Positions 1-64,000 of a stretch of DNA of 64,000 nucleotides are shown one piece after another. Made by a program: the position numbers and the translations under genes. How positions within the stretch are numbered: the stretch's first letter is position 1; every line of letters begins with the position of its first letter. Under the pieces are notes generated by a model. That model was given only the letters and a program-made list of their open reading frames with translations, was not told the origin of the DNA and made no database searches. Origin of the DNA: Rhodospirillales bacterium (lineage in GTDB: Bacteria > Pseudomonadota > Alphaproteobacteria > Acetobacterales > Acetobacteraceae); NCBI GenBank assembly GCA_025352665.1, contig JANXSM010000143.1:62001-126000 (forward strand), in the 5' to 3' direction.

Positions 1-1
1 G

Positions 2-394
2 AAGAACGACGTGTCGGTGCCGGTTTCAAAGGTGCCGGAACTGCTGGAACGGGCTCAGGCTGCAGCTGCACTGCTGATGCCCGGCATGCGGATGGTGCCG
101 TTTGGCCATATGGGCGATGGCAACATCCACCTTAATTTCGAACAGCCGGAGGCCATGGACGCGGCGGTATTCTTGGCCCAGGACCATGCCATCATGGATA
201 TGGTCGGCGAGATCGTGCAGTCGCTCGACGGGAGTTTTTCGGCGGAGCACGGGGTCGGCATGCTAAAACCTTACATGATGCCCTCGTGGCGAGGCGGCGC
301 TGAGCTCGACGCGATGCGGCGGATCAAGCAGGCACTGGACCCCCGCGGCATCATGAACCCCGGCAAGGTTTTGCCTGACGCGGCAACCCGCTGA
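2..394 (+). CDS. FAD-binding oxidase C-terminal part (GlcD/D-2-hydroxyglutarate dehydrogenase-like), 5' cut by window edge
   Basis: Only the last 130 residues are in the window, and the frame is already open at the edge. The fragment carries the signature of the FAD-linked oxidase C-terminal domain: SVPVSKVPEL, then HMGDGNIH, then FSAEHGVGMLK, and the terminal DPRGIMNPGKVL. In this family the HMGDGN and EHGVG segments line the active site near the flavin and a bound metal. Members oxidise D-2-hydroxy acids (glycolate, D-lactate, D-2-hydroxyglutarate). Substrate cannot be decided without the N-terminal half. It ends 78 bp before lptG and is probably a separate unit. Confidence 0.88.
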   Translation, partial: KNDVSVPVSKVPELLERAQAAAALLMPGMRMVPFGHMGDGNIHLNFEQPEAMDAAVFLAQDHAIMDMVGEIVQSLDGSFSAEHGVGMLKPYMMPSWRGGAELDAMRRIKQALDPRGIMNPGKVLPDAATR

Positions 395-472
395 GGCCAT
401 CCGCCAGACCTGAGTGGCCTCCTGGTCACGAGGTGGTTAGAGTGGTCCGGCCGTCAGGAGTATCCCCACCAC

Positions 473-1585
473 GTGCCGATTGCCGCGACCCTTTCCCTCT
501 ATATATCTCGCGTGTTCGTGCTGGCGGTGCTGGCGATGCTGGCGGGATTATCTGCCTTGGTCGGCTTGTTCGATTTCATCGAACTGCTGCGCCGGTCGGC
601 CACGCGGCCGGAGGCGACGTTCGGGATTGTGACGACGATCGCAGCTTTGCGGCTGCCTTGGGTCAGCATGCAGATCCTGCCGTTCGCCGTGCTGCTGGGG
701 GGAATTCTGGCGTTCTGGCGGTTGACCCGTTCCTCCGAACTGGTGGTGGCGCGCGCCGCCGGCGTGTCGGCGTGGCAATTCCTTGCGGCGCCGGTTCTGT
801 GCGCGATGGCGCTCGGCGCGCTGGCGACTGGGGCAGTCAGCCCGTTGTCTGCGGTGATGCGGGCGCGGGCCGAGGCGATGGACATCACCTATCTTCGCGG
901 CGGCGGAGGACCATTGACGCTGGCAGGCGGGCAGCTGTGGTTGCGCCAGGCGGACCGGGAACTTGATCCGCAGGGCGTGGCCATTCTTCACGCCGCCCGT
1001 GTTTCAGTGGAGAACGGCCGCATCGAGGCGGAACAGATGAGCGTGTTCCGGCTCGACAGCCAGGACCGCCTGCTGGAGCGGGTGGAGACACCGCATGCGA
1101 CCCTGGGTCTGCAGGGCTGGGATCTCAACGATGCCCGCACCGTCAAGCCCGGCCAGTTGCCTGGTCCTCCAGCTCTGCGACGGCTGCCGAGCGATTTGAC
1201 CGTGGACCGCGTGCAGGAGAGCTTTGCTCCGCCTGATACGTTGAGCTTCTGGGCTTTACCGGGTTTTATTAAGTTGCTGGATCGATCTGGATTTTCGTCC
1301 ATCCGGCATCGGCTGCATTTCCAGTCGCTGCTGGCGTTGCCGCTGCTGGCGGGCACGATGTCGTTGCTGTCGGCTGGATTCTCCATGCGTCAGACCAGGC
1401 GCGGTGGTGTGGCCCAGATGATCGGCTCCGGTGTGGCCGCGGGTTTTGCGCTGTTCGTGGTGTCGAAGGTGGCCGAAGAATTCGGACAGTCCGGTGCCGT
1501 GCCACCGGTGCTGGCGGCCTGGGCGCCGGCGGTGTCGGGTTTGATGTTATCGGTCGCACTGCTGTTGCACCTGGAAGACGGTTGA
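473..1585 (+). CDS. lptG: LPS export ABC transporter permease LptG
   Basis: A 370-residue inner-membrane protein of the LptF/LptG family. These permeases pair with LptB ATPases to extract lipopolysaccharide and pass it to the periplasmic LptC/LptA bridge. Three hydrophobic segments lie near residues 8-30, 50-75 and 93-118, followed by a periplasmic beta-jellyroll-like region (about 130-270) and three more membrane segments to the end. The C-terminal LLLHLEDG and position directly before lptD favour LptG over LptF. The start is GTG, with CAGGAG at 455-460 upstream. The stop overlaps the possible TTG start of lptD. No lptF lies upstream, where it is usually found. Confidence 0.88.
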   Translation: MPIAATLSLYISRVFVLAVLAMLAGLSALVGLFDFIELLRRSATRPEATFGIVTTIAALRLPWVSMQILPFAVLLGGILAFWRLTRSSELVVARAAGVSAWQFLAAPVLCAMALGALATGAVSPLSAVMRARAEAMDITYLRGGGGPLTLAGGQLWLRQADRELDPQGVAILHAARVSVENGRIEAEQMSVFRLDSQDRLLERVETPHATLGLQGWDLNDARTVKPGQLPGPPALRRLPSDLTVDRVQESFAPPDTLSFWALPGFIKLLDRSGFSSIRHRLHFQSLLALPLLAGTMSLLSAGFSMRQTRRGGVAQMIGSGVAAGFALFVVSKVAEEFGQSGAVPPVLAAWAPAVSGLMLSVALLLHLEDG

Positions 1586-1587
1586 GC

Positions 1588-3738
1588 ATGCGGCGCGCCC
1601 TGTTGGCACTGGCCTTGGCCGGTGCCGCGGCCTCGCCTGCGTTCGCGCAGGATCGCAATGCACCGGTGACGTTCACCGCCGATGATGTTCAGTACGATCG
1701 CGACGCCGGCATCGTGACGGCGAGCGGCCATGTGGAGGCATGGCAGAACGACCGTACCTTGCGAGCCGACAGGATCGTGTTCAACCGCAACACGGGGGTA
1801 GCGGCCGCCACCGGCCATGTGGTGCTGCAGGAGCCGGACGGCCAAGTGGTCTTTTCAGACTATGCCGAGCTGACCCAGGACATGAAGGACGGCGTGCTGG
1901 CGGGCATGCGCGCGCAGCTTTCTCAGAACGGTCGGCTGGCGGCAAATGGCGCGAAGCGGACCGATGCACGGATCAACGAGTTGTCGCGCGCGGTCTACAG
2001 CACCTGCAACCTGTGCGCCCAAGATCCGACGAAGGCGCCGCTGTGGGACATTCGGGCGCGCGAGGCGGTGCAGGACGTCGACAACAAGCGGATCGAATAT
2101 CGCGACGCGATCATCGACATCTACGGCGTGCCGGTGATGTATCTGCCATATCTAACGCACCCCGACCCGACCCAGAAACGGGCGACGGGCCTGTTGATCC
2201 CGTCGTTTGGGGCAGGCAGCAAGCACCTCGGCTTCTTTGCCGTGGCCCCCTATTACATCGTGCTCGACGGGCAGTCCGATGCGACGCTGTCGCCGATCGT
2301 TACCCAACGGGCCGACCAGGGGTTGGGGTTCAACTACCGGCGGCGTTTCAACACCGGCAAGGTGACGATCGACGGATCCATCTCCGACGAAAACATGAAA
2401 TTTAACGGGCATGTGTTCGCCAATGGCAGTTTCGTCATCAACGAGCAGTTCCGTTGGGGCTTCAACATCAACCAGTCGACGAGTGCGACCTATCTGCGCG
2501 ACTATCGCATTTCGCCGAACACGTCGGTGCTGTCGAGTTCCGTGTTCGTGGAAGGTTTTGGCCAAGGCTCCTTCACGCGTACAGAGGCGCGGACCTACCA
2601 GAGCCTGACGACCGCGACTGCCACTGGACGGCTGCCGTATGTGCTGCCGCGAACGCAATACAGCTATTTTGGCCAGCAGGATGAACTCGGCGGCCGCCTG
2701 GCTGTGGATGCCGGGGCTTTCAACGTGCTGCGCAACCTTGGAACCAAGACGCAGCGCGCCAACGTCAACGTCGATTACAGCCGCCCGTTCACCGGACCGC
2801 TCGGTGACGTCTGGAAGGTCGCACTACATGTGGACAGCGCCGTGTACAACACACAGGGGCTCGCGCTGCTGCCGAATTATTCGACCATCTCGTCATCTGC
2901 CAGCAGCCAGGCGATGCCGACGCTGGCAACGGAACTCCGCTGGCCGTTCCAGCGCAGCGCCGGCGCCTATGGGACGCAACTACTCGAGCCGATCCTGAAG
3001 GGGTTTGTTGCTCCGAAGACGCCGAGCTATGCGAACGGGCGGATCCCCAACGAAGATTCGCTGGATACAGAATTCACTGATTCCACGCTGTTTGCGATAA
3101 ATCGCTTCCAGGGCAACGATCGGCTCGAGGGTGGCGTGCGTGGGTCCGTCGGACTGCACGCGCAATGGGCGTTCCCGGGTGGTGCACTGGTCGACGGGCT
3201 GGTGGGTCAGTCGTTCAGGACCGAGAAGGATCTGACCTTCAGCAAGTATTCCGGCCTGCAAAACACCCGGTCGGATTATGTGGCGCGGACCAGCTTCACC
3301 CCTATCCCGGAATTCGACCTCACGGCGCGCGGCCGGTTCGACCAACGGACGATGAATGTGAATTTTGCCGATGCCACCGCGACCGCGGGAACCGACGCGT
3401 TTCGCGTGAACGGCGGCTATCTGTATTCCAACTCCAATCTGTTCACCTATTACGACAATCCGCCGGCAAATTTTGTGAACACGCCGCGTCATGAGCTGTT
3501 TGCCGGGGCGACCACCAAGATCGGCGCCTGGAGGATGCGGGCAAACGTTCAACGCGACATCTATCTGCGCAAATGGGTGGGAATATCGGCCGGGGCGACT
3601 TACGAAGATGAGTGCTTCATTTTCGACGTGGGCTATTACCGCCGCTATACCTCTCTCCTGGCCGACGGAGGCGACAGCGGGTTGTTGTTCTCCATCACTT
3701 TGAAGACCGTCGGCGAATTCGGCTTTCACGCCAATTGA
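1588..3738 (+). CDS. lptD: LPS assembly outer-membrane protein LptD
   Basis: A 716-residue protein with a signal peptide (MRRALLALALAGAAASPAFA), an OstA/LptA-like periplasmic jellyroll (roughly residues 25-140) and a long beta-barrel region to the end. It receives LPS from the LptA bridge and inserts it into the outer leaflet together with the lipoprotein LptE. A CNLC pair follows the jellyroll and a single Cys sits in YEDECFIFD near the C-terminus, consistent with the inter-domain disulfide needed for LptD maturation. An in-frame TTG at 1582 overlaps the lptG stop, but ATG 1588 has the better spacing from GGAAG at 1573-1577. Confidence 0.93.
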   Translation: MRRALLALALAGAAASPAFAQDRNAPVTFTADDVQYDRDAGIVTASGHVEAWQNDRTLRADRIVFNRNTGVAAATGHVVLQEPDGQVVFSDYAELTQDMKDGVLAGMRAQLSQNGRLAANGAKRTDARINELSRAVYSTCNLCAQDPTKAPLWDIRAREAVQDVDNKRIEYRDAIIDIYGVPVMYLPYLTHPDPTQKRATGLLIPSFGAGSKHLGFFAVAPYYIVLDGQSDATLSPIVTQRADQGLGFNYRRRFNTGKVTIDGSISDENMKFNGHVFANGSFVINEQFRWGFNINQSTSATYLRDYRISPNTSVLSSSVFVEGFGQGSFTRTEARTYQSLTTATATGRLPYVLPRTQYSYFGQQDELGGRLAVDAGAFNVLRNLGTKTQRANVNVDYSRPFTGPLGDVWKVALHVDSAVYNTQGLALLPNYSTISSSASSQAMPTLATELRWPFQRSAGAYGTQLLEPILKGFVAPKTPSYANGRIPNEDSLDTEFTDSTLFAINRFQGNDRLEGGVRGSVGLHAQWAFPGGALVDGLVGQSFRTEKDLTFSKYSGLQNTRSDYVARTSFTPIPEFDLTARGRFDQRTMNVNFADATATAGTDAFRVNGGYLYSNSNLFTYYDNPPANFVNTPRHELFAGATTKIGAWRMRANVQRDIYLRKWVGISAGATYEDECFIFDVGYYRRYTSLLADGGDSGLLFSITLKTVGEFGFHAN

Positions 3739-3781
3739 GGCTGGAGCCAGGCGTGCGTCCTGAGGAGTTGAAACCGCGTCC

Positions 3782-5110
3782 ATGACACAGAGCCGTAATC
3801 TCCCGAGCTTCCTGCTATGCGGTACCGCTGTCGCGGCATTGGCACTGGCACCAATGGCGCCAGCTGACGCGCAGGCCCAGGTCCGCCAGCCACCGCCCCC
3901 TTCCACATCCGGCGATGCGATGCGGATCGTCGCGGTGGTCAACGGGGATGTGATCAGCCGAGGTGACGTGGAAAATCGTCGACGACTGTTCGCGCTGTCC
4001 TCCGGCTTGCCGGTCACCAATGACGTGCTGGACCGGCTGACGCCGCAGGTGACCCGTCAGCTGATCGACGAGAGGCTCCGGCTGCAGGAGACGCAGCGCA
4101 AACATGTGGTGGTGCAGGACAAGCAGGTGGCGGACGCGATCGGCGAGATCGAAAGCCGCAACGGCATGCCGAAAGGCGGCCTGTCCCGCCAGCTTGCCGC
4201 AAGTTCGGTCTCGACCCGGACGCTGATCGACCAGATTCGCGCGCAGCTGGCCTGGTCGCAGCTGCTGCGCCAAGCGGTGGGCATGCAGGGACCGCCATCG
4301 GATGCTGATATCGCCGACCAGGAGGCGCAGATCAAGGCGCAAGTGGGACAGCCGGAATACCGGGTAAGCGAAATATTTACGCCGGTCAGCAATCCGGCGC
4401 AGGACGACGAGGCGAAGCGGTTCGCGGACACGATCATCACGCAATTGCGCGCGGGCGCCCCGTTCCCGGTGGTGGCGGCGGAGTTCAGCCAGTCGCAGAC
4501 GGCGCTGCAGGGCGGTGACCTCGGCTGGGTGCAGGGCAATCAGATGGACCCCGCCGTGCTGCGCGTCGTGCGCGAGATGCCGCCGGGCGCGATCAGCAAC
4601 CCCATTAAGGTGGCCGGCGGCTATTCGATCGTGACGTTGCGCGCCAAGCGGGAAGTCGGCCACGACCCCGCCACGATCATGCACGTGCGCCAGATCTATC
4701 TACCGTTCACCCAGCCGCTCGATCCTCAGGCACCGACGCCACAACAGATCAGCCAGCTGGACGTGGGCAAGCGGCTGCAGACCAGCGTGAAGTCCTGCGA
4801 GGATGCGGAGGCTGCGAACAAGGCCGCCAACAGCGGACGTAATCCGGATCCGGGTGAAATTCGTCTTGAGGCGATCAGCGAGCCGCTGCACGGTATTCTG
4901 GCCAAGCTTTCGCCCGGCCAGATCACCCAGCCACTGCCGGACCGGGACGGTATCACCATGGTGTTCATGTGCTCGCGCGAAACACAGAACCGCGGCATTC
5001 CCAGCAAGGACGAGTTGGTCGACAAGATCCTGGGCGAGCGGGCGGAATTGACGTCGCGCCAGATGATGCGGGATTTGCAGCGCAGGGCGGTGATCGATCA
5101 ACGCTCCTGA
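3782..5110 (+). CDS. surA: Periplasmic chaperone/peptidyl-prolyl isomerase SurA
   Basis: A 442-residue exported protein. An N-terminal signal sequence (about residues 1-31) is followed by a SurA N-terminal chaperone domain ([15 protein letters not shown] onward) and a parvulin (PPIC) domain near residues 190-290 containing [16 protein letters not shown] and [15 protein letters not shown] second, degenerate parvulin-like region fills the C-terminus ([10 protein letters not shown] to [10 protein letters not shown]). SurA escorts beta-barrel precursors such as LptD to the BAM complex, which fits its place 43 bp after lptD. A GAGGAG ribosome-binding site precedes the ATG. In many relatives pdxA follows; here rsmA follows after 4 bp. 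Confidence 0.92.
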
Positions 5111-5114
5111 TCCC

Positions 5115-5924
5115 GTGCTCCCGCCGCTGCGGGAGGTGATTTCCAGCTTCGGGCTGGATGCGCGCAAATCGCTTGGGCAGCATTTTCTGCTGGATGCCAA
5201 TCTGATCGCGCGGATTGCGCGACAGGCGGGGGACCTGGACGGGCGGCACGTCGTCGAGGTCGGGCCGGGACCTGGCGGGTTGACGCGAGCCCTGCTTGAC
5301 ACCGCGGCCGAGAGCGTGACGGCGGTGGAAATCGACGCTCGGGCGGTGGTGGCGATCGAGGCGCTGCAGGCCGTGGTGGGACCTAGGCTGAGAATCATTG
5401 CGGGTGATGCCGTGGCAATGGATCTTTCGGCCGTGGTGCCGGCACCGCGCCAGGTCATTGCAAATCTGCCGTATAATGTGGGATCGCCGTTGCTGGTCGG
5501 CTGGCTGCGCCAAGCCGCTGCGTGGGAACGGCTCACCTTGATGTTCCAGCAGGAGGTGGCTGAGCGGATCTGTGCGGCACCGGACAGCGACGGCTATGGC
5601 AGGCTGGGTGTGCTGGCACAGTGGACCTGCAAGGCCGAGTTCCGGCTGCGTGTTCCGCCCGAGGCCTTCACACCACCTCCCAAGGTTTGGTCTGCGGTGG
5701 TGGTGCTCACGCCGCATGCGGAGCAGCCGTCAGATAGCCTGTTCCGTGCCATGGAGCGGCTCACAGCGGCAGCTTTCGGGCAGCGGCGCAAAATGCTGCG
5801 CGGCTCGCTCAAATCGCTCGGTGGCGAGGCTCTGTTGGCCAAGGTGGGGATCGAAGGCTCCCGCCGCGCCGAGACGCTGACGGTTGCCGAGTTCGACGCT
5901 TTGGCACGGACACTTGTGGGCTAG
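5115..5924 (+). CDS. rsmA: 16S rRNA (adenine1518/1519-N6)-dimethyltransferase RsmA (KsgA)
   Basis: A 269-residue SAM-dependent dimethyltransferase that modifies two adjacent adenines in the 3' hairpin of 16S rRNA during late small-subunit assembly. The N-terminal [14 protein letters not shown] motif, the SAM-binding [16 protein letters not shown], and the catalytic [13 protein letters not shown] (NLPY type) are all present. The start is GTG, 4 bp after the surA stop, so it is very likely co-translated with surA. The gene ends 88 bp from a convergent dehydrogenase gene. Confidence 0.95.
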
Positions 5925-5974
5925 GCCTTTATTTTGCTTCGTGGCGTTAGCGGCGCACTGACACGGTTTTCGCC

Positions 5975-5992
5975 GGCTCTCCCCGTGGAGCC
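5975..5992. terminator. Possible short hairpin between convergent rsmA and the SDR gene
   Basis: GGCTC (5975-5979) and GAGCC (5988-5992) form a 5-bp stem with an 8-base loop in the 88-bp gap. It is followed by no clear T-run on either strand, so a terminator role is weakly supported. This is the only structure I see in this gap apart from a 7-bp inverted pair GCGTTAG (5944-5950)/CTAACGC (6013-6019). Confidence 0.25.
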
Positions 5993-6012
5993 AGGTGCAG
6001 TGACATCACGAC

Positions 6013-6798
6013 CTAACGCTGCAAGGGCGCCTTGCCGGGTGCGGCAGCAAGGATGCGGGCGGACCAAGTGGGCGGCAGCGCCCCGATCAGGCGGGCGAGC
6101 CCTGCGATCCACCAGGGAAAGGCGTATCGACGCCGGCCCGCCATGACTGCGCGCAGAATGAGAGTGGCCGCTTTGTCGGAAGCCATAATCCCAGGCATCG
6201 GAAAGCGATTTTTCGCCGTCATCGCGGTGCGAATATAGCCGGGGCAGATGCTGGTGAGTTGCACGCCATGCCGCGCGGCATTGTGGGCGGTGGCGACGGT
6301 CCACACGTCGAGTGCGGCCTTGGACGCCGCGTAGCTTGCAGCATTGGGCGCCGGAACGAAGGCTGCGATCGACGCGATGGCCACGATACGGCCACGTAGC
6401 CCTCGGCTATCCGGCGGTTGGAGCAACATGCGGTCGAGCGCGGGCAGCATGGTGTTGAGAGCGCCGTCGAGATTGGTGGTCAGGACCACGCGAACCTGGT
6501 TGGCCGTTTCGGGACGACCATCCTCGCTTCCCGCACCGATCCCGGCATTGGCGATCACCAAGTCCAAATGGCCGATACCGTTGATCCACTTCGCCATCGC
6601 GGCGGCGTCACACACGTCGATCACGCGTGTGTGCGCCGCTGCCCCACGCTCACGGCACGCGAGTGCCGTGGCTTCCAAACGCCGTTGATCGCGACCGGCG
6701 AGGTGGATTGTTGCACCTGGGCGCGACAGGGCGATGGCCAGCGCCTGGCCGATCCCGCTCGATGCGCCGGTAATCAAGGCTGTGTTGATGCGTTGCAT
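6013..6798 (-). CDS. Short-chain dehydrogenase/reductase
   Basis: A 261-residue classical SDR with a Rossmann fold. It has TGASSGIG (cofactor-binding TGxxxGxG), the NAG-type motif in IANAGIG, catalytic Ser in IASIAAF, and YAASK as the YxxxK pair. The region after YAASK resembles the DltE/YqjQ-like group of broad oxidoreductases, with a C-terminal extension (PFPWWIAGLARLIGALPP) that may contact the membrane. The substrate is not predictable. It is convergent with rsmA and divergent from yicC with only 55 bp between the two starts. Confidence 0.85.
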   Translation of the reverse strand: MQRINTALITGASSGIGQALAIALSRPGATIHLAGRDQRRLEATALACRERGAAAHTRVIDVCDAAAMAKWINGIGHLDLVIANAGIGAGSEDGRPETANQVRVVLTTNLDGALNTMLPALDRMLLQPPDSRGLRGRIVAIASIAAFVPAPNAASYAASKAALDVWTVATAHNAARHGVQLTSICPGYIRTAMTAKNRFPMPGIMASDKAATLILRAVMAGRRRYAFPWWIAGLARLIGALPPTWSARILAAAPGKAPLQR

Positions 6799-6853
6799 AT
6801 TCGCAGTCTAAGGCATCGCGTGTAGAAGGTCGCGCAGAACACAGGAGTTCCAC

Positions 6854-7741
6854 ATGTCACCTGCGTCCATGACCGGCTTTGCCCGCAGCGAGGGAGCCGT
6901 CGAGGGGACCAGTTGGGCGTGGGAACTGCGCAGTGTGAACGGGCGCGGGCTGGAGTTGCGGTTCCGGCTGCCAGGCGGGCTCGATGCGTTGGAGCCGAAG
7001 CTGCGCGAGGCCACGGGACAGCGACTGAAGCGCGGCAATGTCACAGCCAACCTGACGATCCGGCGTGAGGAGACGGCGCGCCTGTCGGTGGATCAGGCCG
7101 CGTTGGAACAGCTGTTGACCGTCGCGATGGCACTGGCAGCACGCATTCCCGGCGGGCAGCCGCCGCGTGCCGAGGCGCTGCTCGGCCTGCCCGGCATCAT
7201 GCGTGCCGCGGCACCACTGGAGAGCGAGGGGCTGCAACAGGCGCTGGTGGATGCGGTCACGAGCGGGTTTTCCGAAGCCCTCGCGGCCCTGGTCACGTCG
7301 CGCGGGCAGGAGGGCTTGCGGTTGGGCGCGATCCTGGCCGGCCAAATCGAGGAGGTCGCCCAGTTGCATGAGACCGCTGGCGTCCAAGCGGCCGACCAGC
7401 CGGCCGCCCAGCGCACCCGGATGTTGGAGACGGTGCAGGCCCTGATGCGCGACACGCCTGGCTTGCCGGAGGAACGGATTGCGCAGGAGGTGGCATTGCT
7501 GGCGGCTCGCTCCGACGTGCGAGAAGAACTGGACCGGCTGTCGGCGCATCTGGACGCGGCGCGGGCGTTGCTGGCAGAGGGCGAGGCGATCGGTCGGCGG
7601 TTCGATTTCCTGGTGCAGGAATTCAACCGTGAGGCCAACACGCTATGCAGCAAGTCTGCCAGCGTGGCGCTGACCACCACGGGATTGAAGCTGAAAGCGA
7701 CCATCGAGCAGCTTCGCGAGCAGGTACAGAACATCGAATGA
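6854..7741 (+). CDS. yicC: YicC family endoribonuclease-like protein
   Basis: A 295-residue protein with both halves of the YicC family: an N-terminal domain opening with SMTGFARSEG and containing ELRSVNGRGLELRFRLP, and the DUF1732 C-terminal domain ending in KSASVALTTTGLKLKATIEQLREQVQN. E. coli YicC/RicR family members cleave RNA and are linked to small-RNA turnover. GGAG lies 9 bases before the ATG. It is followed after 7 bp by gmk, a pairing widely conserved in Proteobacteria. Confidence 0.92.
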   Translation: MSPASMTGFARSEGAVEGTSWAWELRSVNGRGLELRFRLPGGLDALEPKLREATGQRLKRGNVTANLTIRREETARLSVDQAALEQLLTVAMALAARIPGGQPPRAEALLGLPGIMRAAAPLESEGLQQALVDAVTSGFSEALAALVTSRGQEGLRLGAILAGQIEEVAQLHETAGVQAADQPAAQRTRMLETVQALMRDTPGLPEERIAQEVALLAARSDVREELDRLSAHLDAARALLAEGEAIGRRFDFLVQEFNREANTLCSKSASVALTTTGLKLKATIEQLREQVQNIE

Positions 7742-7748
7742 GGCCGGC

Positions 7749-8384
7749 ATGTTGATTTCCCGACGCGGCCTTTGCCTGGTGCTTGCGGCCCCTTCGGGCG
7801 CCGGAAAATCTGCGATCACCCGGGCTTTGCTGGCGGCAGACCCCACGCTGGCGCTGTCGATCAGCGCCACCACCCGGGCGCCGCGCCACTATGAGCAGGA
7901 TGAGGTGCATTATCATTTCCGCACCCAGGAGATGTTCGACGCCATGGTAGCGGGCGGCGAGATGCTCGAATGGGCCGGCGTGTTTGGCCGCTCCTACGGC
8001 AGCCCTCGCACACCGGTCGAACAGGCGCTGGCGGCAGGGCGCGATGTTCTGTTCGATATCGACTGGCAGGGTTATCGACAGGTGCGGGACGCGCTGCCTG
8101 GCGATGTCGTCGGTGTGTTCATCATGCCACCGTCGCTGGTCGAACTCGAATCGCGACTGCGCGCCAGGGGCGACGGCGAGGCGGAGGTCAGCCGCCGAAT
8201 GGCGACGGCGGAGTCGGAAATCAGCCATGTGCGCGAATTCGACTACCTGGTGTTGAACCAGCATCTGGATGTCGCGGTGGCGCAGACGCGGGCAGTTCTG
8301 GAGGCCGCGCGCACCGCCATGTCTCGCCAGACCGGGCTCGATGAGTTCACCCGGTGGCTGGCGCAGGGACGCTCCCACAGCTAG
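7749..8384 (+). CDS. gmk: Guanylate kinase
   Basis: A 211-residue enzyme that phosphorylates GMP to GDP with ATP. The P-loop is APSGAGKS (residues 14-21). The GMP-binding segment follows with SISATTRAPRHYEQDEVHYHF, where the usual Arg-x-x-Arg and Tyr are recognisable, then GEMLEWAGVFGRSYGSP and DVLFDIDWQG. Length is typical. It starts 7 bp after yicC and closes this transcription unit; 48 bp later an ABC permease gene begins. Confidence 0.94.
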   Translation: MLISRRGLCLVLAAPSGAGKSAITRALLAADPTLALSISATTRAPRHYEQDEVHYHFRTQEMFDAMVAGGEMLEWAGVFGRSYGSPRTPVEQALAAGRDVLFDIDWQGYRQVRDALPGDVVGVFIMPPSLVELESRLRARGDGEAEVSRRMATAESEISHVREFDYLVLNQHLDVAVAQTRAVLEAARTAMSRQTGLDEFTRWLAQGRSHS

Positions 8385-8432
8385 GTTCCGTCTCGGATAT
8401 CGCTAACATTTGAGCCGGGGGAACGAGAACGG

Positions 8433-9104
8433 GTGGACTACACCTTTCACTTTATCGACGTCTGGCGCGCCCGCGACGAGCTGTTGTGGGGGGCGGCGCT
8501 GACGGTTCGGCTGTCTGTTATTTCTATGGTGCTAAGCTTGGCGATCGCCGTGGCCGGTGCGCTCGCACGCACGTCGGGGCCAGTTTGGCTGCGCGGGCTG
8601 GTGGCAGCCTATGTCGAGTTCGTTCGCAACACACCGTTTCTGGTTCAGGTGTTTGTGATTTTCTTTGGTCTGCCCGCGTTCGGGATCCGATTGGAGGCCA
8701 ACACCGGGGCACTTATCGCCATGGTGCTGAACGGGAGCGCCTACACGATCGAGATCGTGCGCGCCGGCATCGAGGCGGTGGACCGCGGACAGGTTGAAGC
8801 GGCCACTGCCCTGGGGCTGCACCGACTGCAGGCGTTTCGCCATATTGTTCTGCCACAGGCACTGCGTGCGGTATTTGCGCCGCTGGGCAGTCAGTTCATT
8901 CTGCTGATGCTGAACTCATCGATTGTTTCAGTGATTTCGGCCGATGAGCTGACCGCGGCCGCGCAAGACATCCAGTCGCGCACCTTCCGCAGCTTCGAGG
9001 TCTATATCGTCGTCATAGCGATGTATTTCGTGCTGTCCCTGGGATTCTCGGGTGTGTTTGCCGGGCTGAACCGACTGTTCTTCCCGAAGCTGGAGGGGCG
9101 CTGA
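8433..9104 (+). CDS. Polar amino-acid ABC transporter permease (HisM/GlnP type), first subunit
   Basis: A 223-residue inner-membrane permease with about five hydrophobic helices. The EAA-loop signature of polar amino-acid importers is AATALGLHRLQAFRHIVLPQAL, where the cytoplasmic loop contacts the ATPase. FVRNTPFLVQVFVIFFGLP is the family's typical N-terminal motif. The start is GTG, preceded by GGGGGAACGAG. Its stop overlaps the next permease start by one base (TGATG), so the two subunits are translationally coupled. Confidence 0.9.
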   Translation: MDYTFHFIDVWRARDELLWGAALTVRLSVISMVLSLAIAVAGALARTSGPVWLRGLVAAYVEFVRNTPFLVQVFVIFFGLPAFGIRLEANTGALIAMVLNGSAYTIEIVRAGIEAVDRGQVEAATALGLHRLQAFRHIVLPQALRAVFAPLGSQFILLMLNSSIVSVISADELTAAAQDIQSRTFRSFEVYIVVIAMYFVLSLGFSGVFAGLNRLFFPKLEGR

Positions 9105-9757
9105 TGCGCTCTCTCAACTTCGGCGATTTCGTGTTCCTGGTGACGGCGGCGCGGTGGACGATCCTGCTTTCGCTTTCGGCCTTCCTCGGCGGGGGGCTGA
9201 TCGGCATTCTCATCGCCTTGCTTCGCGTTTCCTCCAGCGGCGCTGCGCGGTGGTTCGCCATCGCCTATATCCAGATTTTCCAGGGCACGCCGCTGCTGCT
9301 CCAGTTGTTCCTGGTGTTCTTTGGAACCGACATGCTGGGAATGCCGCTGAGCCCGTGGGTGGCGGCAACGCTGGGTCTGTCGCTCAACGCGGGCGCTTTT
9401 CTGGGCGAGATCTGGCGCGGGTCTATTCAGTCGGTGCCCAAGGCGCAGTCGGAGGCGGCAATGGCGTTGGGACTGCATTATCTGCCGCGCATGCGCCTGG
9501 TCGTGCTGCCCCAGGCGTTGCGGATTGCCACGGCGCCAACCGTGGGTTTCCTGGTCAACCTCGTCAAGTCGACGTCGCTCGCGGCGATTATTGGCTTCGT
9601 CGAGCTCACCCGCGCCGCCCAGTTGCTCAACAATGCCACGTTCCGGCCGTTCACCATCTTCTTTTCGGTGGCGATACTGTATTTCATGCTCTGCTGGCCG
9701 CTGACGATAGCCAGCCGACGCCTGGAACGCCGGATGGCTGCCGCCTACCAACGATAA
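9104..9757 (+). CDS. Polar amino-acid ABC transporter permease, second subunit
   Basis: A 217-residue homologue of the preceding permease. It shows YIQIFQGTPLLLQLFLVFFG near residue 50 and an EAA loop AAMALGLHYLPRMRLVVLPQ near residue 128. It should form a heterodimeric channel with its neighbour. It is followed after 26 bp, including a strong AGGGAGAG ribosome-binding site, by the binding-protein gene. Confidence 0.9.
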   Translation: MRSLNFGDFVFLVTAARWTILLSLSAFLGGGLIGILIALLRVSSSGAARWFAIAYIQIFQGTPLLLQLFLVFFGTDMLGMPLSPWVAATLGLSLNAGAFLGEIWRGSIQSVPKAQSEAAMALGLHYLPRMRLVVLPQALRIATAPTVGFLVNLVKSTSLAAIIGFVELTRAAQLLNNATFRPFTIFFSVAILYFMLCWPLTIASRRLERRMAAAYQR

Positions 9758-9783
9758 TCAAAAAGAACCCAGGGAGAGACTTC

Positions 9784-10569
9784 ATGATGCGAATGCTGAA
9801 ATTTGCCTTGATCGGCCTGCTGGCCATCGGCCTCGGTCGCCCGGCGGCGGCCCAGACCATCGATGACATCGTTTCACGTGGGACGCTTAAGGTGGGTGTG
9901 CTGATCGACCTGCCCCCGTTTGGCAGCATCGACGACAAGCAGCAGCCGGCAGGGTATGACGTCGATGTCGCGAATCTGATCGGCAAGTATCTTGGCGTGA
10001 AGGTGGAGATCGTGCCGGTGACCGGGCCGAACCGCCTACCGTTCCTGGTAACGGGCAAGGTCGACATTCTGGTTGCGACCTTCGGCATCACGCCGGAGCG
10101 CGCCAAGCAGGTGATGTTCAGCATTCCGTATTCCGCCATCGAAAACGTGGTGTTTGCCGGCAAGGATTCGGGCATCACCAAGATCGATGATTTGAAGGGC
10201 AAGCGAGTCGGCGTGCCGCGCGGCGCCGTGCAGGACGTGCTGTTGACCAACGCACTTGGCAGCGCGGCGCGCATTCAGCGCTTTGATGACGACGCCAGCA
10301 CCTATCAGGCGCTGATCTCGGGCCAGGTTGACGCAATCGCCGAGACGGGCTTCACCGGACGGGAGTTGTTCGCCAAGACACCGCAGGCGAACGTGGAACA
10401 GAAATTCATTCTGTTGCGCCAGCCTAACGGCATCACGATGCGCAAGGACCAATTCAATCTCCGTCAGTGGCTCAACACCTTCGTCTACTACACGAAGAAC
10501 AACGGCGAGCTTGCCGGGCTTTGGGACAAGTGGTTCCACGGCGAATTTCCCGTCTTGCCCACGTTCTGA
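9784..10569 (+). CDS. Periplasmic amino-acid-binding protein of the ABC importer (SBP family 3)
   Basis: A 261-residue exported binding protein. A signal peptide (residues 1-23, ending PAAAQT) precedes the bacterial extracellular solute-binding family 3 fold: SRGTLKVGVLIDLPPFGSID, GYDVDVANLIGKYLG, DILVATFGITPERAKQVMFS and GVPRGAVQDVLL. It should deliver a polar amino acid or related amine to the two permeases upstream. The frame stays open upstream to about 9154, but the signal peptide and ribosome-binding site fix the start at the ATGATG of 9784. No ATPase gene is adjacent. Confidence 0.92.
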   Translation: MMRMLKFALIGLLAIGLGRPAAAQTIDDIVSRGTLKVGVLIDLPPFGSIDDKQQPAGYDVDVANLIGKYLGVKVEIVPVTGPNRLPFLVTGKVDILVATFGITPERAKQVMFSIPYSAIENVVFAGKDSGITKIDDLKGKRVGVPRGAVQDVLLTNALGSAARIQRFDDDASTYQALISGQVDAIAETGFTGRELFAKTPQANVEQKFILLRQPNGITMRKDQFNLRQWLNTFVYYTKNNGELAGLWDKWFHGEFPVLPTF

Positions 10570-10575
10570 TCCTTC

Positions 10576-10610
10576 GGGGCGATGACCCAGCTCGTTGGGA
10601 TCATCGCCCC
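10576..10610 (+). promoter_or_regulatory. Strong hairpin covering the start codon of the AEC carrier gene
   Basis: GGGGCGATGA (10576-10585) is perfectly complementary to TCATCGCCCC (10601-10610). Inside, CCCA (10586-10589) pairs with TGGG (10596-10599), leaving a single bulged A at 10600 and a 6-base loop. The left arm contains the ATG (10582) of the next gene and begins 6 bp after the binding-protein stop. It could block translation of the carrier, stabilise the upstream ABC mRNA, or both. There is no T-run after it, so it is not a typical intrinsic terminator. Confidence 0.5.
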
Positions 10611-11505
10611 GGTCTTTGCCCTCATTCTTTTGGGGGCCGTGGCGGGATGGCGCCGGCTGATCGAGCCGGCCGGATTTCGTGGCATCAACGACATCGTTTT
10701 CTTCGCCGGCCTGCCGTGCCTGCTGTTCCTGGCGGTGACGGACGCACCACCGTTGCGGCTCGCGGATGTCGCAGGTGCGTTCCTGTCGGCCTGTATCCTG
10801 CTGTTCGCCGCCATGGTCGTTCTGGCCCGCACGGGGTGGGGGGTGGGGCTCGCACGGGCGTCGATCTTTGGCATCAACTCGGTGTTCGGCAACACCGTGA
10901 TGCTGGGCATTCCGGTGGTCAGCGCCGCCTACGGGACGGAGGGGCTGGTCGATCTCCTGGCGATCGTGGCCTTTCACTCGGCGGTGCTGCTGCCGATGGC
11001 GAGTGCGTTGATCGAGGCAGATGCCGCGGCCGGGCGGAGCGCGTTTCGGGTGATGTGGGGCGTGGTGCCCGGTGCGCTGCGCAACCCGATCGTGGTTTCC
11101 ATCCTGCTGGCCTTCGCCTGGAGGGAGGGTGGCGTGGCGTTGCCGGAGGCGGTGCATCGGTTTTTGGCACTGGTGGCACCGGCCGGGCCGCCGCTGGCCT
11201 TGTTCTGCCTGGGAGGCTCCCTGCCCCGGCCACAAGGATTGTCGGGGCTGCGTGAAATGGCGTTCGCGACGATTGCCAAGCTTGCCGTCCTGCCAGTGCT
11301 GGCGGGAGGTGTCGCTTATCTGGTCGGCGTGGAGGGCATCGCGTTCAAGGTGGTGGTGTTGACCGCGGGGCTCCCCACCGGCGCCAACGCGTTCTTGCTG
11401 GCACGGCGCAGCGAGATGTTGGCGGAGGCTTCGGCCGGGACTGTCCTGGCCAGCACGGCGCTGTCAGTGGTCACGCTTTCGGTGCTTTTGCAATGGCTGG
11501 GCTGA
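10582..11505 (+). CDS. AEC family (auxin efflux carrier-like) permease
   Basis: A 307-residue membrane protein with about ten hydrophobic segments in two five-helix halves, typical of the AEC/BART superfamily that includes bacterial malonate and other organic-acid carriers. The N-terminal IIAPVFALILLGAVAG and the GLPTGANAFLLA motif near residue 270 match the family. It may share mRNA with the amino-acid ABC genes (12 bp gap), but a hairpin masks its start. Its 3' end overlaps the convergent metW gene by 35 bp. Confidence 0.85.
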   Translation: MTQLVGIIAPVFALILLGAVAGWRRLIEPAGFRGINDIVFFAGLPCLLFLAVTDAPPLRLADVAGAFLSACILLFAAMVVLARTGWGVGLARASIFGINSVFGNTVMLGIPVVSAAYGTEGLVDLLAIVAFHSAVLLPMASALIEADAAAGRSAFRVMWGVVPGALRNPIVVSILLAFAWREGGVALPEAVHRFLALVAPAGPPLALFCLGGSLPRPQGLSGLREMAFATIAKLAVLPVLAGGVAYLVGVEGIAFKVVVLTAGLPTGANAFLLARRSEMLAEASAGTVLASTALSVVTLSVLLQWLG

Positions 11506-12112
11506 TCCGGCGGAGCTGGAACAACGCCTGCTCACCGAACAGGTTGGCGAGGCTGGAAAAGCGCCGCCACGGCGACTTTCGGCCGCCCTCGTCGATCGCC
11601 AGCCAGCGCTCGACGGCATAGCCTTCCTCGGCACATAGCATGAAGAAGTCGCGAATAGTGCACGGGTGGATGTTCGGTGTCTCGTGCCAGGGTCGCGCCC
11701 AGACCGATGTCATCGGCATCCGCCCGCTCCACAGCAGCTGCCAACGCACCTGCCAGTGGCCGAAATTGGGGAAGCTCACGATGGCGCGCTCGCCAATCCG
11801 CAGCATCTGCCGGAGCACCTCGCGCGGGCGCTCCACCGCCTGCAGCGTTCGGCTCAGCACGACGTAGTCGAACGCGCGGTCGGGGTAGTGCTCGAGATCC
11901 GAATCGGCGTCGCCATGCATAACCGGCAAGCCGCGGGCGACGGTGCGAGTGACTTCCGCCATGTCGATCTCGATGCCCCGCGCGTCGCAGCCGCGGGTGC
12001 GGGTGAGTTCGTCGATCAACGCGCCGTCGCTGCAGCCGATATCGAGCACGCGGGCACCCGGGGGCACCATTTCGGCGATCAACCGCAGATCGAGGCGCAT
12101 TTTCTTGGCCAT
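11471..12112 (-). CDS. metW: Methionine biosynthesis protein MetW
   Basis: A 213-residue class-I SAM-methyltransferase-fold protein: DLRLIAEMVPPGARVLDIGCSDG is the cofactor motif, and the MetW-specific FPNFGHWQVRWQLLWSGRMP and the segment with ETPNIHPCTIRDF follow. MetW works with MetX in homoserine acylation in many Proteobacteria. In-frame codons continue upstream, but ATG at 12112 overlaps the metX stop by one base (TGATG), the expected coupled arrangement. It ends inside the convergent AEC gene. Confidence 0.93.
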   Translation of the reverse strand: MAKKMRLDLRLIAEMVPPGARVLDIGCSDGALIDELTRTRGCDARGIEIDMAEVTRTVARGLPVMHGDADSDLEHYPDRAFDYVVLSRTLQAVERPREVLRQMLRIGERAIVSFPNFGHWQVRWQLLWSGRMPMTSVWARPWHETPNIHPCTIRDFFMLCAEEGYAVERWLAIDEGGRKSPWRRFSSLANLFGEQALFQLRRISPAIAKAPKA

Positions 12113-13263
12113 CAGGTGGCAAGGCCCGCGTGGCGCGCGCAACCGGCGAGAAAGCCTGCGAGGATGCGGTGCAGGTCGGGCTCATCGAGGAGGAAGGCAT
12201 CGTGACCCTTGTCGGTCTCGACTTCGACGAAGCTGACGTTGGCGGCGGCGCGGTTGAGGGCGCGGGCGACGGCGCGGCTTTCAGCCGTCGGGAACAACCA
12301 GTCGGACGAGAAGCTGATCACGCAGAAGCGTGTGGGGGTTCCGGCAAACGCTGTCGGCAGATCGCCGCCGTGTTCGGCGGCGAGGTCGAAGTAATCCATG
12401 GCGCGCGTGATGGTCAGGTAGGAATTGGCGTCGAAGCGTCGCACGAAGGTGCTGCCCTGGTGCTGCAGATAGCTTTCCACCTGAAAAATGTCACCGAATA
12501 GCGCGAGGCCGCCCTGCCGCAGCAGATCATTGTCCTGCAGCCTGCGGCCGAACTTCCGGTTGAGCGCCTCTTCGCTCAGATAGGTGATGTGGGCGACCAT
12601 GCGGGCCACGCCGAGGCCGGCGGCAGGGGTGCGGCCCGTGTCGTAATATTGCCCGCCATTGAAGTCGGGATCGGCGAACACCGCCTGGCGACCGACCTCG
12701 TTGAAGGCGATGTTCTGCGCCGAGTGATAGGCGGCGGTGGCGATCGGCACCGCCGCGAACACATGGTCGGGGTAGGTTGCTGCCCATTGCAGGACCTGCA
12801 TGCCGCCCATCGAGCCGCCGACCACGGCGAACAGGCGGTCGATGCCGAGGAACTCGACCAGTTTCTTCTGCGCGCGAACCATGTCGCGAATGGTGATTGG
12901 CGGGAAGTCCATGCCCCAGCGACGGCCGTCCGGCCGCAGGTCCGAGGGGCCGGTGCTGCCCATGCAGCCGCCCAGCACATTGGTGCAGATGACGAAATAG
13001 CGGTCTGTGTCGACAGGACGGCCGGGGCCGACGACCTGGTCCCACCAAGGCGGCTTGCCGGTCAGCGGGTGGTTTTCGCCGACATATTGGTCGCCGGTCA
13101 GCGCATGGCAGATCAAGATAGCGTTGGAGCAGGCGGCGTTGAGCGCTCCATAGGTGCGGTAGGCCACCACGAGTTCCGGCAGCTGCACCCCGCAGTCGAG
13201 CATCAGTCCGTCCGCGAAACGGGCAGATTGGTGACGGATCTCCTGGGGTTCGCCTTGGTCCAT
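12112..13263 (-). CDS. metX: Homoserine O-acyltransferase MetX
   Basis: A 383-residue alpha/beta-hydrolase-fold enzyme that acylates homoserine, the first committed step of methionine synthesis by direct sulfhydrylation. The oxyanion region [12 protein letters not shown], nucleophile Ser151 in [10 protein letters not shown], the Asp in SSDWLFP and the His in KGHDAFLLD form the catalytic set. Whether acetyl- or succinyl-CoA is used cannot be told from sequence alone. An upstream ATG at 13329 in the same frame would add 22 poorly conserved residues; the ATG at 13263 matches family length better. Confidence 0.93.
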
Positions 13264-13323
13264 AGCCTGCGTCCATAAGCTGGGACTGCGAAGCCTGCAA
13301 CCTGTAGCGCTTTGCAACCTCGT

Positions 13324-13347
13324 GGGCATCCGCTATTGCAGATGCCC
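13324..13347. promoter_or_regulatory. 7-bp inverted repeat between divergent metX and the chorismate mutase gene
   Basis: GGGCATC (13324-13330) and GATGCCC (13341-13347) flank a 10-base spacer in the roughly 100-bp divergent promoter region. It could be an operator or a leader hairpin for metX. I could not match it to a known methionine riboswitch or to a named repressor site. Confidence 0.3.
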
Positions 13348-13364
13348 CTCGTTCGATCGCGCGC

Positions 13365-14237
13365 ATGTCCCGTTCAAATCCAGATATCGATCAGCCGCCT
13401 GTGACCTTGGAATCGCTTCGCGCGAAGCTGGATGGGATCGATGACTCCATTCACGACCTGTTGATGACGCGCGCTTTGGTGGTGGAGGAGGTCGGTGCAC
13501 TGGGCGCCAAGGGGCGCGTGGCGCTTCGGCCGGGCCGCGAGGCCGACATCATTCGCCGCCTGTTGCGTCGCCACACCGGCAAGTTGCCGCGGCGGGTGCT
13601 GCCCCGCCTGTGGCGGGAGTTGTTTGCAGCCACAACGGCGATGCAGGGCCCCTATGTGATTGCAGTATGCGAGGTGCAACCGGGCAGTGGCTTCGTGGCA
13701 GCCGCGCGCGAGCATTTCGGCATGCTGACGCCAATGCGGACGCATCGCAGCCCGGCCCAGGCGTTGGCCGAGGTCAGTGCGGGAACTGCGACGGTTGCCG
13801 TTCTGCCGATGCCGGCCGAGGAAGAGGCTGCCGGTACGGCTTGGTGGACCGCCCTTTTGCACCGCGACGAACCGCGGATCCATGTGGTCGCGCGGTTGCC
13901 GTTCTGGTCACCCCGGGCTGAGGGGTCCTCGACCGCGCGTGCACTCGTGGTGTCCGCCGTGCCGCCCGACCCCAGCCAGCACGATCGTTCGCTGATTGGC
14001 CTTGAACTGCCACTCGACATGAGCCGGGCGCGGCTGGCCAGCGCCATGGCGGATGCCGGCTTCTCGGTGGGCGGCACCATCCTGCGGCGCGACCCCTATG
14101 ATCCGATGGCGCTGGTGCTGGTCGATGTCGACGGGCTTGTGAACGACACCGATCCTCGCCTTACCAGGCTCGCCACAAGCCGCCGCCCGGTGGTGCTCGG
14201 CGCCTATGCGGTGCCTGTTGATGGAGACACCCAATGA
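13365..14237 (+). CDS. Chorismate mutase (AroQ type) with a degenerate prephenate dehydratase-like C-terminal region
   Basis: A 290-residue protein. Residues about 14-95 form an AroQ-type helical chorismate mutase ([20 protein letters not shown], and a later [13 protein letters not shown]), converting chorismate to prephenate. The remaining 190 residues look like a worn-down periplasmic-binding-like dehydratase domain ([19 protein letters not shown]) plus an ACT-like tail ([20 protein letters not shown]). The TRF catalytic motif of prephenate dehydratase is absent, so dehydratase activity is unlikely and an allosteric role is possible. Its stop overlaps hisC by four bases. Confidence 0.82.
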
Positions 14238-15340
14238 ACGCGCCCGTTGCCACCAACCGTCCCGTGCCGCGCGACGAGGTCATGCAGATCGCAGCCTATG
14301 TCGGCGGCGAGAGCAAGATCGCCGGCGTCAACCGGACCATCAAGCTGTCGTCCAACGAGGGTGCGTTCGGGCCGCCGCCGGCAGCATCCGCTGCCTATGT
14401 GAAGGTGGCCGCCGAGCTGCATCGTTACCCGGATGGCGGCTCACTGGCTCTGCGTCGGGCGATCGGCGCGCGGTTCGGCCTGGACCCTGAGCGGATCGTC
14501 TGCGGTACCGGCTCGGACGAGCTGATCCAGCACATCTGCCATATCTATGGGGGGCCGGGGACGGACATCCTGATGTCCCAGTATGGTTTCACGATGTACC
14601 AAATTTCCGGCACCTACGCGGGGGCGCGGGTGATCAAGGTGGCGGAACAGGGACTCACAACCGATGTCGATGCGCTGATTGCAGCGGTCACGCCGGCGAC
14701 GACCGTGGTGTTCGTGGCCAACCCGAACAACCCGACCGGCAGTCTGTTGTCGCAGTCGGAGATGGAGCGGCTGCGCGCCGGCCTGCCGGGCCATGTGCTG
14801 CTGGTGCTGGACGCCGCCTATGCCGAGTATATCGATCGCGCGGATTACGATGCCGGTGTGGCGCTGGTCGATGCCGGTGAGAACACCATCATGCTGCGCA
14901 CCTTCAGCAAGGTGTTCGGGCTGGGCGGCATGCGAGTCGGCTGGGGGTATGGGCCGGCCGCAATCATCGATGCCATCAATCGGGTGCGTGGCGTGTTCAA
15001 CGTCAATCTCGCGGCGCAGGCGGCGGCGGTGGCGGCACTGGAGGAGCCCGGCTGGGTCGAGGCGAGCGTGGCGCACAACAGCAAATGGCGCGCATGGCTG
15101 ATGGCATCGCTCGCAAGCGTGGGAATCGGGACGTATCCGAGCGAAGGCAACTTCTTCCTGGCCGATTTTGAAACGCCCGAACGTGCTGCGGCTGCGGACG
15201 CTTATTTGAAGTCCCGCGGGATCATCGTGCGCGCGATGGGCAGTTACGACCTGGCGCACACGCTGCGCATAACGGTGGGAACCGAGGAAGAATGCCGGCT
15301 GGTGGCCCAGGCGCTCGCGGATTTCATGAAGCATGGCTGA
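14234..15340 (+). CDS. hisC: Histidinol-phosphate/aromatic aminotransferase (HisC family)
   Basis: A 368-residue PLP-dependent class-II aminotransferase. The PLP lysine is Lys226 in [25 protein letters not shown] is the Asn/Pro cofactor motif, and [15 protein letters not shown] near residue 37 is typical of HisC. Placed between a chorismate mutase and tyrA, it probably transaminates phenylpyruvate or 4-hydroxyphenylpyruvate as well as, or instead of, imidazole-acetol phosphate. It overlaps both neighbours (ATGA with the upstream gene, 8 bp with tyrA), indicating one operon. Confidence 0.9.
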
Positions 15341-16220
15341 ACCGCTGTTCCGGCGGCTGGTCCTGATCGGCATTGGGTTGATCGGCAGCTCGGTCGCGCG
15401 AATTGCCATGCAGGACCGGACACTTGCCGCTGAAGTGGTGGCCAACGCCCGCACCCAGGCCACGCTGGACCGGGTCATGGAGCTCGGAATCGCCGATCGC
15501 ATAGAACTCGACCCCGCCAAGGCTGTGCTGGGGGCCGATTGCGTCATGCTGTGTGCACCTGTCGGTGCCTACGCGGCCCTGGCCGAGGCGATCGCGCCGC
15601 ATCTGGCGCCTGGCTGCATCGTCACCGACGTGGGGTCCACCAAGCAATCGGTGATCCGCGACGTGGGACCGTTGTTGCCTGCCGGTGTGCATTTCGTGCC
15701 TGGCCATCCGATGGCTGGCACAGAATATTCCGGCCCCGATTCGGGATTCCTGACGTTGTTTCAGGGACGCTGGTGCATGCTTACGCCGCCGCCGGGTACG
15801 GATGAGGCTGCCGTCGCGAAAATTCACGAACTCTGGACTCGCTGCGGCTCGATGATCGAAGTGGTGGAAGCGGCGCATCATGACCGGGTTGTGGCGATCG
15901 TGTCGCATCTGCCGCATCTGCTTGCTTTCACAATCTGTGGTACGGCCGATGATCTGGAAGATGAGAGTCGGCAGCAGGTTCTGAAATTTGCCGCCGCCGG
16001 GTTTCGCGATTTTACCCGCATCGCCGCCTCCGACCCTGTGATGTGGCGCGATATCTTTCTCAACAACCGCGAGGCGCTGCTGGAGATGCTGGCGCGTTTC
16101 ACGGAGGACGCCCAGGCGATGGCACGGGCGGTTCGCTGGGGCGACGGCGACTACATCTCCGACAAGATCCTACGCGGGCGGGCGATTAGGCGGAGTCTGA
16201 TCGAACTCAAACAGGCCTGA
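15333..16220 (+). CDS. tyrA: Prephenate/arogenate dehydrogenase TyrA
   Basis: A 295-residue NAD(P)-dependent oxidoreductase that forms 4-hydroxyphenylpyruvate or tyrosine. The Rossmann motif is [15 protein letters not shown] (residues 9-23), [11 protein letters not shown] follows, and [12 protein letters not shown] contains the catalytic His of the family. The C-terminal helical dimerisation domain runs to about residue 280, and there is no ACT domain. Its start lies inside the end of hisC, and the next permease gene begins 5 bp after its stop. Confidence 0.93.
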
Positions 16221-16224
16221 TCAG

Positions 16225-17457
16225 ATGTGGCGGGATCGACGCGCCTGGATCATGGCCGCGCTGGGGTTCGTATCCGGTCTGCCGTTGATGTTGACGCTGA
16301 CAACCTTGCGCCAGTGGCTGGTCGAGCAGGGCACATCGGTCACGGTGATCGGGCTGACCGCCAATATCGGGCTCGCCTACACGTTCAAGTTTCTATGGTC
16401 GCCGATGCTGGATCATGTGCGGGCGCCGTTGGGACTGGCCTCCTTCGGCCGGCGCCGCGGGTGGATGCTGGCGATGCAGCCGCTGCTCGTAATAGCTATT
16501 CTGGGCATGGCTTCAAGTCAGTCGCCGGTGCAGGCGATCGTGGCAGCGGGATTGATCGCACTGTTCTCGGCAACCCAGGACATCTCAATCGATGCCTGGC
16601 GGATTGAGACCTTCTCCCGTGATCAGCAAGGTTTGGCGACTGCGATCTACGTGTGGGGCTATCGGTTGGCGATGCTGGTGGCGAGCGGCGGCGTTCTGGC
16701 GATGGCGGGCGTGATCGGCTGGCCGGGCGCGCTCCGCGTGATAGCGCTACTGGCCGCAGCCGGTATCGCTGCCACTCTTCTGGCGGATGAACCGAATTTG
16801 GCAGAAGTGGTATCGCTGGGCGGTGGCGGGGTTCTGGCGCGAGCCCGCGCGGCCATACTCAATCCGTTGCGTGAGTTCTTGAGCCGACGCGGCGGATTGC
16901 TCGTGCTGGCCTTCGTCGTACTGTTCAATCTGGGAGAGGCGATGGCCGGAGTGATGCTCACGCCATTGTATCGCTATCTGGGTTTTTCGCGCGATATCGT
17001 TGCTGGAACGTCGCTGTTCTCTCTGGTGGGAACGCTCTCGGGGATCGCTGCGGGCGGCTGGGTGGTCGCATGGATCGGCCTCGGCCGTGCGTTGGTGGCC
17101 ACCGGTGTGGCGCAGACCGTGGCGATGGCCATGTATGTGGTGCTGGCGGGACATCCGGGTGCGGTTTCGCTGCTGTATGCGACGGTGCTGCTGGAGGCGA
17201 TCGTACAGGGGCTGGCGACCGCGTCGTTTCTCGCCTACCTGTCAAGCCTGTGCGCGGTGGCGTTCACGGCTACACAATATGCGTTGCTGACCTCGCTTGC
17301 GGTGGTGGCATCGCATCTGCTGGGTGGGTTTTCCGGCTATCTCGCGGAGGCAGTGGGCTTCCAGTGGTTCTACGGCCTCGCAATGCTGTGTGCGCTGCCC
17401 GCAATGGTTCTGATGCTGATCATCCTGCGCCGCTTCCCCAATCTTGGAGAGACCTGA
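16225..17457 (+). CDS. AmpG-like MFS muropeptide permease
   Basis: A 410-residue major facilitator with twelve hydrophobic segments. The AmpG fingerprint is clear: SGLPLMLTLTTLRQWL near the N-terminus, FKFLWSPMLD after helix 2, SATQDISIDAWRIE near residue 112, and TATQYALLTSL near residue 350. AmpG imports GlcNAc-anhydroMurNAc peptides for cell-wall recycling. It lies 5 bp after tyrA and overlaps the ureohydrolase start by one base (TGATG), so it sits in an operon with genes of unrelated function. Confidence 0.86.
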   Translation: MWRDRRAWIMAALGFVSGLPLMLTLTTLRQWLVEQGTSVTVIGLTANIGLAYTFKFLWSPMLDHVRAPLGLASFGRRRGWMLAMQPLLVIAILGMASSQSPVQAIVAAGLIALFSATQDISIDAWRIETFSRDQQGLATAIYVWGYRLAMLVASGGVLAMAGVIGWPGALRVIALLAAAGIAATLLADEPNLAEVVSLGGGGVLARARAAILNPLREFLSRRGGLLVLAFVVLFNLGEAMAGVMLTPLYRYLGFSRDIVAGTSLFSLVGTLSGIAAGGWVVAWIGLGRALVATGVAQTVAMAMYVVLAGHPGAVSLLYATVLLEAIVQGLATASFLAYLSSLCAVAFTATQYALLTSLAVVASHLLGGFSGYLAEAVGFQWFYGLAMLCALPAMVLMLIILRRFPNLGET

Positions 17458-18452
17458 TGGACCCGCTGAAGCCGATCGTGAAATACACCGACATGGCGGA
17501 CCCGCAGGCGCGCCCTCGCTACACAGGGATCGCGACATTCTTTCGCACGCCCCATACCGAGGATCTCTCAGAGGTCGATGTTGGGCTGATCGGCGTGCCC
17601 TACGATGGCGGCGTGACGCACCGTAGCGGCGCGCGGCACGGGCCCAAGGCAGTGCGCGACCAATCGAGCATGCTGCGGCGATTCCACAACACAACGGGCT
17701 TCGCTCCGTTCGAGGCGGCGCGGGTGCGCGATCTCGGGGATTGCTGGATAGAGTTTCCGTATGAGCTGACGGGTGCGCTCGGCGAGATCGAGAGCTTCTA
17801 TCGCAAGATTATGGGCGCGGGTGTGACCCCGGTGACGGTGGGTGGCGACCATTCGATTTCCTGGCCGATCCTGAAGGCGGTCGCTCACAAAGGCCCGGTC
17901 GGCATGATCCATATCGACGCGCATTGCGACACCGGCGACGACTACATGGGCAGCCGTTTTCACCACGGCGCGCCGTTCAAACGGGCTGTGGAAGATGGCG
18001 CGTTGGATCCAAAGCGAGTCATTCAGATCGGCATTCGCGGCACCACCAACAGCCCGGACCATTGGGGATTCTCGCATTCCAGCGGTATGCGCGTGCTGGC
18101 AATGGATGAGTTCCAGGACAAAGGCTGGGCCTACGCGGTCGAGGAGGCGCGGCGTGTGATCGGCGATGGGCCGGTCTATCTGAGCTATGACATCGACAGT
18201 CTGGACCCGTCCGAAGCGCCAGGCACTGGCACGCCCGAGGCCGGTGGCATCCGGATGATCGAGGCGCTGCGGCTGCTGCGGGGATTGCGCGGGCTTGATT
18301 TCGTGGGTGGCGATCTCGTGGAGGTGGCGCCGTCCTGGGACAACGGGACGATCACCAGCTTCAACGGGGCCACGATCCTGTTCGAGATACTATGCCTCGT
18401 GACCGAGGCTCGGGTTGCCAGAACGCCTGAGGTTGAACCAACCGTGCGATAA
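17457..18452 (+). CDS. Agmatinase-family ureohydrolase
   Basis: A 331-residue member of the arginase/agmatinase family, which hydrolyses a guanidino group to urea using a binuclear Mn2+ or Ni2+ centre. Metal ligands are in GGDHS, HIDAHCDTGD and SYDIDSLDPSEAPGTGTPE. The N-terminal FRTPHTEDLSEVDVGLIGVP resembles agmatinases and guanidinobutyrases, so agmatine, guanidinobutyrate or guanidine are all possible substrates. The last nine or more residues (TPEVEPTVR) and the TAA stop are encoded by a reversed intergenic palindromic element, so the natural C-terminus has been replaced. Confidence 0.88.
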   Translation: MDPLKPIVKYTDMADPQARPRYTGIATFFRTPHTEDLSEVDVGLIGVPYDGGVTHRSGARHGPKAVRDQSSMLRRFHNTTGFAPFEAARVRDLGDCWIEFPYELTGALGEIESFYRKIMGAGVTPVTVGGDHSISWPILKAVAHKGPVGMIHIDAHCDTGDDYMGSRFHHGAPFKRAVEDGALDPKRVIQIGIRGTTNSPDHWGFSHSSGMRVLAMDEFQDKGWAYAVEEARRVIGDGPVYLSYDIDSLDPSEAPGTGTPEAGGIRMIEALRLLRGLRGLDFVGGDLVEVAPSWDNGTITSFNGATILFEILCLVTEARVARTPEVEPTVR

Positions 18453-18518
18453 AATTGCTCGGTAAAACAAAAGGCTAGAGCGGGATTGCGTCGCCTACCA
18501 GACATCATCGCGCTCTAG
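18412..18518 (-). repeat. Modular palindromic element, copy 1 (reverse orientation, partly decayed)
   Basis: A 107-bp copy read on the minus strand. The 44-bp hairpin module occupies 18475-18518 with CTAG at both ends, loop TGGTAGGC on the minus strand, and several stem mismatches. The 63-bp module occupies 18412-18474 and matches the copies at 44580-44642 and 61655-61721 (shared core GTTGAACCAACCGTGCGAT). The outer 20 bp are degenerate. It supplies the TAA stop and C-terminal codons of the ureohydrolase and, through CTA at 18515-18517, the TAG stop of the convergent MAPEG gene. The T-rich stretch follows the hairpin in the minus direction. Confidence 0.8.
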
Positions 18519-18892
18519 AACGCGCTCACTCCGAACAGGCCGATCACGCAGAAGAACGCGAGCGCCCACATCATCGACCGCAGGCTGGCGCGGTCGGTGA
18601 TGTAGCAGGCGGTGTAGGCGACCCGAAACAGCACCCATAATCCCGCCAGAAAATCGACCCAATGCGGATTGGCGTGCGTGATCGTGGCGATCAGGATGGC
18701 CGCAGCGAAGCCCGGCAGCGCCTCGAAATGGTTGCGATGCGCCCATTCGGCGCGGCGCCGCCAACCGACCAGATTGGCCTGCCAGTCGCGCGGGCGATTG
18801 TTGTCCATGTCGGCCGCACCCCATTTGGCGATGCCGGTCGTGACGATGGGCAATAGAACGGCCGCCAAAATCATCCACAGGGCGAAGCTCAT
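18515..18892 (-). CDS. MAPEG family membrane protein
   Basis: A 125-residue protein with four hydrophobic segments, the topology of the MAPEG family (membrane-associated eicosanoid and glutathione metabolism). RRRAEWAHRNHFEALPGFAA near residue 46 carries the HxNxxE motif expected for glutathione binding, and YTACYITDRASLRSMMWALA lies near helix 4. Bacterial MAPEG proteins are mostly uncharacterised. ATG 18892 follows an AAGGA ribosome-binding site; the longer open frame upstream overlaps the histidine kinase gene and is not credible. Its stop is provided by the repeat element. Confidence 0.82.
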   Translation of the reverse strand: MSFALWMILAAVLLPIVTTGIAKWGAADMDNNRPRDWQANLVGWRRRAEWAHRNHFEALPGFAAAILIATITHANPHWVDFLAGLWVLFRVAYTACYITDRASLRSMMWALAFFCVIGLFGVSAF

Positions 18893-18905
18893 CGCGCGAT
18901 CCTTG

Positions 18906-20285
18906 CTATTTATCGAGGCCGAGAGGCAGCCAGACGGAGAATGTCGAGCCCCTGCCATCTTCGCTTTCGATGACCAATCGGCCACGGTGACGGTTGACGA
19001 TGTGTTTGACAATGGCAAGGCCGAGGCCGGTACCGCCAGGGCTGGCACCCGCGGCGCGGCTGCGGGCCTTGTCCACACGGTAGAAGCGCTCAGTCAGCCG
19101 CGGCACATGTTCGCGGGCGATGCCCCTGCCATCGTCGGTGACGGCGAGCACGATACCGGGCCGATTCGGCCAACGGCCCATCGGGTCGGCCTGGGCAACG
19201 CTAACCCGCAACAGGCCGTCGTCGCGGCCGTATTTCAATGCGTTATCCACAAGATTGATCACAACCTGCGCCAGCTGGTCCGAGTCGCCCTGGACCCGGG
19301 GGAGCGCCTGGTCGAGTTGCAGTTCGAGTCGAATCCGGCGTCCCTCAAGTCGTGGCTCGAAACCGGCGGCGATGGTTTCGACAAGGCTTGAGAGGTCGAC
19401 GCGTTCAGCCGGCAGCTGGTGCTCGGTGAGTTCGATGCGGCTGAGGCTGAGCAGGTCGTCGATCAGCCGGTTCATGCGCTCGGCCTGCTCCGCCATGATG
19501 GCGAGGAAACGCCGCTGGGCCGGTAGATCGTCGCTGGCGGGGCCCTGCAGCGTGGCAATGAAACCGATCAGGCTGGCCAATGGAGTGCGCAGCTCGTGGC
19601 TGGCATTGGCCACGAAATCGGCGCGCATGCGTTCCACGGCCCGCTCGCGCGTGCGGTCCGACAGCACGGCGATCGCCTGACCGCCATCGGCAAGCGGGGG
19701 ATCCATGTAGATGACGGTGGCGGAGACCTCTCGCGGCACCGGCACCGGCAGGGCGAAATCGGCTGAATGGGACGAGCGCTCGCTGTAGGCGCGCTCGATT
19801 GCGGCACGCAGGTCGGGGTGGCGGAGCACCGCCTGCATGTCGGCCCCATAGGCGGCGCGCGCTGCGGCGTTGGCGCGGCGGACCGAACGGTCGGCGCCGA
19901 GCACGAGGAGCGGGTCGGGCAGCCGTTCCACGATCGCCTCGTTGGAGCGGAGCAACTGGCCCACCATGGCGGCGCGGGAGGCCAGGGTGCGCGACAGCCG
20001 CTCGATGTTGCGGGTGACGCGCTCGATCGGCGGCAGGCGCGGGGCGCTGGCAGCAGCAGACAGCGCTGCCGCGTTTTCCAATGCCGCGTAGCGCAGGGTT
20101 TCGCCGAGGTATTCGAGATCGCGTACCCAAACGGCTGAGAGCACGGCAGCGCTGACCACGGTGATCGCGACGCCCACCAGTGCCGGTGGGCCAGCAAGGG
20201 CGCCCGTCAGAAACAGCGTGGCGAAAACAGCGACCGGCGGGCCTGCAATGGCGGACATCGCAGCCAGGAGATGTCCGAACCGCAT
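18906..20285 (-). CDS. PhoR-like sensor histidine kinase
   Basis: A 459-residue membrane kinase. Two hydrophobic segments fill the first 55 residues; a PAS-like sensor region follows at about 120-200 (LPDPLLVLGADRSVRRANAA). The HisKA phosphoacceptor is His230 in FVANASHELRTPLASL. The ATPase domain shows the N-box VVINLVDNALKYG, G1 DDGRGI and G2 GGTGLGLAIVKHI. The architecture matches PhoR, the phosphate-starvation sensor, but no phoB, pst or phoU gene is near, so the signal is unproven. It lies 13 bp upstream of the MAPEG gene and 4 bp after the LpoA-like gene. Confidence 0.82.
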   Translation of the reverse strand: MRFGHLLAAMSAIAGPPVAVFATLFLTGALAGPPALVGVAITVVSAAVLSAVWVRDLEYLGETLRYAALENAAALSAAASAPRLPPIERVTRNIERLSRTLASRAAMVGQLLRSNEAIVERLPDPLLVLGADRSVRRANAAARAAYGADMQAVLRHPDLRAAIERAYSERSSHSADFALPVPVPREVSATVIYMDPPLADGGQAIAVLSDRTRERAVERMRADFVANASHELRTPLASLIGFIATLQGPASDDLPAQRRFLAIMAEQAERMNRLIDDLLSLSRIELTEHQLPAERVDLSSLVETIAAGFEPRLEGRRIRLELQLDQALPRVQGDSDQLAQVVINLVDNALKYGRDDGLLRVSVAQADPMGRWPNRPGIVLAVTDDGRGIAREHVPRLTERFYRVDKARSRAAGASPGGTGLGLAIVKHIVNRHRGRLVIESEDGRGSTFSVWLPLGLDK

Positions 20286-20289
20286 CGTA

Positions 20290-21612
20290 TCAAATGCCGG
20301 GAGCGGCCATCGTGTCCGGAGCGCTGTCGATGATCTGGGCGCCACCGCGCTGGATCTGGAACACTGCGAGGCCACGGCGCACGGTGCCGTCCGGTTGTAA
20401 GGCGAGCACACCGTTCACGCCGGCGTAACCTTCGGGACGCGCGAGCGAGGCCTGGGAGAACCCGCCCCCCTGGGCCACCACACGGGCGATCGAAGCCGCG
20501 TCATAAGCGAGATCGGCCAGACCCGGCGCGGGGGTGCCGTATTTCGACGTGTATTGCTGGTCGAAGCTGCTGCGTGCGGCAGGGTCGGGTGCGGCATACC
20601 AGGCGCCGGACAGATCGGCCCCGCCCAAGGCTGCGGGATTGGCCCATAGGGCTGGACCGAGGATGCGAACATTGGAGCTGTCGACGTCATAGTACGGTAG
20701 CAGGCTGGCGATGACGTTGAGGCGTTCGCCGGTATCGGCCAGCAGCAGCGCATCGAATGGCGGCGGCGGAATGGCGCGGCGGGAGAGGTCGGCTGCCTCC
20801 TTGCGACCTTCAGCGTCATGGCGGGCGATGGCCGCTCGGCGCTGCGCTTCGATCGGGCCGCGACGGGCGGAATAGGCAGAAAGGTCGCGCACGGTGGCGT
20901 TGGCGGCCTGCATGCCGCTGTCGACCGTATGGATGTCGGGGCTGCCCGCTCCGGAGCTGATCAACGCCTGGGTGAGCGCCTGGCCCATGGCCGACCCATA
21001 GTCGTTCGGCGGGAGCAGCGCGGCGAAGCGCGACTTGCCCTGCGCCTGAGCCGCTGTAACCAACCGGCGGACCTGTTGCGCAGGGGTGAGGCCGAGCACC
21101 CAGACGCCGGGACGGGACTGGGTGGCATCCGTCGTGAAGGCGAGCACGGCGACCCCGGCGGCCGAGGCAGGGCCGGCGACCGCTGCGGTTTCGGTGTTGG
21201 TCAGCGGCCCCAGGATCAGGCCGGCGCCGGCGGCGATCGCGGATTGGGCGGCTGTGGCAGCCCCTTCGGGCGTGCCCTGGGTGTCCAACACATCCAACGG
21301 CGGCGAGCCCGGAACGGACAGGGCCAGCTGGGCGGCGCGGACCAAGGCCTGACCTCGCTCAGAATTGGCACCGCTGAGAGGCGCCAGGATCGCCACGCGC
21401 ATACCGGCCGGCGCTGTAGGATTGGCCACGATGGCGGTTGGGAATGTTGCGGGACCACCTGGCACGGACCCGCGCGAGGGTGCGTTCAGGCTATCGAGGC
21501 GCAAGGGGCTGGGCAGCGCCGAGGAGCGCACGGCCGAACCCGGGCCACCGTTGATGGCGCCACAGGCTGCCAGTGCTAGGGTTGCGACCAGGAGAGCCCA
21601 TGTCCCAGCCAT
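20290..21612 (-). CDS. LpoA-like penicillin-binding protein activator lipoprotein
   Basis: A 440-residue predicted outer-membrane lipoprotein. The signal MAGTWALLVATLALAACG ends in an LAAC lipobox. The rest is a periplasmic-binding-like domain: MRVAILAPLSGANSERGQAL, DTQGTPEGAATAAQSAIAAG, GLILGPLTNTETAAV and RFAALLPPNDYG. This is the fold of LpoA, which activates class-A peptidoglycan synthases, and of branched-chain amino-acid receptors. Gene order next to rsmI is conserved for LpoA-type proteins. The ATG at 21612 has GGAGG 11 bases upstream; its first 13 bases overlap the divergent rsmI coding region. Confidence 0.83.
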   Translation of the reverse strand: MAGTWALLVATLALAACGAINGGPGSAVRSSALPSPLRLDSLNAPSRGSVPGGPATFPTAIVANPTAPAGMRVAILAPLSGANSERGQALVRAAQLALSVPGSPPLDVLDTQGTPEGAATAAQSAIAAGAGLILGPLTNTETAAVAGPASAAGVAVLAFTTDATQSRPGVWVLGLTPAQQVRRLVTAAQAQGKSRFAALLPPNDYGSAMGQALTQALISSGAGSPDIHTVDSGMQAANATVRDLSAYSARRGPIEAQRRAAIARHDAEGRKEAADLSRRAIPPPPFDALLLADTGERLNVIASLLPYYDVDSSNVRILGPALWANPAALGGADLSGAWYAAPDPAARSSFDQQYTSKYGTPAPGLADLAYDAASIARVVAQGGGFSQASLARPEGYAGVNGVLALQPDGTVRRGLAVFQIQRGGAQIIDSAPDTMAAPGI

Positions 21613-22589
21613 TCGCAGCCGAACCTCCAGCCGATTCCCCAGCTGATCTTGGGGACAGTCCGGAGTCGCAGCCAGACGAAGTCGCATCATCCCTCGATCC
21701 TTTGTTCGCAAACCAAGACCAGAACGCAGCAGAGACGAAAAAGTCGCCGCCACCCAATGGTCTTGTGCTGGTTTCCACCCCGATCGGCAATCTCGGCGAT
21801 ATGACACCACGTGCCGTCGCCGTGTTGAAGGCGTCCGATCTCATTTTGTGCGAGGACACCAGGGTGAGTGGCCGGTTGCTCGCGCATTATGACATCCGTG
21901 TGCGGATGGCGCCGCTGCACGATCACAACGAGGAGGGTAGGATCGCACCACTGCTGGCGATGTTGCGCGAGGGTAAGCGGCTTGCACTGATTTCAGATGC
22001 GGGCATGCCGCTGGTGTCCGATCCTGGCTTTCGGTTGGTTCGCGCGGCGCTGGCCGAGGGACTGCCGGTGGGCGGCGTGCCCGGCGCCAATGCCGCCATG
22101 TTGGCGCTGGTGCTGTCGGGCCTACCGCCGCAACCCTTTCTGTTTCTCGGGTTTCCGCCACCCCGGCAGGCAGCGCGACGGGCCAGTTTCGCCTCGCTGC
22201 GGGCGGCCGAGCGGGCCGGTTTGGCGGCCACGTTGCTGTATTACGAGGCACCACATCGGCTGGCGGAGACATTGGCCGATCTGGCGGCGGTGTTCGGGGA
22301 GCGACCGGCGGCCGTGGCGCGCGAACTGACCAAGCGTTTCGAAGAAGTGCGACGGGACACCCTCCCCGGCCTGGCCGCGCATTATGCCATTGCTGCCGCG
22401 CGCGGCGAGATCACCATCGTGGTGGGACCACCGGCCGACGAGGAGACATCGGAACCTGATCTGGATGCGTTGTTGAAGCGAGCCCTGGCAGAGGTCTCGG
22501 TCAAGGAGGCGGTGGCACAGGTCACCGCCGCGACCGGTTTGCCGCGTAAGCAGGTCTATGCGCGGGCGCTGGCACTGTCTGGCGCATAG
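21600..22589 (+). CDS. rsmI: 16S rRNA (cytidine1402-2'-O)-methyltransferase RsmI
   Basis: A 329-residue tetrapyrrole-methylase-fold enzyme that 2'-O-methylates C1402 in the decoding centre of 16S rRNA. Motifs are LVLVSTPIGNLGDMTPRAV, LILCEDTRVSGRLL, LISDAGMPLVSDPG and LLYYEAPHRLAETL. The roughly 50-residue N-terminal extension before the conserved core is low-complexity, so initiation could occur later, but ATG 21600 has GGAG 6 bases upstream. The first codons overlap the start of the divergent LpoA-like gene. It is convergent with the protease gene after 13 bp. Confidence 0.93.
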   Translation: MSQPFAAEPPADSPADLGDSPESQPDEVASSLDPLFANQDQNAAETKKSPPPNGLVLVSTPIGNLGDMTPRAVAVLKASDLILCEDTRVSGRLLAHYDIRVRMAPLHDHNEEGRIAPLLAMLREGKRLALISDAGMPLVSDPGFRLVRAALAEGLPVGGVPGANAAMLALVLSGLPPQPFLFLGFPPPRQAARRASFASLRAAERAGLAATLLYYEAPHRLAETLADLAAVFGERPAAVARELTKRFEEVRRDTLPGLAAHYAIAAARGEITIVVGPPADEETSEPDLDALLKRALAEVSVKEAVAQVTAATGLPRKQVYARALALSGA

Positions 22590-22602
22590 TCAGGGTGCAT
22601 GG

Positions 22603-25600
22603 TCAGGGCGCACAGGGCCGCGGCTGCAATGTCTCAATCGCAGCCATCAGCTGTGGGTCTTCGCCACGGGCCCAGGCCTGGGGATCGTTGGGAACCGGCA
22701 CGTCCGGCGCCACATCGCGGTTCTCGAGCAGCGCGCCGTCGAGCTGCCGCATCGGCAGTTCGGGGATGCCATAGACGAGGCCGGGCAACAGGTCGGGCGT
22801 GACCCACCATACCGCGGTGCCGGTGCCGGCCGTGGCTTCCCCGACCAGCTTGCCGAGGCCAAGCGCACGATAGGCAAAAGGAAACACTGAGCCGTCCGAA
22901 TAGCTGGCACCGTTCATGATCACGACCGATGCGCGGGTCCATCGGTCTCGCGGCTCCGTTTGGGCCGGGCCGCCGCGCGGCGGTTGGAAATCGGCGTAAG
23001 GACGGCCGGACAGCAGAGTGACCAACATGTTGTGCAGGTCGCCGCCGGAATTGTTGCGTTCGTCCACCACCAGGCCGGCGGCGTCGCTGTAGCGGCCGAA
23101 CAGATCGCTGAAGGCGTTGCGAAAATTTCGCCCGTTCATGGCCGGTAGCCACAGATAGCCTAGCTTGCCACAGGATTTCTCCGCGACCAGCGCGCGATTG
23201 CGGGCCACCCAGCGATTGGTGGCGTAGATCGAGGTTTCGACAGATTGCGGAACAGGCACGCGGGTTTCGAAGATTCGCACGGGATTTGGAGTCGCCGCGT
23301 CCGGGTGGATGAAACCGATGGTGGTGAGTTGGCCGCTGCGACCGCGCAGGGCACGACGGATGCCGCCCTGGGCTGCAATGTCCGCCCCGTCGACGGTCAT
23401 GATGACGTCGCCTGGGCGCAGGGCCGTTCCAGGTGTGTCGAACGGACCGGACTGCAGGATCTCGGTCACACGCATGCCTGGCCCGGCATAGCGCTCGTCG
23501 TAAAACAGGCCAAGGGAGGCGACCGCCTCTTGCGGAGGAACGCTGCTTCGCACGAAGCTTCCGGTATGAGAGGCGTTCAAGGCGCCCGCCATTTCGGACA
23601 GCAGTTCGGCGAGATCCGCGGTGTCGCCGAGCGCTGCCAGGCGTGGCTGCATGGTGCGGCGCAGACCGGGCCAGTCGATCCCTTTAAAGGTTGGATCGTA
23701 GAATTTCAGCTGCGTCAGTTTCCACAGTTGATCGAAGGTTGCCTGGCGGACGGCTGCGTCGTTGTGGGAGGCATCGACTGCGAGCGAAATCACCCGGCTG
23801 GCATTTTTGGCGACGTCTACCTCGACCAGGCCTGTGGGGCTGAGAAAGTACAGATGTGACAGATCCTTGGAGGCGCGGATCGGCCCGCGCGCCCAAGGTA
23901 GCACAGAAAACATGATCCGGCGGCGGTTGGTGCGGGTGTCGTAGACCAAGCCGTTGAGTTGCTGCCCGCTGCCATCGGGTGCGCTGGCCTGCTCGATGGT
24001 GAGCAGGCTCACGCCATCCGGCAGCATCGTGGCGAAACGTGCGTTGGTCGGCTGGCTCGGCAGCGTTAGAGGACGGGTTTCGAAGCCGTCCGGCTCCAAG
24101 GGACCGGGCGAGGCGGTCGGGAGCGCGCCGGACACACTGGCGGCGGCGGCCAGCGGTGTGCCGTCCGGATTGAGAGGGACGCGCAGGCGCTGGCGAAACA
24201 CATCGCGCGCCGCACGGGAGGTGAAGACGGCCTGGGTGTCGGCGCGGGTGATGGCGTCAGAGGGTACGCGTAGATTATCGGCATCGGTGAGCCAGGTCAG
24301 CACACCGCCATCCAAGCTCCAGTTGCCACCGTATTGCTCCTCGCCGGATGGTGCCACGCGGCGGGCGAGCTGCTTCCCGTCGGCTGGCACGACGACGACG
24401 TTGTCGATATGCGCCGTGGGCTGAACGAGGGTTGCGATCCACTGACTGTCCGGCGACCACGACAGCCACCAGCCGCGGTCGGAGTAGAGGAAGAACTGGC
24501 CCTTTGGCAGCACCTCGGTTTCGTGGCCGTCGGCGAGAGTGCGCACCACGACGGCATCGCGGTTGGTGACGAAGGCGAGTTGCTTGCCGTCTGGCGAAAT
24601 GGTGGGGAACAGCGGGTCGTCCAGACCAGTGCGCAGCAGCTGCTCGGTCAGCGGGGCGGCGTCGTAGAAGCTTTTATCGCTCTCGGCGAGGCGCTGCTCA
24701 TAGAGTTGCCAATGGCCGTCGCGCTCGGCGGTGTAGATCAGGCTGCGACCGTCGGCGGTGAAGTTGGGGCTGCGCTCCTCGCCAGGCGTATTGGTGATGC
24801 GACGGGTGACACGGCCGTCGATCGTTGCGATGTACAGGTCGCCGCGCGCGACCAGCGCCACTTCGCGACCGTTGGGAGAGACGGCGAAGTCGGTGAAATC
24901 GGCCGTGCGGGTCTGGCTGTCGGAGGGAAAACTCGCAGCCCCGATATGCACGCTCACCTGCTCCGGCGTCGCGGCACCGGCATGCAGGCGCCAGAGCAGG
25001 CCGGCCTGGGAGAAGGCGATGTCGCCGTTGGCCGAGACAGAGAGCGTGCGTACGGCCTCGCCGGTGAAATGCGTGAGCTGGACCGGCGCCGTGCCGTCAG
25101 CCCGCATGCGCCACACATTGAGCGAGCCCGAGCGCTCCGCCAGGAACAGGATCGTGCCATCCGGCGCCCAGACCGCATCGCGGCTTTCGGTCCGCGCGTT
25201 GGTGAGCTTGGTGTGGGCGCCGGTTGGCCCGTCGTAGCGCCAGATCTGGCGGACGCTGTCGGACACCTGGTGCTGGCGCATCGGCTGCTCGACGGCCGCA
25301 CTGGTGTAGACGATCGCCGTGGCGTCGGCGTTCCAGCGTGCGTTCATGGCGGCGTTGGGCAGCACCATCGTTTCGCGGCCACCGTTGAGTGGCACCTGGT
25401 AGAGCTGGTTGCGCGGCTCACCGAAGCTGGGGGCGGGAAAGGTCTGCACGGCATCGCCCAACAGGCCCGCCGTATACAGCACGGCTCGCCCGTCCGGGGT
25501 GAAGCCAGTGGGGATCTCCGGCGTCGAATCCCAGGTCAGCCTGCGGGCATCGCCGCCCTGGACGGAGGCTGCGAACAGGTTGGACACGCCGTAACGGTCG

Positions 25601-25863
25601 GCCGCAAACACGATGGTGGCGCCATCCGGCGACCAGACCGGGTTGTTGGCGTGCACCCCCGCCTGTGTCAGCGGCAGGGCGGTGCCTCCAACGGCAGGCA
25701 CCGTCCAGATCTGACCTTGGAAGCGAAACGCGATCCGGCTGCCGTCGGGAGAGATGGCGGGATCGCGCAGCCAGATCGGCTCGGCCGCCGTCACCGGGGT
25801 TGTTAGGCCGAGAACGAACAACGCGGCGGCGAGGCGCAAAAAACCAAAACCCAAACCAAACAC
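22603..25863 (-). CDS. Secreted Tricorn-like S41 peptidase
   Basis: A protein of about 1086 residues. A signal peptide (residues about 1-26, ending PVTAAEP) is followed by a long TolB/WD40-like propeller region with repeated SPDG-type blades, a PDZ domain (GTALRPGDVIMTVDGADI) and a C-terminal S41 peptidase domain (LVVDERNNSGGDLHN; catalytic Ser in MNGASYSDGSVFPF; TAGTGTAVWW). Tricorn-type proteases degrade oligopeptides; a periplasmic copy may recycle peptides. The reading frame is open to 26001, but the signal peptide places initiation at GTG 25863 or TTG 25854, just after GAGGGAG. It is divergent from the flavin reductase gene. Confidence 0.88.
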   Translation of the reverse strand: MFGLGFGFLRLAAALFVLGLTTPVTAAEPIWLRDPAISPDGSRIAFRFQGQIWTVPAVGGTALPLTQAGVHANNPVWSPDGATIVFAADRYGVSNLFAASVQGGDARRLTWDSTPEIPTGFTPDGRAVLYTAGLLGDAVQTFPAPSFGEPRNQLYQVPLNGGRETMVLPNAAMNARWNADATAIVYTSAAVEQPMRQHQVSDSVRQIWRYDGPTGAHTKLTNARTESRDAVWAPDGTILFLAERSGSLNVWRMRADGTAPVQLTHFTGEAVRTLSVSANGDIAFSQAGLLWRLHAGAATPEQVSVHIGAASFPSDSQTRTADFTDFAVSPNGREVALVARGDLYIATIDGRVTRRITNTPGEERSPNFTADGRSLIYTAERDGHWQLYEQRLAESDKSFYDAAPLTEQLLRTGLDDPLFPTISPDGKQLAFVTNRDAVVVRTLADGHETEVLPKGQFFLYSDRGWWLSWSPDSQWIATLVQPTAHIDNVVVVPADGKQLARRVAPSGEEQYGGNWSLDGGVLTWLTDADNLRVPSDAITRADTQAVFTSRAARDVFRQRLRVPLNPDGTPLAAAASVSGALPTASPGPLEPDGFETRPLTLPSQPTNARFATMLPDGVSLLTIEQASAPDGSGQQLNGLVYDTRTNRRRIMFSVLPWARGPIRASKDLSHLYFLSPTGLVEVDVAKNASRVISLAVDASHNDAAVRQATFDQLWKLTQLKFYDPTFKGIDWPGLRRTMQPRLAALGDTADLAELLSEMAGALNASHTGSFVRSSVPPQEAVASLGLFYDERYAGPGMRVTEILQSGPFDTPGTALRPGDVIMTVDGADIAAQGGIRRALRGRSGQLTTIGFIHPDAATPNPVRIFETRVPVPQSVETSIYATNRWVARNRALVAEKSCGKLGYLWLPAMNGRNFRNAFSDLFGRYSDAAGLVVDERNNSGGDLHNMLVTLLSGRPYADFQPPRGGPAQTEPRDRWTRASVVIMNGASYSDGSVFPFAYRALGLGKLVGEATAGTGTAVWWVTPDLLPGLVYGIPELPMRQLDGALLENRDVAPDVPVPNDPQAWARGEDPQLMAAIETLQPRPCAP

Positions 25864-25943
25864 TCCCTCAATGGCGCCGGACGCTGTCGCACAAGTCTGC
25901 CGAGTGCGGCACACTCCTGCCAACCGCAAAGAGGCTGGACACC

Positions 25944-26570
25944 ATGAGCTCCGACGAAAATTCGTATTTTTACGAGCCAGCCAAGGGTCACGGCCTGCCA
26001 CATGATCCGTTCAATGCCATTGTCGGGCCGCGGCCGATCGGCTGGGTTTCGACCAAAAGTGCTGCGGGCCTGCTGAATCTGGCACCCTACAGCTTCTTCA
26101 ATGCGTTCAACTACACGCCGCCGATCATCGGGTTTTCCAGCACGAGTGCGAAGGACAGCGTGCGCAATGTGCGCGAGACCGGTGAATTCGTGTGGAACCT
26201 GGCCACGAAAGACGTCGCCGAGCAGATGAACGCCACCAGTGCCTCGGTATCGCCGGAGACCGATGAATTCGCTCTGTCGGGGCTGACGCCGATCGCGTCG
26301 ACCATCGTCGCGGTGCCGCGGGTGGCAGAGGCGCGTGTGAGCTTCGAGTGCAAGCTGACCGAGATCGTCGCACTGAAGTCATACTCGGGAGCCGCCACGC
26401 CTGCCTTTCTGGTGCTGGGCGAGGTCGTTGGCGTCCACATCCGCCAGTCGCTGCTGAAGGATGGAGTGTTCGACACGTTCGGTGCCGGCATCATCCTGCG
26501 CGCCGGCGGTCCAAGTGCCTATGCTCTGATCACGCCGGAAAGCCGCTTTGACATGCGGCGGCCCGCTTAG
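25944..26570 (+). CDS. Flavin reductase domain protein (FMN-binding split barrel)
   Basis: A 208-residue protein of the flavin reductase-like family, binding FMN and often supplying reduced flavin to a monooxygenase. Family motifs are PFNAIVGPRPIGWVSTKSA, NLAPYSFFNAFNYTPPIIGF and FVWNLATKDVAEQMN. GAGG at 25931-25934 precedes the ATG. No partner oxygenase is adjacent. Its TAG stop lies in the first bases of a palindromic element, so the last codon is at the insertion boundary. Confidence 0.87.
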   Translation: MSSDENSYFYEPAKGHGLPHDPFNAIVGPRPIGWVSTKSAAGLLNLAPYSFFNAFNYTPPIIGFSSTSAKDSVRNVRETGEFVWNLATKDVAEQMNATSASVSPETDEFALSGLTPIASTIVAVPRVAEARVSFECKLTEIVALKSYSGAATPAFLVLGEVVGVHIRQSLLKDGVFDTFGAGIILRAGGPSAYALITPESRFDMRRPA

Positions 26571-26650
26571 AGCGGGATGACGTCTGATAGGCGACGTCAT
26601 CCCGCTCTAGAATCTTATCGCTTCGTTTACCAGAAGCGACAAGACTCTAG
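26567..26650 (+). repeat. Modular palindromic element, copy 2: two 44-bp hairpins sharing a CTAG
   Basis: Hairpin A is 26567-26610: arms TAGAGCGGGATGACGTC and its exact complement, loop TGATAGGC. Hairpin B is 26607-26650 in inverse orientation: 18-base arms, two A/C mismatches (G-U wobbles on one strand), loop TGGTAAAC on the minus strand. The two share CTAG at 26607-26610. The arm sequences of A and B differ, but length (18-8-18) and loop type are the same. TAG at 26568-26570 ends the flavin reductase gene and CTA at 26647-26649 ends the convergent Gfo/Idh fragment. The 63-bp module is absent here. Confidence 0.85.
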
Positions 26651-27135
26651 CTACCCACCACTCGGGCGCCCTCCAGGAACGGGTACTGGGCGGGGTCGAA
26701 CTTCGTCCAGATCCGTTCGGGGCCGAACGGCAGCGGTGCGCAGTCCGGGCAGGCCACGTCGGAGACGAGAGAGACCAGCTCCACCGGCATTACGGTCTTC
26801 AGCGAGACATTGGCGCCGATGCCGACCATGGCGGAGTAGGCACCCGCGCGTTCGTCGGCGACATGGCCGTATTCGTCGTTGCTGGGCAGGCCGAACAGGC
26901 GGCGCAGCATCACCTTGTCGCCGCCGCTGTGGGGGCTTTGGTTGCCGGCGGGCAAGGCGAGTTCAAGCGCGGGTTCGAAATGCGGCTGCACCACGATGCG
27001 GTTTTCTTCTGGTAGCGCCGGGCGGACCAGGCTGCCGTCATGCTGGACATAGGCGCGCTCGATCTGCTCCACGGGCTGCCCGGTGTAGGCGCTGTGTTCG
27101 GCGACGCGCAGTGCTGCGCGTCCGGTGGCATTCAA
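26647..27135 (-). pseudogene. 3' fragment of a Gfo/Idh/MocA-type oxidoreductase
   Basis: About 162 codons that resemble only the C-terminal substrate-binding half of Gfo/Idh/MocA dehydrogenases: NATGRAALRVAEHSAYTGQP, HSGGDKVMLRRLFGLPSNDE and AYSAMVGIGANVSLKTVMPV. The NAD-binding GxGxxG half is missing and the frame runs straight into the end of the permease gene. A TTG at 27135 overlaps the permease stop (TTGA), so some translation by coupling is possible. Most likely it is the remnant of a gene whose 5' half was deleted. The stop is supplied by the repeat element. Confidence 0.6.
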
Positions 27136-27863
27136 CGCAAGGCTAGCTGCAAGCCGAGCAGGACGAGCCCTGCGAAGAAGCAGCGGCGGAACACCGGGGG
27201 GGCTATGCGATTGCGCAGCCACTGGCCGGCGAACATGCCGGCGAGGGCTGGAACCAGCGCGAGGCTGGAAGCGAGTATCAGCGGCCGATCGAACGCGCCG
27301 CCGCCGGCGAGGTCGGCGGCAAGCACGATGGTCGACGTGGTGAAGGACAGGCCGAGCGCCTGGATCAGATCTTCGCGGTCGAGGCCGATGCCTTGCAGAT
27401 AGGGAACGGCCGGGATCATGAACACCCCCGTTGCGGCCGTGACCAGGCCTGTGGCGAGACCGACCAGAGGGCCGAGGATCGGCTCCACGCGCGGCGGGAC
27501 GTTGGGGCGCCAGGCCAGCAGGCCGACGATGCCATAGAGCGTCAGCACAAGACCAAGCCCGGTGCGGGCGCGGCCGCCGGTGTCACCCGCGAGCCAGCCG
27601 GCGCCGATCAGGCTGCCGATAATGATGCCGCCCAGCATCGGCCAGAGCCTTCGAAGCAGCTTCTTGAAGTCCGGCCCGGTGGCGAGCTGCCAGACGTTGG
27701 TGACGGCGGAGGGGACGATCAGCAAGGCTGCGGCGTGGGCGGGTGCCATCATCAGGCCGAGCAACCCGACGCCGACGGCGGGCAGGCCCAGGCCGATCAC
27801 GCCCTTGATGAACCCAGCCAACAGGAACACTGCGGTGGCTGCGATCAGCTGGTCGTTGGTCAC
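27132..27863 (-). CDS. TauE/SafE family sulfite/sulfonate exporter-like permease
   Basis: A 243-residue membrane protein with seven to eight hydrophobic segments in the twofold TauE/SafE pattern: LLAGFIKGVIGLGLPAVGVG near the N-terminus and GLVTAATGVFMIPAVPYLQ in the second half. Members export sulfite, sulfoacetate or other small organosulfur anions. The start is GTG at 27863, overlapping the upstream SDR stop by four bases (GTGA), so the two are coupled. Substrate is unknown. Confidence 0.87.
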   Translation of the reverse strand: MTNDQLIAATAVFLLAGFIKGVIGLGLPAVGVGLLGLMMAPAHAAALLIVPSAVTNVWQLATGPDFKKLLRRLWPMLGGIIIGSLIGAGWLAGDTGGRARTGLGLVLTLYGIVGLLAWRPNVPPRVEPILGPLVGLATGLVTAATGVFMIPAVPYLQGIGLDREDLIQALGLSFTTSTIVLAADLAGGGAFDRPLILASSLALVPALAGMFAGQWLRNRIAPPVFRRCFFAGLVLLGLQLALR

Positions 27864-28639
27864 GTGACGAGCGCGCCACCATCGACGGCAAGGATCTGGC
27901 CGGTGATGTGGCCGGAGGCGTCGGAGGCGAACAGCAATGCCGCACCCTTGAGGTCGTCGGGCCCGCCGAGCTTGCCGAGCGGCGTACGCGCGGTGAAGGC
28001 CTCGCCGTGCCGGTCCAGCGTGGTTTGGGTCATGCGCGAGGGGAACCAGCCGGGGGCGATGGCATTCACCGTGATGCCATAACGCCCCCATTCGGAGGCA
28101 AGGGCACGCGTGAAGTTCACCACACCGCCCTTGGAGGTGTTGTAGGCGATAGTACCCAGCGATCCCGTCTGGTTGCCTTTGAGACCGGCCACGGAGGCGA
28201 TGTTGACGATGCGTCCGGCCCGTTTGGGGATCATCCAGGCGCGGCCAACCGCCTGGGTGAGGAAGAACATGACGTTGAGGTTGAGATCCATGACCCGTGA
28301 CCAGTGCTCCGCCGAAAGCTCCTCGGCCGGTCCGCCCCAGCTGATGCCGGCGTTATTCACCAGAATGTCGATCCGGCCGCTCCGGCGCATCACTGTTTCC
28401 GTGAGTGTCTGCGCGGCTTCCGCCGTGCGCAGGTCCACCGCGACGGCGCTTGCCGTGATCCCCTGCCCCGCCAAATGCACCACAGCCTGGTCGAGTTCAT
28501 CCTGCTTCCGGGCGGCAAGCACCAGCGTGGCGCCGTATTCGCCCAGCGCCTCGGCGATCTGCAGGCCGAGCCCGCGGGATCCGCCGGTGATCAGGGCGGT
28601 ACGGCCGGATAGGTCGAACAGTCGATGCAACGCGCCCAT
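27860..28639 (-). CDS. SDR family oxidoreductase (gluconate 5-dehydrogenase/3-oxoacyl-ACP reductase-like)
   Basis: A 259-residue classical SDR: ALITGGSRGLGLQIAEALGE, ILVNNAGISW, catalytic Ser in IVNIASVAG, YNTSK as YxxxK, and GHITGQILAVDGG at the C-terminus. The N-terminal LFDLSGRTALITGG is like gluconate 5-dehydrogenases. AAGGG precedes ATG 28639; upstream in-frame codons are not supported. It is the first gene of a minus-strand unit with the TauE/SafE permease and the Gfo/Idh fragment, and is divergent from the PHB depolymerase gene across 237 bp with no other feature I can identify. Confidence 0.86.
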   Translation of the reverse strand: MGALHRLFDLSGRTALITGGSRGLGLQIAEALGEYGATLVLAARKQDELDQAVVHLAGQGITASAVAVDLRTAEAAQTLTETVMRRSGRIDILVNNAGISWGGPAEELSAEHWSRVMDLNLNVMFFLTQAVGRAWMIPKRAGRIVNIASVAGLKGNQTGSLGTIAYNTSKGGVVNFTRALASEWGRYGITVNAIAPGWFPSRMTQTTLDRHGEAFTARTPLGKLGGPDDLKGAALLFASDASGHITGQILAVDGGALVT

Positions 28640-28876
28640 GATCCGACCCTTCTTGCAGCACGCGCGAGGAAAGCACGCCGGTAGGACTTTCCGGGCACGG
28701 CGCCCTCGCGCGCCGATCGAGGGCTGCTCCGCGTTGGGCTGCCTTGCTCTTGACGATTTCTTATGGAACATCAATGTAATGGGCAAGCTCTGTCCGATTC
28801 ACGCAGTGCCCGCAGTGGCTGTCCAGCAGCTCGGGAGCGACACCAACAATCGCTTTGCAACGAAAGTCCGACACGA

Positions 28877-30145
28877 ATGCTTTATACGCTCTATGAAATG
28901 CAGCGTGCCGGGCTGGCGCCGATGCGGGCTGTGGCCCACTCGGCGCTTTCGATGCTCGAATTGCCATTTAACCCGCTGCGACCCACGCCGGTCGGGCGAT
29001 TGGCGGCCGCTGCGTTGGACAGTTTCGAACACACCACGCGCAGCTTCGGCAAGCCCGCGTTCGGCCTAGGTGAGACCCTGATCGACGGTGTGCCTGTGGC
29101 AGTGAGCGAAGTGGTCGCGCTCGCGCTGCCCTGGGGCAACTTGCTTCACTTCAAGCGCGCCGTGGTTCGACCGAACGACCCGGCGCTGCTGCTGGTGGCA
29201 CCGATGTCTGGCCATTATGCCACGTTGCTACGCGGTACGGTCGCGGCGTTCCTGCCCGATCACGACGTTTATATCACCGATTGGAACGATGCGCGCGACA
29301 TGCAGCTGTCGGGGCCAGGCTTCGATCTCGATGGTTATATCGATTACGTCATACAGTTTCTCCATCACCTCGGCCCACAGACGCATGTGATCGCGGTTTG
29401 CCAGCCAGCGGTCGCGGTTCTGGCGGCGGTGGCCGTGATGAATGCCAACGAGCCGGATGCAGCGCCGCGCAGCATGACATTGATCGGTGGTCCCATCGAC
29501 ACGCGCGAAGGGCCGACTGAGGTCAATAATTTCGCCAAGAAGCACGACATGGCGTGGTTCGAAGGCACCGTGATCCAGCGCGTGCCTTTCGGCTATCCTG
29601 GGTTCATGCGCCGGGTTTACCCGGGGTTTCTGCAACTTGCCGGCTTCATGGCGATGAACATGGACCGCCACATGGACGCCCACTGGAAGATGTTCATGCA
29701 TCTGGTGGAAGGCGATGACGAGCCGCTGGAAGCCAAGCGCGCCTTCTATACCGAGTATCGCTCGGTGATGGATCTGTCCGCCGAATTCTACCTGCAAACA
29801 ATCGAGGCGGTGTTCTTGGAGCACCGACTGCCGCACGGAACTTTTGTGCACAACGGGCAACTGGTGAAGCCTGAAGCAATCGTGCGCACCGCGCTGCTGA
29901 CCATCGAAGGCGAGCGAGACGATATCTCCGGCATTGGCCAGACCCGGGCGGCACATAAACTGGTGCCCAACCTGCCGGAGCACATGCGCATGCATCACGA
30001 ACAGCAAGGTGTCGGCCACTACGGCCTGTTCAATGGGCGGCGGTTCACCAATGAGATCGCACCGCGCATTAAAGACTTCATTTCCACGCATCGCGACGGG
30101 CCTGCGACTGCTGAAATCATGGCGGAGAGTGCAGACGTAGATTAG
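28877..30145 (+). CDS. phaZ: Intracellular polyhydroxybutyrate depolymerase PhaZ
   Basis: A 422-residue enzyme of the intracellular PHB depolymerase family that mobilises storage polyester granules in the cytoplasm. MLYTLYEMQRAGLAPMRAVA is the conserved N-terminus. The nucleophile is Cys175 in VIAVCQPAVAVLA (Cys replacing Ser, as in PhaZ1 of Cupriavidus); Asp in EGERDDISG and His in GVGHYGLFNGRR complete the triad. ATG 28877 matches the family N-terminus; the frame extends upstream to 28763 without similarity. An acyl-CoA ligase gene follows after 50 bp and may process released acids. Confidence 0.92.
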   Translation: MLYTLYEMQRAGLAPMRAVAHSALSMLELPFNPLRPTPVGRLAAAALDSFEHTTRSFGKPAFGLGETLIDGVPVAVSEVVALALPWGNLLHFKRAVVRPNDPALLLVAPMSGHYATLLRGTVAAFLPDHDVYITDWNDARDMQLSGPGFDLDGYIDYVIQFLHHLGPQTHVIAVCQPAVAVLAAVAVMNANEPDAAPRSMTLIGGPIDTREGPTEVNNFAKKHDMAWFEGTVIQRVPFGYPGFMRRVYPGFLQLAGFMAMNMDRHMDAHWKMFMHLVEGDDEPLEAKRAFYTEYRSVMDLSAEFYLQTIEAVFLEHRLPHGTFVHNGQLVKPEAIVRTALLTIEGERDDISGIGQTRAAHKLVPNLPEHMRMHHEQQGVGHYGLFNGRRFTNEIAPRIKDFISTHRDGPATAEIMAESADVD

Positions 30146-30149
30146 CGTT

Positions 30150-30186
30150 CCTTCCCAACGGCATTCCAACGCCGCATCTGGGAAGG
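30150..30186 (+). promoter_or_regulatory. Hairpin overlapping the ribosome-binding site of the acyl-CoA ligase gene
   Basis: CCTTCCCA (30150-30157) pairs perfectly with TGGGAAGG (30179-30186), and CGGC (30159-30162) with GCCG (30171-30174) inside. The right arm takes the first half of the AAGGAGG ribosome-binding site (30183-30189) of the ligase. It may dampen ligase translation relative to phaZ or end part of the phaZ transcripts. Confidence 0.4.
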
Positions 30187-30195
30187 AGGCCACGC

Positions 30196-31854
30196 ATGTT
30201 CGGCTTGATGCAAGATCGGCCGCTGATGATCTCATCGATCATACGGCACGCGTCGCGCCACCATGCGCAGACCGAGGTGGTTTCCAAGACCATCGATGGC
30301 AGCATTCACCGCACCAACTACGCGGCGTTGGAGATCCGGGCGCGCCGCTTGGTGCGCGTCTTGCAGACCCTTGGTATCGGTCGCGACGACCGTGTCGCCA
30401 CACTCGGCTGGAACGGCTTTCGCCATCTGGAACTATACTATGGCGTGTCCGGCATGGGTGCCATCTGCCACACCATCAACCCACGACTGGGACCGAAGGA
30501 TATCGGTTTCATCATCGATGATGCCAGCGACCGTGTGCTGTTTGCCGAAACAAGTTTCGTGGCCCTGGTTGAGGCTATCGCACCAGCAATCGCAGACACG
30601 CTGCGCGCCGTGGTTTTCATGTGCGATGCAGCCGACATGCCGCAGGTGAGCCTGCCGCCTGGGATGGCAGGACTTTGCTACGAAACGCTGATGGCCGCGG
30701 CCGATGACGAATATGCCTGGCCGGAGTTCGACGAGCGGCAGGCAGCTTCGCTGTGCTACACGTCTGGCACGACCGGCCGGCCCAAGGGCGTACTCTACAG
30801 CCATCGCTCGACCGTTCTGCATGCCATGGCCATCAGCGCCGCCGATGTGTTCGGACTGCGCGCGGTGGATCGCGTGTTGCCGGTCGTGCCGATGTTTCAT
30901 GTCAATGCCTGGGGCCTGCCATATGCAGCCCCGGCCGCCGGTTCGGCGTTGATAATGCCGGGACGGCATCTCGATGGTGCCTCGTTGACCCAGTTGATGA
31001 ACGATGAACGCGTGACGATGTCGGCCGGCGTGCCGACCATCTGGATGGGATTGCTCAATTATCTACGCAGTTCCGGCCAGCGGCTGCACAGCGTCCGCAG
31101 CCTGGTGATCGGCGGGTCGGCCTGCCCTCGGCTGCTGCTCGATGCGTTCGATCGCGAGTATGGCGTCCGCGTGGATCACGCGTGGGGGATGAGTGAGACG
31201 AGCCCGCTGGGCACCTTCAACGCCCCAGGCCAAGCCAGTGCTGCATACCAAGGCGAAACATTGCTGCGCCATCGGGAGAAACAGGGTCGAGGTATTTTTG
31301 GTATCGACATGAAGATCGTGGATGATGCCGGCGCTGCGCTGCCTTGGGATGGTCTCGCACAAGGCAACCTTCTGGTGCGCGGAGCCTGGGTCGCCAGCGG
31401 ATATTTTGGCGAAGCACCTGGCAGCGCCTGTGATGCGGACGGCTGGTTTGCCACGGGCGATGTCGCCACGATCGATGCGCTCGGGACCATGGAGATCACG
31501 GATCGTTCCAAGGACGTGATAAAATCTGGCGGTGAGTGGATCAGTTCAATTGCGCTCGAGAACATTGCCGTGGGTCATCCTGACGTGGCAGAGGCTGCGA
31601 TCGTTGCGGCCAGCCACGAAAAATGGACTGAGCGGCCGGTGCTCGTGGTGGTGGCGCGTGATGGCTGCACCATCGAGGTTGACAGCGTGCTGGCGCTGTA
31701 TCGCGATCGCGTGCCGAGCTGGTGGCTGCCGGATGCGGTGATTGTGGTCGATGAATTGCCACATACCGCAACCGGCAAAGTACATAAGCTGACATTGCGA
31801 ATGCGCTATCGAGACCATTTGCTCCGCGCGAAAGAGATCAGCGACCTCCGCTGA
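30196..31854 (+). CDS. Fatty acid/acyl-CoA ligase (AMP-forming)
   Basis: A 552-residue ANL-superfamily enzyme that adenylates a carboxylic acid and transfers it to CoA. The P-loop motif is [33 protein letters not shown] is the A5-type motif; [13 protein letters not shown] is the hinge-region motif, and the catalytic lysine is in [11 protein letters not shown]. Overall it resembles medium/long-chain fatty-acid ligases such as AlkK and FadK. A strong AAGGAGG site precedes ATG 30196. Its 3' end overlaps the convergent SDR gene by 17 bp. Confidence 0.9.
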
Positions 31855-32584
31855 CGGGGAGCAGAGCGCCGGTCACGTAGCTGGCTTCATCCGAGAGCAG
31901 CCACAGGATGGCTTGCGCCACCTCCATGGCGGTGCCGACACGGCCAAGCGGTACGGTATGGCCGAGCTTTTCCAGCCGATCGCCGAGCCCGGCCTTGGCG
32001 TGAATTTCCGTTTCGATCAGGCCGGGAACAACGGCGTTGACGCGGATGCCGCGCGGGGCGAGTTCCTTTGCGGCACCGATGGTGAAGCTGTCGACCGCTC
32101 CTTTGGAGGCTGCGTAATGCACCCAATCGTTTGGGCCGCCGAGCCAGGCTGCGACCGACGATAGGTTGACGATGGCGCCGCCGGGACCGCCGAGGTCGCG
32201 TGCCATCCGGCTTATGGCTTCGCGGGTGGCGAAGAACACGCCGTTGACGTTGATCGCCATGACGTCATCCAGCACGGCGCCGGTGATGGCATCGATGCGC
32301 CCGACCGGGCCGGTGATACCGGCGTTGTTGACCAGTGCTGTGACCGGACCGAGTTCGGCGTCGACCGCGCGGAACAGGGCGACCGTGGCCGCCTCGTTTG
32401 CCGCATCCGCCTGCCAGGCGCGGGCGGTGCCGCCCTCCGCGGTGATCTCAGCCACCAGTGCCTCGGCCGCGGCGGCGGAGCGGCTGTAGGTGAAGGCGAC
32501 CTGGTAGCCACGCCGTGCCCCCAAACGGACGGTGGCGGCGCCGATGCCCTGGCTGCCGCCGGTTACCAGAAGAACCGTCTTCAC
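31838..32584 (-). CDS. SDR family oxidoreductase (glucose 1-dehydrogenase/FabG-like)
   Basis: A 248-residue classical SDR: LLVTGGSQGIGAATVRLGAR, ALVNNAGITGP, IVNLSSVAAWLG with the catalytic Ser, YAASK as YxxxK, and a C-terminal [14 protein letters not shown]. The substrate is not defined. Its ATG overlaps the stop of the upstream VOC gene (ATGA), so the two are co-expressed, probably under the divergent MarR regulator. Confidence 0.86.
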   Translation of the reverse strand: MKTVLLVTGGSQGIGAATVRLGARRGYQVAFTYSRSAAAAEALVAEITAEGGTARAWQADAANEAATVALFRAVDAELGPVTALVNNAGITGPVGRIDAITGAVLDDVMAINVNGVFFATREAISRMARDLGGPGGAIVNLSSVAAWLGGPNDWVHYAASKGAVDSFTIGAAKELAPRGIRVNAVVPGLIETEIHAKAGLGDRLEKLGHTVPLGRVGTAMEVAQAILWLLSDEASYVTGALLPVSGGR

Positions 32585-33435
32585 GAGATACCGCCGATGT
32601 CGCCGCCGAGCACGAAGGCTTCCCGCCCGAATGCATAGCGATTGTTGGTGACTGTGGGATCGCGATTGATCAGCGGTCGGGCGTACGTGGGGTGGCGCAT
32701 GCTGCGCACCTCATGCTCGATCGTGCACAGCAGGGCGCCGGTGTCGGGGTCGACGATGTCCTGGAAGCGATACTGGCTTTGGTTGCTCTCCTCGGTGATC
32801 AGTTTGCGCGACAGCAGACGCGCGTGGGGACTTGCGAAATCGGCCAGACCGATCTGGACATGCGACCCATCGAACAACGGCAATTCACGGTCGGTCTCGC
32901 GGAAAACCAGGGTCGTCGACAGGCCGGCAGCGATCTGGGCGATCCCGCCCTGATGCGAGGCCGGGCTTGCCATGATCGTGTCGTAGAAACGAGCGATGCC
33001 AGGTGCGGTGCCGAGCGCCGTGTCGAGTTCGACCGCGATGATGCCGAGCCGCGTGATAGGGTCGGTCACGCACCGGATGCGGTTGCCCCAGGGGGAGATC
33101 GCTTCGATCCCACCGGTGGTTTCTTCGAAGCGAAACAACGTGTCCTGCAGCAGCGGTGCCACCCGTTCGAGCCGCCAGACCAGTTGCGCCAGATCCGGCA
33201 ACGCCAGCACGGTGGTGCCGCGGAGGACCTGCGGCGCGCCGGTCGGCAAATGGAACTGGGTGGTGCCGGCGTTGATCCACATATTGTCGACACCCGTGAC
33301 CAGATATGGGTCGCGCGTGAGGCCCAAGCCGGTGACGTAGAACAGCGTGGCGAGGCGCTGGTCTGGCACGCGGGTGTTGACGTGGCCGAACTCGATGATG
33401 TTTCCGACATTCTCGGTCGTGCGATCGTACAGCAT
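32581..33435 (-). CDS. VOC (glyoxalase/bleomycin resistance) superfamily protein
   Basis: A 284-residue protein with two vicinal-oxygen-chelate modules, the first opening NIIEFGHVNTRVPDQRLATL and the second near residue 140 (LGIIAVELDTALGTAPGIAR, ending with GALLCTIEHEV). A metal ligand is likely among His in EFGHVNTRV and QFHLPTG and Glu in CTIEHEV, but the reaction is unknown. Dioxygenases, isomerases and lyases share this fold. AGGAGG precedes ATG 33435. It is coupled to the downstream SDR and divergent from a marR-type gene. Confidence 0.78.
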   Translation of the reverse strand: MLYDRTTENVGNIIEFGHVNTRVPDQRLATLFYVTGLGLTRDPYLVTGVDNMWINAGTTQFHLPTGAPQVLRGTTVLALPDLAQLVWRLERVAPLLQDTLFRFEETTGGIEAISPWGNRIRCVTDPITRLGIIAVELDTALGTAPGIARFYDTIMASPASHQGGIAQIAAGLSTTLVFRETDRELPLFDGSHVQIGLADFASPHARLLSRKLITEESNQSQYRFQDIVDPDTGALLCTIEHEVRSMRHPTYARPLINRDPTVTNNRYAFGREAFVLGGDIGGIS

Positions 33436-33511
33436 CGGATCCTCCTGTGTTTTTCCTATGCTCGCTCTTTCAGGGCGCATTACCAAGGGGGCGCGATTTC
33501 GATGCTATTTG

Positions 33512-33643
33512 AGATCGATCTGGCCTGCGACGGAACAACTCGATGGACGCGACGTTTGCCTGACTGGAATTGGTTAATTTCCTGTCATGAGGGTTGTCGA
33601 CCCTGCTGGACGAATAAATACAACTGGCGCGGATCGATCCGCG
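33512..33643. promoter_or_regulatory. Palindrome pair in the VOC/marR divergent promoter region
   Basis: The 240-bp gap between the divergent genes holds CGCGGATCGATCCGCG (33628-33643), a perfect 16-bp palindrome 32 bp before the marR ATG, and AGATCGATCT (33512-33521), sharing the GATCGATC core. AGGGT/ACCCT (33590-33604) is a third inverted pair. MarR proteins bind such dyads and repress both their own gene and a divergent one; assignment to this MarR is inference. Confidence 0.45.
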
Positions 33644-33675
33644 GAGAGATCGCTCTTGTAGTGGAGAAGTGCAAC

Positions 33676-34029
33676 ATGGTTTCAAACTTCACGCCGGAAC
33701 TTGCTGTGGACGTGCTGCGGGATGTGATCGTTTCTCTGGTCCGCCGGGATGGTCCCGCGCTGTCATCGCATCAGTTCGGTGTGTATCTGACCTGCTACCT
33801 CAAGGATGGCGACCATACGGTGCGCGGGCTGGCGCAGGAGCTGGGTGTATCGAAGTCGGTGATCACCCGCGCGCTCGACAAGCTTGGGGCGTTGGAACTG
33901 GCCGAGCGGCGTACCGATCCGGCGGACCGGCGCAGCGTGATCGTGGAGCGGACGGCCGCCGGCAATGCAATGCTGCAGGATCTGCGCAATATCGCGGCTG
34001 CCACGGCGCATGCATCCACGATGGGGTGA
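33676..34029 (+). CDS. MarR family transcriptional regulator
   Basis: A 117-residue winged-helix protein. The recognition region HTVRGLAQELGVSKSVITRA and wing TDPADRRSVIVERTAAG are clear MarR/DtxR-like features; the KxxITR variant of the helix is common. It is shorter than typical MarR proteins (140-150), lacking part of the N-terminal dimerisation helix. GGAG lies 10 bases before ATG 33676. The frame is open far upstream but that stretch has no similarity and lies antisense to the VOC and SDR genes. It likely controls the divergent operon. Confidence 0.82.
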   Translation: MVSNFTPELAVDVLRDVIVSLVRRDGPALSSHQFGVYLTCYLKDGDHTVRGLAQELGVSKSVITRALDKLGALELAERRTDPADRRSVIVERTAAGNAMLQDLRNIAAATAHASTMG

Positions 34030-34113
34030 GAAGCGCGGTTACGGTGGCGCGCATTTGCTCCGTCCGCACGGTCGACGCTACCTTGGACTTCGATATGGCA
34101 AGGATCGGGCGAC

Positions 34114-35475
34114 GTGGAGACTGCAGCTTTTGACAGCGTGATCCTGGGCGACATCGTGACCGCCGGCAGCGTGTTGCAGGGCGGTTATGTCGCGGTGCGC
34201 GGCGAGACCATCGCTGCGATCGGCCAGGGCGTGCCGCCGCCGGCCAAGACGGTGATGGATTACCGCGGACGCCTGGTTCTGCCGGGGCTGGTGGATGGGC
34301 ATATGCACACGGCTTCCGCGATCGGTTGGCCGGGCATTGAGGGTTCCACTCGTTCGGCCGCGGCGGGCGGCGTGACCACCTGTGTGGACATGCCTTATGA
34401 CGTGCCACAGGCGGTGGTCGATGCGGACGTGCTGATCGAAAAAATCGGCTGGGTAGAACGTACGGCACATGTGGACATGGCGCTGTATGGCACGATCCGC
34501 AAGAATGGCGGTGTGGACGCGATTGCGGGTTTGGCGGCTGCAGGGATCAGCGCCTTCAAGCTGTCCACCTACGAATACGATGCGGTCCGGTTTCCGCGCA
34601 TCGACCATCCGACCATGGTGGCGGCGTTCCGGGAGATCGCCAAGACCGGGCTTCCTGTTGCCGTTCATAACGAGGACCAGGAGCTGGTCGAACGGCTGAC
34701 CGCAGAGGCGCGGGCAGCTGGCGAGACCCATGCCATCATGCATTGCCGCACCCGGCCCCCGCTGGCGGAAACGATGGCGGACCTTGAGATCTTCGAAATC
34801 GGCCTGGAGACGGGTGCTCATGTGCATATCGCGCATTCCTCGCTGGCGCGTGGCTTTGCCATCGCCGAGTCGTTTCGTGGCATGGGCGGCCTGGCGACGG
34901 GCGAGGCCTGTATTCAGTATCTGTGCATGACCGAGGCTGATATCGTCCGGCTCGGTGGTCGCGGCAAGTGCAACCCGCCGTTCCGTACGCCGGACGAGGT
35001 GGAGCGGATGTGGCAGGCGCTGGTGGACGACAAGATTGCCTATATCTCCACCGACCATGCGCCCTGGCCGGCAGACCGGAAATCGTCGGCCGACATCTTC
35101 GCCTGTGGCGCCGGGCTGACCGGACTGCAGAGCTTCGCGCCGCTGATGTACACGCTGCTCGAAGAACGCGGCCTGCCGCCGACGCTGATGGCCCGTTACT
35201 GCGCCGAGCGGAGTGCGAAGATGCATGGTCTGTGGCCACGCAAGGGCGAAATCCGCATCGGCTCGGACTGCGACCTGGTCGTATTGGAGCGAGGTCGTTT
35301 TATGTTTGACGAGGCCAACATCCAGGATCGGCCGGAGATGCGTTGGTCACCCTATCAGGGCCGCGAGATGCGGGCGCGGGTGGCGGCGACGGTGTTGCGG
35401 GGCCGCCTGATCTGGAATGGGTCGGAGGTGCTGGCAAAGCCTGGCGATGGCAAATTCCTGCGCCGGGCGGCCTGA
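34114..35475 (+). CDS. Cyclic amidohydrolase (dihydropyrimidinase/allantoinase/dihydroorotase family)
   Basis: A 453-residue TIM-barrel amidohydrolase that opens cyclic amide rings. Metal ligands: GLVDGHMHTAS (HxH), the likely carbamylated Lys in ISAFKLSTYEYD, His in VAVHNED and VHIAHSS, and Asp in ISTDHAPWP. The GKCNPPFRTPDE segment is as in allantoinases and D-hydantoinases. The start is GTG. No purine or pyrimidine genes are adjacent, so the exact ring is uncertain. It lies 84 bp after marR and ends 11 bp before the double repeat element. Confidence 0.85.
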   Translation: METAAFDSVILGDIVTAGSVLQGGYVAVRGETIAAIGQGVPPPAKTVMDYRGRLVLPGLVDGHMHTASAIGWPGIEGSTRSAAAGGVTTCVDMPYDVPQAVVDADVLIEKIGWVERTAHVDMALYGTIRKNGGVDAIAGLAAAGISAFKLSTYEYDAVRFPRIDHPTMVAAFREIAKTGLPVAVHNEDQELVERLTAEARAAGETHAIMHCRTRPPLAETMADLEIFEIGLETGAHVHIAHSSLARGFAIAESFRGMGGLATGEACIQYLCMTEADIVRLGGRGKCNPPFRTPDEVERMWQALVDDKIAYISTDHAPWPADRKSSADIFACGAGLTGLQSFAPLMYTLLEERGLPPTLMARYCAERSAKMHGLWPRKGEIRIGSDCDLVVLERGRFMFDEANIQDRPEMRWSPYQGREMRARVAATVLRGRLIWNGSEVLAKPGDGKFLRRAA

Positions 35476-35486
35476 CGTTTCGCTAC

Positions 35487-35593
35487 CTAGAGCATGATCC
35501 GCGCTGATAGGCGCGCGGATCATGCTCTAGCCCTCTGTTTTAGCGAGCATCTTTATCCGAACGGTGATTCTGTTTGGTCGGATGATGCTCTAG
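35487..35593 (+). repeat. Modular palindromic element, copy 3 (class I, complete)
   Basis: A complete 107-bp copy bounded by CTAG at 35487, 35527 and 35590. The 44-bp hairpin has arms CTAGAGCATGATCCGCGC and exact complement, loop TGATAGGC. The 63-bp module ends GGATGATGCTCTAG and folds internally: GAGCATC-TTT-ATCCGA pairs with TCGGATGATGCTC, leaving a 3-base bulge. It differs from the copy at 61552-61658 at only two positions. Confidence 0.9.
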
Positions 35594-35644
35594 AGCGTGA
35601 TGACGTCTGATAGGCGACGTCATTACGCTCTAGCTCTTTTTTTT
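35590..35644 (+). terminator. Probable intrinsic terminator formed by repeat copy 4
   Basis: The 18-bp-stem hairpin at 35590-35633 is followed by CTC and eight T residues (35637-35644). This is a textbook rho-independent terminator for plus-strand transcripts leaving the amidohydrolase gene. The other copies have the weaker run CTTTGTTTT at the same place. Confidence 0.65.
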
Positions 35645-35679
35645 ATCGCGTGACCCCACCTTCGGTCATCACGCTCTAA
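35590..35679 (+). repeat. Modular palindromic element, copy 4 (class II, shortened distal module)
   Basis: This copy follows copy 3 head to tail and shares its CTAG. The hairpin is 35590-35633 (arms CTAGAGCGTGATGACGTC with one mismatch, loop TGATAGGC). The distal module is 46 instead of 63 bp because of an internal deletion, and ends TCATCACGCTCTAA. The end is read on the minus strand as AGAGCGTGA, giving the last two codons (Arg-Ala) and the TGA stop of the glycosyltransferase gene. Confidence 0.88.
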
Positions 35680-38560
35680 GGTCCAGCTTGTGACGAAGCG
35701 CTGTTTCGATCGCCTGGTCGAGCACTTGTTCGCCCATCGCGAGCGAGTGCTTTGCCTGGACGAGCCGCTGGCCGGCTTCCGAAAGCTGGCCCCATAGCGC
35801 GGGGTCGCGGTGCAGGCGCAGGCAGGCCTGGGCGAACTCAGCTGCGGTTTCCGCGATCAGCACATCCTCGCCGTCGATAAGGCTCATGCCCTCGGCGCCG
35901 CAGGGGGTGGAGACGACGGGCAGGCCGTAGGCCATGGCGGTGGAGATCTTGCCCTTGGTGCCGGCCCCGATGCGCAGGCTGCAGGCGAACACGCGGACGG
36001 TGTCGAACACCTCGCGGAGGTCTTCGATCTGGCCGGTGACGACGATGTGGTCGCCGGCGAGGCGAAGCACCTCGGGGCCTGGCCTGGCACCGGCGATGAT
36101 GAGGCGGGCATCGGGCAGTTCGGCGCGGATCAGCGGCATCACCTGCTCGGCCATGAAGATCACGGCGTCGACATTCGGCCAGTGGCCGTAACCGCCGAGA
36201 AAGCAGAAATCCTTGCGTGCGGCGAAGCCCACCTCGGTGCCGTGGAATTCGAACATGAACGGCCAGACCACCACCGGGGCCTCCGGCGCCAGGCGGGCGA
36301 GCAGATCGCGCTCGAAGGTGGAATGGGTGATGGTACAATCAACCCGGCGGATCAGGTCGAGTTCGCGGACGCGCATGGCCGCGGCGCGGGCGAGCGCATC
36401 GGCGTCGTTGTCGGCCTGCGCCTGGCGTTCCATGCGCAGGAAGTGCAGGTCCATGTTGTGGAACAGGATGGGCGCCTGCGGGGCGTGCTGGCGCAGGTCG
36501 TCGATCACCTTCTCCAGCACGGTCACGCGGAACACCAGCACTGCATCGAATGCGGCGCCATGGGCACGCAGGTAGCTGGCGATGCTGGTGTTGTAGGGCG
36601 CATAGGTGACCTCGACGCCCTCCCGCTGGAGGTTGGTTACGTGGTCCGGCTGGAACAGGAAATTGTCCTGCGGCACGTAGAACGCCTTGAACCCAAGCCG
36701 TTGGAACAGGCGCAGGGTGAGCACGGTGGTGACGGAGCCGGCATCCTGCGTGGGGGTGGGGGCCGTGGCGTCGATCACGAGGGCGCGGCGGTGCACGTTG
36801 CGTTCACGCTCGCGTTGCGGGGTGTCGCCGTTGGTATGGTGATGGGCGAGCGCGTCGCGCCAGCGCAAATAGAGCTTGCGCGCGTTGATGACCTGGAACG
36901 CCTTCACACCCTGGGCGAGGTCGGTGCCGGAGGTGCGGCCTTCGTAATGCACGACCCGGGATTGCGGTTGGAACCAGACCTCCAGGCCGGACGCGCGCAC
37001 GCGCAGTGCGAGGTCGGCATCCTCGCAATAGGCGGGGCTGAACATTGGGTCGAAGCCGCCGAGGCTGTTCCAGAGCTCGGTGGGCAGCATGATCGAGCAG
37101 CCGCTGATGTAGTCGACCTGGCGGGCGCAGGAATATTCGGGCCGGTTGGGATCGTCGTTGCGGCCGTCGTTCCAGGCGGAGGCGTCGCGCCAGAGGATGC
37201 AGCCGGCTTCCTGGAGCGATCCGTCGGGGTAGAGCAGCTTGGAGCCGACCAGACCGGCATTGGGGAACCAGGTAAAGCTTTCAACCAGGGTGTCGAGCCA
37301 GCCGGGCACCACACGCGTGTCGTTGTTGAGGAACAGCACGAAGCGAGTCGTCGCCTGGCTCGCGGCAAGATTGCAGCTGGCGACGAAACCCGCGTTGCGG
37401 TTCTGGCGCAGCGCGCGGATGGTTTTGATCCGCGGCAGCATACGCCGGGTTTCATCGGTCGAGGCATCATCAACCACGATGGTGGTGAAGCGCGTCTGGT
37501 CCGGCAGGCTGGCCAGGCTATGCAAGGCGTTCAGCGTGTAGGCGAACTGGCCGTGCACGGGCATTACCACGGTGACATCGGGCGCCGAGCGGTCCGGACG
37601 GGCCAAGGCGTTGATGGCGGCGATGGCGCCGGTGAAGTCGGGCGCTGGGCCGAGCAGGTCGAAGCGTTGCAGGAAGGCATCGCCACGGCGGGCTTCGAGC
37701 AGGACAGGGTCGTCGACGCGGCGTTCGTAGAGATCCAACGATGCCGGATCGGCGTCAGGGTTGTCCGCCAGCGGCCAGGGATGGCGGGAGTGCTGCCGTC
37801 GGTGGCGGGTGGTCGGCTGCTCCACAGCTTGCCCCGCGCGCAATAGGTCGATCTGCTCGGCCTGCACGCGCATGTGCTCTGACTGGCGGACCAGGCGCTC
37901 GGCGAGCGCCACGGCCCGGGCGCGCAGATCGGCCTGCGTTGGGGTGATGCCCGACATCGGCAGCGGCGAGGCGGCGATGACGGCGCTGACGGGAGCGGCT
38001 GCCGGGGGAATCCAGCCGGCTTTGCCACCGGTCTCATGCAGGGCAGGTCCGGGCAGGGTCGGTGCCACCTCGGCGCAGACATGGATCAGAAAACCAGACA
38101 GGGCGGCGGATGGTGCGGCCAGGGGGAGCACCCGGGCGAAGGCGTGGTGCTTGGGCGTGATCACCGATCCCGACAGGCCACGTTGCTGCAGGCTGGTGAC
38201 GTGGCGAAAGCGTTGCTCGAGTGCTGTGCGCAGACGCGGATCGGCCCGGCCGTCGGCCAGTGCCTCCGTCAGCACCAATGTGCCGCCGGGAGCGCAGCGG
38301 GCTGCCAGGCCTGGCAGCGCTGCGAGCGCATCGCGCGCGGCCATGGCGGGCAGGCTCAACACGAATTCCGCGTCGCCGTCGACAAGGGTTGCGACCGCGG
38401 CGATAGCGGCACGGGCTGCATTGTCCACGATGCCGGCGAGGTGGACGGATCGGTCGAGGCACAGGCCCGACAGATGCCGGGCCCGGTGGAGCACGAACTC
38501 CGCATCGACGCGCAAGGGCACCGTACGGGGGGGGCTAGGCTGCGAGATGGGCGCGTTCAT
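35669..38560 (-). CDS. Large two-domain glycosyltransferase (GT2 plus GT4-like)
   Basis: A 963-residue cytoplasmic protein. Residues about 10-180 resemble a degenerate methyltransferase-like region. A GT2 domain at about 310-560 has VTVVMPVHGQ, TIVVDDAST, FLNNDTRVVPGW and YCEDADLALRVRASG. A GT4-like domain at about 600-950 has FCFLGGYGHWPNVDAV, and IGAGTKGKISTAMAYGLPVV with the GxGxK/E-type donor loop. It probably adds two sugars to a surface glycan. ATG 38560 lies 26 bp inside the upstream reductase gene. The C-terminal Arg-Ala-stop comes from the adjacent repeat element. Confidence 0.85.
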   Translation of the reverse strand: MNAPISQPSPPRTVPLRVDAEFVLHRARHLSGLCLDRSVHLAGIVDNAARAAIAAVATLVDGDAEFVLSLPAMAARDALAALPGLAARCAPGGTLVLTEALADGRADPRLRTALEQRFRHVTSLQQRGLSGSVITPKHHAFARVLPLAAPSAALSGFLIHVCAEVAPTLPGPALHETGGKAGWIPPAAAPVSAVIAASPLPMSGITPTQADLRARAVALAERLVRQSEHMRVQAEQIDLLRAGQAVEQPTTRHRRQHSRHPWPLADNPDADPASLDLYERRVDDPVLLEARRGDAFLQRFDLLGPAPDFTGAIAAINALARPDRSAPDVTVVMPVHGQFAYTLNALHSLASLPDQTRFTTIVVDDASTDETRRMLPRIKTIRALRQNRNAGFVASCNLAASQATTRFVLFLNNDTRVVPGWLDTLVESFTWFPNAGLVGSKLLYPDGSLQEAGCILWRDASAWNDGRNDDPNRPEYSCARQVDYISGCSIMLPTELWNSLGGFDPMFSPAYCEDADLALRVRASGLEVWFQPQSRVVHYEGRTSGTDLAQGVKAFQVINARKLYLRWRDALAHHHTNGDTPQRERERNVHRRALVIDATAPTPTQDAGSVTTVLTLRLFQRLGFKAFYVPQDNFLFQPDHVTNLQREGVEVTYAPYNTSIASYLRAHGAAFDAVLVFRVTVLEKVIDDLRQHAPQAPILFHNMDLHFLRMERQAQADNDADALARAAAMRVRELDLIRRVDCTITHSTFERDLLARLAPEAPVVVWPFMFEFHGTEVGFAARKDFCFLGGYGHWPNVDAVIFMAEQVMPLIRAELPDARLIIAGARPGPEVLRLAGDHIVVTGQIEDLREVFDTVRVFACSLRIGAGTKGKISTAMAYGLPVVSTPCGAEGMSLIDGEDVLIAETAAEFAQACLRLHRDPALWGQLSEAGQRLVQAKHSLAMGEQVLDQAIETALRHKLDLRA

Positions 38561-39509
38561 AGTCCAGCACCGATCGTATTGTCTCCTCGATGGCGACCTG
38601 CTGGCGCCAGCCGGTGGCGGCGAACAGGCGGTCGTTGCGGCCAAAGATCACTGCCTCGTCGGATGGACGCAAGAGCTGTGGGTCGGTCTCGGTCTGCAGC
38701 GTGCGTCCGCAGAGCCGCTCGAAGACGGGAATGAGTTGAGCCACGCTGTGCTCGGCCTCGGAACAGATGTTGTACGCCTCGCCGGGCGCGCCGCGTTCGG
38801 CGAGCAGCATCAAGGCGGCGACGAGGTCGCGCACGTCCAGGATCGCCCGGCGGGCGGCGAGGTTGCCCACCCGCAGCCGGCCGCCGTGGCGCTCGATATG
38901 GGCGACGCGACGGGCAAAATCGCTGACGACGTCGGCATGCTTGCGGGGGCCGGTGCAATTGAAGATGCGCGCCCGGATGCTGCGGATGGCGTCGTTGCGC
39001 CAGTATTGAAACGCCAGCAGGTCCTGCGCGACCTTGGATATGCCGTAGGGGTGCAATGGCAGGGGCGTGAGATCCTCGCCGATCGGCACGTTCTCAGGTG
39101 TCAGGCTTGCACCATACTGGGCGGAGGAGCCTGCCACCAGCACGACGGGGTCGTAACCGGGATCAGCGCCGCGTTGCAGCTTGATCGCCTCGAACAGGTT
39201 CACCGCACCGCGAACATTCACCTCCATGGTCTCCCACGGGTCGATCCAGGAGCGCGTGGGCAGGCTTTGGGCGGCGAGGTGGTAAATGACCGCCGGCCTT
39301 TCCTCGGCGATGGCGAGACGCACGGCCTCGGCATCGCGCATGTCGAGCTCGGCCAGGCGATGGCGCCCCTCGATTTCCGCCATGCGGATGGTGGGACGGA
39401 AGTAGCTGCCAAGCACGTCCCGCTCGCCGCGGGCCGCCAGGATTTCGAGCAGATGCGAGCCGACCATGCCAGCCGCACCGGTGATGAGGATCCGAGCCAA
39501 AGATTCCAA
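38535..39509 (-). CDS. NAD(P)-dependent sugar-nucleotide SDR (GDP-6-deoxy-D-mannose reductase-like)
   Basis: A 324-residue extended SDR: ILITGAAGMVGSHLLEIL is the cofactor motif, YHLAAQSLPTRSWIDPW follows, catalytic Ser lies in VLVAGSSAQYG, and YGISK is the YxxxK pair. RIFNCTGPRKHADVVSDF is typical of GDP-mannose 4,6-dehydratase and RMD reductase relatives. It likely reduces or dehydrates a GDP-hexose or GDP-heptose for the glycan made by this cluster. It appears to start with TTG (39509 or 39500), an unusual choice. It is divergent from the next gene with 48 bp between starts. Confidence 0.82.
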   Translation of the reverse strand: MESLARILITGAAGMVGSHLLEILAARGERDVLGSYFRPTIRMAEIEGRHRLAELDMRDAEAVRLAIAEERPAVIYHLAAQSLPTRSWIDPWETMEVNVRGAVNLFEAIKLQRGADPGYDPVVLVAGSSAQYGASLTPENVPIGEDLTPLPLHPYGISKVAQDLLAFQYWRNDAIRSIRARIFNCTGPRKHADVVSDFARRVAHIERHGGRLRVGNLAARRAILDVRDLVAALMLLAERGAPGEAYNICSEAEHSVAQLIPVFERLCGRTLQTETDPQLLRPSDEAVIFGRNDRLFAATGWRQQVAIEETIRSVLDYERAHLAA

Positions 39510-39557
39510 CCTGAAAAGCGTTGCGTTGACCGTAGCGCAGAATGGTTCGCTTGGCCT

Positions 39558-40862
39558 ATGGATCTTGCCGTGATGTCAGATCCGCTTCTTCCCCCTTCTG
39601 TGCAAGGCTCGCTGGAGCGTCGCGACGATGGCACGCTCGAAGGGTGGTGCTGGTCGCCGGAGTTTTCGGATAGACGCCTGGCCGTGGAGATCCTGGAGGG
39701 CGACGTGGTCGTTCGGGTGGTCGAGGCGGGACTGTACCGGGGCGATCTCGCGTCCCGCGGCATCGGTGATGGTTGGCATGGCTTCTGGCTCGAGATGCCG
39801 CTGCCTTCACCGGACGCGCGTGGCGGGAGCGGCCGGTTGATCCGGGCGCGCGAGGCGGCCAGCGGCATTCTGCTGGGCCAGGTCATGGAGGAAACGGGCG
39901 ACCTCAGCGCCATCGTGCGGCTGGACCGTGCCGGCATGGAGCTGGCAAGCCTCCAGGCGGAGCTTGCCGGGCTGCACGCAAGGCTTGCGGCCAGGCGCAG
40001 TGCGCACCACGCCATGTCTCCCTTGGACCAGATGGCGGCGATGCTGGCGGTGCGCAGCTGGCGCGCGCCGCAGGCGGAGCCGGGCGAGCCGGCCTTCGCC
40101 GTGGCGATGGCGCAGGAGGAATTGCTGCGCCGCCAACCAGGTTTCGCGCTGCCCGCGCCACCGGCTCGTCCAAGTGCCACGATCCTGCTGCTGGCGGCGA
40201 GCGATGTTCACGAAACGATCACAGCCCTGCGGGCGATTGCTGCCGGGATGGCGGAGCTCGATGCGGATATCGTGCTGGTCGACGATGGCCAGGATGCGCG
40301 GACCTCGCTGATCCAAGGGGTGGTGCGTGGTCTTGTCGTGGTGCCGCCGGTGGGTGTCAGCCTGGCGGGGACAGTCAATGCGGCGGCCGATGTTGCGGCG
40401 TCGGCGAATCTGATGGTGGTGCGGGCGGAACCTGCGATGTGCTCCCCCACCGCCTTGGCGCAGCTGGGCGGGGCCGGCTTGGACAACATGATTCTGGTGG
40501 GTGAGCCGGTGCATGACAGCCTGCACCGATGGGGAATGGCCAACACCGACGATGGGCCGCAGACACCCACCCAGCTGATACTCGGCGCTCCGCTGGCCCT
40601 GGTGCTGGCGCTGCCCCGTCAGATGTGGCGCGATGCCGGCGGGCTGGATTCCGCGTTTGACGATGGCGGCGAATTGCTGTGGGCCGATCTGTGCCTGCGG
40701 GCGCGTTTGCTGGGTGCGCGGGTTCGCAGGGTCCGCTTGCCGGCGCAGTTCGCCACGTTCGGATCCCCGCTGATGTCGGACCCTGCGGCGGCCTGGATGG
40801 CGGCGACACGGTTCCGGGCCCGTTGGGGCGATCTGGATGTGGCAACGGAGAGCTTGCGATGA
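39558..40862 (+). CDS. Uncharacterised protein: glycan-associated N-terminal domain plus degenerate GT2 domain
   Basis: A 434-residue protein I cannot name. Residues about 13-75 form a small beta-rich domain (GSLERRDDGTLEGWCWSPE, YRGDLASRGIGDGWHGFWLE) of a kind I associate with large alphaproteobacterial glycosyltransferases. Residues about 210-420 retain a GT-A outline (ADIVLVDDGQDARTS; GGLDSAFDDGGELLWADL) but lack the DxD motif. It may be an inactive partner or a diverged transferase. A long open frame continues upstream antisense to neighbouring genes and is not coding. It overlaps the next gene by four bases (ATGA). Confidence 0.68.
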   Translation: MDLAVMSDPLLPPSVQGSLERRDDGTLEGWCWSPEFSDRRLAVEILEGDVVVRVVEAGLYRGDLASRGIGDGWHGFWLEMPLPSPDARGGSGRLIRAREAASGILLGQVMEETGDLSAIVRLDRAGMELASLQAELAGLHARLAARRSAHHAMSPLDQMAAMLAVRSWRAPQAEPGEPAFAVAMAQEELLRRQPGFALPAPPARPSATILLLAASDVHETITALRAIAAGMAELDADIVLVDDGQDARTSLIQGVVRGLVVVPPVGVSLAGTVNAAADVAASANLMVVRAEPAMCSPTALAQLGGAGLDNMILVGEPVHDSLHRWGMANTDDGPQTPTQLILGAPLALVLALPRQMWRDAGGLDSAFDDGGELLWADLCLRARLLGARVRRVRLPAQFATFGSPLMSDPAAAWMAATRFRARWGDLDVATESLR

Positions 40863-41680
40863 CCGACACGACAATCCTTGCGAACGCGCTGCATGCAGGT
40901 TTCCCCGGCGAGAACATGCTGTCCCAGGCCGAGTTCGAGCAGTTCTGCCAACAGAACCAGGAGTTGCTGAAGCGGCGCTTCCTGCACGAGCAGCGTCTGG
41001 TCCCGGAGGTCGGATCGGACGGGCCGGCCGTTATCCTGCGCGAGGGCACCTGCGCACCCTGCCTGCGGGTTGCGAACTACACGACCGCAGCACCCGCCGG
41101 CGGCGAGCCCAACTGGCGGGAGGCGCAGCAATGCGATTGCACCGATCGGCTGGGCAATCGCGCGCGGGCTGCGCTGCATTTCCTGGAATCGGTGGTGGGA
41201 CTGGCCGATTGGTCTCGCGTGCTGCTGTTCGGGCCGCCTGATGTGCTCGACCGCAGGCTTGCCCATGGCCGACCAGGTTTTGCCCGCCAGGCCCGGCTCG
41301 TGGCCAACGGGTCGAGCTTTCGGCTGGACAGCGCCAGCGCCGCCTTTCATGCGGTGGTTTGCTGGGATCAGCTGCACAAAGTACCGCCGTTGGCTGTGGC
41401 GCTGAACGAGATCCGGCGCGTGCTGGCGCCGGGCGGCAGTTTCGTGTTCACAATTCCGTTCCGCTACCGCTCGGCCAAGACACTTTCGTATCTCGATCGG
41501 GTGCGGCTTGCGGATGGCAGCCTGCCGGCGGAGGCGGAGGCCGAGGTGCACGAGATCGGTTGGGACATTCTGGAAATGCTGCGCCACGCGGGGTTCAGCC
41601 GGTCGCTGGCCCATCATTACTGGTCGGAGGAACTTGGTTATCTCGGCCCGTTCAACATGCTGTTTTCGGCGAGCGTGTAG
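40859..41680 (+). CDS. SAM-dependent methyltransferase-like protein with an N-terminal Cys cluster
   Basis: A 273-residue protein. The C-terminal half (about 90-260) matches a type-11 methyltransferase: AVVCWDQLHKVPPLAVALNE, IRRVLAPGGSFVFTIPFRYR and EMLRHAGFSRSLAHHYW. The glycine-rich SAM loop is altered (VLLFGPPDVLDRRLAH), so activity is not certain. Upstream lie GTCAPCLRVANYTT and QQCDCTDRLGNRARAAL, a CxxC...CxC arrangement that could bind zinc. The acceptor is probably a sugar of the locus glycan. Translation is coupled to the preceding gene. Confidence 0.72.
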   Translation: MTDTTILANALHAGFPGENMLSQAEFEQFCQQNQELLKRRFLHEQRLVPEVGSDGPAVILREGTCAPCLRVANYTTAAPAGGEPNWREAQQCDCTDRLGNRARAALHFLESVVGLADWSRVLLFGPPDVLDRRLAHGRPGFARQARLVANGSSFRLDSASAAFHAVVCWDQLHKVPPLAVALNEIRRVLAPGGSFVFTIPFRYRSAKTLSYLDRVRLADGSLPAEAEAEVHEIGWDILEMLRHAGFSRSLAHHYWSEELGYLGPFNMLFSASV

Positions 41681-41752
41681 CGCCGGACGCTGCATCACCC
41701 TATCGTGGCGTCTACGACACGAATGCCACAGGGCGGAGCCAGGGTCACCGAC

Positions 41753-42847
41753 ATGAACAGAATCCATGCGTCTGGCGGACCATTCGTGGCCGCCCTGCCG
41801 CTGGCTGCCGGCCAGGTGGTTCGCGCCCGGGCGCCGCTGCGCCTGGGGCTTGCCGGTGGCGGCACCGATCTTAGCCCCTATTGCGACGAATACGGCGGTG
41901 CGGTGCTGAACTGCACCATCGATCGTTACGCCTATTGCTTCATCGACGTGAGCCCCGACGGCATGGTGCATTTCGTGGCGCGCGACCTCGGCGTCGCGGA
42001 GGCGATGACGCCGGACCCGACCAGCATCAAGGGGGCGGCGCTCGGCATTCACGCCGGGGTTTACCTGCGGATGATGCGCGATTATGCCGGTGGGCGGATG
42101 TTGCCGCTGCGCATCACCTCGTTCGTCGATGCGCCGGCAGGCTCTGGCCTTGGCTCCTCCTCGGCGCTTTGCGTGGCGATGGTGGAGGCGTTTCGCGAAT
42201 TGCTGAGCCTGCCTTTGGGTCTGTATGACGTGGCCCATCTGGCCTTTGAGATCGAGCGCATCGATCTGGCGTTGGCCGGCGGCAAGCAGGACCAGTATGC
42301 CGCAGCTTTCGGTGGCGCCAACTTCATCGAGTTCCTCGGCCACGACCGCGTGGTGGTCAATCCGCTGCGGGTGTCGCGTGCCTTTTTGTGCGAGTTCGAG
42401 ACCTCGTTGGTCACCTGCTTCACCGGCGTCTCGCGTCGGTCGGATGCGATCATCGTGGAGCAGCAGGCCGGCATGACCGGCCATGTCACCGACGCGCTCG
42501 ACAGCCTGCACCAGCTGAAGGCAGACGCGGTCGAGATGAAGCAGGCGCTGCTGCGCGGTGAAATTCGCCACATGGGCGAAATTCTGAACCGCTCGTGGGA
42601 GGCCAAGAAACGCACGGCCCGCGGGGTCAGCACGCAGACGATCGACAATCTGTATGACACGGCCATGGGATACGGTGCCATCGCCGGCAAGGTTTCCGGT
42701 GCCGGCGGTGGCGGGTTCATGATGTTCATCGTGCCGCCGCAGTCTCGCATGGAGCTGATAGCAGCGCTCAATGCCGAAGGAGCCAACGCCACCGCCGTGC
42801 AGTTCACCGCGCAGGGTGCAGAGAGCTGGCGGGCCAGCGACGTGTGA
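41753..42847 (+). CDS. hddA: D-glycero-alpha-D-manno-heptose 7-phosphate 1-kinase-like GHMP kinase
   Basis: A 364-residue GHMP-family kinase. RARAPLRLGLAGGGTDLSPY is the N-terminal substrate motif of heptose/fucose-type kinases. The ATP-binding loop PAGSGLGSSSAL lies at residues 128-139, and the third motif KVSGAGGGGFMMF lies near residue 318. In the GDP-heptose pathway HddA phosphorylates C1 before guanylylation by HddC. A related fucokinase/GHMP kinase activity cannot be excluded. An in-frame GTG at 41705 would add 16 residues without similarity. Confidence 0.84.
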   Translation: MNRIHASGGPFVAALPLAAGQVVRARAPLRLGLAGGGTDLSPYCDEYGGAVLNCTIDRYAYCFIDVSPDGMVHFVARDLGVAEAMTPDPTSIKGAALGIHAGVYLRMMRDYAGGRMLPLRITSFVDAPAGSGLGSSSALCVAMVEAFRELLSLPLGLYDVAHLAFEIERIDLALAGGKQDQYAAAFGGANFIEFLGHDRVVVNPLRVSRAFLCEFETSLVTCFTGVSRRSDAIIVEQQAGMTGHVTDALDSLHQLKADAVEMKQALLRGEIRHMGEILNRSWEAKKRTARGVSTQTIDNLYDTAMGYGAIAGKVSGAGGGGFMMFIVPPQSRMELIAALNAEGANATAVQFTAQGAESWRASDV

Positions 42848-42929
42848 CCGGCCGGGCTGGAGCAGCGGCGCGAATTTAAGTCTGCCTTAAACACTCTCGC
42901 CCAGTCTCGCTTTGTCGCGGGGATGTCGC

Positions 42930-44546
42930 ATGGACGAGATGGCGGGTGGTTTTGGCTCGGGTATTTCGGTGCCGGTGCAGCATCTGCTGGACCTGGCGCT
43001 GCAGTTCTATCAGCAGGATCGGCTCGACGAGGCCGAGCGCGTTTGTGTCGACCTGCTCAAACGCCAGCCAGAGAATTTTTCCGGCTGGTATCTGTGCGGC
43101 ATGGTCGCGGCGCGAACCGGGCGGGGAGATACTGCCGCCGCAATGGTGGAGCGGGCGATCGCGCTGGAGCCGACGATCCCCGACATGCACCGTTATCTTG
43201 GCCACCTGCTGCAGTCATCCGGCCGCCTCGAACAGGCGATCGCCTGCTTTGACCGCGCCATCGCCTGCCATCCGCACGTGGCCGTGTTCCACGCCGGCCG
43301 TGGCTCGGCGCTGGATCATCTGCAGCGGCCGCGCGCGGCTTTGGCAAGTTTCGCGCGTGCCATGGCGTTGCAGCCTGATGATGCCGGCATTCTTGCCGAT
43401 TGCGCCAAAGTGCTCGCGTCGGTGGGGTGGCATGACGAGGCGCTGGCCGCGTTCGACCGGTCGGTCGGCCTGCGGCCGGACGATGCCGCCGCCTGGGTTG
43501 GACACGGCCACGCGCTGCGCGAGCTTGGCCGTCACGAGGAGGCGCTTGCGAGCTACGAAGCGGCGGCGGGCCTGCAGGCCGCTTGTCCCGACGCCCTGCT
43601 TGCGCGGGGCGAAACGCTGCTGCAGCTCGGGCGACTCGGGCAGGGATGGCCCATCTACATCGCGCACCGGCCACGCCCGCGTCTTGATCCATCCGCAGAA
43701 TGGAGTGGCGCGCAGCCGCTCGCCGGACAGGTTGTTCTGCTCACCGCCGGCGATGATCTTTGCGAAACGCTGCAGTATTTCCGTCTGGCGGCCACATTGA
43801 CGGCGCGTGGGGCGCGGGTTGTGTTGCAGGTTCAACCGCCCTTGCGCGCCTTGCTGCAGGCCGGCGCTGGCGATTTGACCGTCATCGATGACACCGTGGC
43901 AGCCCCGCCGTTCGATCTGTGGTGCGAGCTCGACCGCCTGCCCGCGTTGCTCGGCATGACGGAGACGAGCATTCCGCCGTCAGCCGGCATTTCTGCCGAT
44001 GCTGACCTGAAACAGCTCTGGAGCTTTCGCCTGCCGCGGGGTCGCCCGCGGATCGGCCTTGCGTGGAGCGACCAGGCAGCGCCGCATACGCTTTCGCTGA
44101 CCGCACTGCGCCCGCTGCTGGGACTCGACGCGGATCTGATCTGCCTCGATGCGGCACCAACTGCGCCCGATCTTGCGGAATTGGACGCATCCGGGCGGAT
44201 GCTTATGCTTGGCGCGGAGCTGGGGGAGCGTCGCGATGCGGCTGCCGTGATCGACCAGCTCGACCTTGTGATCAGCGTCGACTGCGACATCGCCCATCTG
44301 GCGGGGGGATTGGGCAAACCGATTTGGCTGTTGCTGCCGGTCAATCCGCATTTTCGCTGGATGGTCGGCCGCGACGACTCGCCCTGGTATCCCTCGGCGC
44401 GGCTGTTCCGCCAGACACGCGCGAGCGATTGGGCGGCGGTTGTCGACCGCGTTGTGGCGGAACTCGCCGAGCCACGACAGACCGCGCAGGCGGCCTTAGA
44501 GCTTGGTCGCTGCTGGCAGGCGAAGCAATCAGGCTCTAGAGCGTGA
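42930..44546 (+). CDS. TPR protein with GT9/heptosyltransferase-like C-terminal domain
   Basis: A 538-residue protein. Residues about 10-230 contain at least six tetratricopeptide repeats (units such as GRLEQAIACFDRAIACHP and GWHDEALAAFDRSVGLRP). Residues about 270-520 form a GT-B-like domain with PRIGLAWSDQ, ISVDCDIAHLAGGLGKPIW and the characteristic DSPWYPSARLFRQ. The family is usually annotated as TPR plus glycosyltransferase 9-like. The last residues SRA and the TGA stop lie in repeat copy 5, so the original end has been replaced. TTTAAG/CTTAAA at 42875-42891 is the only inverted repeat in the 82-bp gap upstream. Confidence 0.82.
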   Translation: MDEMAGGFGSGISVPVQHLLDLALQFYQQDRLDEAERVCVDLLKRQPENFSGWYLCGMVAARTGRGDTAAAMVERAIALEPTIPDMHRYLGHLLQSSGRLEQAIACFDRAIACHPHVAVFHAGRGSALDHLQRPRAALASFARAMALQPDDAGILADCAKVLASVGWHDEALAAFDRSVGLRPDDAAAWVGHGHALRELGRHEEALASYEAAAGLQAACPDALLARGETLLQLGRLGQGWPIYIAHRPRPRLDPSAEWSGAQPLAGQVVLLTAGDDLCETLQYFRLAATLTARGARVVLQVQPPLRALLQAGAGDLTVIDDTVAAPPFDLWCELDRLPALLGMTETSIPPSAGISADADLKQLWSFRLPRGRPRIGLAWSDQAAPHTLSLTALRPLLGLDADLICLDAAPTAPDLAELDASGRMLMLGAELGERRDAAAVIDQLDLVISVDCDIAHLAGGLGKPIWLLLPVNPHFRWMVGRDDSPWYPSARLFRQTRASDWAAVVDRVVAELAEPRQTAQAALELGRCWQAKQSGSRA

Positions 44547-44642
44547 TGACGTCTGATAGGCGACGTCATCACGCTCTAGCTCTTTGTTTTAACGAGCAGT
44601 TTTATCGCACAGTTGGTTCAACCTCAGACGATATTACTCTAG
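44536..44642 (+). repeat. Modular palindromic element, copy 5 (class II hairpin joined to a class III distal module)
   Basis: A complete 107-bp copy with CTAG at 44536, 44576 and 44639. The hairpin (44536-44579) has exactly complementary arms CTAGAGCGTGATGACGTC and loop TGATAGGC. The 63-bp module is of a different class from that in copies 4 and 6; it instead resembles copies 1 and 8 (TTTTATCGCACAGTTGGTTC). Its outer end ATATTACTCTAG no longer matches the hairpin arm, so this copy looks like a recombinant. It supplies the stop of the TPR gene and ends 4 bp before the convergent tupA stop. Confidence 0.88.
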
Positions 44643-44646
44643 GCGG

Positions 44647-45450
44647 TCACCCTCCGGTCGAAGCGTCCGGGTGGAAGAGTTGCTGGCCGCCGATCTGGAG
44701 GGCGCCGATGGCGGCCTGACCGGCGGGCGCTGCAAGCCACTCCGCCAGCTGTCGTGCCAATGTCAGCTTCGCCTGCGGATGCAGTGCCGGGTTGAGCTGA
44801 ATGACATCGTAGCGGTTGATCAAGGCCGGGTCGCCCTGCAGGACGATGGTCAGATGCCGCTTGTTGTTGAAGGCGAGCCAGGTGCCGCGATCGGACAAGG
44901 TGACGGCGTCCAGGGCCGCGGCCGCGTTGAGGGCAGCGCCCATGCCGCCGCCGATGTCCTTGTACCACCCCTGGCCCACGGGGTTCCGCCCCGCGGCTTT
45001 CCAAATGCGCTTCTCCTGGGCGTCCGTGCCGCTTTTGTCGCCGCGGGAGACGAAAATGGTCTGGCTCGAAAAGATCGCCTCAAGGGCGGTGACGGCGCTG
45101 GCCGATACGGCGAAATGCGCTGAATTGTCGGCCGGCCCGACCAGGATGAAGTCGTTCCAGGCGATCTCGCGTCGCAGGATGCCGTGGCCGGACTGGATGA
45201 AAGCAGCCTCCGCGTCCGGGTCGTGTACCAGGACGAGATCGGCGTCACCGTGCGTGGCGGTGGCGAGCGCCTGACCTGTGCCTTGCGCCAGCACCTTCAC
45301 GTCGATGCCGGTCTGCTTGGTGAACTGCGGCAGGATGGCCGCGAGCAGGCCCGAGGCGTCGACCGAGGTGGTGGAGGCCAGAGTGATCGTCTCGGCACGG
45401 GCCGCCTGGGCTGTGAGCAGCGTGAGCAGAACGAGGAGCAGGCGGATCAT
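44647..45450 (-). CDS. tupA: Tungstate ABC transporter substrate-binding protein TupA
   Basis: A 267-residue exported binding protein. The signal peptide covers residues 1-19. TLASTTSVDASGLLAAILP is the TupA/ModA-like oxyanion motif, with the TTS loop typical of TupA, and ADLVLVHDPDAEAAFIQSGH and FVSRGDKSGTDAQEKRIW follow. TupA binds tungstate with very high affinity for tungsten enzymes or to compete with molybdate. Its ATG overlaps the tupB stop (ATGA), so the genes are coupled, in the order tupB-tupA. Confidence 0.9.
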   Translation of the reverse strand: MIRLLLVLLTLLTAQAARAETITLASTTSVDASGLLAAILPQFTKQTGIDVKVLAQGTGQALATATHGDADLVLVHDPDAEAAFIQSGHGILRREIAWNDFILVGPADNSAHFAVSASAVTALEAIFSSQTIFVSRGDKSGTDAQEKRIWKAAGRNPVGQGWYKDIGGGMGAALNAAAALDAVTLSDRGTWLAFNNKRHLTIVLQGDPALINRYDVIQLNPALHPQAKLTLARQLAEWLAAPAGQAAIGALQIGGQQLFHPDASTGG

Positions 45451-46100
45451 GGCTTGCGACCTTCAGGACTGTCTGTGAGTGCCAGCAATGTGGCGCTGGC
45501 GGCAATGCTGATACCGATCAGCACGAAGCCGATCGCGAGGGCTTGCTCCAGATTGCCCATGCTGGTTTCGAGCGCGATGGAGGTGGTCATGGTGCGGGTG
45601 TGGCCAGCGATGTTGCCGCCGACGATCATTACGGCCCCCACCTCGGAGACGGTGCGGCCGAAGCCGGCCAGGATCGCGGTGGCCATGTGGCGACGGCGCA
45701 GGGCGAGCAATACCGGCAGAGCGCGGGATCGTGTGGCGCCGAGCACGCGCAGCGCGGGGCCGAACTCGGTCCAGGCCTGTTCCAGGGCGCGATGGGCCAG
45801 AGACGCTACGATCGGCGTGGCCAGCGCCGCCTGCGCGAGCACCATTGCGGCTGGCGTGAACAGCAGGCCGAGCGATCCAAGCGGCCCGCTGTGCGACAGG
45901 GCGAGGTAGAGGATCAGGCCGACCACCACAGGCGGCAGACCCAGCAGTGCGTTGATCGCCACGACGCAGGCCCTGCGGCCGCGGAATTCGCCGAGCGCCA
46001 GGACCGCGGCAAGCGAGATGCCCAGCAGCGCTGCCAACAGGGTGGCGCTCAGGCTGACCTCGAGCGACAGCCGGACCACGGGCCAGAGGGAGGGGATCAC
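45447..46100 (-). CDS. tupB: Tungstate ABC transporter permease TupB
   Basis: A 217-residue ModB/TupB-type permease with five to six hydrophobic helices. ALLGLPPVVVGLILYLALS is the TupB hallmark, and FGRTVSEVGAVMIVGGNIAG contains the EAA-like loop. Initiation is probably at GTG 46100 (a CTG at 46109 is another option); the open frame further upstream overlaps the ABC exporter gene in another frame and is not real. No ATPase TupC follows, so the third subunit must be elsewhere or missing. Confidence 0.85.
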   Translation of the reverse strand: MIPSLWPVVRLSLEVSLSATLLAALLGISLAAVLALGEFRGRRACVVAINALLGLPPVVVGLILYLALSHSGPLGSLGLLFTPAAMVLAQAALATPIVASLAHRALEQAWTEFGPALRVLGATRSRALPVLLALRRRHMATAILAGFGRTVSEVGAVMIVGGNIAGHTRTMTTSIALETSMGNLEQALAIGFVLIGISIAASATLLALTDSPEGRKP

Positions 46101-46119
46101 CCGGTCCAGCTTCTGGTCG

Positions 46120-47874
46120 TCATGCCGGGGCGAAGGCCTGGGTGCGGACCAGGCGGGCGTAAAGACCATCCTGTTCCATGAGCTGCGTGTGGCTGCCCTG
46201 TTCGACGGCACGGCCTTCAGCCAGCACAACCACGAGATCGGCGTCGCGCACGGTGGACAGGCGATGGGCCACGATGATGGTGGTGCGGCCATGGCGCAGG
46301 CGGTGCAGCGCCTCCTGCACGAGCGCCTCGCTTTCGGCGTCGAGTGCCGAGGTTGCTTCGTCGAGCAGCAGCACGCGGGGGTCGCGCAGCAGGGCACGGG
46401 CGAGAGCGACGCGTTGGCGCTGGCCACCGGACAGGCGGCCGCCGCTCGAGCCGACCGGGGTTTCGAAGCCCTGCGGCAGATCGTCGATGAAACTGGCTGC
46501 TGCGGCTTCGGCTGCGTGGCGCAAATCATCGTCGCTGGCGTTGGGCCGGCCCATGCGGATGTTGGCCGCGATCGTGTCGTCGAACAGCAAGGTGTCCTGG
46601 CCGACATAGGCGATGGCGCTGCGCAGGCTGGCGACCGCGACATCGCGGATGTTCGCGCCATCGAGAGTGATGACGCCGCTGGTGGCGTCGTGCAGGCGGG
46701 GGATCAGCGACAGGGCGGTGGATTTGCCCGCACCGGACGGGCCGACCAGAGCGATGGTCAGGCCGGGGGCGGCGCGGAAGCTCAGTCCGGACAGGCCGGC
46801 GCGGCCGTCGGGATAGGCGAAGCTGACGTTGTCGAACACCAATTCACCCTCGCCTGCCGGCAGGGGTGGAGCGTTTGGAATGTCGGTGATGGCGGCTGGC
46901 TCGTCGATGACCGCAAACACGCGTTCCAGGCCGGCCAGGCCCTCCTGCGTCGCGGAATTGAGCTGGCCCAGCGCACGCAGGGGTTGGGAGGTCAGGCCGA
47001 GGGCGAGCACGAAACCGGCGAAGTCGCCGATCGTGCCGACACCGTGCGCGGCGCGCCAGCCGGCAAAGCCCAGCACGGCGCCGACGGCACCCCCAGCGAT
47101 GACTTCGAGGAATGGGTCGATCCGGCTGCGGCTGCGCACGATGCGCAGCATGGAGTCGAACAGCTTCTCGAAGGCGCGGTTGGCGCGGCGGGTTTCGGCT
47201 GTTTCCAGCCCATAGGCGCGCACCGTTCTGGCCTGGGCGAAACTTTCGGTCAGCAGCGAGGCGGTGGCACCCATCTGCTCCTGCACGCCGCCGGACACGC
47301 GGCGGATCCGCTTGCCGATGCGCTGAATGGGGATCGCGGCGAGGGGAAACAGGCATGCTGCGATCAGGCACAGCACCCAATCGGTGTAGAGCAGAAAGCC
47401 GACCAGCCCGATGATCTTGACCGCATCGCCCACCGCGTTGACCCCACGTAGCAGAGCCTCGCGGATCAGGCTGGTGTCGGAGGTGAGGCGGGTGGCGAGC
47501 ATCGCCGGCGCCTCGCGCTCGACGCGGGCGAGGTCGGCGCGCATCAAATGGTCGAACATGCGGGCCTGCAGGGCGCGCACGGTGATGAGCACGATCTTCT
47601 GGGTCAGCACCGCCTGGAAATACTGCGCCAGCGCCTTGGCTGACGTGATGGTGAGCACCAGCAGCGGCACCTGGTAGAGAATGCGGCGGTCCTGCACGGC
47701 GAACATGTCGATCGCCCGCTTCACCACCTGCGGATAGAACGCCTGCAGCACCGCCATGACGATGGTGGTGATGGCGACCAGCGTGAGCAGGCCGGTGTGG
47801 TGTCGGATATGTTCGCGCCACAGTCGGCGCATCAGCCGGGGCTTGGTGGCGGGCCGGGGTTTGGGGGGCTTCAT
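46120..47874 (-). CDS. MsbA-like ABC exporter (fused membrane and ATPase domains)
   Basis: A 584-residue half-transporter: six membrane segments over residues about 25-310, then the ATPase domain with Walker A GPSGAGKST (378-386), signature LSGGQRQRVALARALL and Walker B RVLLLDEATSALD followed by the H-loop IIVAHRLSTV. Homodimers of this type flip lipid A-core or other lipids across the inner membrane. Substrate is inferred only by similarity. It lies upstream of tupB on the same strand, 19 bp away, but is an exporter and cannot serve as TupC. Confidence 0.87.
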   Translation of the reverse strand: MKPPKPRPATKPRLMRRLWREHIRHHTGLLTLVAITTIVMAVLQAFYPQVVKRAIDMFAVQDRRILYQVPLLVLTITSAKALAQYFQAVLTQKIVLITVRALQARMFDHLMRADLARVEREAPAMLATRLTSDTSLIREALLRGVNAVGDAVKIIGLVGFLLYTDWVLCLIAACLFPLAAIPIQRIGKRIRRVSGGVQEQMGATASLLTESFAQARTVRAYGLETAETRRANRAFEKLFDSMLRIVRSRSRIDPFLEVIAGGAVGAVLGFAGWRAAHGVGTIGDFAGFVLALGLTSQPLRALGQLNSATQEGLAGLERVFAVIDEPAAITDIPNAPPLPAGEGELVFDNVSFAYPDGRAGLSGLSFRAAPGLTIALVGPSGAGKSTALSLIPRLHDATSGVITLDGANIRDVAVASLRSAIAYVGQDTLLFDDTIAANIRMGRPNASDDDLRHAAEAAAASFIDDLPQGFETPVGSSGGRLSGGQRQRVALARALLRDPRVLLLDEATSALDAESEALVQEALHRLRHGRTTIIVAHRLSTVRDADLVVVLAEGRAVEQGSHTQLMEQDGLYARLVRTQAFAPA

Positions 47875-47887
47875 GGGCCCGCGTGTA

Positions 47888-49054
47888 TCAGGCCGCGGGC
47901 GGGCGGGCCAGTTGCGCCAGGAGCGTGGCGCGATCGGCGGTGCAGCCGCTGTCGATCCAAAGGCCCCGCAGACGCTTCAGTTCCTGGCCGAGTGTCGGGC
48001 CGGGGGAATGGCCGAGGGCCACGAGGTCGCGGCCCTGGAGCGGGAAGACCGGCGGCTCCAGCGCCGCCAATCGGTCAAGCAAGGCAGCACTGCGGCCGGC
48101 AATGCGCGCGCGGCCGATCAGGATATCCGCCGCAGTGTCAGCCAACGCGCGGCGCAGGCAAGCTTCATCGGCGCCCTCCTGAAGCGCCACGCCTCGCAGG
48201 GCTGCAAGGGCCGCAGCTTCGGCTCCCGACAGCCTGAGCCGGCCCGATAGGTTTATCGGGGCCACCGGCTGGCGGCCGGGCTCCAGCAAGGCGGCCAGGC
48301 GCAGCAATGGATCAGGCGGCAGATTGTCGAGCGGGCGCAGTTTTGCTTCGGGCAGGATGGCGGCGAGCACGCCCTGCTGTTGCATGAGGGCCAAGGCGGC
48401 GTCCGGCCTGGGAGCTGCGAGGATGCGTTTGAGTTCGCTCCACACGCGCTCGGCGGACAGCTGCGCCAGCCCCGCGACATTGGCTGCGATCGCGTTCAGT
48501 GCGACACGGTCGGGCGTGGTGCCGTAGCGGGCGAAGAAGCGGAAGTAGCGCAGGATCCGCAGGTAGTCCTCGCCGATGCGCGCGGCGGCGTTGCCGACAA
48601 AGCGGACGCGGCCGGCCCGCAGGTCTGCGATACCGCCGAAATAGTCGAACAGATCGCCTTCGGCGGTCAGCGACAGCGCGTTGATGGTGAAGTCGCGGCG
48701 GGCGGCGTCCTCCTGCCAATCATCGGTGAAAGCCACTACAGCGTGACGGCCGTCGGTTTCGACGTCGCGGCGCAAGGTGGTGATTTCGTAGCCGACGCCT
48801 GCGGCAAGCGCTGTGACCGTGCCGTGGGCGAGGCCGGTGGGCAGTGCGCGCAGCCCTGCCCGCTCCAGCGCACGGATGACCTCGGTCGGCGGATCAGGCG
48901 TGGCGAGGTCGATGTCCGCGACCTCGCGACCCGCCACCAGGTCGCGCACGCTGCCGCCGACCAGCCGTGCCCGCGGCAGTGCCGCGAGCACGGCGCGCAG
49001 ACCGGGGGCGTCGAGGATCCTGGGGGCGCCGATCTGCATAACCGGCACTGTCAT
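47888..49054 (-). CDS. CCA-adding enzyme/poly(A) polymerase family nucleotidyltransferase
   Basis: A 388-residue class-II tRNA nucleotidyltransferase. RLVGGSVRDLVAGREVADID is the head motif with the catalytic DxD-type residues, RRDFTINALSLTAEGDLFD, FVGNAAARIGEDYLRILRYF and RVWSELKRIL follow. It adds CCA to tRNA 3' ends. ATG 49054 fits family length; codons upstream overlap the divergent acetyltransferase gene. In relatives it lies beside the CoA pyrophosphatase and DUF1285 genes; here an acetyltransferase, a VTT protein and a DUF6111 gene are interposed. Confidence 0.9.
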   Translation of the reverse strand: MTVPVMQIGAPRILDAPGLRAVLAALPRARLVGGSVRDLVAGREVADIDLATPDPPTEVIRALERAGLRALPTGLAHGTVTALAAGVGYEITTLRRDVETDGRHAVVAFTDDWQEDAARRDFTINALSLTAEGDLFDYFGGIADLRAGRVRFVGNAAARIGEDYLRILRYFRFFARYGTTPDRVALNAIAANVAGLAQLSAERVWSELKRILAAPRPDAALALMQQQGVLAAILPEAKLRPLDNLPPDPLLRLAALLEPGRQPVAPINLSGRLRLSGAEAAALAALRGVALQEGADEACLRRALADTAADILIGRARIAGRSAALLDRLAALEPPVFPLQGRDLVALGHSPGPTLGQELKRLRGLWIDSGCTADRATLLAQLARPPAA

Positions 49055-49099
49055 GCGTGCAATCTCGACGGGATCGATCCAACTTCGTAGAAACCCCAT

Positions 49100-49645
49100 A
49101 TGGCCATAAGTCCGATCGATTCCCTGCTGGTGATGCCGTCGCCAACCCATGCACGTTCCTACCAGTCCGCAGTGGCCGAGGGCTATGCGCCCGATGCCGC
49201 AGCCCCTCCGCTGCTGGTGGACGGGCGGTTCGACGCACATCTTGCGTGGATGAACGAGCAGGGCGGCGAGGTGCGCCAAATCGACGGGCGGATGGTTGAA
49301 CGTGCGCCCCATGTGCAGCTTTGGCTGGTGCATGCCTACACCTTCATCGGCAGGGTCAACATCCGGTTTCGCCTGACCGACGATCTGCGGGTGTGGGGCG
49401 GCAATATCGGTTATGCGATCCGGCCGTCGTTTCGCGAGAAGGGGTTTGGCCGCCACATCCTGGCGCTGGCGCTGCCGGTGGCGCGCGAGTCTGGGCTACG
49501 CGGCGCCTTGTTGACATGCCTTTCAACCAACAAGGCCTCGATCCGCGTCATCGAGGCCAATGGTGGACAACTTGCCGAAACCGGTCCGCACCCCACGCTG
49601 CCGGAGCAAACGGTGCGGCGATATTGGATCGACCTGCCGGTGTGA
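49100..49645 (+). CDS. GNAT family N-acetyltransferase
   Basis: A 181-residue acetyltransferase with the GNAT acetyl-CoA motif as GYAIRPSFREKGFGRHILAL (Q/RxxGxG/A type) and the beta-5 ALLTCLSTNKASIRVIEANG. The IRFRLTDDLRVWGGNIGYAI segment matches YesJ/YkkB-like predicted acetyltransferases. Substrate is unknown. It starts 46 bp from the divergent CCA gene and is followed after 2 bp by the VTT membrane protein. Confidence 0.83.
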   Translation: MAISPIDSLLVMPSPTHARSYQSAVAEGYAPDAAAPPLLVDGRFDAHLAWMNEQGGEVRQIDGRMVERAPHVQLWLVHAYTFIGRVNIRFRLTDDLRVWGGNIGYAIRPSFREKGFGRHILALALPVARESGLRGALLTCLSTNKASIRVIEANGGQLAETGPHPTLPEQTVRRYWIDLPV

Positions 49646-49647
49646 GG

Positions 49648-50349
49648 ATGCGGGGGCGCGTCGGCCTTGGCCTGGGCGCCTGTGCGGCTTTGATCGTCGT
49701 GGCGCTGGGGACGACCTTGGTTCTGGGCGCCAATCGGATGGAGGCCTGGGCCGCGATCGTCCGGCTGATCCACGCTCTGCAAGCGCTTGCCGCGATTTCG
49801 CCACTCGCTGCAGCCGGGCTATATATTCTCGTGTATGCGGCTCTGGTGGCGGCCTGCGTTCCACTGGGGCCGGCGATGAGCCTGACCGGCGGCGTGTTGT
49901 TCGGCTTCGCCGAGGGCACCGTGTTTGCGATGGTGGGGATCGTGCTGGGCTGCGTGACCTGCTTCTCTGTCGCCCGCAGCGGCCTCGCGGCCGAGCTCGC
50001 ATCGCGCCGCATCGATATGCTCGATCGCATCCGGCCGCGTTTGCAGGCGGACGGGGCGTTTGCACTGCTGTCCCTGCGGCTGGCGCCGGTGGTTCCTTCG
50101 TGGATGCTGAACCTTGGGGCCGGGCTTGCCGGTATGCGACTGGTGCCGTTCGCGCTGGCGACCACCGTAGGCGTGTTGCCGGCGACCATGGTGTTCACCA
50201 GTGCCGGCGCAGGCCTGGGGTCGCGGTTGAGCGAAGGCGATCCGCCGGGGCTCGACCTGGTGCTCAGGCCCGAAGTGCTTTGGCCGCTGCTGGCACTGTC
50301 GGTGCTTGCCCTGGTGCCGACGCTGCTTCGCTGGAGACGTTCGCGCTGA
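49648..50349 (+). CDS. TVP38/TMEM64 family (VTT domain) membrane protein
   Basis: A 233-residue inner-membrane protein with about five hydrophobic segments. The VTT/SNARE-associated motifs are PLGPAMSLTGGVLFGFAEG and LSLRLAPVVPSWMLNLGAGL. DedA-superfamily members act in undecaprenyl-phosphate or phospholipid flipping; whether this subgroup does so is unknown. GAGG lies just before ATG 49648. The frame runs open upstream through the acetyltransferase gene but that part is not coding. Confidence 0.84.
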   Translation: MRGRVGLGLGACAALIVVALGTTLVLGANRMEAWAAIVRLIHALQALAAISPLAAAGLYILVYAALVAACVPLGPAMSLTGGVLFGFAEGTVFAMVGIVLGCVTCFSVARSGLAAELASRRIDMLDRIRPRLQADGAFALLSLRLAPVVPSWMLNLGAGLAGMRLVPFALATTVGVLPATMVFTSAGAGLGSRLSEGDPPGLDLVLRPEVLWPLLALSVLALVPTLLRWRRSR

Positions 50350-50417
50350 TCCTGTGACGTAGCCCCGGCATGGGTCTTGCCGATGTTTTGCGACGGCCAA
50401 CGCCTGGAGAGTGACTG

Positions 50418-50657
50418 TTACGGCGCGACGCCGGTGCCCTGGATGATCTGGCCATTTTCGATATGGGCCGGCCGGTAGCGTGTGTGCGGGTCCATCCGCT
50501 CATGCAATCCATAGCCGATGGCAATGCCGGCCAGGAGGAGCACGGCTGTCATGGCGAACCAAAGCAGCGCGGGTCGCACCAGGGGACCAAGCAGGCGCCA
50601 TACCAAGTATAGGCCGAAGGGGAGCAGAAAAAGTCCTATTTCGGCGAAGCGGAGCAT
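50418..50657 (-). CDS. Small membrane protein, DUF6111-like
   Basis: A 79-residue protein with two hydrophobic helices (MLRFAEIGLFLLPFGLYLVW; ALLWFAMTAVLLLAGIAIGY) and a hydrophilic tail containing RMDPHTRYRPAHIENGQI. This matches small DUF6111-type proteins found next to NUDIX CoA pyrophosphatase and CCA transferase genes in alphaproteobacteria; function unknown. Its ATG overlaps the upstream gene's stop by one base (TGATG), so it is translated with it. Confidence 0.75.
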   Translation of the reverse strand: MLRFAEIGLFLLPFGLYLVWRLLGPLVRPALLWFAMTAVLLLAGIAIGYGLHERMDPHTRYRPAHIENGQIIQGTGVAP

Positions 50658-51253
50658 CAGGTATCGCCACGCAGTCGTTGGGCCAGGGCGACCAGGATGG
50701 CCGCGGTGGCGCCCCAGATGTGATGCTCCGGATGCGGCCATTCCCAATACATGCGTTCGCGACCTTTCCATTGGCGGCTGTGGCGCTGGGGGGCCTCCGG
50801 GTCGAGCAGCACGGCCAGCGGCAGTTCGAAGATGAGGTCCACCTCGTGCGGCGAGGCGGTGAGGCCGAGTGCGTCGAGCGCCACGCCGGGCGAGAGCAGG
50901 CCGATCACGGGGGTGATGCGATAGCCGGTGCCGGTGAAATGATCGGGCAGCCGTCCGGCGATTTCGACGCGGTCCGGGTCGAGGCCGATTTCTTCCTGCG
51001 CCTCGCGCAAGGCGGCCGCCTCGGGGCTTGGGTCCTCGGGGTCGATGCGGCCGCCGGGGAAGCTCACCTGGCCGGCGTGCTTGGACAGATGGGCCGTGCG
51101 TTTCGTGAGCAACACGCCGGGGGACAGGCCGAACACGAAAGGCACGAGGACGGCCGCGGGGACCGGGGGGCCCTCCAGCAGATCGCTCACGTCGTCGAAC
51201 GTATCGGTGCCGCCAGGTGCGGAAAGGCGGGCCCGAAGCTCATCGGATGTCAC
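50657..51253 (-). CDS. NUDIX family CoA pyrophosphatase (NudL/YeaB-like)
   Basis: A 198-residue hydrolase. Family-specific LLTKRTAHLSKHAGQVSFPG directly precedes the Nudix box, whose metal-binding REAQEEIGL is intact. NudL-type enzymes cleave CoA to 3',5'-ADP and phosphopantetheine. The start is GTG 51253. It sits between DUF1285 (10 bp upstream) and DUF6111 (overlapping), a conserved trio. Confidence 0.9.
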   Translation of the reverse strand: MTSDELRARLSAPGGTDTFDDVSDLLEGPPVPAAVLVPFVFGLSPGVLLTKRTAHLSKHAGQVSFPGGRIDPEDPSPEAAALREAQEEIGLDPDRVEIAGRLPDHFTGTGYRITPVIGLLSPGVALDALGLTASPHEVDLIFELPLAVLLDPEAPQRHSRQWKGRERMYWEWPHPEHHIWGATAAILVALAQRLRGDT

Positions 51254-51263
51254 GGACGCGCGA

Positions 51264-51863
51264 TCATGAGGTGCAGTGTTCGTCCCCGCTGGGCAATTCG
51301 CCGAGCGCAAAAAATTTCCGCTGGCTCCAAACGCCTAGCATGCGACGGCCATCGACGATTTCGGTCTCCGCCAAGGCGACGAGTTCATAATAGACGGCAC
51401 GCCCGATTCGCGCTTCGATCGGATGGCGGCCGCGACCGTCGCGCACCCTCAGGTAGGGCGTCGGTTCGCAGGTGAGCACGTCATGCGCCACGCGGATCGG
51501 ATGATCGGGGCCGGCCGTGATGATCTGGTCGACATTGGTGCGAAAGGTCAGCACCTGGTCGCGGCCCAGGCCGCACCAGTCGAGCTCGACGGCGAGGAAC
51601 GGCGCGTCCTCCACCTCGATGCGGCCGCGTTCGGCGGGCGTCTCGAGCCAAAAGCTGCCGTCTGCCTCACGCTTGAGGACGGAGGCGAACAGGCAGACCA
51701 ACTCCTTGCGGCCGATCAGGCTGCCGCGGTACATCCAGGTGGCGTCACGCTTGATCAGGAACGGCAGCTCGCCGCACTCGCGCGGCGCACGGAACCGCGC
51801 GCCGTTGTCATCAATTGGCAAAATTGCGAGGCCCTCGTCGTCGCTATGGCTAACATCGTTCAC
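51264..51863 (-). CDS. DUF1285 family protein
   Basis: A 199-residue cytoplasmic protein with the DUF1285 pattern: LPFLIKRDATWMYRGSLIGR, FASVLKREADGSFWLETPAE, VDQIITAGPDHPIRVAHD and RIGRAVYYELVALAE. Function is unknown; the family is nearly always next to the CoA pyrophosphatase gene. The start is GTG 51863. It is divergent from the MoxR ATPase gene. Confidence 0.88.
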   Translation of the reverse strand: MNDVSHSDDEGLAILPIDDNGARFRAPRECGELPFLIKRDATWMYRGSLIGRKELVCLFASVLKREADGSFWLETPAERGRIEVEDAPFLAVELDWCGLGRDQVLTFRTNVDQIITAGPDHPIRVAHDVLTCEPTPYLRVRDGRGRHPIEARIGRAVYYELVALAETEIVDGRRMLGVWSQRKFFALGELPSGDEHCTS

Positions 51864-51920
51864 GTCTGCGTCCTCGGGGCGTCGTCATGCTTCCGTCTCA
51901 GGATCGGATATAGGTAGCAT

Positions 51921-51934
51921 CCCCCCCCGGGGGG
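51921..51934. other. C8G6 homopolymer palindrome in the DUF1285/MoxR divergent promoter region
   Basis: Eight C followed by six G (51921-51934), containing a perfect 12-bp palindrome, lies 62 bp upstream of the MoxR ATG. Such tracts slip easily during replication and can alter promoter spacing. Nothing else is recognisable in this 132-bp gap. Confidence 0.5.
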
Positions 51935-51995
51935 AAGTGGCGCAGACGACATGGCGCCCAATCTATTGCCTCAAGACCTGTAAGGACCGTGCATC

Positions 51996-53009
51996 ATGTC
52001 CGCCATCGCTCCTTTTGTTCCGCACAGCTCCGGTGATCTGCCTGGCGAGGTCGAGGCGCTTGGAGCGCGTATCGGCCGGGTGAGAGCTGAAATCGGCCGC
52101 TCCATTTTTGGCCAGACCGAGGTTGTGGACCAGACGCTGATCACCTTGCTGTCGGGTGGCCACGTGCTGCTGGTCGGCGTACCGGGGCTCGGCAAGTCGC
52201 GGCTGGTGGAGACGTTGGGGACTGTGCTGGGTTTGAACGCCAAGCGGGTGCAGTTCACGCCGGACCTGATGCCCGCCGATATCCTCGGCAGCGAAGTGCT
52301 GGACGAGGATGAGCATGGTCGGCGGAGTTTTCGCTTTGTGCCGGGGCCGGTGTTCTGCCAGCTGCTGATGGCCGACGAAATAAACCGCGCCTCGCCGCGC
52401 ACGCAGTCGGCCCTGTTGCAGGCGATGCAGGAGGGCAAGGTTGCCATCGCCGGCGTCGAGCATCCGCTGCCGCGGCCGTTTCATGTGCTGGCGACGCAGA
52501 ACCCAATCGAGCAGGAGGGCACCTATCCGCTGCCGGAGGCGCAGCTCGACCGGTTCCTGCTGGAGGTGCAGATCACCTATCCCGAGCTGGTCGACGAGCG
52601 GGCGATGCTGGTGGCCACGACCGGCAGTGCCGACACCAGGCCGGAGCCTGCGTTGACCGCGGCCGAGCTGATGGCGGGCCAGGCGCTGCTGCGGCGCATG
52701 CCGGTGGGCGACAGCGTGGTGGATGCGATTTTGGCACTGGTGCGCGGCGGCCGGCCGGAGACGAGCAGCGAGGAGCAGGTTCGCAAGAACGTCGCCTGGG
52801 GACCGGGTCCGCGTGCAGCACAGGCGCTGATGCTGGCCACGCGGGCGCGGGCGCTGCTCGATGGCCGTCTGGCGCCAAGCCTGGAGGACGTGGCGGCGCT
52901 GGCCCAGCCGGTGCTGCGCCATCGCATGGCGCTGAATTTCTCCGCCCGCGCCGATGGCGTGGTGCTGGCCAATGTGATCGACCATCTCGTGGCGCGTTTC
53001 GTCGCATGA
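51996..53009 (+). CDS. MoxR family AAA+ ATPase
   Basis: A 337-residue AAA+ chaperone-type ATPase. Walker A is LLVGVPGLGKSRLVETL, Walker B LLMADEINRASPRTQ, sensor 1 HVLATQNPIEQEGTYPLPE, with an arginine-finger region QLDRFLLEV. MoxR proteins act with DUF58/von Willebrand-type partners in protein maturation or envelope stress. It is the first gene of a tight operon, overlapping DUF58 by four bases (ATGA). Confidence 0.93.
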   Translation: MSAIAPFVPHSSGDLPGEVEALGARIGRVRAEIGRSIFGQTEVVDQTLITLLSGGHVLLVGVPGLGKSRLVETLGTVLGLNAKRVQFTPDLMPADILGSEVLDEDEHGRRSFRFVPGPVFCQLLMADEINRASPRTQSALLQAMQEGKVAIAGVEHPLPRPFHVLATQNPIEQEGTYPLPEAQLDRFLLEVQITYPELVDERAMLVATTGSADTRPEPALTAAELMAGQALLRRMPVGDSVVDAILALVRGGRPETSSEEQVRKNVAWGPGPRAAQALMLATRARALLDGRLAPSLEDVAALAQPVLRHRMALNFSARADGVVLANVIDHLVARFVA

Positions 53010-53866
53010 CGACAGCGCTGCAGGCGGAAGCCCTCGGGTCGCGACTGCCGCCCCTGCTGGTGGCGGCGGAGCGGGTGGCGGCGACGGTGGCGCAAGGGGT
53101 GCACGGGCGACGACGGGTCGGTCAGGGGGATAGTTTCTGGCAATACCGGCCGTTTGTGGCAGGGGATACCGCAAGCCGGATCGACTGGCGCCAGTCTGCC
53201 CGTGCCGATCGGGCTTTCATCCGCGAGACGGAGTGGGAGGCGGCGCAGACCGTAGCACTTTGGCGCGACGGTGGGCCTGCGATGCGGTGGCGGTCCAAGG
53301 CGGCGCCGGTGGAGAAGATGGAGCGGGCGGAGCTGTTGCTGCTGGCGCTGGCCTCGCTGCTGCTGCGCGCCGGCGAGCAGGTGCGGCTGATTGCGCCGGG
53401 AGCGCGGGCGCTGTCCGGACGGGTTGGTGTGGAGCGCCTGGCGCTGCAGCTCGCCGGCTCGAACGACGACGGCGTGCCGCCCGACGTGGTACTGCCCCGC
53501 CATGCGCGGGTGGTGCTGATCGGCGATATGCTGTCGCCACTCGACCAGATCCAGACGGCGATCGGACGCATGGCGTCAATACCCGTTATAGGGCACGTGC
53601 TGCAGGTGCTCGATCCCGCGGAGGCCAGCCTGCCCTATGCGGGGCGGATCCGCTTCGAGGGGCTGGGGGATGCGACGCATGCGCTGGTGCCGCGGGTGGA
53701 GGGGGTGCGGGCGGAATACACCGAGCGCCTAGCGGCCCAGCAGCAGGGTTTGGCCGCAATCTGCGGCGCGGCCGGTTGGGGATTTGCGACCCACCGCACC
53801 GATCATCCGCCGGAATCGGCGTTGTTGGCACTGTACATGGCGCTGGCGCCGGATGTGCGTCGATGA
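53006..53866 (+). CDS. DUF58 domain protein
   Basis: A 286-residue protein. The DUF58 signature is GDSFWQYRPFVAGDTASRID followed by RQSARADRAFIRETEWE, and a von Willebrand-like fold continues (PRHARVVLIGDMLSPLDQI). DUF58 proteins pair with MoxR ATPases in Bat/RavA-type systems. It overlaps both neighbours by four bases (ATGA), so the stoichiometry of MoxR, DUF58 and the next protein is translationally linked. Confidence 0.9.
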   Translation: MTTALQAEALGSRLPPLLVAAERVAATVAQGVHGRRRVGQGDSFWQYRPFVAGDTASRIDWRQSARADRAFIRETEWEAAQTVALWRDGGPAMRWRSKAAPVEKMERAELLLLALASLLLRAGEQVRLIAPGARALSGRVGVERLALQLAGSNDDGVPPDVVLPRHARVVLIGDMLSPLDQIQTAIGRMASIPVIGHVLQVLDPAEASLPYAGRIRFEGLGDATHALVPRVEGVRAEYTERLAAQQQGLAAICGAAGWGFATHRTDHPPESALLALYMALAPDVRR

Positions 53867-56547
53867 GCCATATCGCCTTCGCTGCTCCCTGGATCCTGCT
53901 GACGCTGCCGGCGCTGCCACTTTTGTGGTGGTTGCTGCGGGTGACGCCGCCGGCGGCCAAGCGGGAGGTGTTTCCCGCGGTTCGCCTGCTGCTCGGCCTG
54001 ACCGCGACCGCTGAAACCCCGGCGCACACGCCCCTGTGGCTGCTGGCATTGCGCATGCTGGCGGCGGGCTTGGTGATTGTCGGTCTCGCCCAGCCGGTGC
54101 TCGACGCCGGGCGGGAGATCGGCGGCACCGGACCGGTGTTGCTGGTGATCGACGACGGCTGGGCCGCGGCACGCGACTGGCCGCTGCGCATGGCCGCCGC
54201 CCAATCGGCGCTGGACCGGGCCGAGCGCGCCGGCCGGCCCGTGGCGCTGCTGACCACGGCCCCCGGGCCCGATGCCGTACAACCCGCGCCGAGTGCCGTG
54301 ATGCCGGTGGCAGACCTGCGGCCTCGCCTGGCGGCATTGCGGCCGAAGCCTTGGTCGACCGACCGTGCCGCCGCAGAGGCGACCTTGCGGGGCTGGCCGA
54401 ATGCGTCCGTCGTCTATATCGGCGACGGTCTCGCAGGCGCCCCTGAGTTCGGTCCCCGGCTGGCGTTGATCGGGCCGGTCGAGGAGCGAGACGATCCCGA
54501 GCCTCCGGTGCTGATGCTGCCGCCGATTTCACGTGCGGACCGGTTGGTGGCGCGCGTGCTGTCCACGCCGGCACCGGCGCCGCGTGATGTGGCGATCCTG
54601 GCGCAGTCCGGCGACGGCCGCAGCCTGGCGCGTGTGGTGGCGCGGATTCCGGCGGATGGCAACGAGGCATCGGCTGACATTCGCCTGCCGCCAGAACTGC
54701 GCAACCGGCTTGCGCGGCTGGTGGTGGAAGGCCCGCCGACGGCCGCCGGGATTGCATTGCTGGACGAGCGCTGGCGCCGCCGCCCGGTCGGTCTCGTCGC
54801 CGGCCAGGCAACCGCGGCGGAGGCGCCCTTGACCGGCCAGCTGTTTTACCTCGACCGCGCGCTGGCCCCTTTTGCGGAGCTGCGGCAGGGCGATGTCAAG
54901 ACGCTGCTGTCGCGCGAACTGTCGGTGCTGGTGCTCGCCGATCATGTCGTGGCCGATGGGCCCGAGTTCGGCCTGCTCGATGATTTCGTCCGTAAGGGCG
55001 GCACACTGGTCCGGTTCGCGGGGCCGGGCATGGCGGAACACCCCGATGCGCTGCTGCCGGTCAAGCTGATCGAGGGCGATCGCCAGCTCGGTGGGGCGAT
55101 GTCGTGGACGCAGCCGCCGGGGCTGGCGGAGTTCGATGCGAGCTCACCGTTTGCGGGGCTGTCGGTGCCGTCGGAAGTGAAGATCACGCGCCAGGTTTTG
55201 GCGGCCCCTGGCAGCATCCAGCTGACCCAGGTGCCCGGCCAGCTGCCGAACGATCCGGTCTGGGCGCGGCTGGCAGATGGCACGCCATTGGTGACGCAGG
55301 CAACGCGGGGGGCCGGGCGGATCGTGCTGTTTCATGTGACGGCCAACGCGGATTGGTCGGACCTGCCGCTGTCGGGCCTGTTCGTCGACATGCTGCGCCG
55401 GCTGGTCGAGCAGGCCGCGGGGGTGGCGGGCACGGATGCCGACACCACGCCGCTGCGTCCGGCCGAGACGCTGGACGGGTTCGGTCAGAGCGGGGCACCA
55501 CCACCGGCAGCCATTGCCGTGGCGGCCTCGGCGATTGCCGCAACCGTTGCCTCGCCCCGCCATCCGCCCGGCCTGTATGGGCCTGAGGCCGGGCGGCGAG
55601 TGCTCAACCTCGGCCAGGGAATTTCCAGCCTGGCCGCGGCTGGAACGGTGCCGGGTGCCAGGCAGAACACGCTTGGGGCCGATGCCCAGGAGCGGCCGAT
55701 CGCGCCGTTTCTGATTGCCGCAGCATTGGCGCTGTTCGCGATCGACCTGCTCGTGTCGCTGCGGCTCCGAGGCCTATGGCTGCGGCCGGCTCTGCTGGCG
55801 CTGGTGTTGCTGGCGAGCCCGGCACGTGCCCAGAGCAGCGACAATCCAAATCCGGCGTTGACGACGCGGCTGGCCTATTTCGTAACCGATGACAGCGAGG
55901 TGGATGCCGTCGCCCAGTCGGGCCTGTTGGGTCTGTCCGACTACGTCAACCGCCGCACCAACGCGGCCCTGGGGCCGCCGGCACCGGTGCGGCCGGGCAC
56001 CGATGATCTCAGCTTCTATCCGCTGATTTATTGGCCGATCAGCACCTCGGCCGCCGTTCCGTCGGGCGCTGCCGTGCAGGCGCTGAACGACTACATGGCG
56101 CATGGCGGCATCATCCTGATCGACACGCGCAACGGTGGCAGCGGCGAGGGTTTTGCGCCGGGCACCGACGCGGCGCTGGCCCGGTTCGGCGCCGGACTGG
56201 CCGTGCCCACGCTGGCGCCCCTGACCAGCGCGCATGTGCTGGCCCGCTCATTCTACCTGCTGGAGGATTTCCCCGGGCGATACGCCGGTGACACCGTGTG
56301 GGTGCAGCGCGACCAGGATCGCTCCAATGACAGCGTGTCACCTGTGATCATCGGCGGGCATGACTGGGTGGCGGCCTGGGCGATCGATGCGCAGGGGCGC
56401 AATCCCTATGCAACGCTGCCAGGGGGCGCCCGGCAGCGCACCCTGGCCTATCGGTTCGGGGTGAACCTCGTAATGTACGCGCTGACGGGAAACTACAAGG
56501 GCGACCAGGTGCATGTGCCGGCGCTGTTGGAAAGGCTGGGGCAATGA
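53863..56547 (+). CDS. BatA-type membrane protein with C-terminal DUF4159 domain
   Basis: An 894-residue membrane protein. The N-terminal aerotolerance-related BatA segment (FAAPWILLTLPALPLLWWLL; two helices within residues 1-85) is followed by a periplasmic or vWA-like region, further helices near residues 615-650, and a C-terminal DUF4159 domain (LTTRLAYFVTDDSEVDAVAQ; NDYMAHGGIILIDTRNGG; YRFGVNLVMYALTGNYKGDQ). The frame is open upstream through DUF58, but ATG 53863 overlapping the DUF58 stop is the expected start. It is likely the membrane target of the MoxR-DUF58 pair. Confidence 0.88.
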   Translation: MSHIAFAAPWILLTLPALPLLWWLLRVTPPAAKREVFPAVRLLLGLTATAETPAHTPLWLLALRMLAAGLVIVGLAQPVLDAGREIGGTGPVLLVIDDGWAAARDWPLRMAAAQSALDRAERAGRPVALLTTAPGPDAVQPAPSAVMPVADLRPRLAALRPKPWSTDRAAAEATLRGWPNASVVYIGDGLAGAPEFGPRLALIGPVEERDDPEPPVLMLPPISRADRLVARVLSTPAPAPRDVAILAQSGDGRSLARVVARIPADGNEASADIRLPPELRNRLARLVVEGPPTAAGIALLDERWRRRPVGLVAGQATAAEAPLTGQLFYLDRALAPFAELRQGDVKTLLSRELSVLVLADHVVADGPEFGLLDDFVRKGGTLVRFAGPGMAEHPDALLPVKLIEGDRQLGGAMSWTQPPGLAEFDASSPFAGLSVPSEVKITRQVLAAPGSIQLTQVPGQLPNDPVWARLADGTPLVTQATRGAGRIVLFHVTANADWSDLPLSGLFVDMLRRLVEQAAGVAGTDADTTPLRPAETLDGFGQSGAPPPAAIAVAASAIAATVASPRHPPGLYGPEAGRRVLNLGQGISSLAAAGTVPGARQNTLGADAQERPIAPFLIAAALALFAIDLLVSLRLRGLWLRPALLALVLLASPARAQSSDNPNPALTTRLAYFVTDDSEVDAVAQSGLLGLSDYVNRRTNAALGPPAPVRPGTDDLSFYPLIYWPISTSAAVPSGAAVQALNDYMAHGGIILIDTRNGGSGEGFAPGTDAALARFGAGLAVPTLAPLTSAHVLARSFYLLEDFPGRYAGDTVWVQRDQDRSNDSVSPVIIGGHDWVAAWAIDAQGRNPYATLPGGARQRTLAYRFGVNLVMYALTGNYKGDQVHVPALLERLGQ

Positions 56548-58637
56548 CGCGCCTGGAACAGGGTATCGCCGCGCTGCGGTTCGATCCGTCGGTGCCGCTG
56601 TGGCTGCTCGGCGTGCTCGCGGCACTGTGTGTCCTCGCGCTTGGGATCGCTGCCTACAAGCGCGCCCGCGGCACGATCTGGCGGGCGCTGGCGTTCGCCG
56701 TGCTGCTGTTGTGGCTGGCCGGGCCGCGGCTGGTGGAGGAGACGCGGCAGACCCGGCCCGACATCGCCTTGCTGGCGATCGACGAGAGCGCCTCGATGGC
56801 GGTCGGCGATCGCACCCGACTGGCGGCAGAGGCTCGTGCGGCCCTGCAGACCAAGGCGGGCACGCTCGATGACCTGGAATTGCGCACCATCACGGTGCCT
56901 GAGGCGGGCAACGCCGGCACAAGGCTGTTCGCCGCCATAGACCGGGCGCTCGCGGATATTCCGCAGACGCGGCTCGCTGGCATCATCGCGGTGACCGACG
57001 GGCAGGTCCACGATATCCCGGCGAACCCGAGCTGGGGGCAGGCGCCGTTGCATGTGCTGGTGCCTGCCAAGGGCGAGGAGACCGATCGTCGGGTGCGGGT
57101 GATCGCGGCGCCGAGCTACGGCATCGTGGGAAAGTCGGTCGATCTGAAGGTCGCGGTGGACGATCTCGGCACCAATCCGGGTCTTTTGGCGTTCGGCGGC
57201 CAGGTGCGGCTGACCATACGGCGCGACGGTGAGGTGCCGCGTGTGCTGAGCGTGCCGATGGGGCGCGAACAGACGATCGAGGTGCCGATCACCCGGGCCG
57301 GCCCCACTGTGGTGGAGCTGTCCGCCGATCCGCTGCCGGGCGAGGCGAGCCTGCTCAACAACCGTTCGGTGGTATCGATCAACGGGGTGCGCGATCGGCT
57401 GCGGGTGCTGCTCGTCTCAGGCGAGCCGCACGCGGGCGAGCGCACCTGGCGGCGGCTGCTGAAAGCGGACCCGGCCGTGGATCTGGTGCATTTCACCATC
57501 CTGCGGCCGCCGGAGAAGGATGACCTTACGCCGCTCAACGAGCTGGCGCTGATCGCCTTTCCGGTACGCGAGCTGTTCCAGGTAAAGATCCGCGAATTCG
57601 ACCTGATCATCCTGGATCGGTTCACCAACCGCGGTCTGCTGCCGCCAGTGTATCTGCGCAATATCGCCGACTACGTGCGCGAGGGCGGCGCGCTGCTGCT
57701 CAGCGTGGGGCCGGAGTTCACGGGGCCTGCGGGTCTGGCCAACTCGCCGCTTGGGGCGGTGCTGCCTGGGCGTCCGTCGGGCCAGGACGGCGCAGTCGAT
57801 GGCGCGTTTCGCCCAATGGTGACCGAGCTTGGCCTGCGCCACCCCGTGACGGAAAACCTGCCCGGATGGAATGCCTCCGGCCCGCCGAGCTGGGGCGACT
57901 GGTATCGCTATGTGCAGGCCGGCCAGATCCGCGGCGACGTGTTGATGACCGCCGCCAACGACCAGCCGCTGCTGGTGGTGGACCGCGTGGGCGAGGGTCG
58001 CACCGCGCTGCTGCTGTCCGACCAGATATGGCTGTGGTCGCGCGGCCATGAGGGTGGCGGCCCGCAGGCGGAGCTGCTGCGCCGGGTCGCGCATTGGCTG
58101 ATGAAGGAGCCGGAGCTCGACGAGACGGCGTTGACAGCCAAGGTGGAGGCGGGCTCGCTTACCATCGAACGCCGCAGCACGACCGATACCGAGGGTGGTT
58201 CGGTGACCGTGACCGACCCTGACGGCGCCAAGTCCCAGGTGAGCCTTGGCACCAGCCGGCCCGGCCGGTTCGTGGCGAGCTTGCCGGCGACGAGCCCTGG
58301 CGTGTGGCAGGCGACCGACGGCACCCGCACCGCCTATGCGGCGGCAGGTGCGGCCAACCCGCTGGAACTGTCCGATCTGCGCGCCACGGGAACGCTGCTG
58401 CAGCCGCTGATCCATGCCACCGGCGGCAGCCTGCATTTCCTCGACCCTGCCGGCACTCCGGAATTGCGCCGCACCGAGCCGGGGCGCGAAGCCTCGGGCA
58501 GCGGCTGGATCGGGCTGGAACGACGGCATGATCACCTCGTCACCGGGATCGCGGCTCTTCCATTGTTGCCGCCCTGGCTCGCATTGCCGTTGATCCTGGG
58601 GCTCGCAGTGCTAGCGTGGCGGCGAGAGGGAGCCTGA
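56544..58637 (+). CDS. Large membrane protein of the MoxR operon (glutamine amidotransferase class I-like/vWA-like)
   Basis: A 697-residue protein with two N-terminal helices (residues about 18-65) and one at the C-terminus (about 670-692), so most of it projects from the membrane. DIALLAIDESASMAVGDRTR resembles the MIDAS DxSxS motif of a vWA domain, here DESAS. A class-I amidotransferase-like segment follows (VLLVSGEPHAGERTWRRLLK; VREGGALLLSVGPEFTGP) without a recognisable catalytic Cys. Partner of the BatA/DUF4159 protein; it overlaps that gene by four bases. Confidence 0.82.
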   Translation: MTRLEQGIAALRFDPSVPLWLLGVLAALCVLALGIAAYKRARGTIWRALAFAVLLLWLAGPRLVEETRQTRPDIALLAIDESASMAVGDRTRLAAEARAALQTKAGTLDDLELRTITVPEAGNAGTRLFAAIDRALADIPQTRLAGIIAVTDGQVHDIPANPSWGQAPLHVLVPAKGEETDRRVRVIAAPSYGIVGKSVDLKVAVDDLGTNPGLLAFGGQVRLTIRRDGEVPRVLSVPMGREQTIEVPITRAGPTVVELSADPLPGEASLLNNRSVVSINGVRDRLRVLLVSGEPHAGERTWRRLLKADPAVDLVHFTILRPPEKDDLTPLNELALIAFPVRELFQVKIREFDLIILDRFTNRGLLPPVYLRNIADYVREGGALLLSVGPEFTGPAGLANSPLGAVLPGRPSGQDGAVDGAFRPMVTELGLRHPVTENLPGWNASGPPSWGDWYRYVQAGQIRGDVLMTAANDQPLLVVDRVGEGRTALLLSDQIWLWSRGHEGGGPQAELLRRVAHWLMKEPELDETALTAKVEAGSLTIERRSTTDTEGGSVTVTDPDGAKSQVSLGTSRPGRFVASLPATSPGVWQATDGTRTAYAAAGAANPLELSDLRATGTLLQPLIHATGGSLHFLDPAGTPELRRTEPGREASGSGWIGLERRHDHLVTGIAALPLLPPWLALPLILGLAVLAWRREGA

Positions 58638-58640
58638 GCG

Positions 58641-59201
58641 ATGCCCCAATACGCTTTTCAAAAAAGTCCGCGGCCTGGACGGACGCCTGGTCCGTCCAAC
58701 CCGCGGGGACAGGCACCGGACGGGGAAAGCACCCCCTGGTTGGCGCTGATCGGCTTTGTCGGCTTGTGCCTGTTGGTGGGCGCGTCGGCGGCTGCGGTGA
58801 ATGCATCGGCAATTGGCGGATGGTATGCAAGCCTGGTCCGCCCGCCCGGCAACCCGCCCAGCTGGGTTTTTCCGCCGGTCTGGACCGTGCTGTATATCAT
58901 GACCGGCACCTCCGCCTGGCTGATCTGGTGGCGTGCACCGCAGGGCCGCCGGCAGAACGCGGCCTTGCAGCTTTGGGGCTGGCAGCTGCTGCTCAACGCC
59001 GCATGGTCGCCGGCCTTCTTTGGCCTGCACAGTCCGGCGACGGGATTGCTGGTGATCGTGCCGCTGGTGGTGCTGATCGGGATTACCATCGGCGCGTTCG
59101 CGCGGTTGCACCGCCTGGCCGCCGTTCTGTTGGTGCCTTACCTGGCCTGGACATGCTATGCGACATATCTGAACGCGGGGTTCTGGTGGCTGAACCACTG
59201 A
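58641..59201 (+). CDS. tspO: TspO/MBR family tryptophan-rich sensory protein
   Basis: A 186-residue membrane protein with five hydrophobic helices and many Trp residues. Motifs are WYASLVRPPGNPPSWVFPPV, VLYIMTGTSAWLIW, LLLNAAWSPAFFGLH and TCYATYLNAGFWWLN. TspO binds porphyrins and modulates tetrapyrrole and stress responses, as in photosynthetic Rhodobacter. A 30-residue polar N-terminal extension is unusual. It begins 3 bp after the previous gene and is probably read through from the MoxR operon. Confidence 0.92.
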   Translation: MPQYAFQKSPRPGRTPGPSNPRGQAPDGESTPWLALIGFVGLCLLVGASAAAVNASAIGGWYASLVRPPGNPPSWVFPPVWTVLYIMTGTSAWLIWWRAPQGRRQNAALQLWGWQLLLNAAWSPAFFGLHSPATGLLVIVPLVVLIGITIGAFARLHRLAAVLLVPYLAWTCYATYLNAGFWWLNH

Positions 59202-59239
59202 GCGGCTATAGAGACCCGTCATTCACCCGGATCACGCCA

Positions 59240-59851
59240 ATGCAAGTCTTCTGCTCACGCATGCTCTGCCTGGCCTTGCTGGCCTCGTGCATCGGGGCCG
59301 GCGCGGCACACGCCCAGATGGGGGGAAACCCCAACTACGGGCCGGTGGTCAATGGCAAAGGGGCTCCGCGCACCAATGCGCCGACACCGGCACCGGCCCT
59401 GCCAGGCACCCTCGTCGGCCGCGATCGCGCCGGCCCGACCGAGCGGGCGCCCAGCGACATGCCGCCGACCGAGGCGCTGTTCGATGCGATCAACCGGGGT
59501 GACATCGTTTCCGCGCGCGACGCCATGAACCGCGGCGCCGATATCAATGGGCGCAACGTGCTGGGTCTGACGCCGCTTGACCAATCCGTCGATCTTTCGC
59601 GCAACGACATCACCTTTCTGCTGATGTCGATGCGCGGCGCGCAGCCGTCGTCATTGCCGGCCGCGACGCCGGTTGCCAAGGAGACCCGCGGCAAGCAGCC
59701 GCCAGCGCCACGCGCAGCACCTGTGCAGCAGGCCGCCTCACGTCCTGCATCGGCACCGCGACCGGTCGCCCAGATTGCGCCAAGCCGCCCGGCTCCCGGC
59801 GGCGGTGGCGCACCGCAACCGCAGAGCGGCTTTTTGGGATTCGGTGGGTGA
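59240..59851 (+). CDS. Exported ankyrin-repeat-like protein with Pro/Ala-rich tail
   Basis: A 203-residue protein. A signal peptide (MLCLALLASCIGAGAAHAQ after seven residues) suggests export; ATG 59261 is an alternative start. Residues about 78-135 form one or two ankyrin-like helix pairs (ALFDAINRGDIVSARDAMNR; GADINGRNVLGLTPLDQSVD). The remainder is a disordered Pro/Ala/Gln-rich tail ending SGFLGFGG. Function is unknown. The next gene begins 2 bp after its stop. Confidence 0.72.
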   Translation: MQVFCSRMLCLALLASCIGAGAAHAQMGGNPNYGPVVNGKGAPRTNAPTPAPALPGTLVGRDRAGPTERAPSDMPPTEALFDAINRGDIVSARDAMNRGADINGRNVLGLTPLDQSVDLSRNDITFLLMSMRGAQPSSLPAATPVAKETRGKQPPAPRAAPVQQAASRPASAPRPVAQIAPSRPAPGGGGAPQPQSGFLGFGG

Positions 59852-59853
59852 GC

Positions 59854-60675
59854 ATGGCCCCGGAGATCGATTGGACACGCCTGACCGGGCCTGAGATCCG
59901 CGCGGTGGCGGAGCGTGGCGATGCGCTGGCGGTTTTGCCGGTGGGCTCGCTCGAGCAGCATGGGCCGCATCTTCCCGTCATCACCGACACGCGCACCGCT
60001 TGGGAGGTGGCCATTCGTGCCGCTCGCCTTGCAGCGCCCGAGGTGCCGGTTCTGGTGTTGCCGGGACTGTGGACGGGGATGAGCGAGCATCACCTTCCAT
60101 TCGGCGGCACGATCACGCTGGATTTTGAAGCGTTCCATGGGGTGCTGCGCGGCATCACCCGCAGCCTGCGCGCGCTGGGCTTCGCCCGCCTGCTGATTGT
60201 GAACGGCCATGGCGGCAACATTGATCCGCTTGCGGTTTCGGCGCGCGAACTTGCCCATGAATACGGGCTCGCCGTGGTGGCGACCACGCCCTGGACCATT
60301 CCTGCGGCGGCCAAGGCGATCGCCGGCCTGATGGAATCAGTGCCCAACGTACAACACGCCTGCGAGGCGGAGACCTCGGTGATGCTGGCCATGGTGCCGG
60401 AATTGGTGCGGACCGAGAAGTTCGAGGAGGCGACCCGCCAAGCCCCGCCCGCGGTTCCGAGCAGGCCTGGGTTCAGCCGGTTCTGGGCCTTCTCCGAAAG
60501 GGCGCCCGCCACTGGCGTGGTTGGTGATCCACGCCTGGCGACGGCCGCCAAGGGCGAGCAAATGCTCGATGCGATGGCAGCTGCGGTGGCGGAAGCGATG
60601 ACTGACGCCGATCTGTGGCGCCGTCCCGACGATGTCTGGGCGCCTGGCCGAGGGTTGGGTTCGACGGTTCCCTAA
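59854..60675 (+). CDS. Creatininase family amidohydrolase
   Basis: A 273-residue metal-dependent amidohydrolase. LAVLPVGSLEQHGPHLPVIT holds the Glu/His metal ligands with a following Asp (DTRTAW), LIVNGHGGNIDPLAVSAREL is the second motif, and HACEAETSVMLAM provides the last Glu. Relatives act on creatinine, formamidopyrimidines or mycofactocin peptides; the substrate here is open. A GTG at 59848 overlapping the previous stop (GTGA) is an alternative start. Its TAA stop lies at the left edge of repeat copy 6. Confidence 0.87.
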   Translation: MAPEIDWTRLTGPEIRAVAERGDALAVLPVGSLEQHGPHLPVITDTRTAWEVAIRAARLAAPEVPVLVLPGLWTGMSEHHLPFGGTITLDFEAFHGVLRGITRSLRALGFARLLIVNGHGGNIDPLAVSARELAHEYGLAVVATTPWTIPAAAKAIAGLMESVPNVQHACEAETSVMLAMVPELVRTEKFEEATRQAPPAVPSRPGFSRFWAFSERAPATGVVGDPRLATAAKGEQMLDAMAAAVAEAMTDADLWRRPDDVWAPGRGLGSTVP

Positions 60676-60841
60676 AGCGTGATGACCCTTTGACAGGCGG
60701 CGTCATCCCGTGATGGATCTTTGTTTTGTCGCGTGATTCAGACCTTTCGGTGATTTCACCTTCGGTCATCACGCTCAAGCTCTTTGTTTTATCGCGTGAT
60801 TCAGACCTTTCGGTGATTTCACCTTCGGTCATCACGCTCAA
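60672..60841 (+). repeat. Modular palindromic element, copy 6 (decayed hairpin plus two tandem 63-bp modules)
   Basis: The 44-bp position (60672-60715) is occupied by a decayed hairpin that still has complementary GATGAC/GTCATC-type cores. Two class II 63-bp modules follow directly, 60716-60778 and 60779-60841, differing at only three positions. Each holds GCGTGAT-TCA-GACC pairing with GGTCATCACGC, the same bulged fold as class I. CTAA at 60672-60675 provides the creatininase stop. The remaining 72 bp before bluB (60842-60913) contain nothing I recognise. Confidence 0.88.
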
Positions 60842-60913
60842 GACCAGGAAGATTTCTCATTCCTTTGGCTTCCATTGCAATCCACTCAAGCTGACGTCCA
60901 GCGGGCCCGGTGT

Positions 60914-61555
60914 GTGACGTTAACCCCTCTCTTCGACGACGTCTTCCGCGCCCAGCTAGCCAAGCTATTCGCCTGGCGACGCGACATTCGGCATTTCCGT
61001 CCCGAGCCGGTTCCGGGCGAACTGCTGCAGCGATTGCTGGATCTGGCCTGTCTAGCCCCCTCAGTTGGCCTCAGTGAGCCCTGGCGCTTCGTGATCGTCG
61101 ACAGTCCCGCGCGCAGGGAGGCCGTCCGTGTCAACTTTGAGTGCTGCAACGCCGCGGCGCTCGCAGCACAGAACACCGATCACTCGGCGGCCTATGCGCG
61201 GCTGAAGCTCGCAGGCCTGAACCAAGCCCCCTGCCAGTTCGCCGTCTTCGCCGATCCGGATCCGAGCCAGGGCCGCGGACTTGGCCGTGCAACGATGCCG
61301 GAAACCGCTGCCTATTCTGCGGTTATGGCTGTCGCCACGCTGTGGCTCGCTGCCCGCGCCCACGGTCTGGGGCTCGGCTGGGTTTCCATCCTTGATCCCG
61401 CAGCAATCACTGCAGCACTGGACACCGCGCCCGACTGGATTTTCATCGGTTACTTCTGCCTGGGGTATCCCCAGACAGACGACGACCTCCCCGCACTGCA
61501 ACGCGCCGGTTGGGAGTTCCGACGCGCGCCGGCGGCGACCATTGTTCAACGCTAG
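60914..61555 (+). CDS. bluB: 5,6-dimethylbenzimidazole synthase BluB
   Basis: A 213-residue flavin-destructase of the nitroreductase fold that converts reduced FMN and oxygen to 5,6-dimethylbenzimidazole, the lower ligand of vitamin B12. BluB features: FAWRRDIRHFRPEPVPGELL, LAPSVGLSEPWRFVIVD, GRGLGRATMPETAAYSAVMA and GLGWVSILDP. The start is GTG 60914; TTG 60875 is a possible alternative. No other cobalamin gene or B12 riboswitch is adjacent. The TAG stop is the first CTAG of repeat copy 7. Confidence 0.92.
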   Translation: MTLTPLFDDVFRAQLAKLFAWRRDIRHFRPEPVPGELLQRLLDLACLAPSVGLSEPWRFVIVDSPARREAVRVNFECCNAAALAAQNTDHSAAYARLKLAGLNQAPCQFAVFADPDPSQGRGLGRATMPETAAYSAVMAVATLWLAARAHGLGLGWVSILDPAAITAALDTAPDWIFIGYFCLGYPQTDDDLPALQRAGWEFRRAPAATIVQR

Positions 61556-61658
61556 AGCATGATCCGCGCTGATAGGCGCGCGGATCATGCTCTAGCCTTT
61601 TGTTTTAGCGAGCATCTTTATCCGAACGGTGATTCTGTTTGGTCGGATGATGCTCTAG
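61552..61658 (+). repeat. Modular palindromic element, copy 7 (class I, complete)
   Basis: A 107-bp copy with CTAG at 61552, 61592 and 61655. Hairpin 61552-61595 has arms CTAGAGCATGATCCGCGC and exact complement, loop TGATAGGC. The 63-bp module has the bulged fold GAGCATC-TTT-ATCCGA/TCGGATGATGCTC. It differs from copy 3, 26 kb away, only at two positions in the T-rich linker, showing recent spread or conversion. It supplies the bluB stop. Confidence 0.9.
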
Positions 61659-61721
61659 AGCCTGATCGCCTGAAGTTGAACCAACCGTGCGATAAAATTG
61701 CTCGTTAAAACAGGAGGCTAG
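61655..61721 (-). repeat. Modular palindromic element, copy 8 (class III distal module only, reversed)
   Basis: A reversed 63-bp class III module bounded by CTAG at 61655 (shared with copy 7) and 61718. It matches copy 1 over GTTGAACCAACCGTGCGAT. No 44-bp hairpin follows; instead the outer end of another module begins again (CTAGAGCCTGAGGTTGAA, 61718-61735) and is cut off. The remaining 47 bp before the oxygenase stop hold nothing recognisable. Confidence 0.78.
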
Positions 61722-61782
61722 AGCCTGAGGTTGAAGGGAAGGGCATTGCGGTTGCCCGACAGGTGCAGTTGCTTTCGTGATG

Positions 61783-62457
61783 TCAGGCGGCGTCGTGAAA
61801 GATCACGCCAAGCGTGTGGCGAAGCCCTGAGCGCACCCGGCTGACGCCATGCCGCAGGTTCACGCGATAGATGCCGCGGCTGCCCTGTACCGGACGATGG
61901 CTGACGGCAAAAATAATGCCCGCGCCGTGTTGCAGCGGTACAACTTCAATGCGGCTTTGCATGCGAGGACGCTGTTCGGTGAGCACGAACTCGCCACCGG
62001 TGAAGTCCTCGCTCGGGCGCGACAACAGGAATGCGACCTGCAGCGGGAAGACATGCGCGCCGTAAAGGTCCTGGTGCAGGCAGTTATAGTCATCTGGGCC
62101 GTATTGCAGGAGCAGCGGCGTTGGCCGGGTCTGGCCGGCAGCGTGGCAGCGGGCGAGGAATTCGGCATGTGTCGGGGGATATGAGATGTCGATCCCCATG
62201 GCTGCGTTCCACCGGTTGGCGAGCGGCACCAGGCGAGGGTAGAGCTCGTGGCGCAGTCGCTGGACGATGTCGGGCAGCGGATAGGCAAAATACTTGTATT
62301 CACCGCGGCCGAAGCCGCTGTTCGCCATGACGATCCTTGAGCGGAACGGCGCCTGCTCGCCATACAAGGAAGTCAGCGAAAGGCATTCGCCGGGGGTGAG
62401 CATTGGGCCGACCACAGCGAAGCCGCGGGCATCCAGATCGTCGAACGGCAGGTCCAT
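61783..62457 (-). CDS. 2-oxoglutarate/Fe(II)-dependent oxygenase (COG3826-like)
   Basis: A 224-residue double-stranded beta-helix oxygenase. Iron ligands are His128 and Asp130 in YNCLHQDLYG, with the distal His likely His203 in NLRHGVSRVRSG and a nearby Arg for 2-oxoglutarate. SRPSEDFTGGEFVLTEQRPR precedes the distal strand as in prolyl-4-hydroxylase relatives. Substrate is unknown; related enzymes hydroxylate proteins or repair alkylated bases. ATG 62457 follows GGAGAAG and matches the fold; 20 upstream codons in frame are not needed. Confidence 0.84.
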   Translation of the reverse strand: MDLPFDDLDARGFAVVGPMLTPGECLSLTSLYGEQAPFRSRIVMANSGFGRGEYKYFAYPLPDIVQRLRHELYPRLVPLANRWNAAMGIDISYPPTHAEFLARCHAAGQTRPTPLLLQYGPDDYNCLHQDLYGAHVFPLQVAFLLSRPSEDFTGGEFVLTEQRPRMQSRIEVVPLQHGAGIIFAVSHRPVQGSRGIYRVNLRHGVSRVRSGLRHTLGVIFHDAA

Positions 62458-62546
62458 GGTCTTCTCCACTTGCAGGATAAACCGTAGCCGCCGCGCAACC
62501 TGAAGAAACTCCGGCACTTGCGCGGCAATACCCGCGCGCGGCGCAT

Positions 62547-64000
62547 CTATCCGGCAGCGGCGACGGCGCGGCCGCCCGACAGGCGAAAGATGCGATCGAG
62601 CCGCTCCACGCCGGTGAGACGGTGCGCAATCAGGATGATGGTGCGCTCGTCGGCCGTGGCGTTGAGCGTGGTCAGGAAATCACGCTCCGTGTCGGCGTCA
62701 AGCCCGGCGCAGGGCTCGTCGAGAATGAGGATGCGGGCGGGGCTCAACAATGCGCGAGCCAGAGCCAGCCGGCGGGACTGGCCGCCCGAGAAGCGATGGC
62801 CGGCTTCGCCGAGATAGGAGTCGAGGCCCTCCGGCAGGGCGCGGACCGCCTGCTCGATCTGCGCCTGGGCCAATACAGCCCAGAGCGCTTCCTCGCTGGC
62901 ATCAGGACGGGCGAGCAGCAGGTTGGCGCGGATCGTATCGTCGAACAAAGTGGTAGACTGGCTGAGCCAGCCGATGCGGCTGCGCAAATCGGCCGCCGCC
63001 AAGTTCGCGATATCGACGCCGCCGAGCAGGATCCGGCCCTGCTGGGGTGCTGCCAGGCGCAGCGCGAGTGCGGCCAGGGATGATTTTCCGGCGCCGGACG
63101 GGCCGAGCAACGCGATCCGATGACCTTTGGGGATGTCGAGCGTGAGGCCGTCGAACACCGGTGGGCGGTCGGGCGACCAGCGAAACCCGACGCCTTCGAA
63201 ACGCAACGCGCTGCCCGGCGGCAAGGGTGTCGGGTTCGCGGGATCGGGCAGCGAAAGCGGGCCTTCTGCAGCTTCCAGAACGCGCACAGCGGCGGCGGCG
63301 GCGAGGCCGGCCTGGGCGCCGGCCCGGGGCAGCAGGGCGATCGAATCGAAGGCGGCCAGAACCAGAAACACCAGCGCAATGCCGGCCGCCCCCTGGGCTT
63401 TGCCCGCCAGCAGTGCGAGCAGAACTGCGGACTGGGCGCACAGGAACGCACCTGCGCCAGCGATCGCGCCGCCGCGCATATGACGGCGTTGGGCTGCGAT
63501 CAGTGCCGCCTCCCGGCTCTGCACGGTGGCCAGCATGCGCCCCTCGGCGCCGAAGGCCCGCACCTCCCGCAGGCCCATCAGGGAGTCGAGCGTGGCGACC
63601 CGAAGCCCGGCTATCGCCTGCGCCAGCGAGGTTCCGCCCGCCATGGCGCCGCGCGCGGCCCAGGCCGGCAGGATGAAGGCGGCCGTCACGAACAGCAGCG
63701 CGAGAGCGGCCGCAAGCCATGCGTCACGCGCGCCGATCAGGATCACCAGCACCGGCAGCACCACCAAGGCGCAGCAAAGCGGAATGAGGATCCGCATATA
63801 GACGACGTCTTGCGCCTCGATGTCGCCGACCAGCCTGGCGAGCACGTCACCGGCGCGGCGCATGCCAAGACCGCCGGCCAGGCGAACGGCGAGGCCGCGG
63901 AAGAACCACACCCGCAGATCCGCCAACGCCCGGAACAAGGCGTCATGCGTGGTGAGCCGTTCGAGATAGCGCAGCACCACACGGGCCGGCCCCAATACGC
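62547..64000 (-). CDS. cydC: CydC-like ABC transporter ATP-binding/permease, 5' end outside window
   Basis: At least 483 residues; the N-terminal helices lie beyond the right edge. GPARVVLRYLERLTTHDALF followed by RALADLRVWFFR is a strong CydC hallmark. ATPase motifs are GPSGAGKSSLA, FSGGQSRRLALARALL and ILILDEPCAGLD, followed by IILIAHRLTGVERLD. CydDC exports cysteine and glutathione (and affects heme) to the periplasm and is needed for cytochrome bd assembly; cydD and cydAB would be expected beyond the window. Confidence 0.88.
   Translation of the reverse strand, partial: VLGPARVVLRYLERLTTHDALFRALADLRVWFFRGLAVRLAGGLGMRRAGDVLARLVGDIEAQDVVYMRILIPLCCALVVLPVLVILIGARDAWLAAALALLFVTAAFILPAWAARGAMAGGTSLAQAIAGLRVATLDSLMGLREVRAFGAEGRMLATVQSREAALIAAQRRHMRGGAIAGAGAFLCAQSAVLLALLAGKAQGAAGIALVFLVLAAFDSIALLPRAGAQAGLAAAAAVRVLEAAEGPLSLPDPANPTPLPPGSALRFEGVGFRWSPDRPPVFDGLTLDIPKGHRIALLGPSGAGKSSLAALALRLAAPQQGRILLGGVDIANLAAADLRSRIGWLSQSTTLFDDTIRANLLLARPDASEEALWAVLAQAQIEQAVRALPEGLDSYLGEAGHRFSGGQSRRLALARALLSPARILILDEPCAGLDADTERDFLTTLNATADERTIILIAHRLTGVERLDRIFRLSGGRAVAAAG

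Follow-up and report, generated by a model that had tools for sequence, protein, structure and literature searches.

Mosaic array of class II and class III hairpin repeats with IS630-type ends in a Rhodospirillales genome

Architecture of the array

The array occupies positions 44497–44642 of the window (the 64,000-nt stretch of DNA that was analysed) and is located between two convergent gene ends. Upstream on the plus strand is a TPR-repeat open reading frame (42912–44546), the last codons of which cross the first hairpin of the array; its stop codon (TGA, 44544–44546) is supplied by the array and lies in an arm of the second hairpin. Downstream, an open reading frame on the minus strand (44647–45450) encodes a PBP-like solute-binding protein. 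The genome itself (G000) is 5.27 Mb in size and is assembled in 177 contigs.

The array is composed of three modules on the plus strand, a class III hairpin, a class II hairpin and a class III distal module (HIII-HII-dIII). The first is a decayed hairpin bounded by TA dinucleotides (44497–44538), which overlaps the 3′ end of the upstream frame; it is a match of the hairpin pattern (C36:106497–106538; no reversed-control matches in this genome) and its class was called by the nearest arm. A CTAG (44536–44539), the presumed TA target at which a class II MITE entered, is common to this hairpin and the next. The second is a perfect 44-bp class II hairpin running from CTAG to CTAG (44536–44579), with perfect arms and the octaloop TGATAGGC recovered by both pattern and fold (44537–44578). 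A second CTAG (44576–44579) closes it. The remainder (44580–44642) ends in a class III distal module: a class II-type linker, AGCTCTTTGTTTTA (44578–44591), leads into the class III distal module proper (44592–44642), the outer end of which reads GAGTAATATCGTCTGAGGTTGAAC inward and terminates in the outer CTAG (44639–44642). A sequence-only reading had described 44536–44642 as one recombinant element joining a class II hairpin to a class III distal module. That combination is real, and the hybrid character of the element stands; its start does not, as the unit begins upstream of 44536, with the decayed class III hairpin that shares the CTAG.

The class switch is located within the 9-bp box TTTGTTTTA (44583–44591), which is shared between classes, and not at the CTAG, because linker positions 3–5 read CTC, the class II type. 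CTC is found at these positions in 52 of 70 elements with a class II hairpin and class II distal module (II/II), in 0 of 49 III/III elements and in 0 of 8 I/I elements. Over the 27 bases compared (44578–44604), the sequence is of class II until TTTGTTTTA and of class III beyond it, with one base fitting neither. An exchange at the shared CTAG, as had been proposed, is thus a less fitting account of this copy: the switch is downstream and a class III hairpin is still present on the other side.

The outer end of the array had also been singled out as failing to match the hairpin arm. In classes I and II, the outer ends are indeed inverted copies of the arms (by eye, with one mismatch in class I), and the end at 44642 is indeed mismatched; it is, however, an ordinary class III end and not a scar. 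The end of this copy, ATATTACTC (...CGATATTACTC), is a variant of the usual class III end, GCGATATTGCTC. Among III/III elements, GATATTGC is found in 33 of 49 and a looser form in 41 of 49, whereas the arm-like GATCAGGC is found in 0 of 49. In a single case, a class III module without hairpin (61655–61719), the arm-like GATCAGGC is present.

Folded as single-stranded DNA, 44536–44642 is markedly stable (z = −6.6; 0 of 200 shuffles equally stable), with the first hairpin retained and a weaker second one. A single unit of each class, and another from the relative G071, likewise form two hairpins each (z = −7.1 to −9.0). Two inverted repeats joined by a linker are therefore found in all five elements folded (z = −6.6 to −9.0).

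Linkage between hairpin and distal classes

The family is abundant in this genome. With 44536–44642 as a query, at least 54 places were found (40 of 254 candidates being scored). Searches by motif gave 90 CTAGAGC...GCTCTAG hairpins (reversed control, 8), 73 class III distal cores (control, 0) and 124 class II distal ends (control, 0), the 90 hairpins and 124 distal ends being listed for their first places; another hairpin search gave 128 hairpins, 100 of them listed (reversed control, 3), and the pattern TAGAGC-N10-CTGNNNGGCG-N10-GCTCTA gave 86 matches against 0 for the reversed pattern. An exact class II hairpin was found in none of the genome contigs searched, a set that may lack records close to the window, and plasmid records gave no match to a class I element.

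We classified 169 hairpins from the window and 155 further stretches (99 class II, 60 class III, 8 class I and 2 hybrid), a sample picked by hairpin or class III core, which gives too much weight to class III and under-counts solo class II distal modules. Hairpins of pure class with a called distal module number 134, and 127 of these pairs are concordant (8 I/I, 70 II/II and 49 III/III). Seven are discordant: five II/III (44538, 18477 on the minus strand, L088, L113 and L116), one III/II (L063) and one III/I (L100). When distal modules were shuffled over 20,000 rounds, the concordant pairs averaged 60.9 and never exceeded 82. Hairpin and distal modules are thus linked, not free, and class III modules are not the usual partners of class II hairpins, being found behind 5 of the 75 with a called distal module. 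A further 24 class II and 9 class III hairpins have no called distal module; in some of them, what comes immediately next is another hairpin, an inverted module or the end of the contig.

These numbers bear on the original proposal that modules are exchanged freely at the shared CTAG, building mosaics. Mosaics do exist, as the 7 discordant pairs of 134 attest, and in three of the five II/III pairs (L088, L113 and 18477–18516) a class III linker follows straight after the CTAG. Because their linker is of class III, a switch at the CTAG or in the hairpin is possible in these three; one of them is the second discordant element in the window (18417–18518, minus strand), in which a class II-like hairpin with the class III-type loop TGGTAGGC is followed by class III linker and distal module. 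However, given the strong linkage of classes and a class II linker that runs past the CTAG at 44536, free exchange is an improbable account of the array, and mixing is the exception.

More than one type of junction occurs, because in the hybrid hairpins L072 and L176, both with class III distal modules, and in C74:8554 (by eye), the class changes within the hairpin itself. In L072 and L094 (C74:8554–8597), the arms are of two classes and the switch is at the loop.

IS630-type ends of the units

Both ends of the units read TA-GAGC... inward. 5′ ends are CTAG or TTAG in 111 of the 127 concordant units; 3′ ends are CTAG or CTAA in 79 of the 98 elements (among the 127) with a recognisable GCTC end. 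Both ends therefore lie at TA, preferably within CTAG. According to the title of Tenzen and Ohtsubo 1991, as cited in PMC2170065, an IS630-associated transposon prefers TA in CTAG, and the part of PMC2170065 consulted describes TA targets and TA duplication for ISY100.

This genome contains 21 matches to DDE_3 (IS630), 19 of them above the cut-off. One of the loci, L187 (contig C21), spans 1048 bp between TA dinucleotides and carries two overlapping frames, with matches to HTH_Tnp_IS630 (21.7 bits, cut-off 21.3), DDE_3 (1.3e-35) and NF033545 (second frame, 160 bits, cut-off 100). Its left end is TA followed by GAGCGTGATGACGTTT (given as GAGCGTGATGACGTTTGAGTG) and its right end is GAGTCTGATGACATTAG. 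The class II hairpin starts GAGCGTGATGACGTCTGATAG, and the class II arm is identical to the left end of L187 over GAGCGTGATGACGT. Class II is thus matched by the TIR of an IS630 from the same genome; classes I and III are matched only by IS630 elements of other species. In this genome, an end search valid for plus-strand matches delimited no IS630 whose TIRs are class I or class III arms. The end search of the relatives described below has the same scope; from these searches, L189, L198, L206 and L322 were then read by eye.

The best 80 IS630 relatives kept from a scan of public genomes, most of them alpha-proteobacterial, include Novosphingobium, Asticcacaulis, Bradyrhizobium and Gluconacetobacter. 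We examined 55 of these 80 loci and built a profile from 45, after nine without clear ends on both sides and one same-genome repeat copy were dropped. The ends of the 45 loci lie 1045–1055 bp from each other; examples of their TIRs are GAGCGGGATGAC, GAGCGTGATGAC and GAGCATGATC. A C precedes the TA at 37 of 44 left ends and at 37 of 45 right ends, and in 31 loci the two ends read CTA...TAG.

The right-end profile of these 45 IS ends was run over the 1595 TA sites of the window on both strands, a background that includes the window's own repeats. The top nine sites are all repeat ends (61656, 44641, 44537, 35591, 61657, 35592, 26568, 18517 and 35678), and these nine also come out on top with the left-end profile. 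The site at 44641, where the array described here ends, takes second place with the right profile and first place over positions 11–24. None of the 1595 sites scores as high as the class II distal consensus with the left profile; for the class I distal end, 2 sites score at least as high with the left profile and 6 with the right. Hairpin arms match the IS630 TIRs over the outer 10–15 bp only; over positions 11–24 their scores are reached by 20 to 322 sites.

IS630 ends are also observed at the junctions of such units. In L157, an IS630-like end (TTA followed by GAGCGGGATGC) follows a class III distal module, and in L039 one lies at a CTAG inside a class III unit; both are similar to the IS630 loci. 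In the relative G049, an IS630 end abuts a hairpin (L315; CTA followed by GAGCAGAATCC), and its frame is identical to the C terminus of L188 at 28 of 38 positions. A further candidate, a MITE beside an IS630 remnant on contig C108, was set aside: only one flank is IS630, and it is therefore unusable as an interrupted gene.

Short palindromes in mosaic arrays are also what REP/BIME elements moved by a RAYT (Y1 transposase) look like. The present ends, unlike theirs, are TA/CTAG, and no RAYT was found: Y1_Tnp (PF01797) had no match at E ≤ 0.001 in this draft genome, whereas the control search was positive in 5 of 14 genomes, including Caulobacter vibrioides and E. coli. We regard a RAYT-driven origin as extremely improbable.

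Stacked units and the origin of the array

Hairpins lying within 60 bp of each other usually abut: in 9 of 10 such pairs the gap is 0 and the TA is shared, and some pairs are head to head. Arrays related to the one described here are also found. L074 has the order HII-dII-HIII-dIII and L138 the order HII-dII-half-HIII-dIII; L065, L112 and L130 read HII-dII-dIII, with boxes 63 bp apart; in L156, dII and dIII come after a shortened class II hairpin of which a 20-bp palindrome is left. Tandem HII-dII arrays are present as well. In the window, a class I element (HI-dI) shares a CTAG with the HII that comes after it, the dII of which is truncated (35487–35678, plus strand), and another HI-dI is followed by an inverted dIII (61552–61721, plus strand). 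The full array HIII-HII-dII-dIII was found in none of the stretches examined.

At 60670–60830, a decayed class II hairpin is followed by two tandem 63-bp class II distal copies, 87% alike. The tandem copies show that distal modules can double or disappear as units. At 26568–26650, a class II hairpin and an inverted class III-like hairpin lie end to end, and neither has a called distal module.

For the 44536 copy, insertion at CTAG followed by deletion is indicated by the downstream position of the switch, the retained class III hairpin and the arrays HII-dII-HIII-dIII and HII-dII-dIII. We thus propose that, probably, a class II IS630-type MITE landed at a CTAG inside a resident class III MITE and that its distal module was then deleted between TTTGTTTTA repeats. 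A full unit is about 105 bp long (TA-GAGC...GCTC-TA) and comprises an inner hairpin, the left arm of which bears one TIR tip, an AT-rich linker and a weaker second hairpin, the outer end of which is the other TIR. Units would be mobilised in trans, putatively by the transposase of the approximately 1.05-kb IS630 elements with matching ends, acting at TA, chiefly in CTAG. As units mostly start with CTAG, have a CTAG in the middle and end in CTAG or CTAA, resident units may serve as landing pads. Entry of a class II unit at the CTAG between a class III hairpin and its distal module would yield HIII-[HII-dII]-dIII; if the 63-bp class II distal module were then deleted between the two TTTGTTTTA boxes, HIII-HII-dIII with a class II linker would remain. 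The arrays form the series that landing of units on CTAG, with loss of hairpins or distal modules between repeats, would be expected to produce. Insertion of a bare 40-bp hairpin into a class III unit is disfavoured for 44536, since the linker would then be of class III.

The main rival is gene conversion or a double crossover, by which a class III element would have received a tract of class II hairpin plus linker, with switches near the CTAG and in TTTGTTTTA. In its favour are the switch within a 9-bp box common to the classes and the hybrid hairpins, in which the class changes within the hairpin. However, the class III hairpin persists upstream, so nothing was replaced and the tract would have to be added, which is achieved more simply by insertion; the abutting of 9 of 10 close hairpin pairs with gap 0 also argues against conversion. 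We consider it unlikely, though the strongest competitor to insertion and deletion.

Hairpins and IS630 elements in relatives

Among 24 relatives, the orthologous site of 44536 was found in none with both flanks in one place, so no empty site was recovered; in the five congeners (G002–G006), only the downstream gene aligns, in whole or in part, at 68–72% identity. One class III remnant of this genome (L070), a unit lacking nearly all of its hairpin, is absent from the homologous stretch of congener G002 (L214), the flanks being 78–82% identical and too diverged for a TA duplication to be read. An exact empty site with TA duplication was obtained in none of the relatives compared.

Hairpins with the loop CTGNNNGGCG are found in 6 of 60 genomes of the family, this one included, with 0 reversed-control matches. 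With the loop left unfixed, loops of the CTGNNAG type are found in all 4 matches listed for G005, in 2 of 3 for G011, in 8 of 12 listed for G036 and in 5 of 6 for G071 (by eye), on different, paired arms. With this unfixed loop, seven relatives gave 2–13 matches against 4–15 for the reversed control; there is no excess, and the evidence in those seven is the pairing and the loops of the listed matches, not their number. In G007, 78 palindromes were found (control, 12); their loop is another one, and their arms read, for example, GAGCGTGATGATTTTG or GAGCCTGATGATTTTG. The octaloop TGATAGGC, replaced by TGGTAGGC in most class III hairpins, reappears from genus to genus, and the arms change yet stay paired.

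DDE_3 had no match in four of the six relatives searched (G005, G007, G036 and G049). This counts against mobilisation by IS630, although multicopy IS are lost from drafts, such as the 75%-complete G007, and an IS630 end lies at the edge of a contig in G049. The other two genomes gave five DDE_3 matches, among which no IS630 with arm-matching TIRs was delimited.

Arms that vary between genera yet remain paired, recurrent CTGATAG-like loops and a position between convergent genes are features expected of functional RNA or terminator hairpins held by selection and not mobile, the mixing of classes being drift by repeat recombination. Against this stand the high copy number, the TA/CTAG ends, the IS630-like TIRs and the stacked and head-to-head arrays, so that we think it very improbable; that no Rfam family reached its gathering score in the window says little either way.

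A broader proposal, which we put forward tentatively, is that of a self-landing family of two-hairpin MITEs: its own CTAG junctions would be the preferred TA targets of the IS630 that moves it, so that units and IS copies pile up, while the arms follow the TIR of the local IS630 and the TGATAGGC-type octaloop is fixed across genera. If true, CIR- and RIME-like repeats of alpha-proteobacteria would be IS630 derivatives, and the octaloop hairpin would be an added working part.

Relation to known repeats

The closest described repeats are the Caulobacter CcrM-associated intergenic repeats (CIR; Chen and Shapiro 2003, via PMC2229807 and PMC10969869), to which we compare our units by description only. 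In the portion of PMC2229807 consulted, CIR have two inverted repeats plus a linker, GANTC at the loop and TA ends, with no TIR listed and target duplication given as unknown; this 2007 review considers that their mobility needs more information, and PMC10969869, from the part consulted, treats them among MITEs. The units described here share the two inverted repeats and linker, the TA termini and occurrence in alpha-proteobacteria, and most class I and class II modules also have GANTC in or near a hairpin loop. They differ in that their ends match IS630 TIRs and in that class III mostly lacks GANTC (3 of 49 modules). GANTC accompanies 68 of 70 class II modules, and GATTC 5 of 8 class I modules; GATTC is also in the loop of the second hairpin of the G071 unit. 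The 44536 copy, as most of class III, is without GANTC in or near the terminal loop.

RUP of Streptococcus pneumoniae, for which IS630-Spn1 has been proposed as the mover (PMC2229807, in the part consulted), is alike in its length of about 107 bp, its TA target and TIRs that resemble those of an IS630 element, but the present units contain two hairpins each and are stacked at CTAG. RIME and the A, B and C palindromes of rhizobia (PMC2573895, consulted in part and compared by description only) are similarly intergenic, mosaic or palindromic alpha-proteobacterial repeats. No link of CIR or RIME to IS630 was found in the titles and abstract openings of open-licence papers.

The two-hairpin GANTC repeats of the CIR type were left without a TIR, a known target duplication or a mover in the 2007 review, as far as the part consulted goes (PMC2229807). 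Ends of a CIR-like family that match IS630 TIRs, together with IS630 ends at CTAG junctions, name a testable transposase and, on the evidence of the sequences, suggest how such repeats spread in alpha-proteobacteria. From the mosaics, such families may diversify as units land on one another and shed parts, a course that leaves hairpin and distal classes mostly linked.

In the window as a whole, GANTC occurs 66 times, against about 200 expected from base composition; it is approximately three-fold under-represented, yet is kept in class II distal modules.
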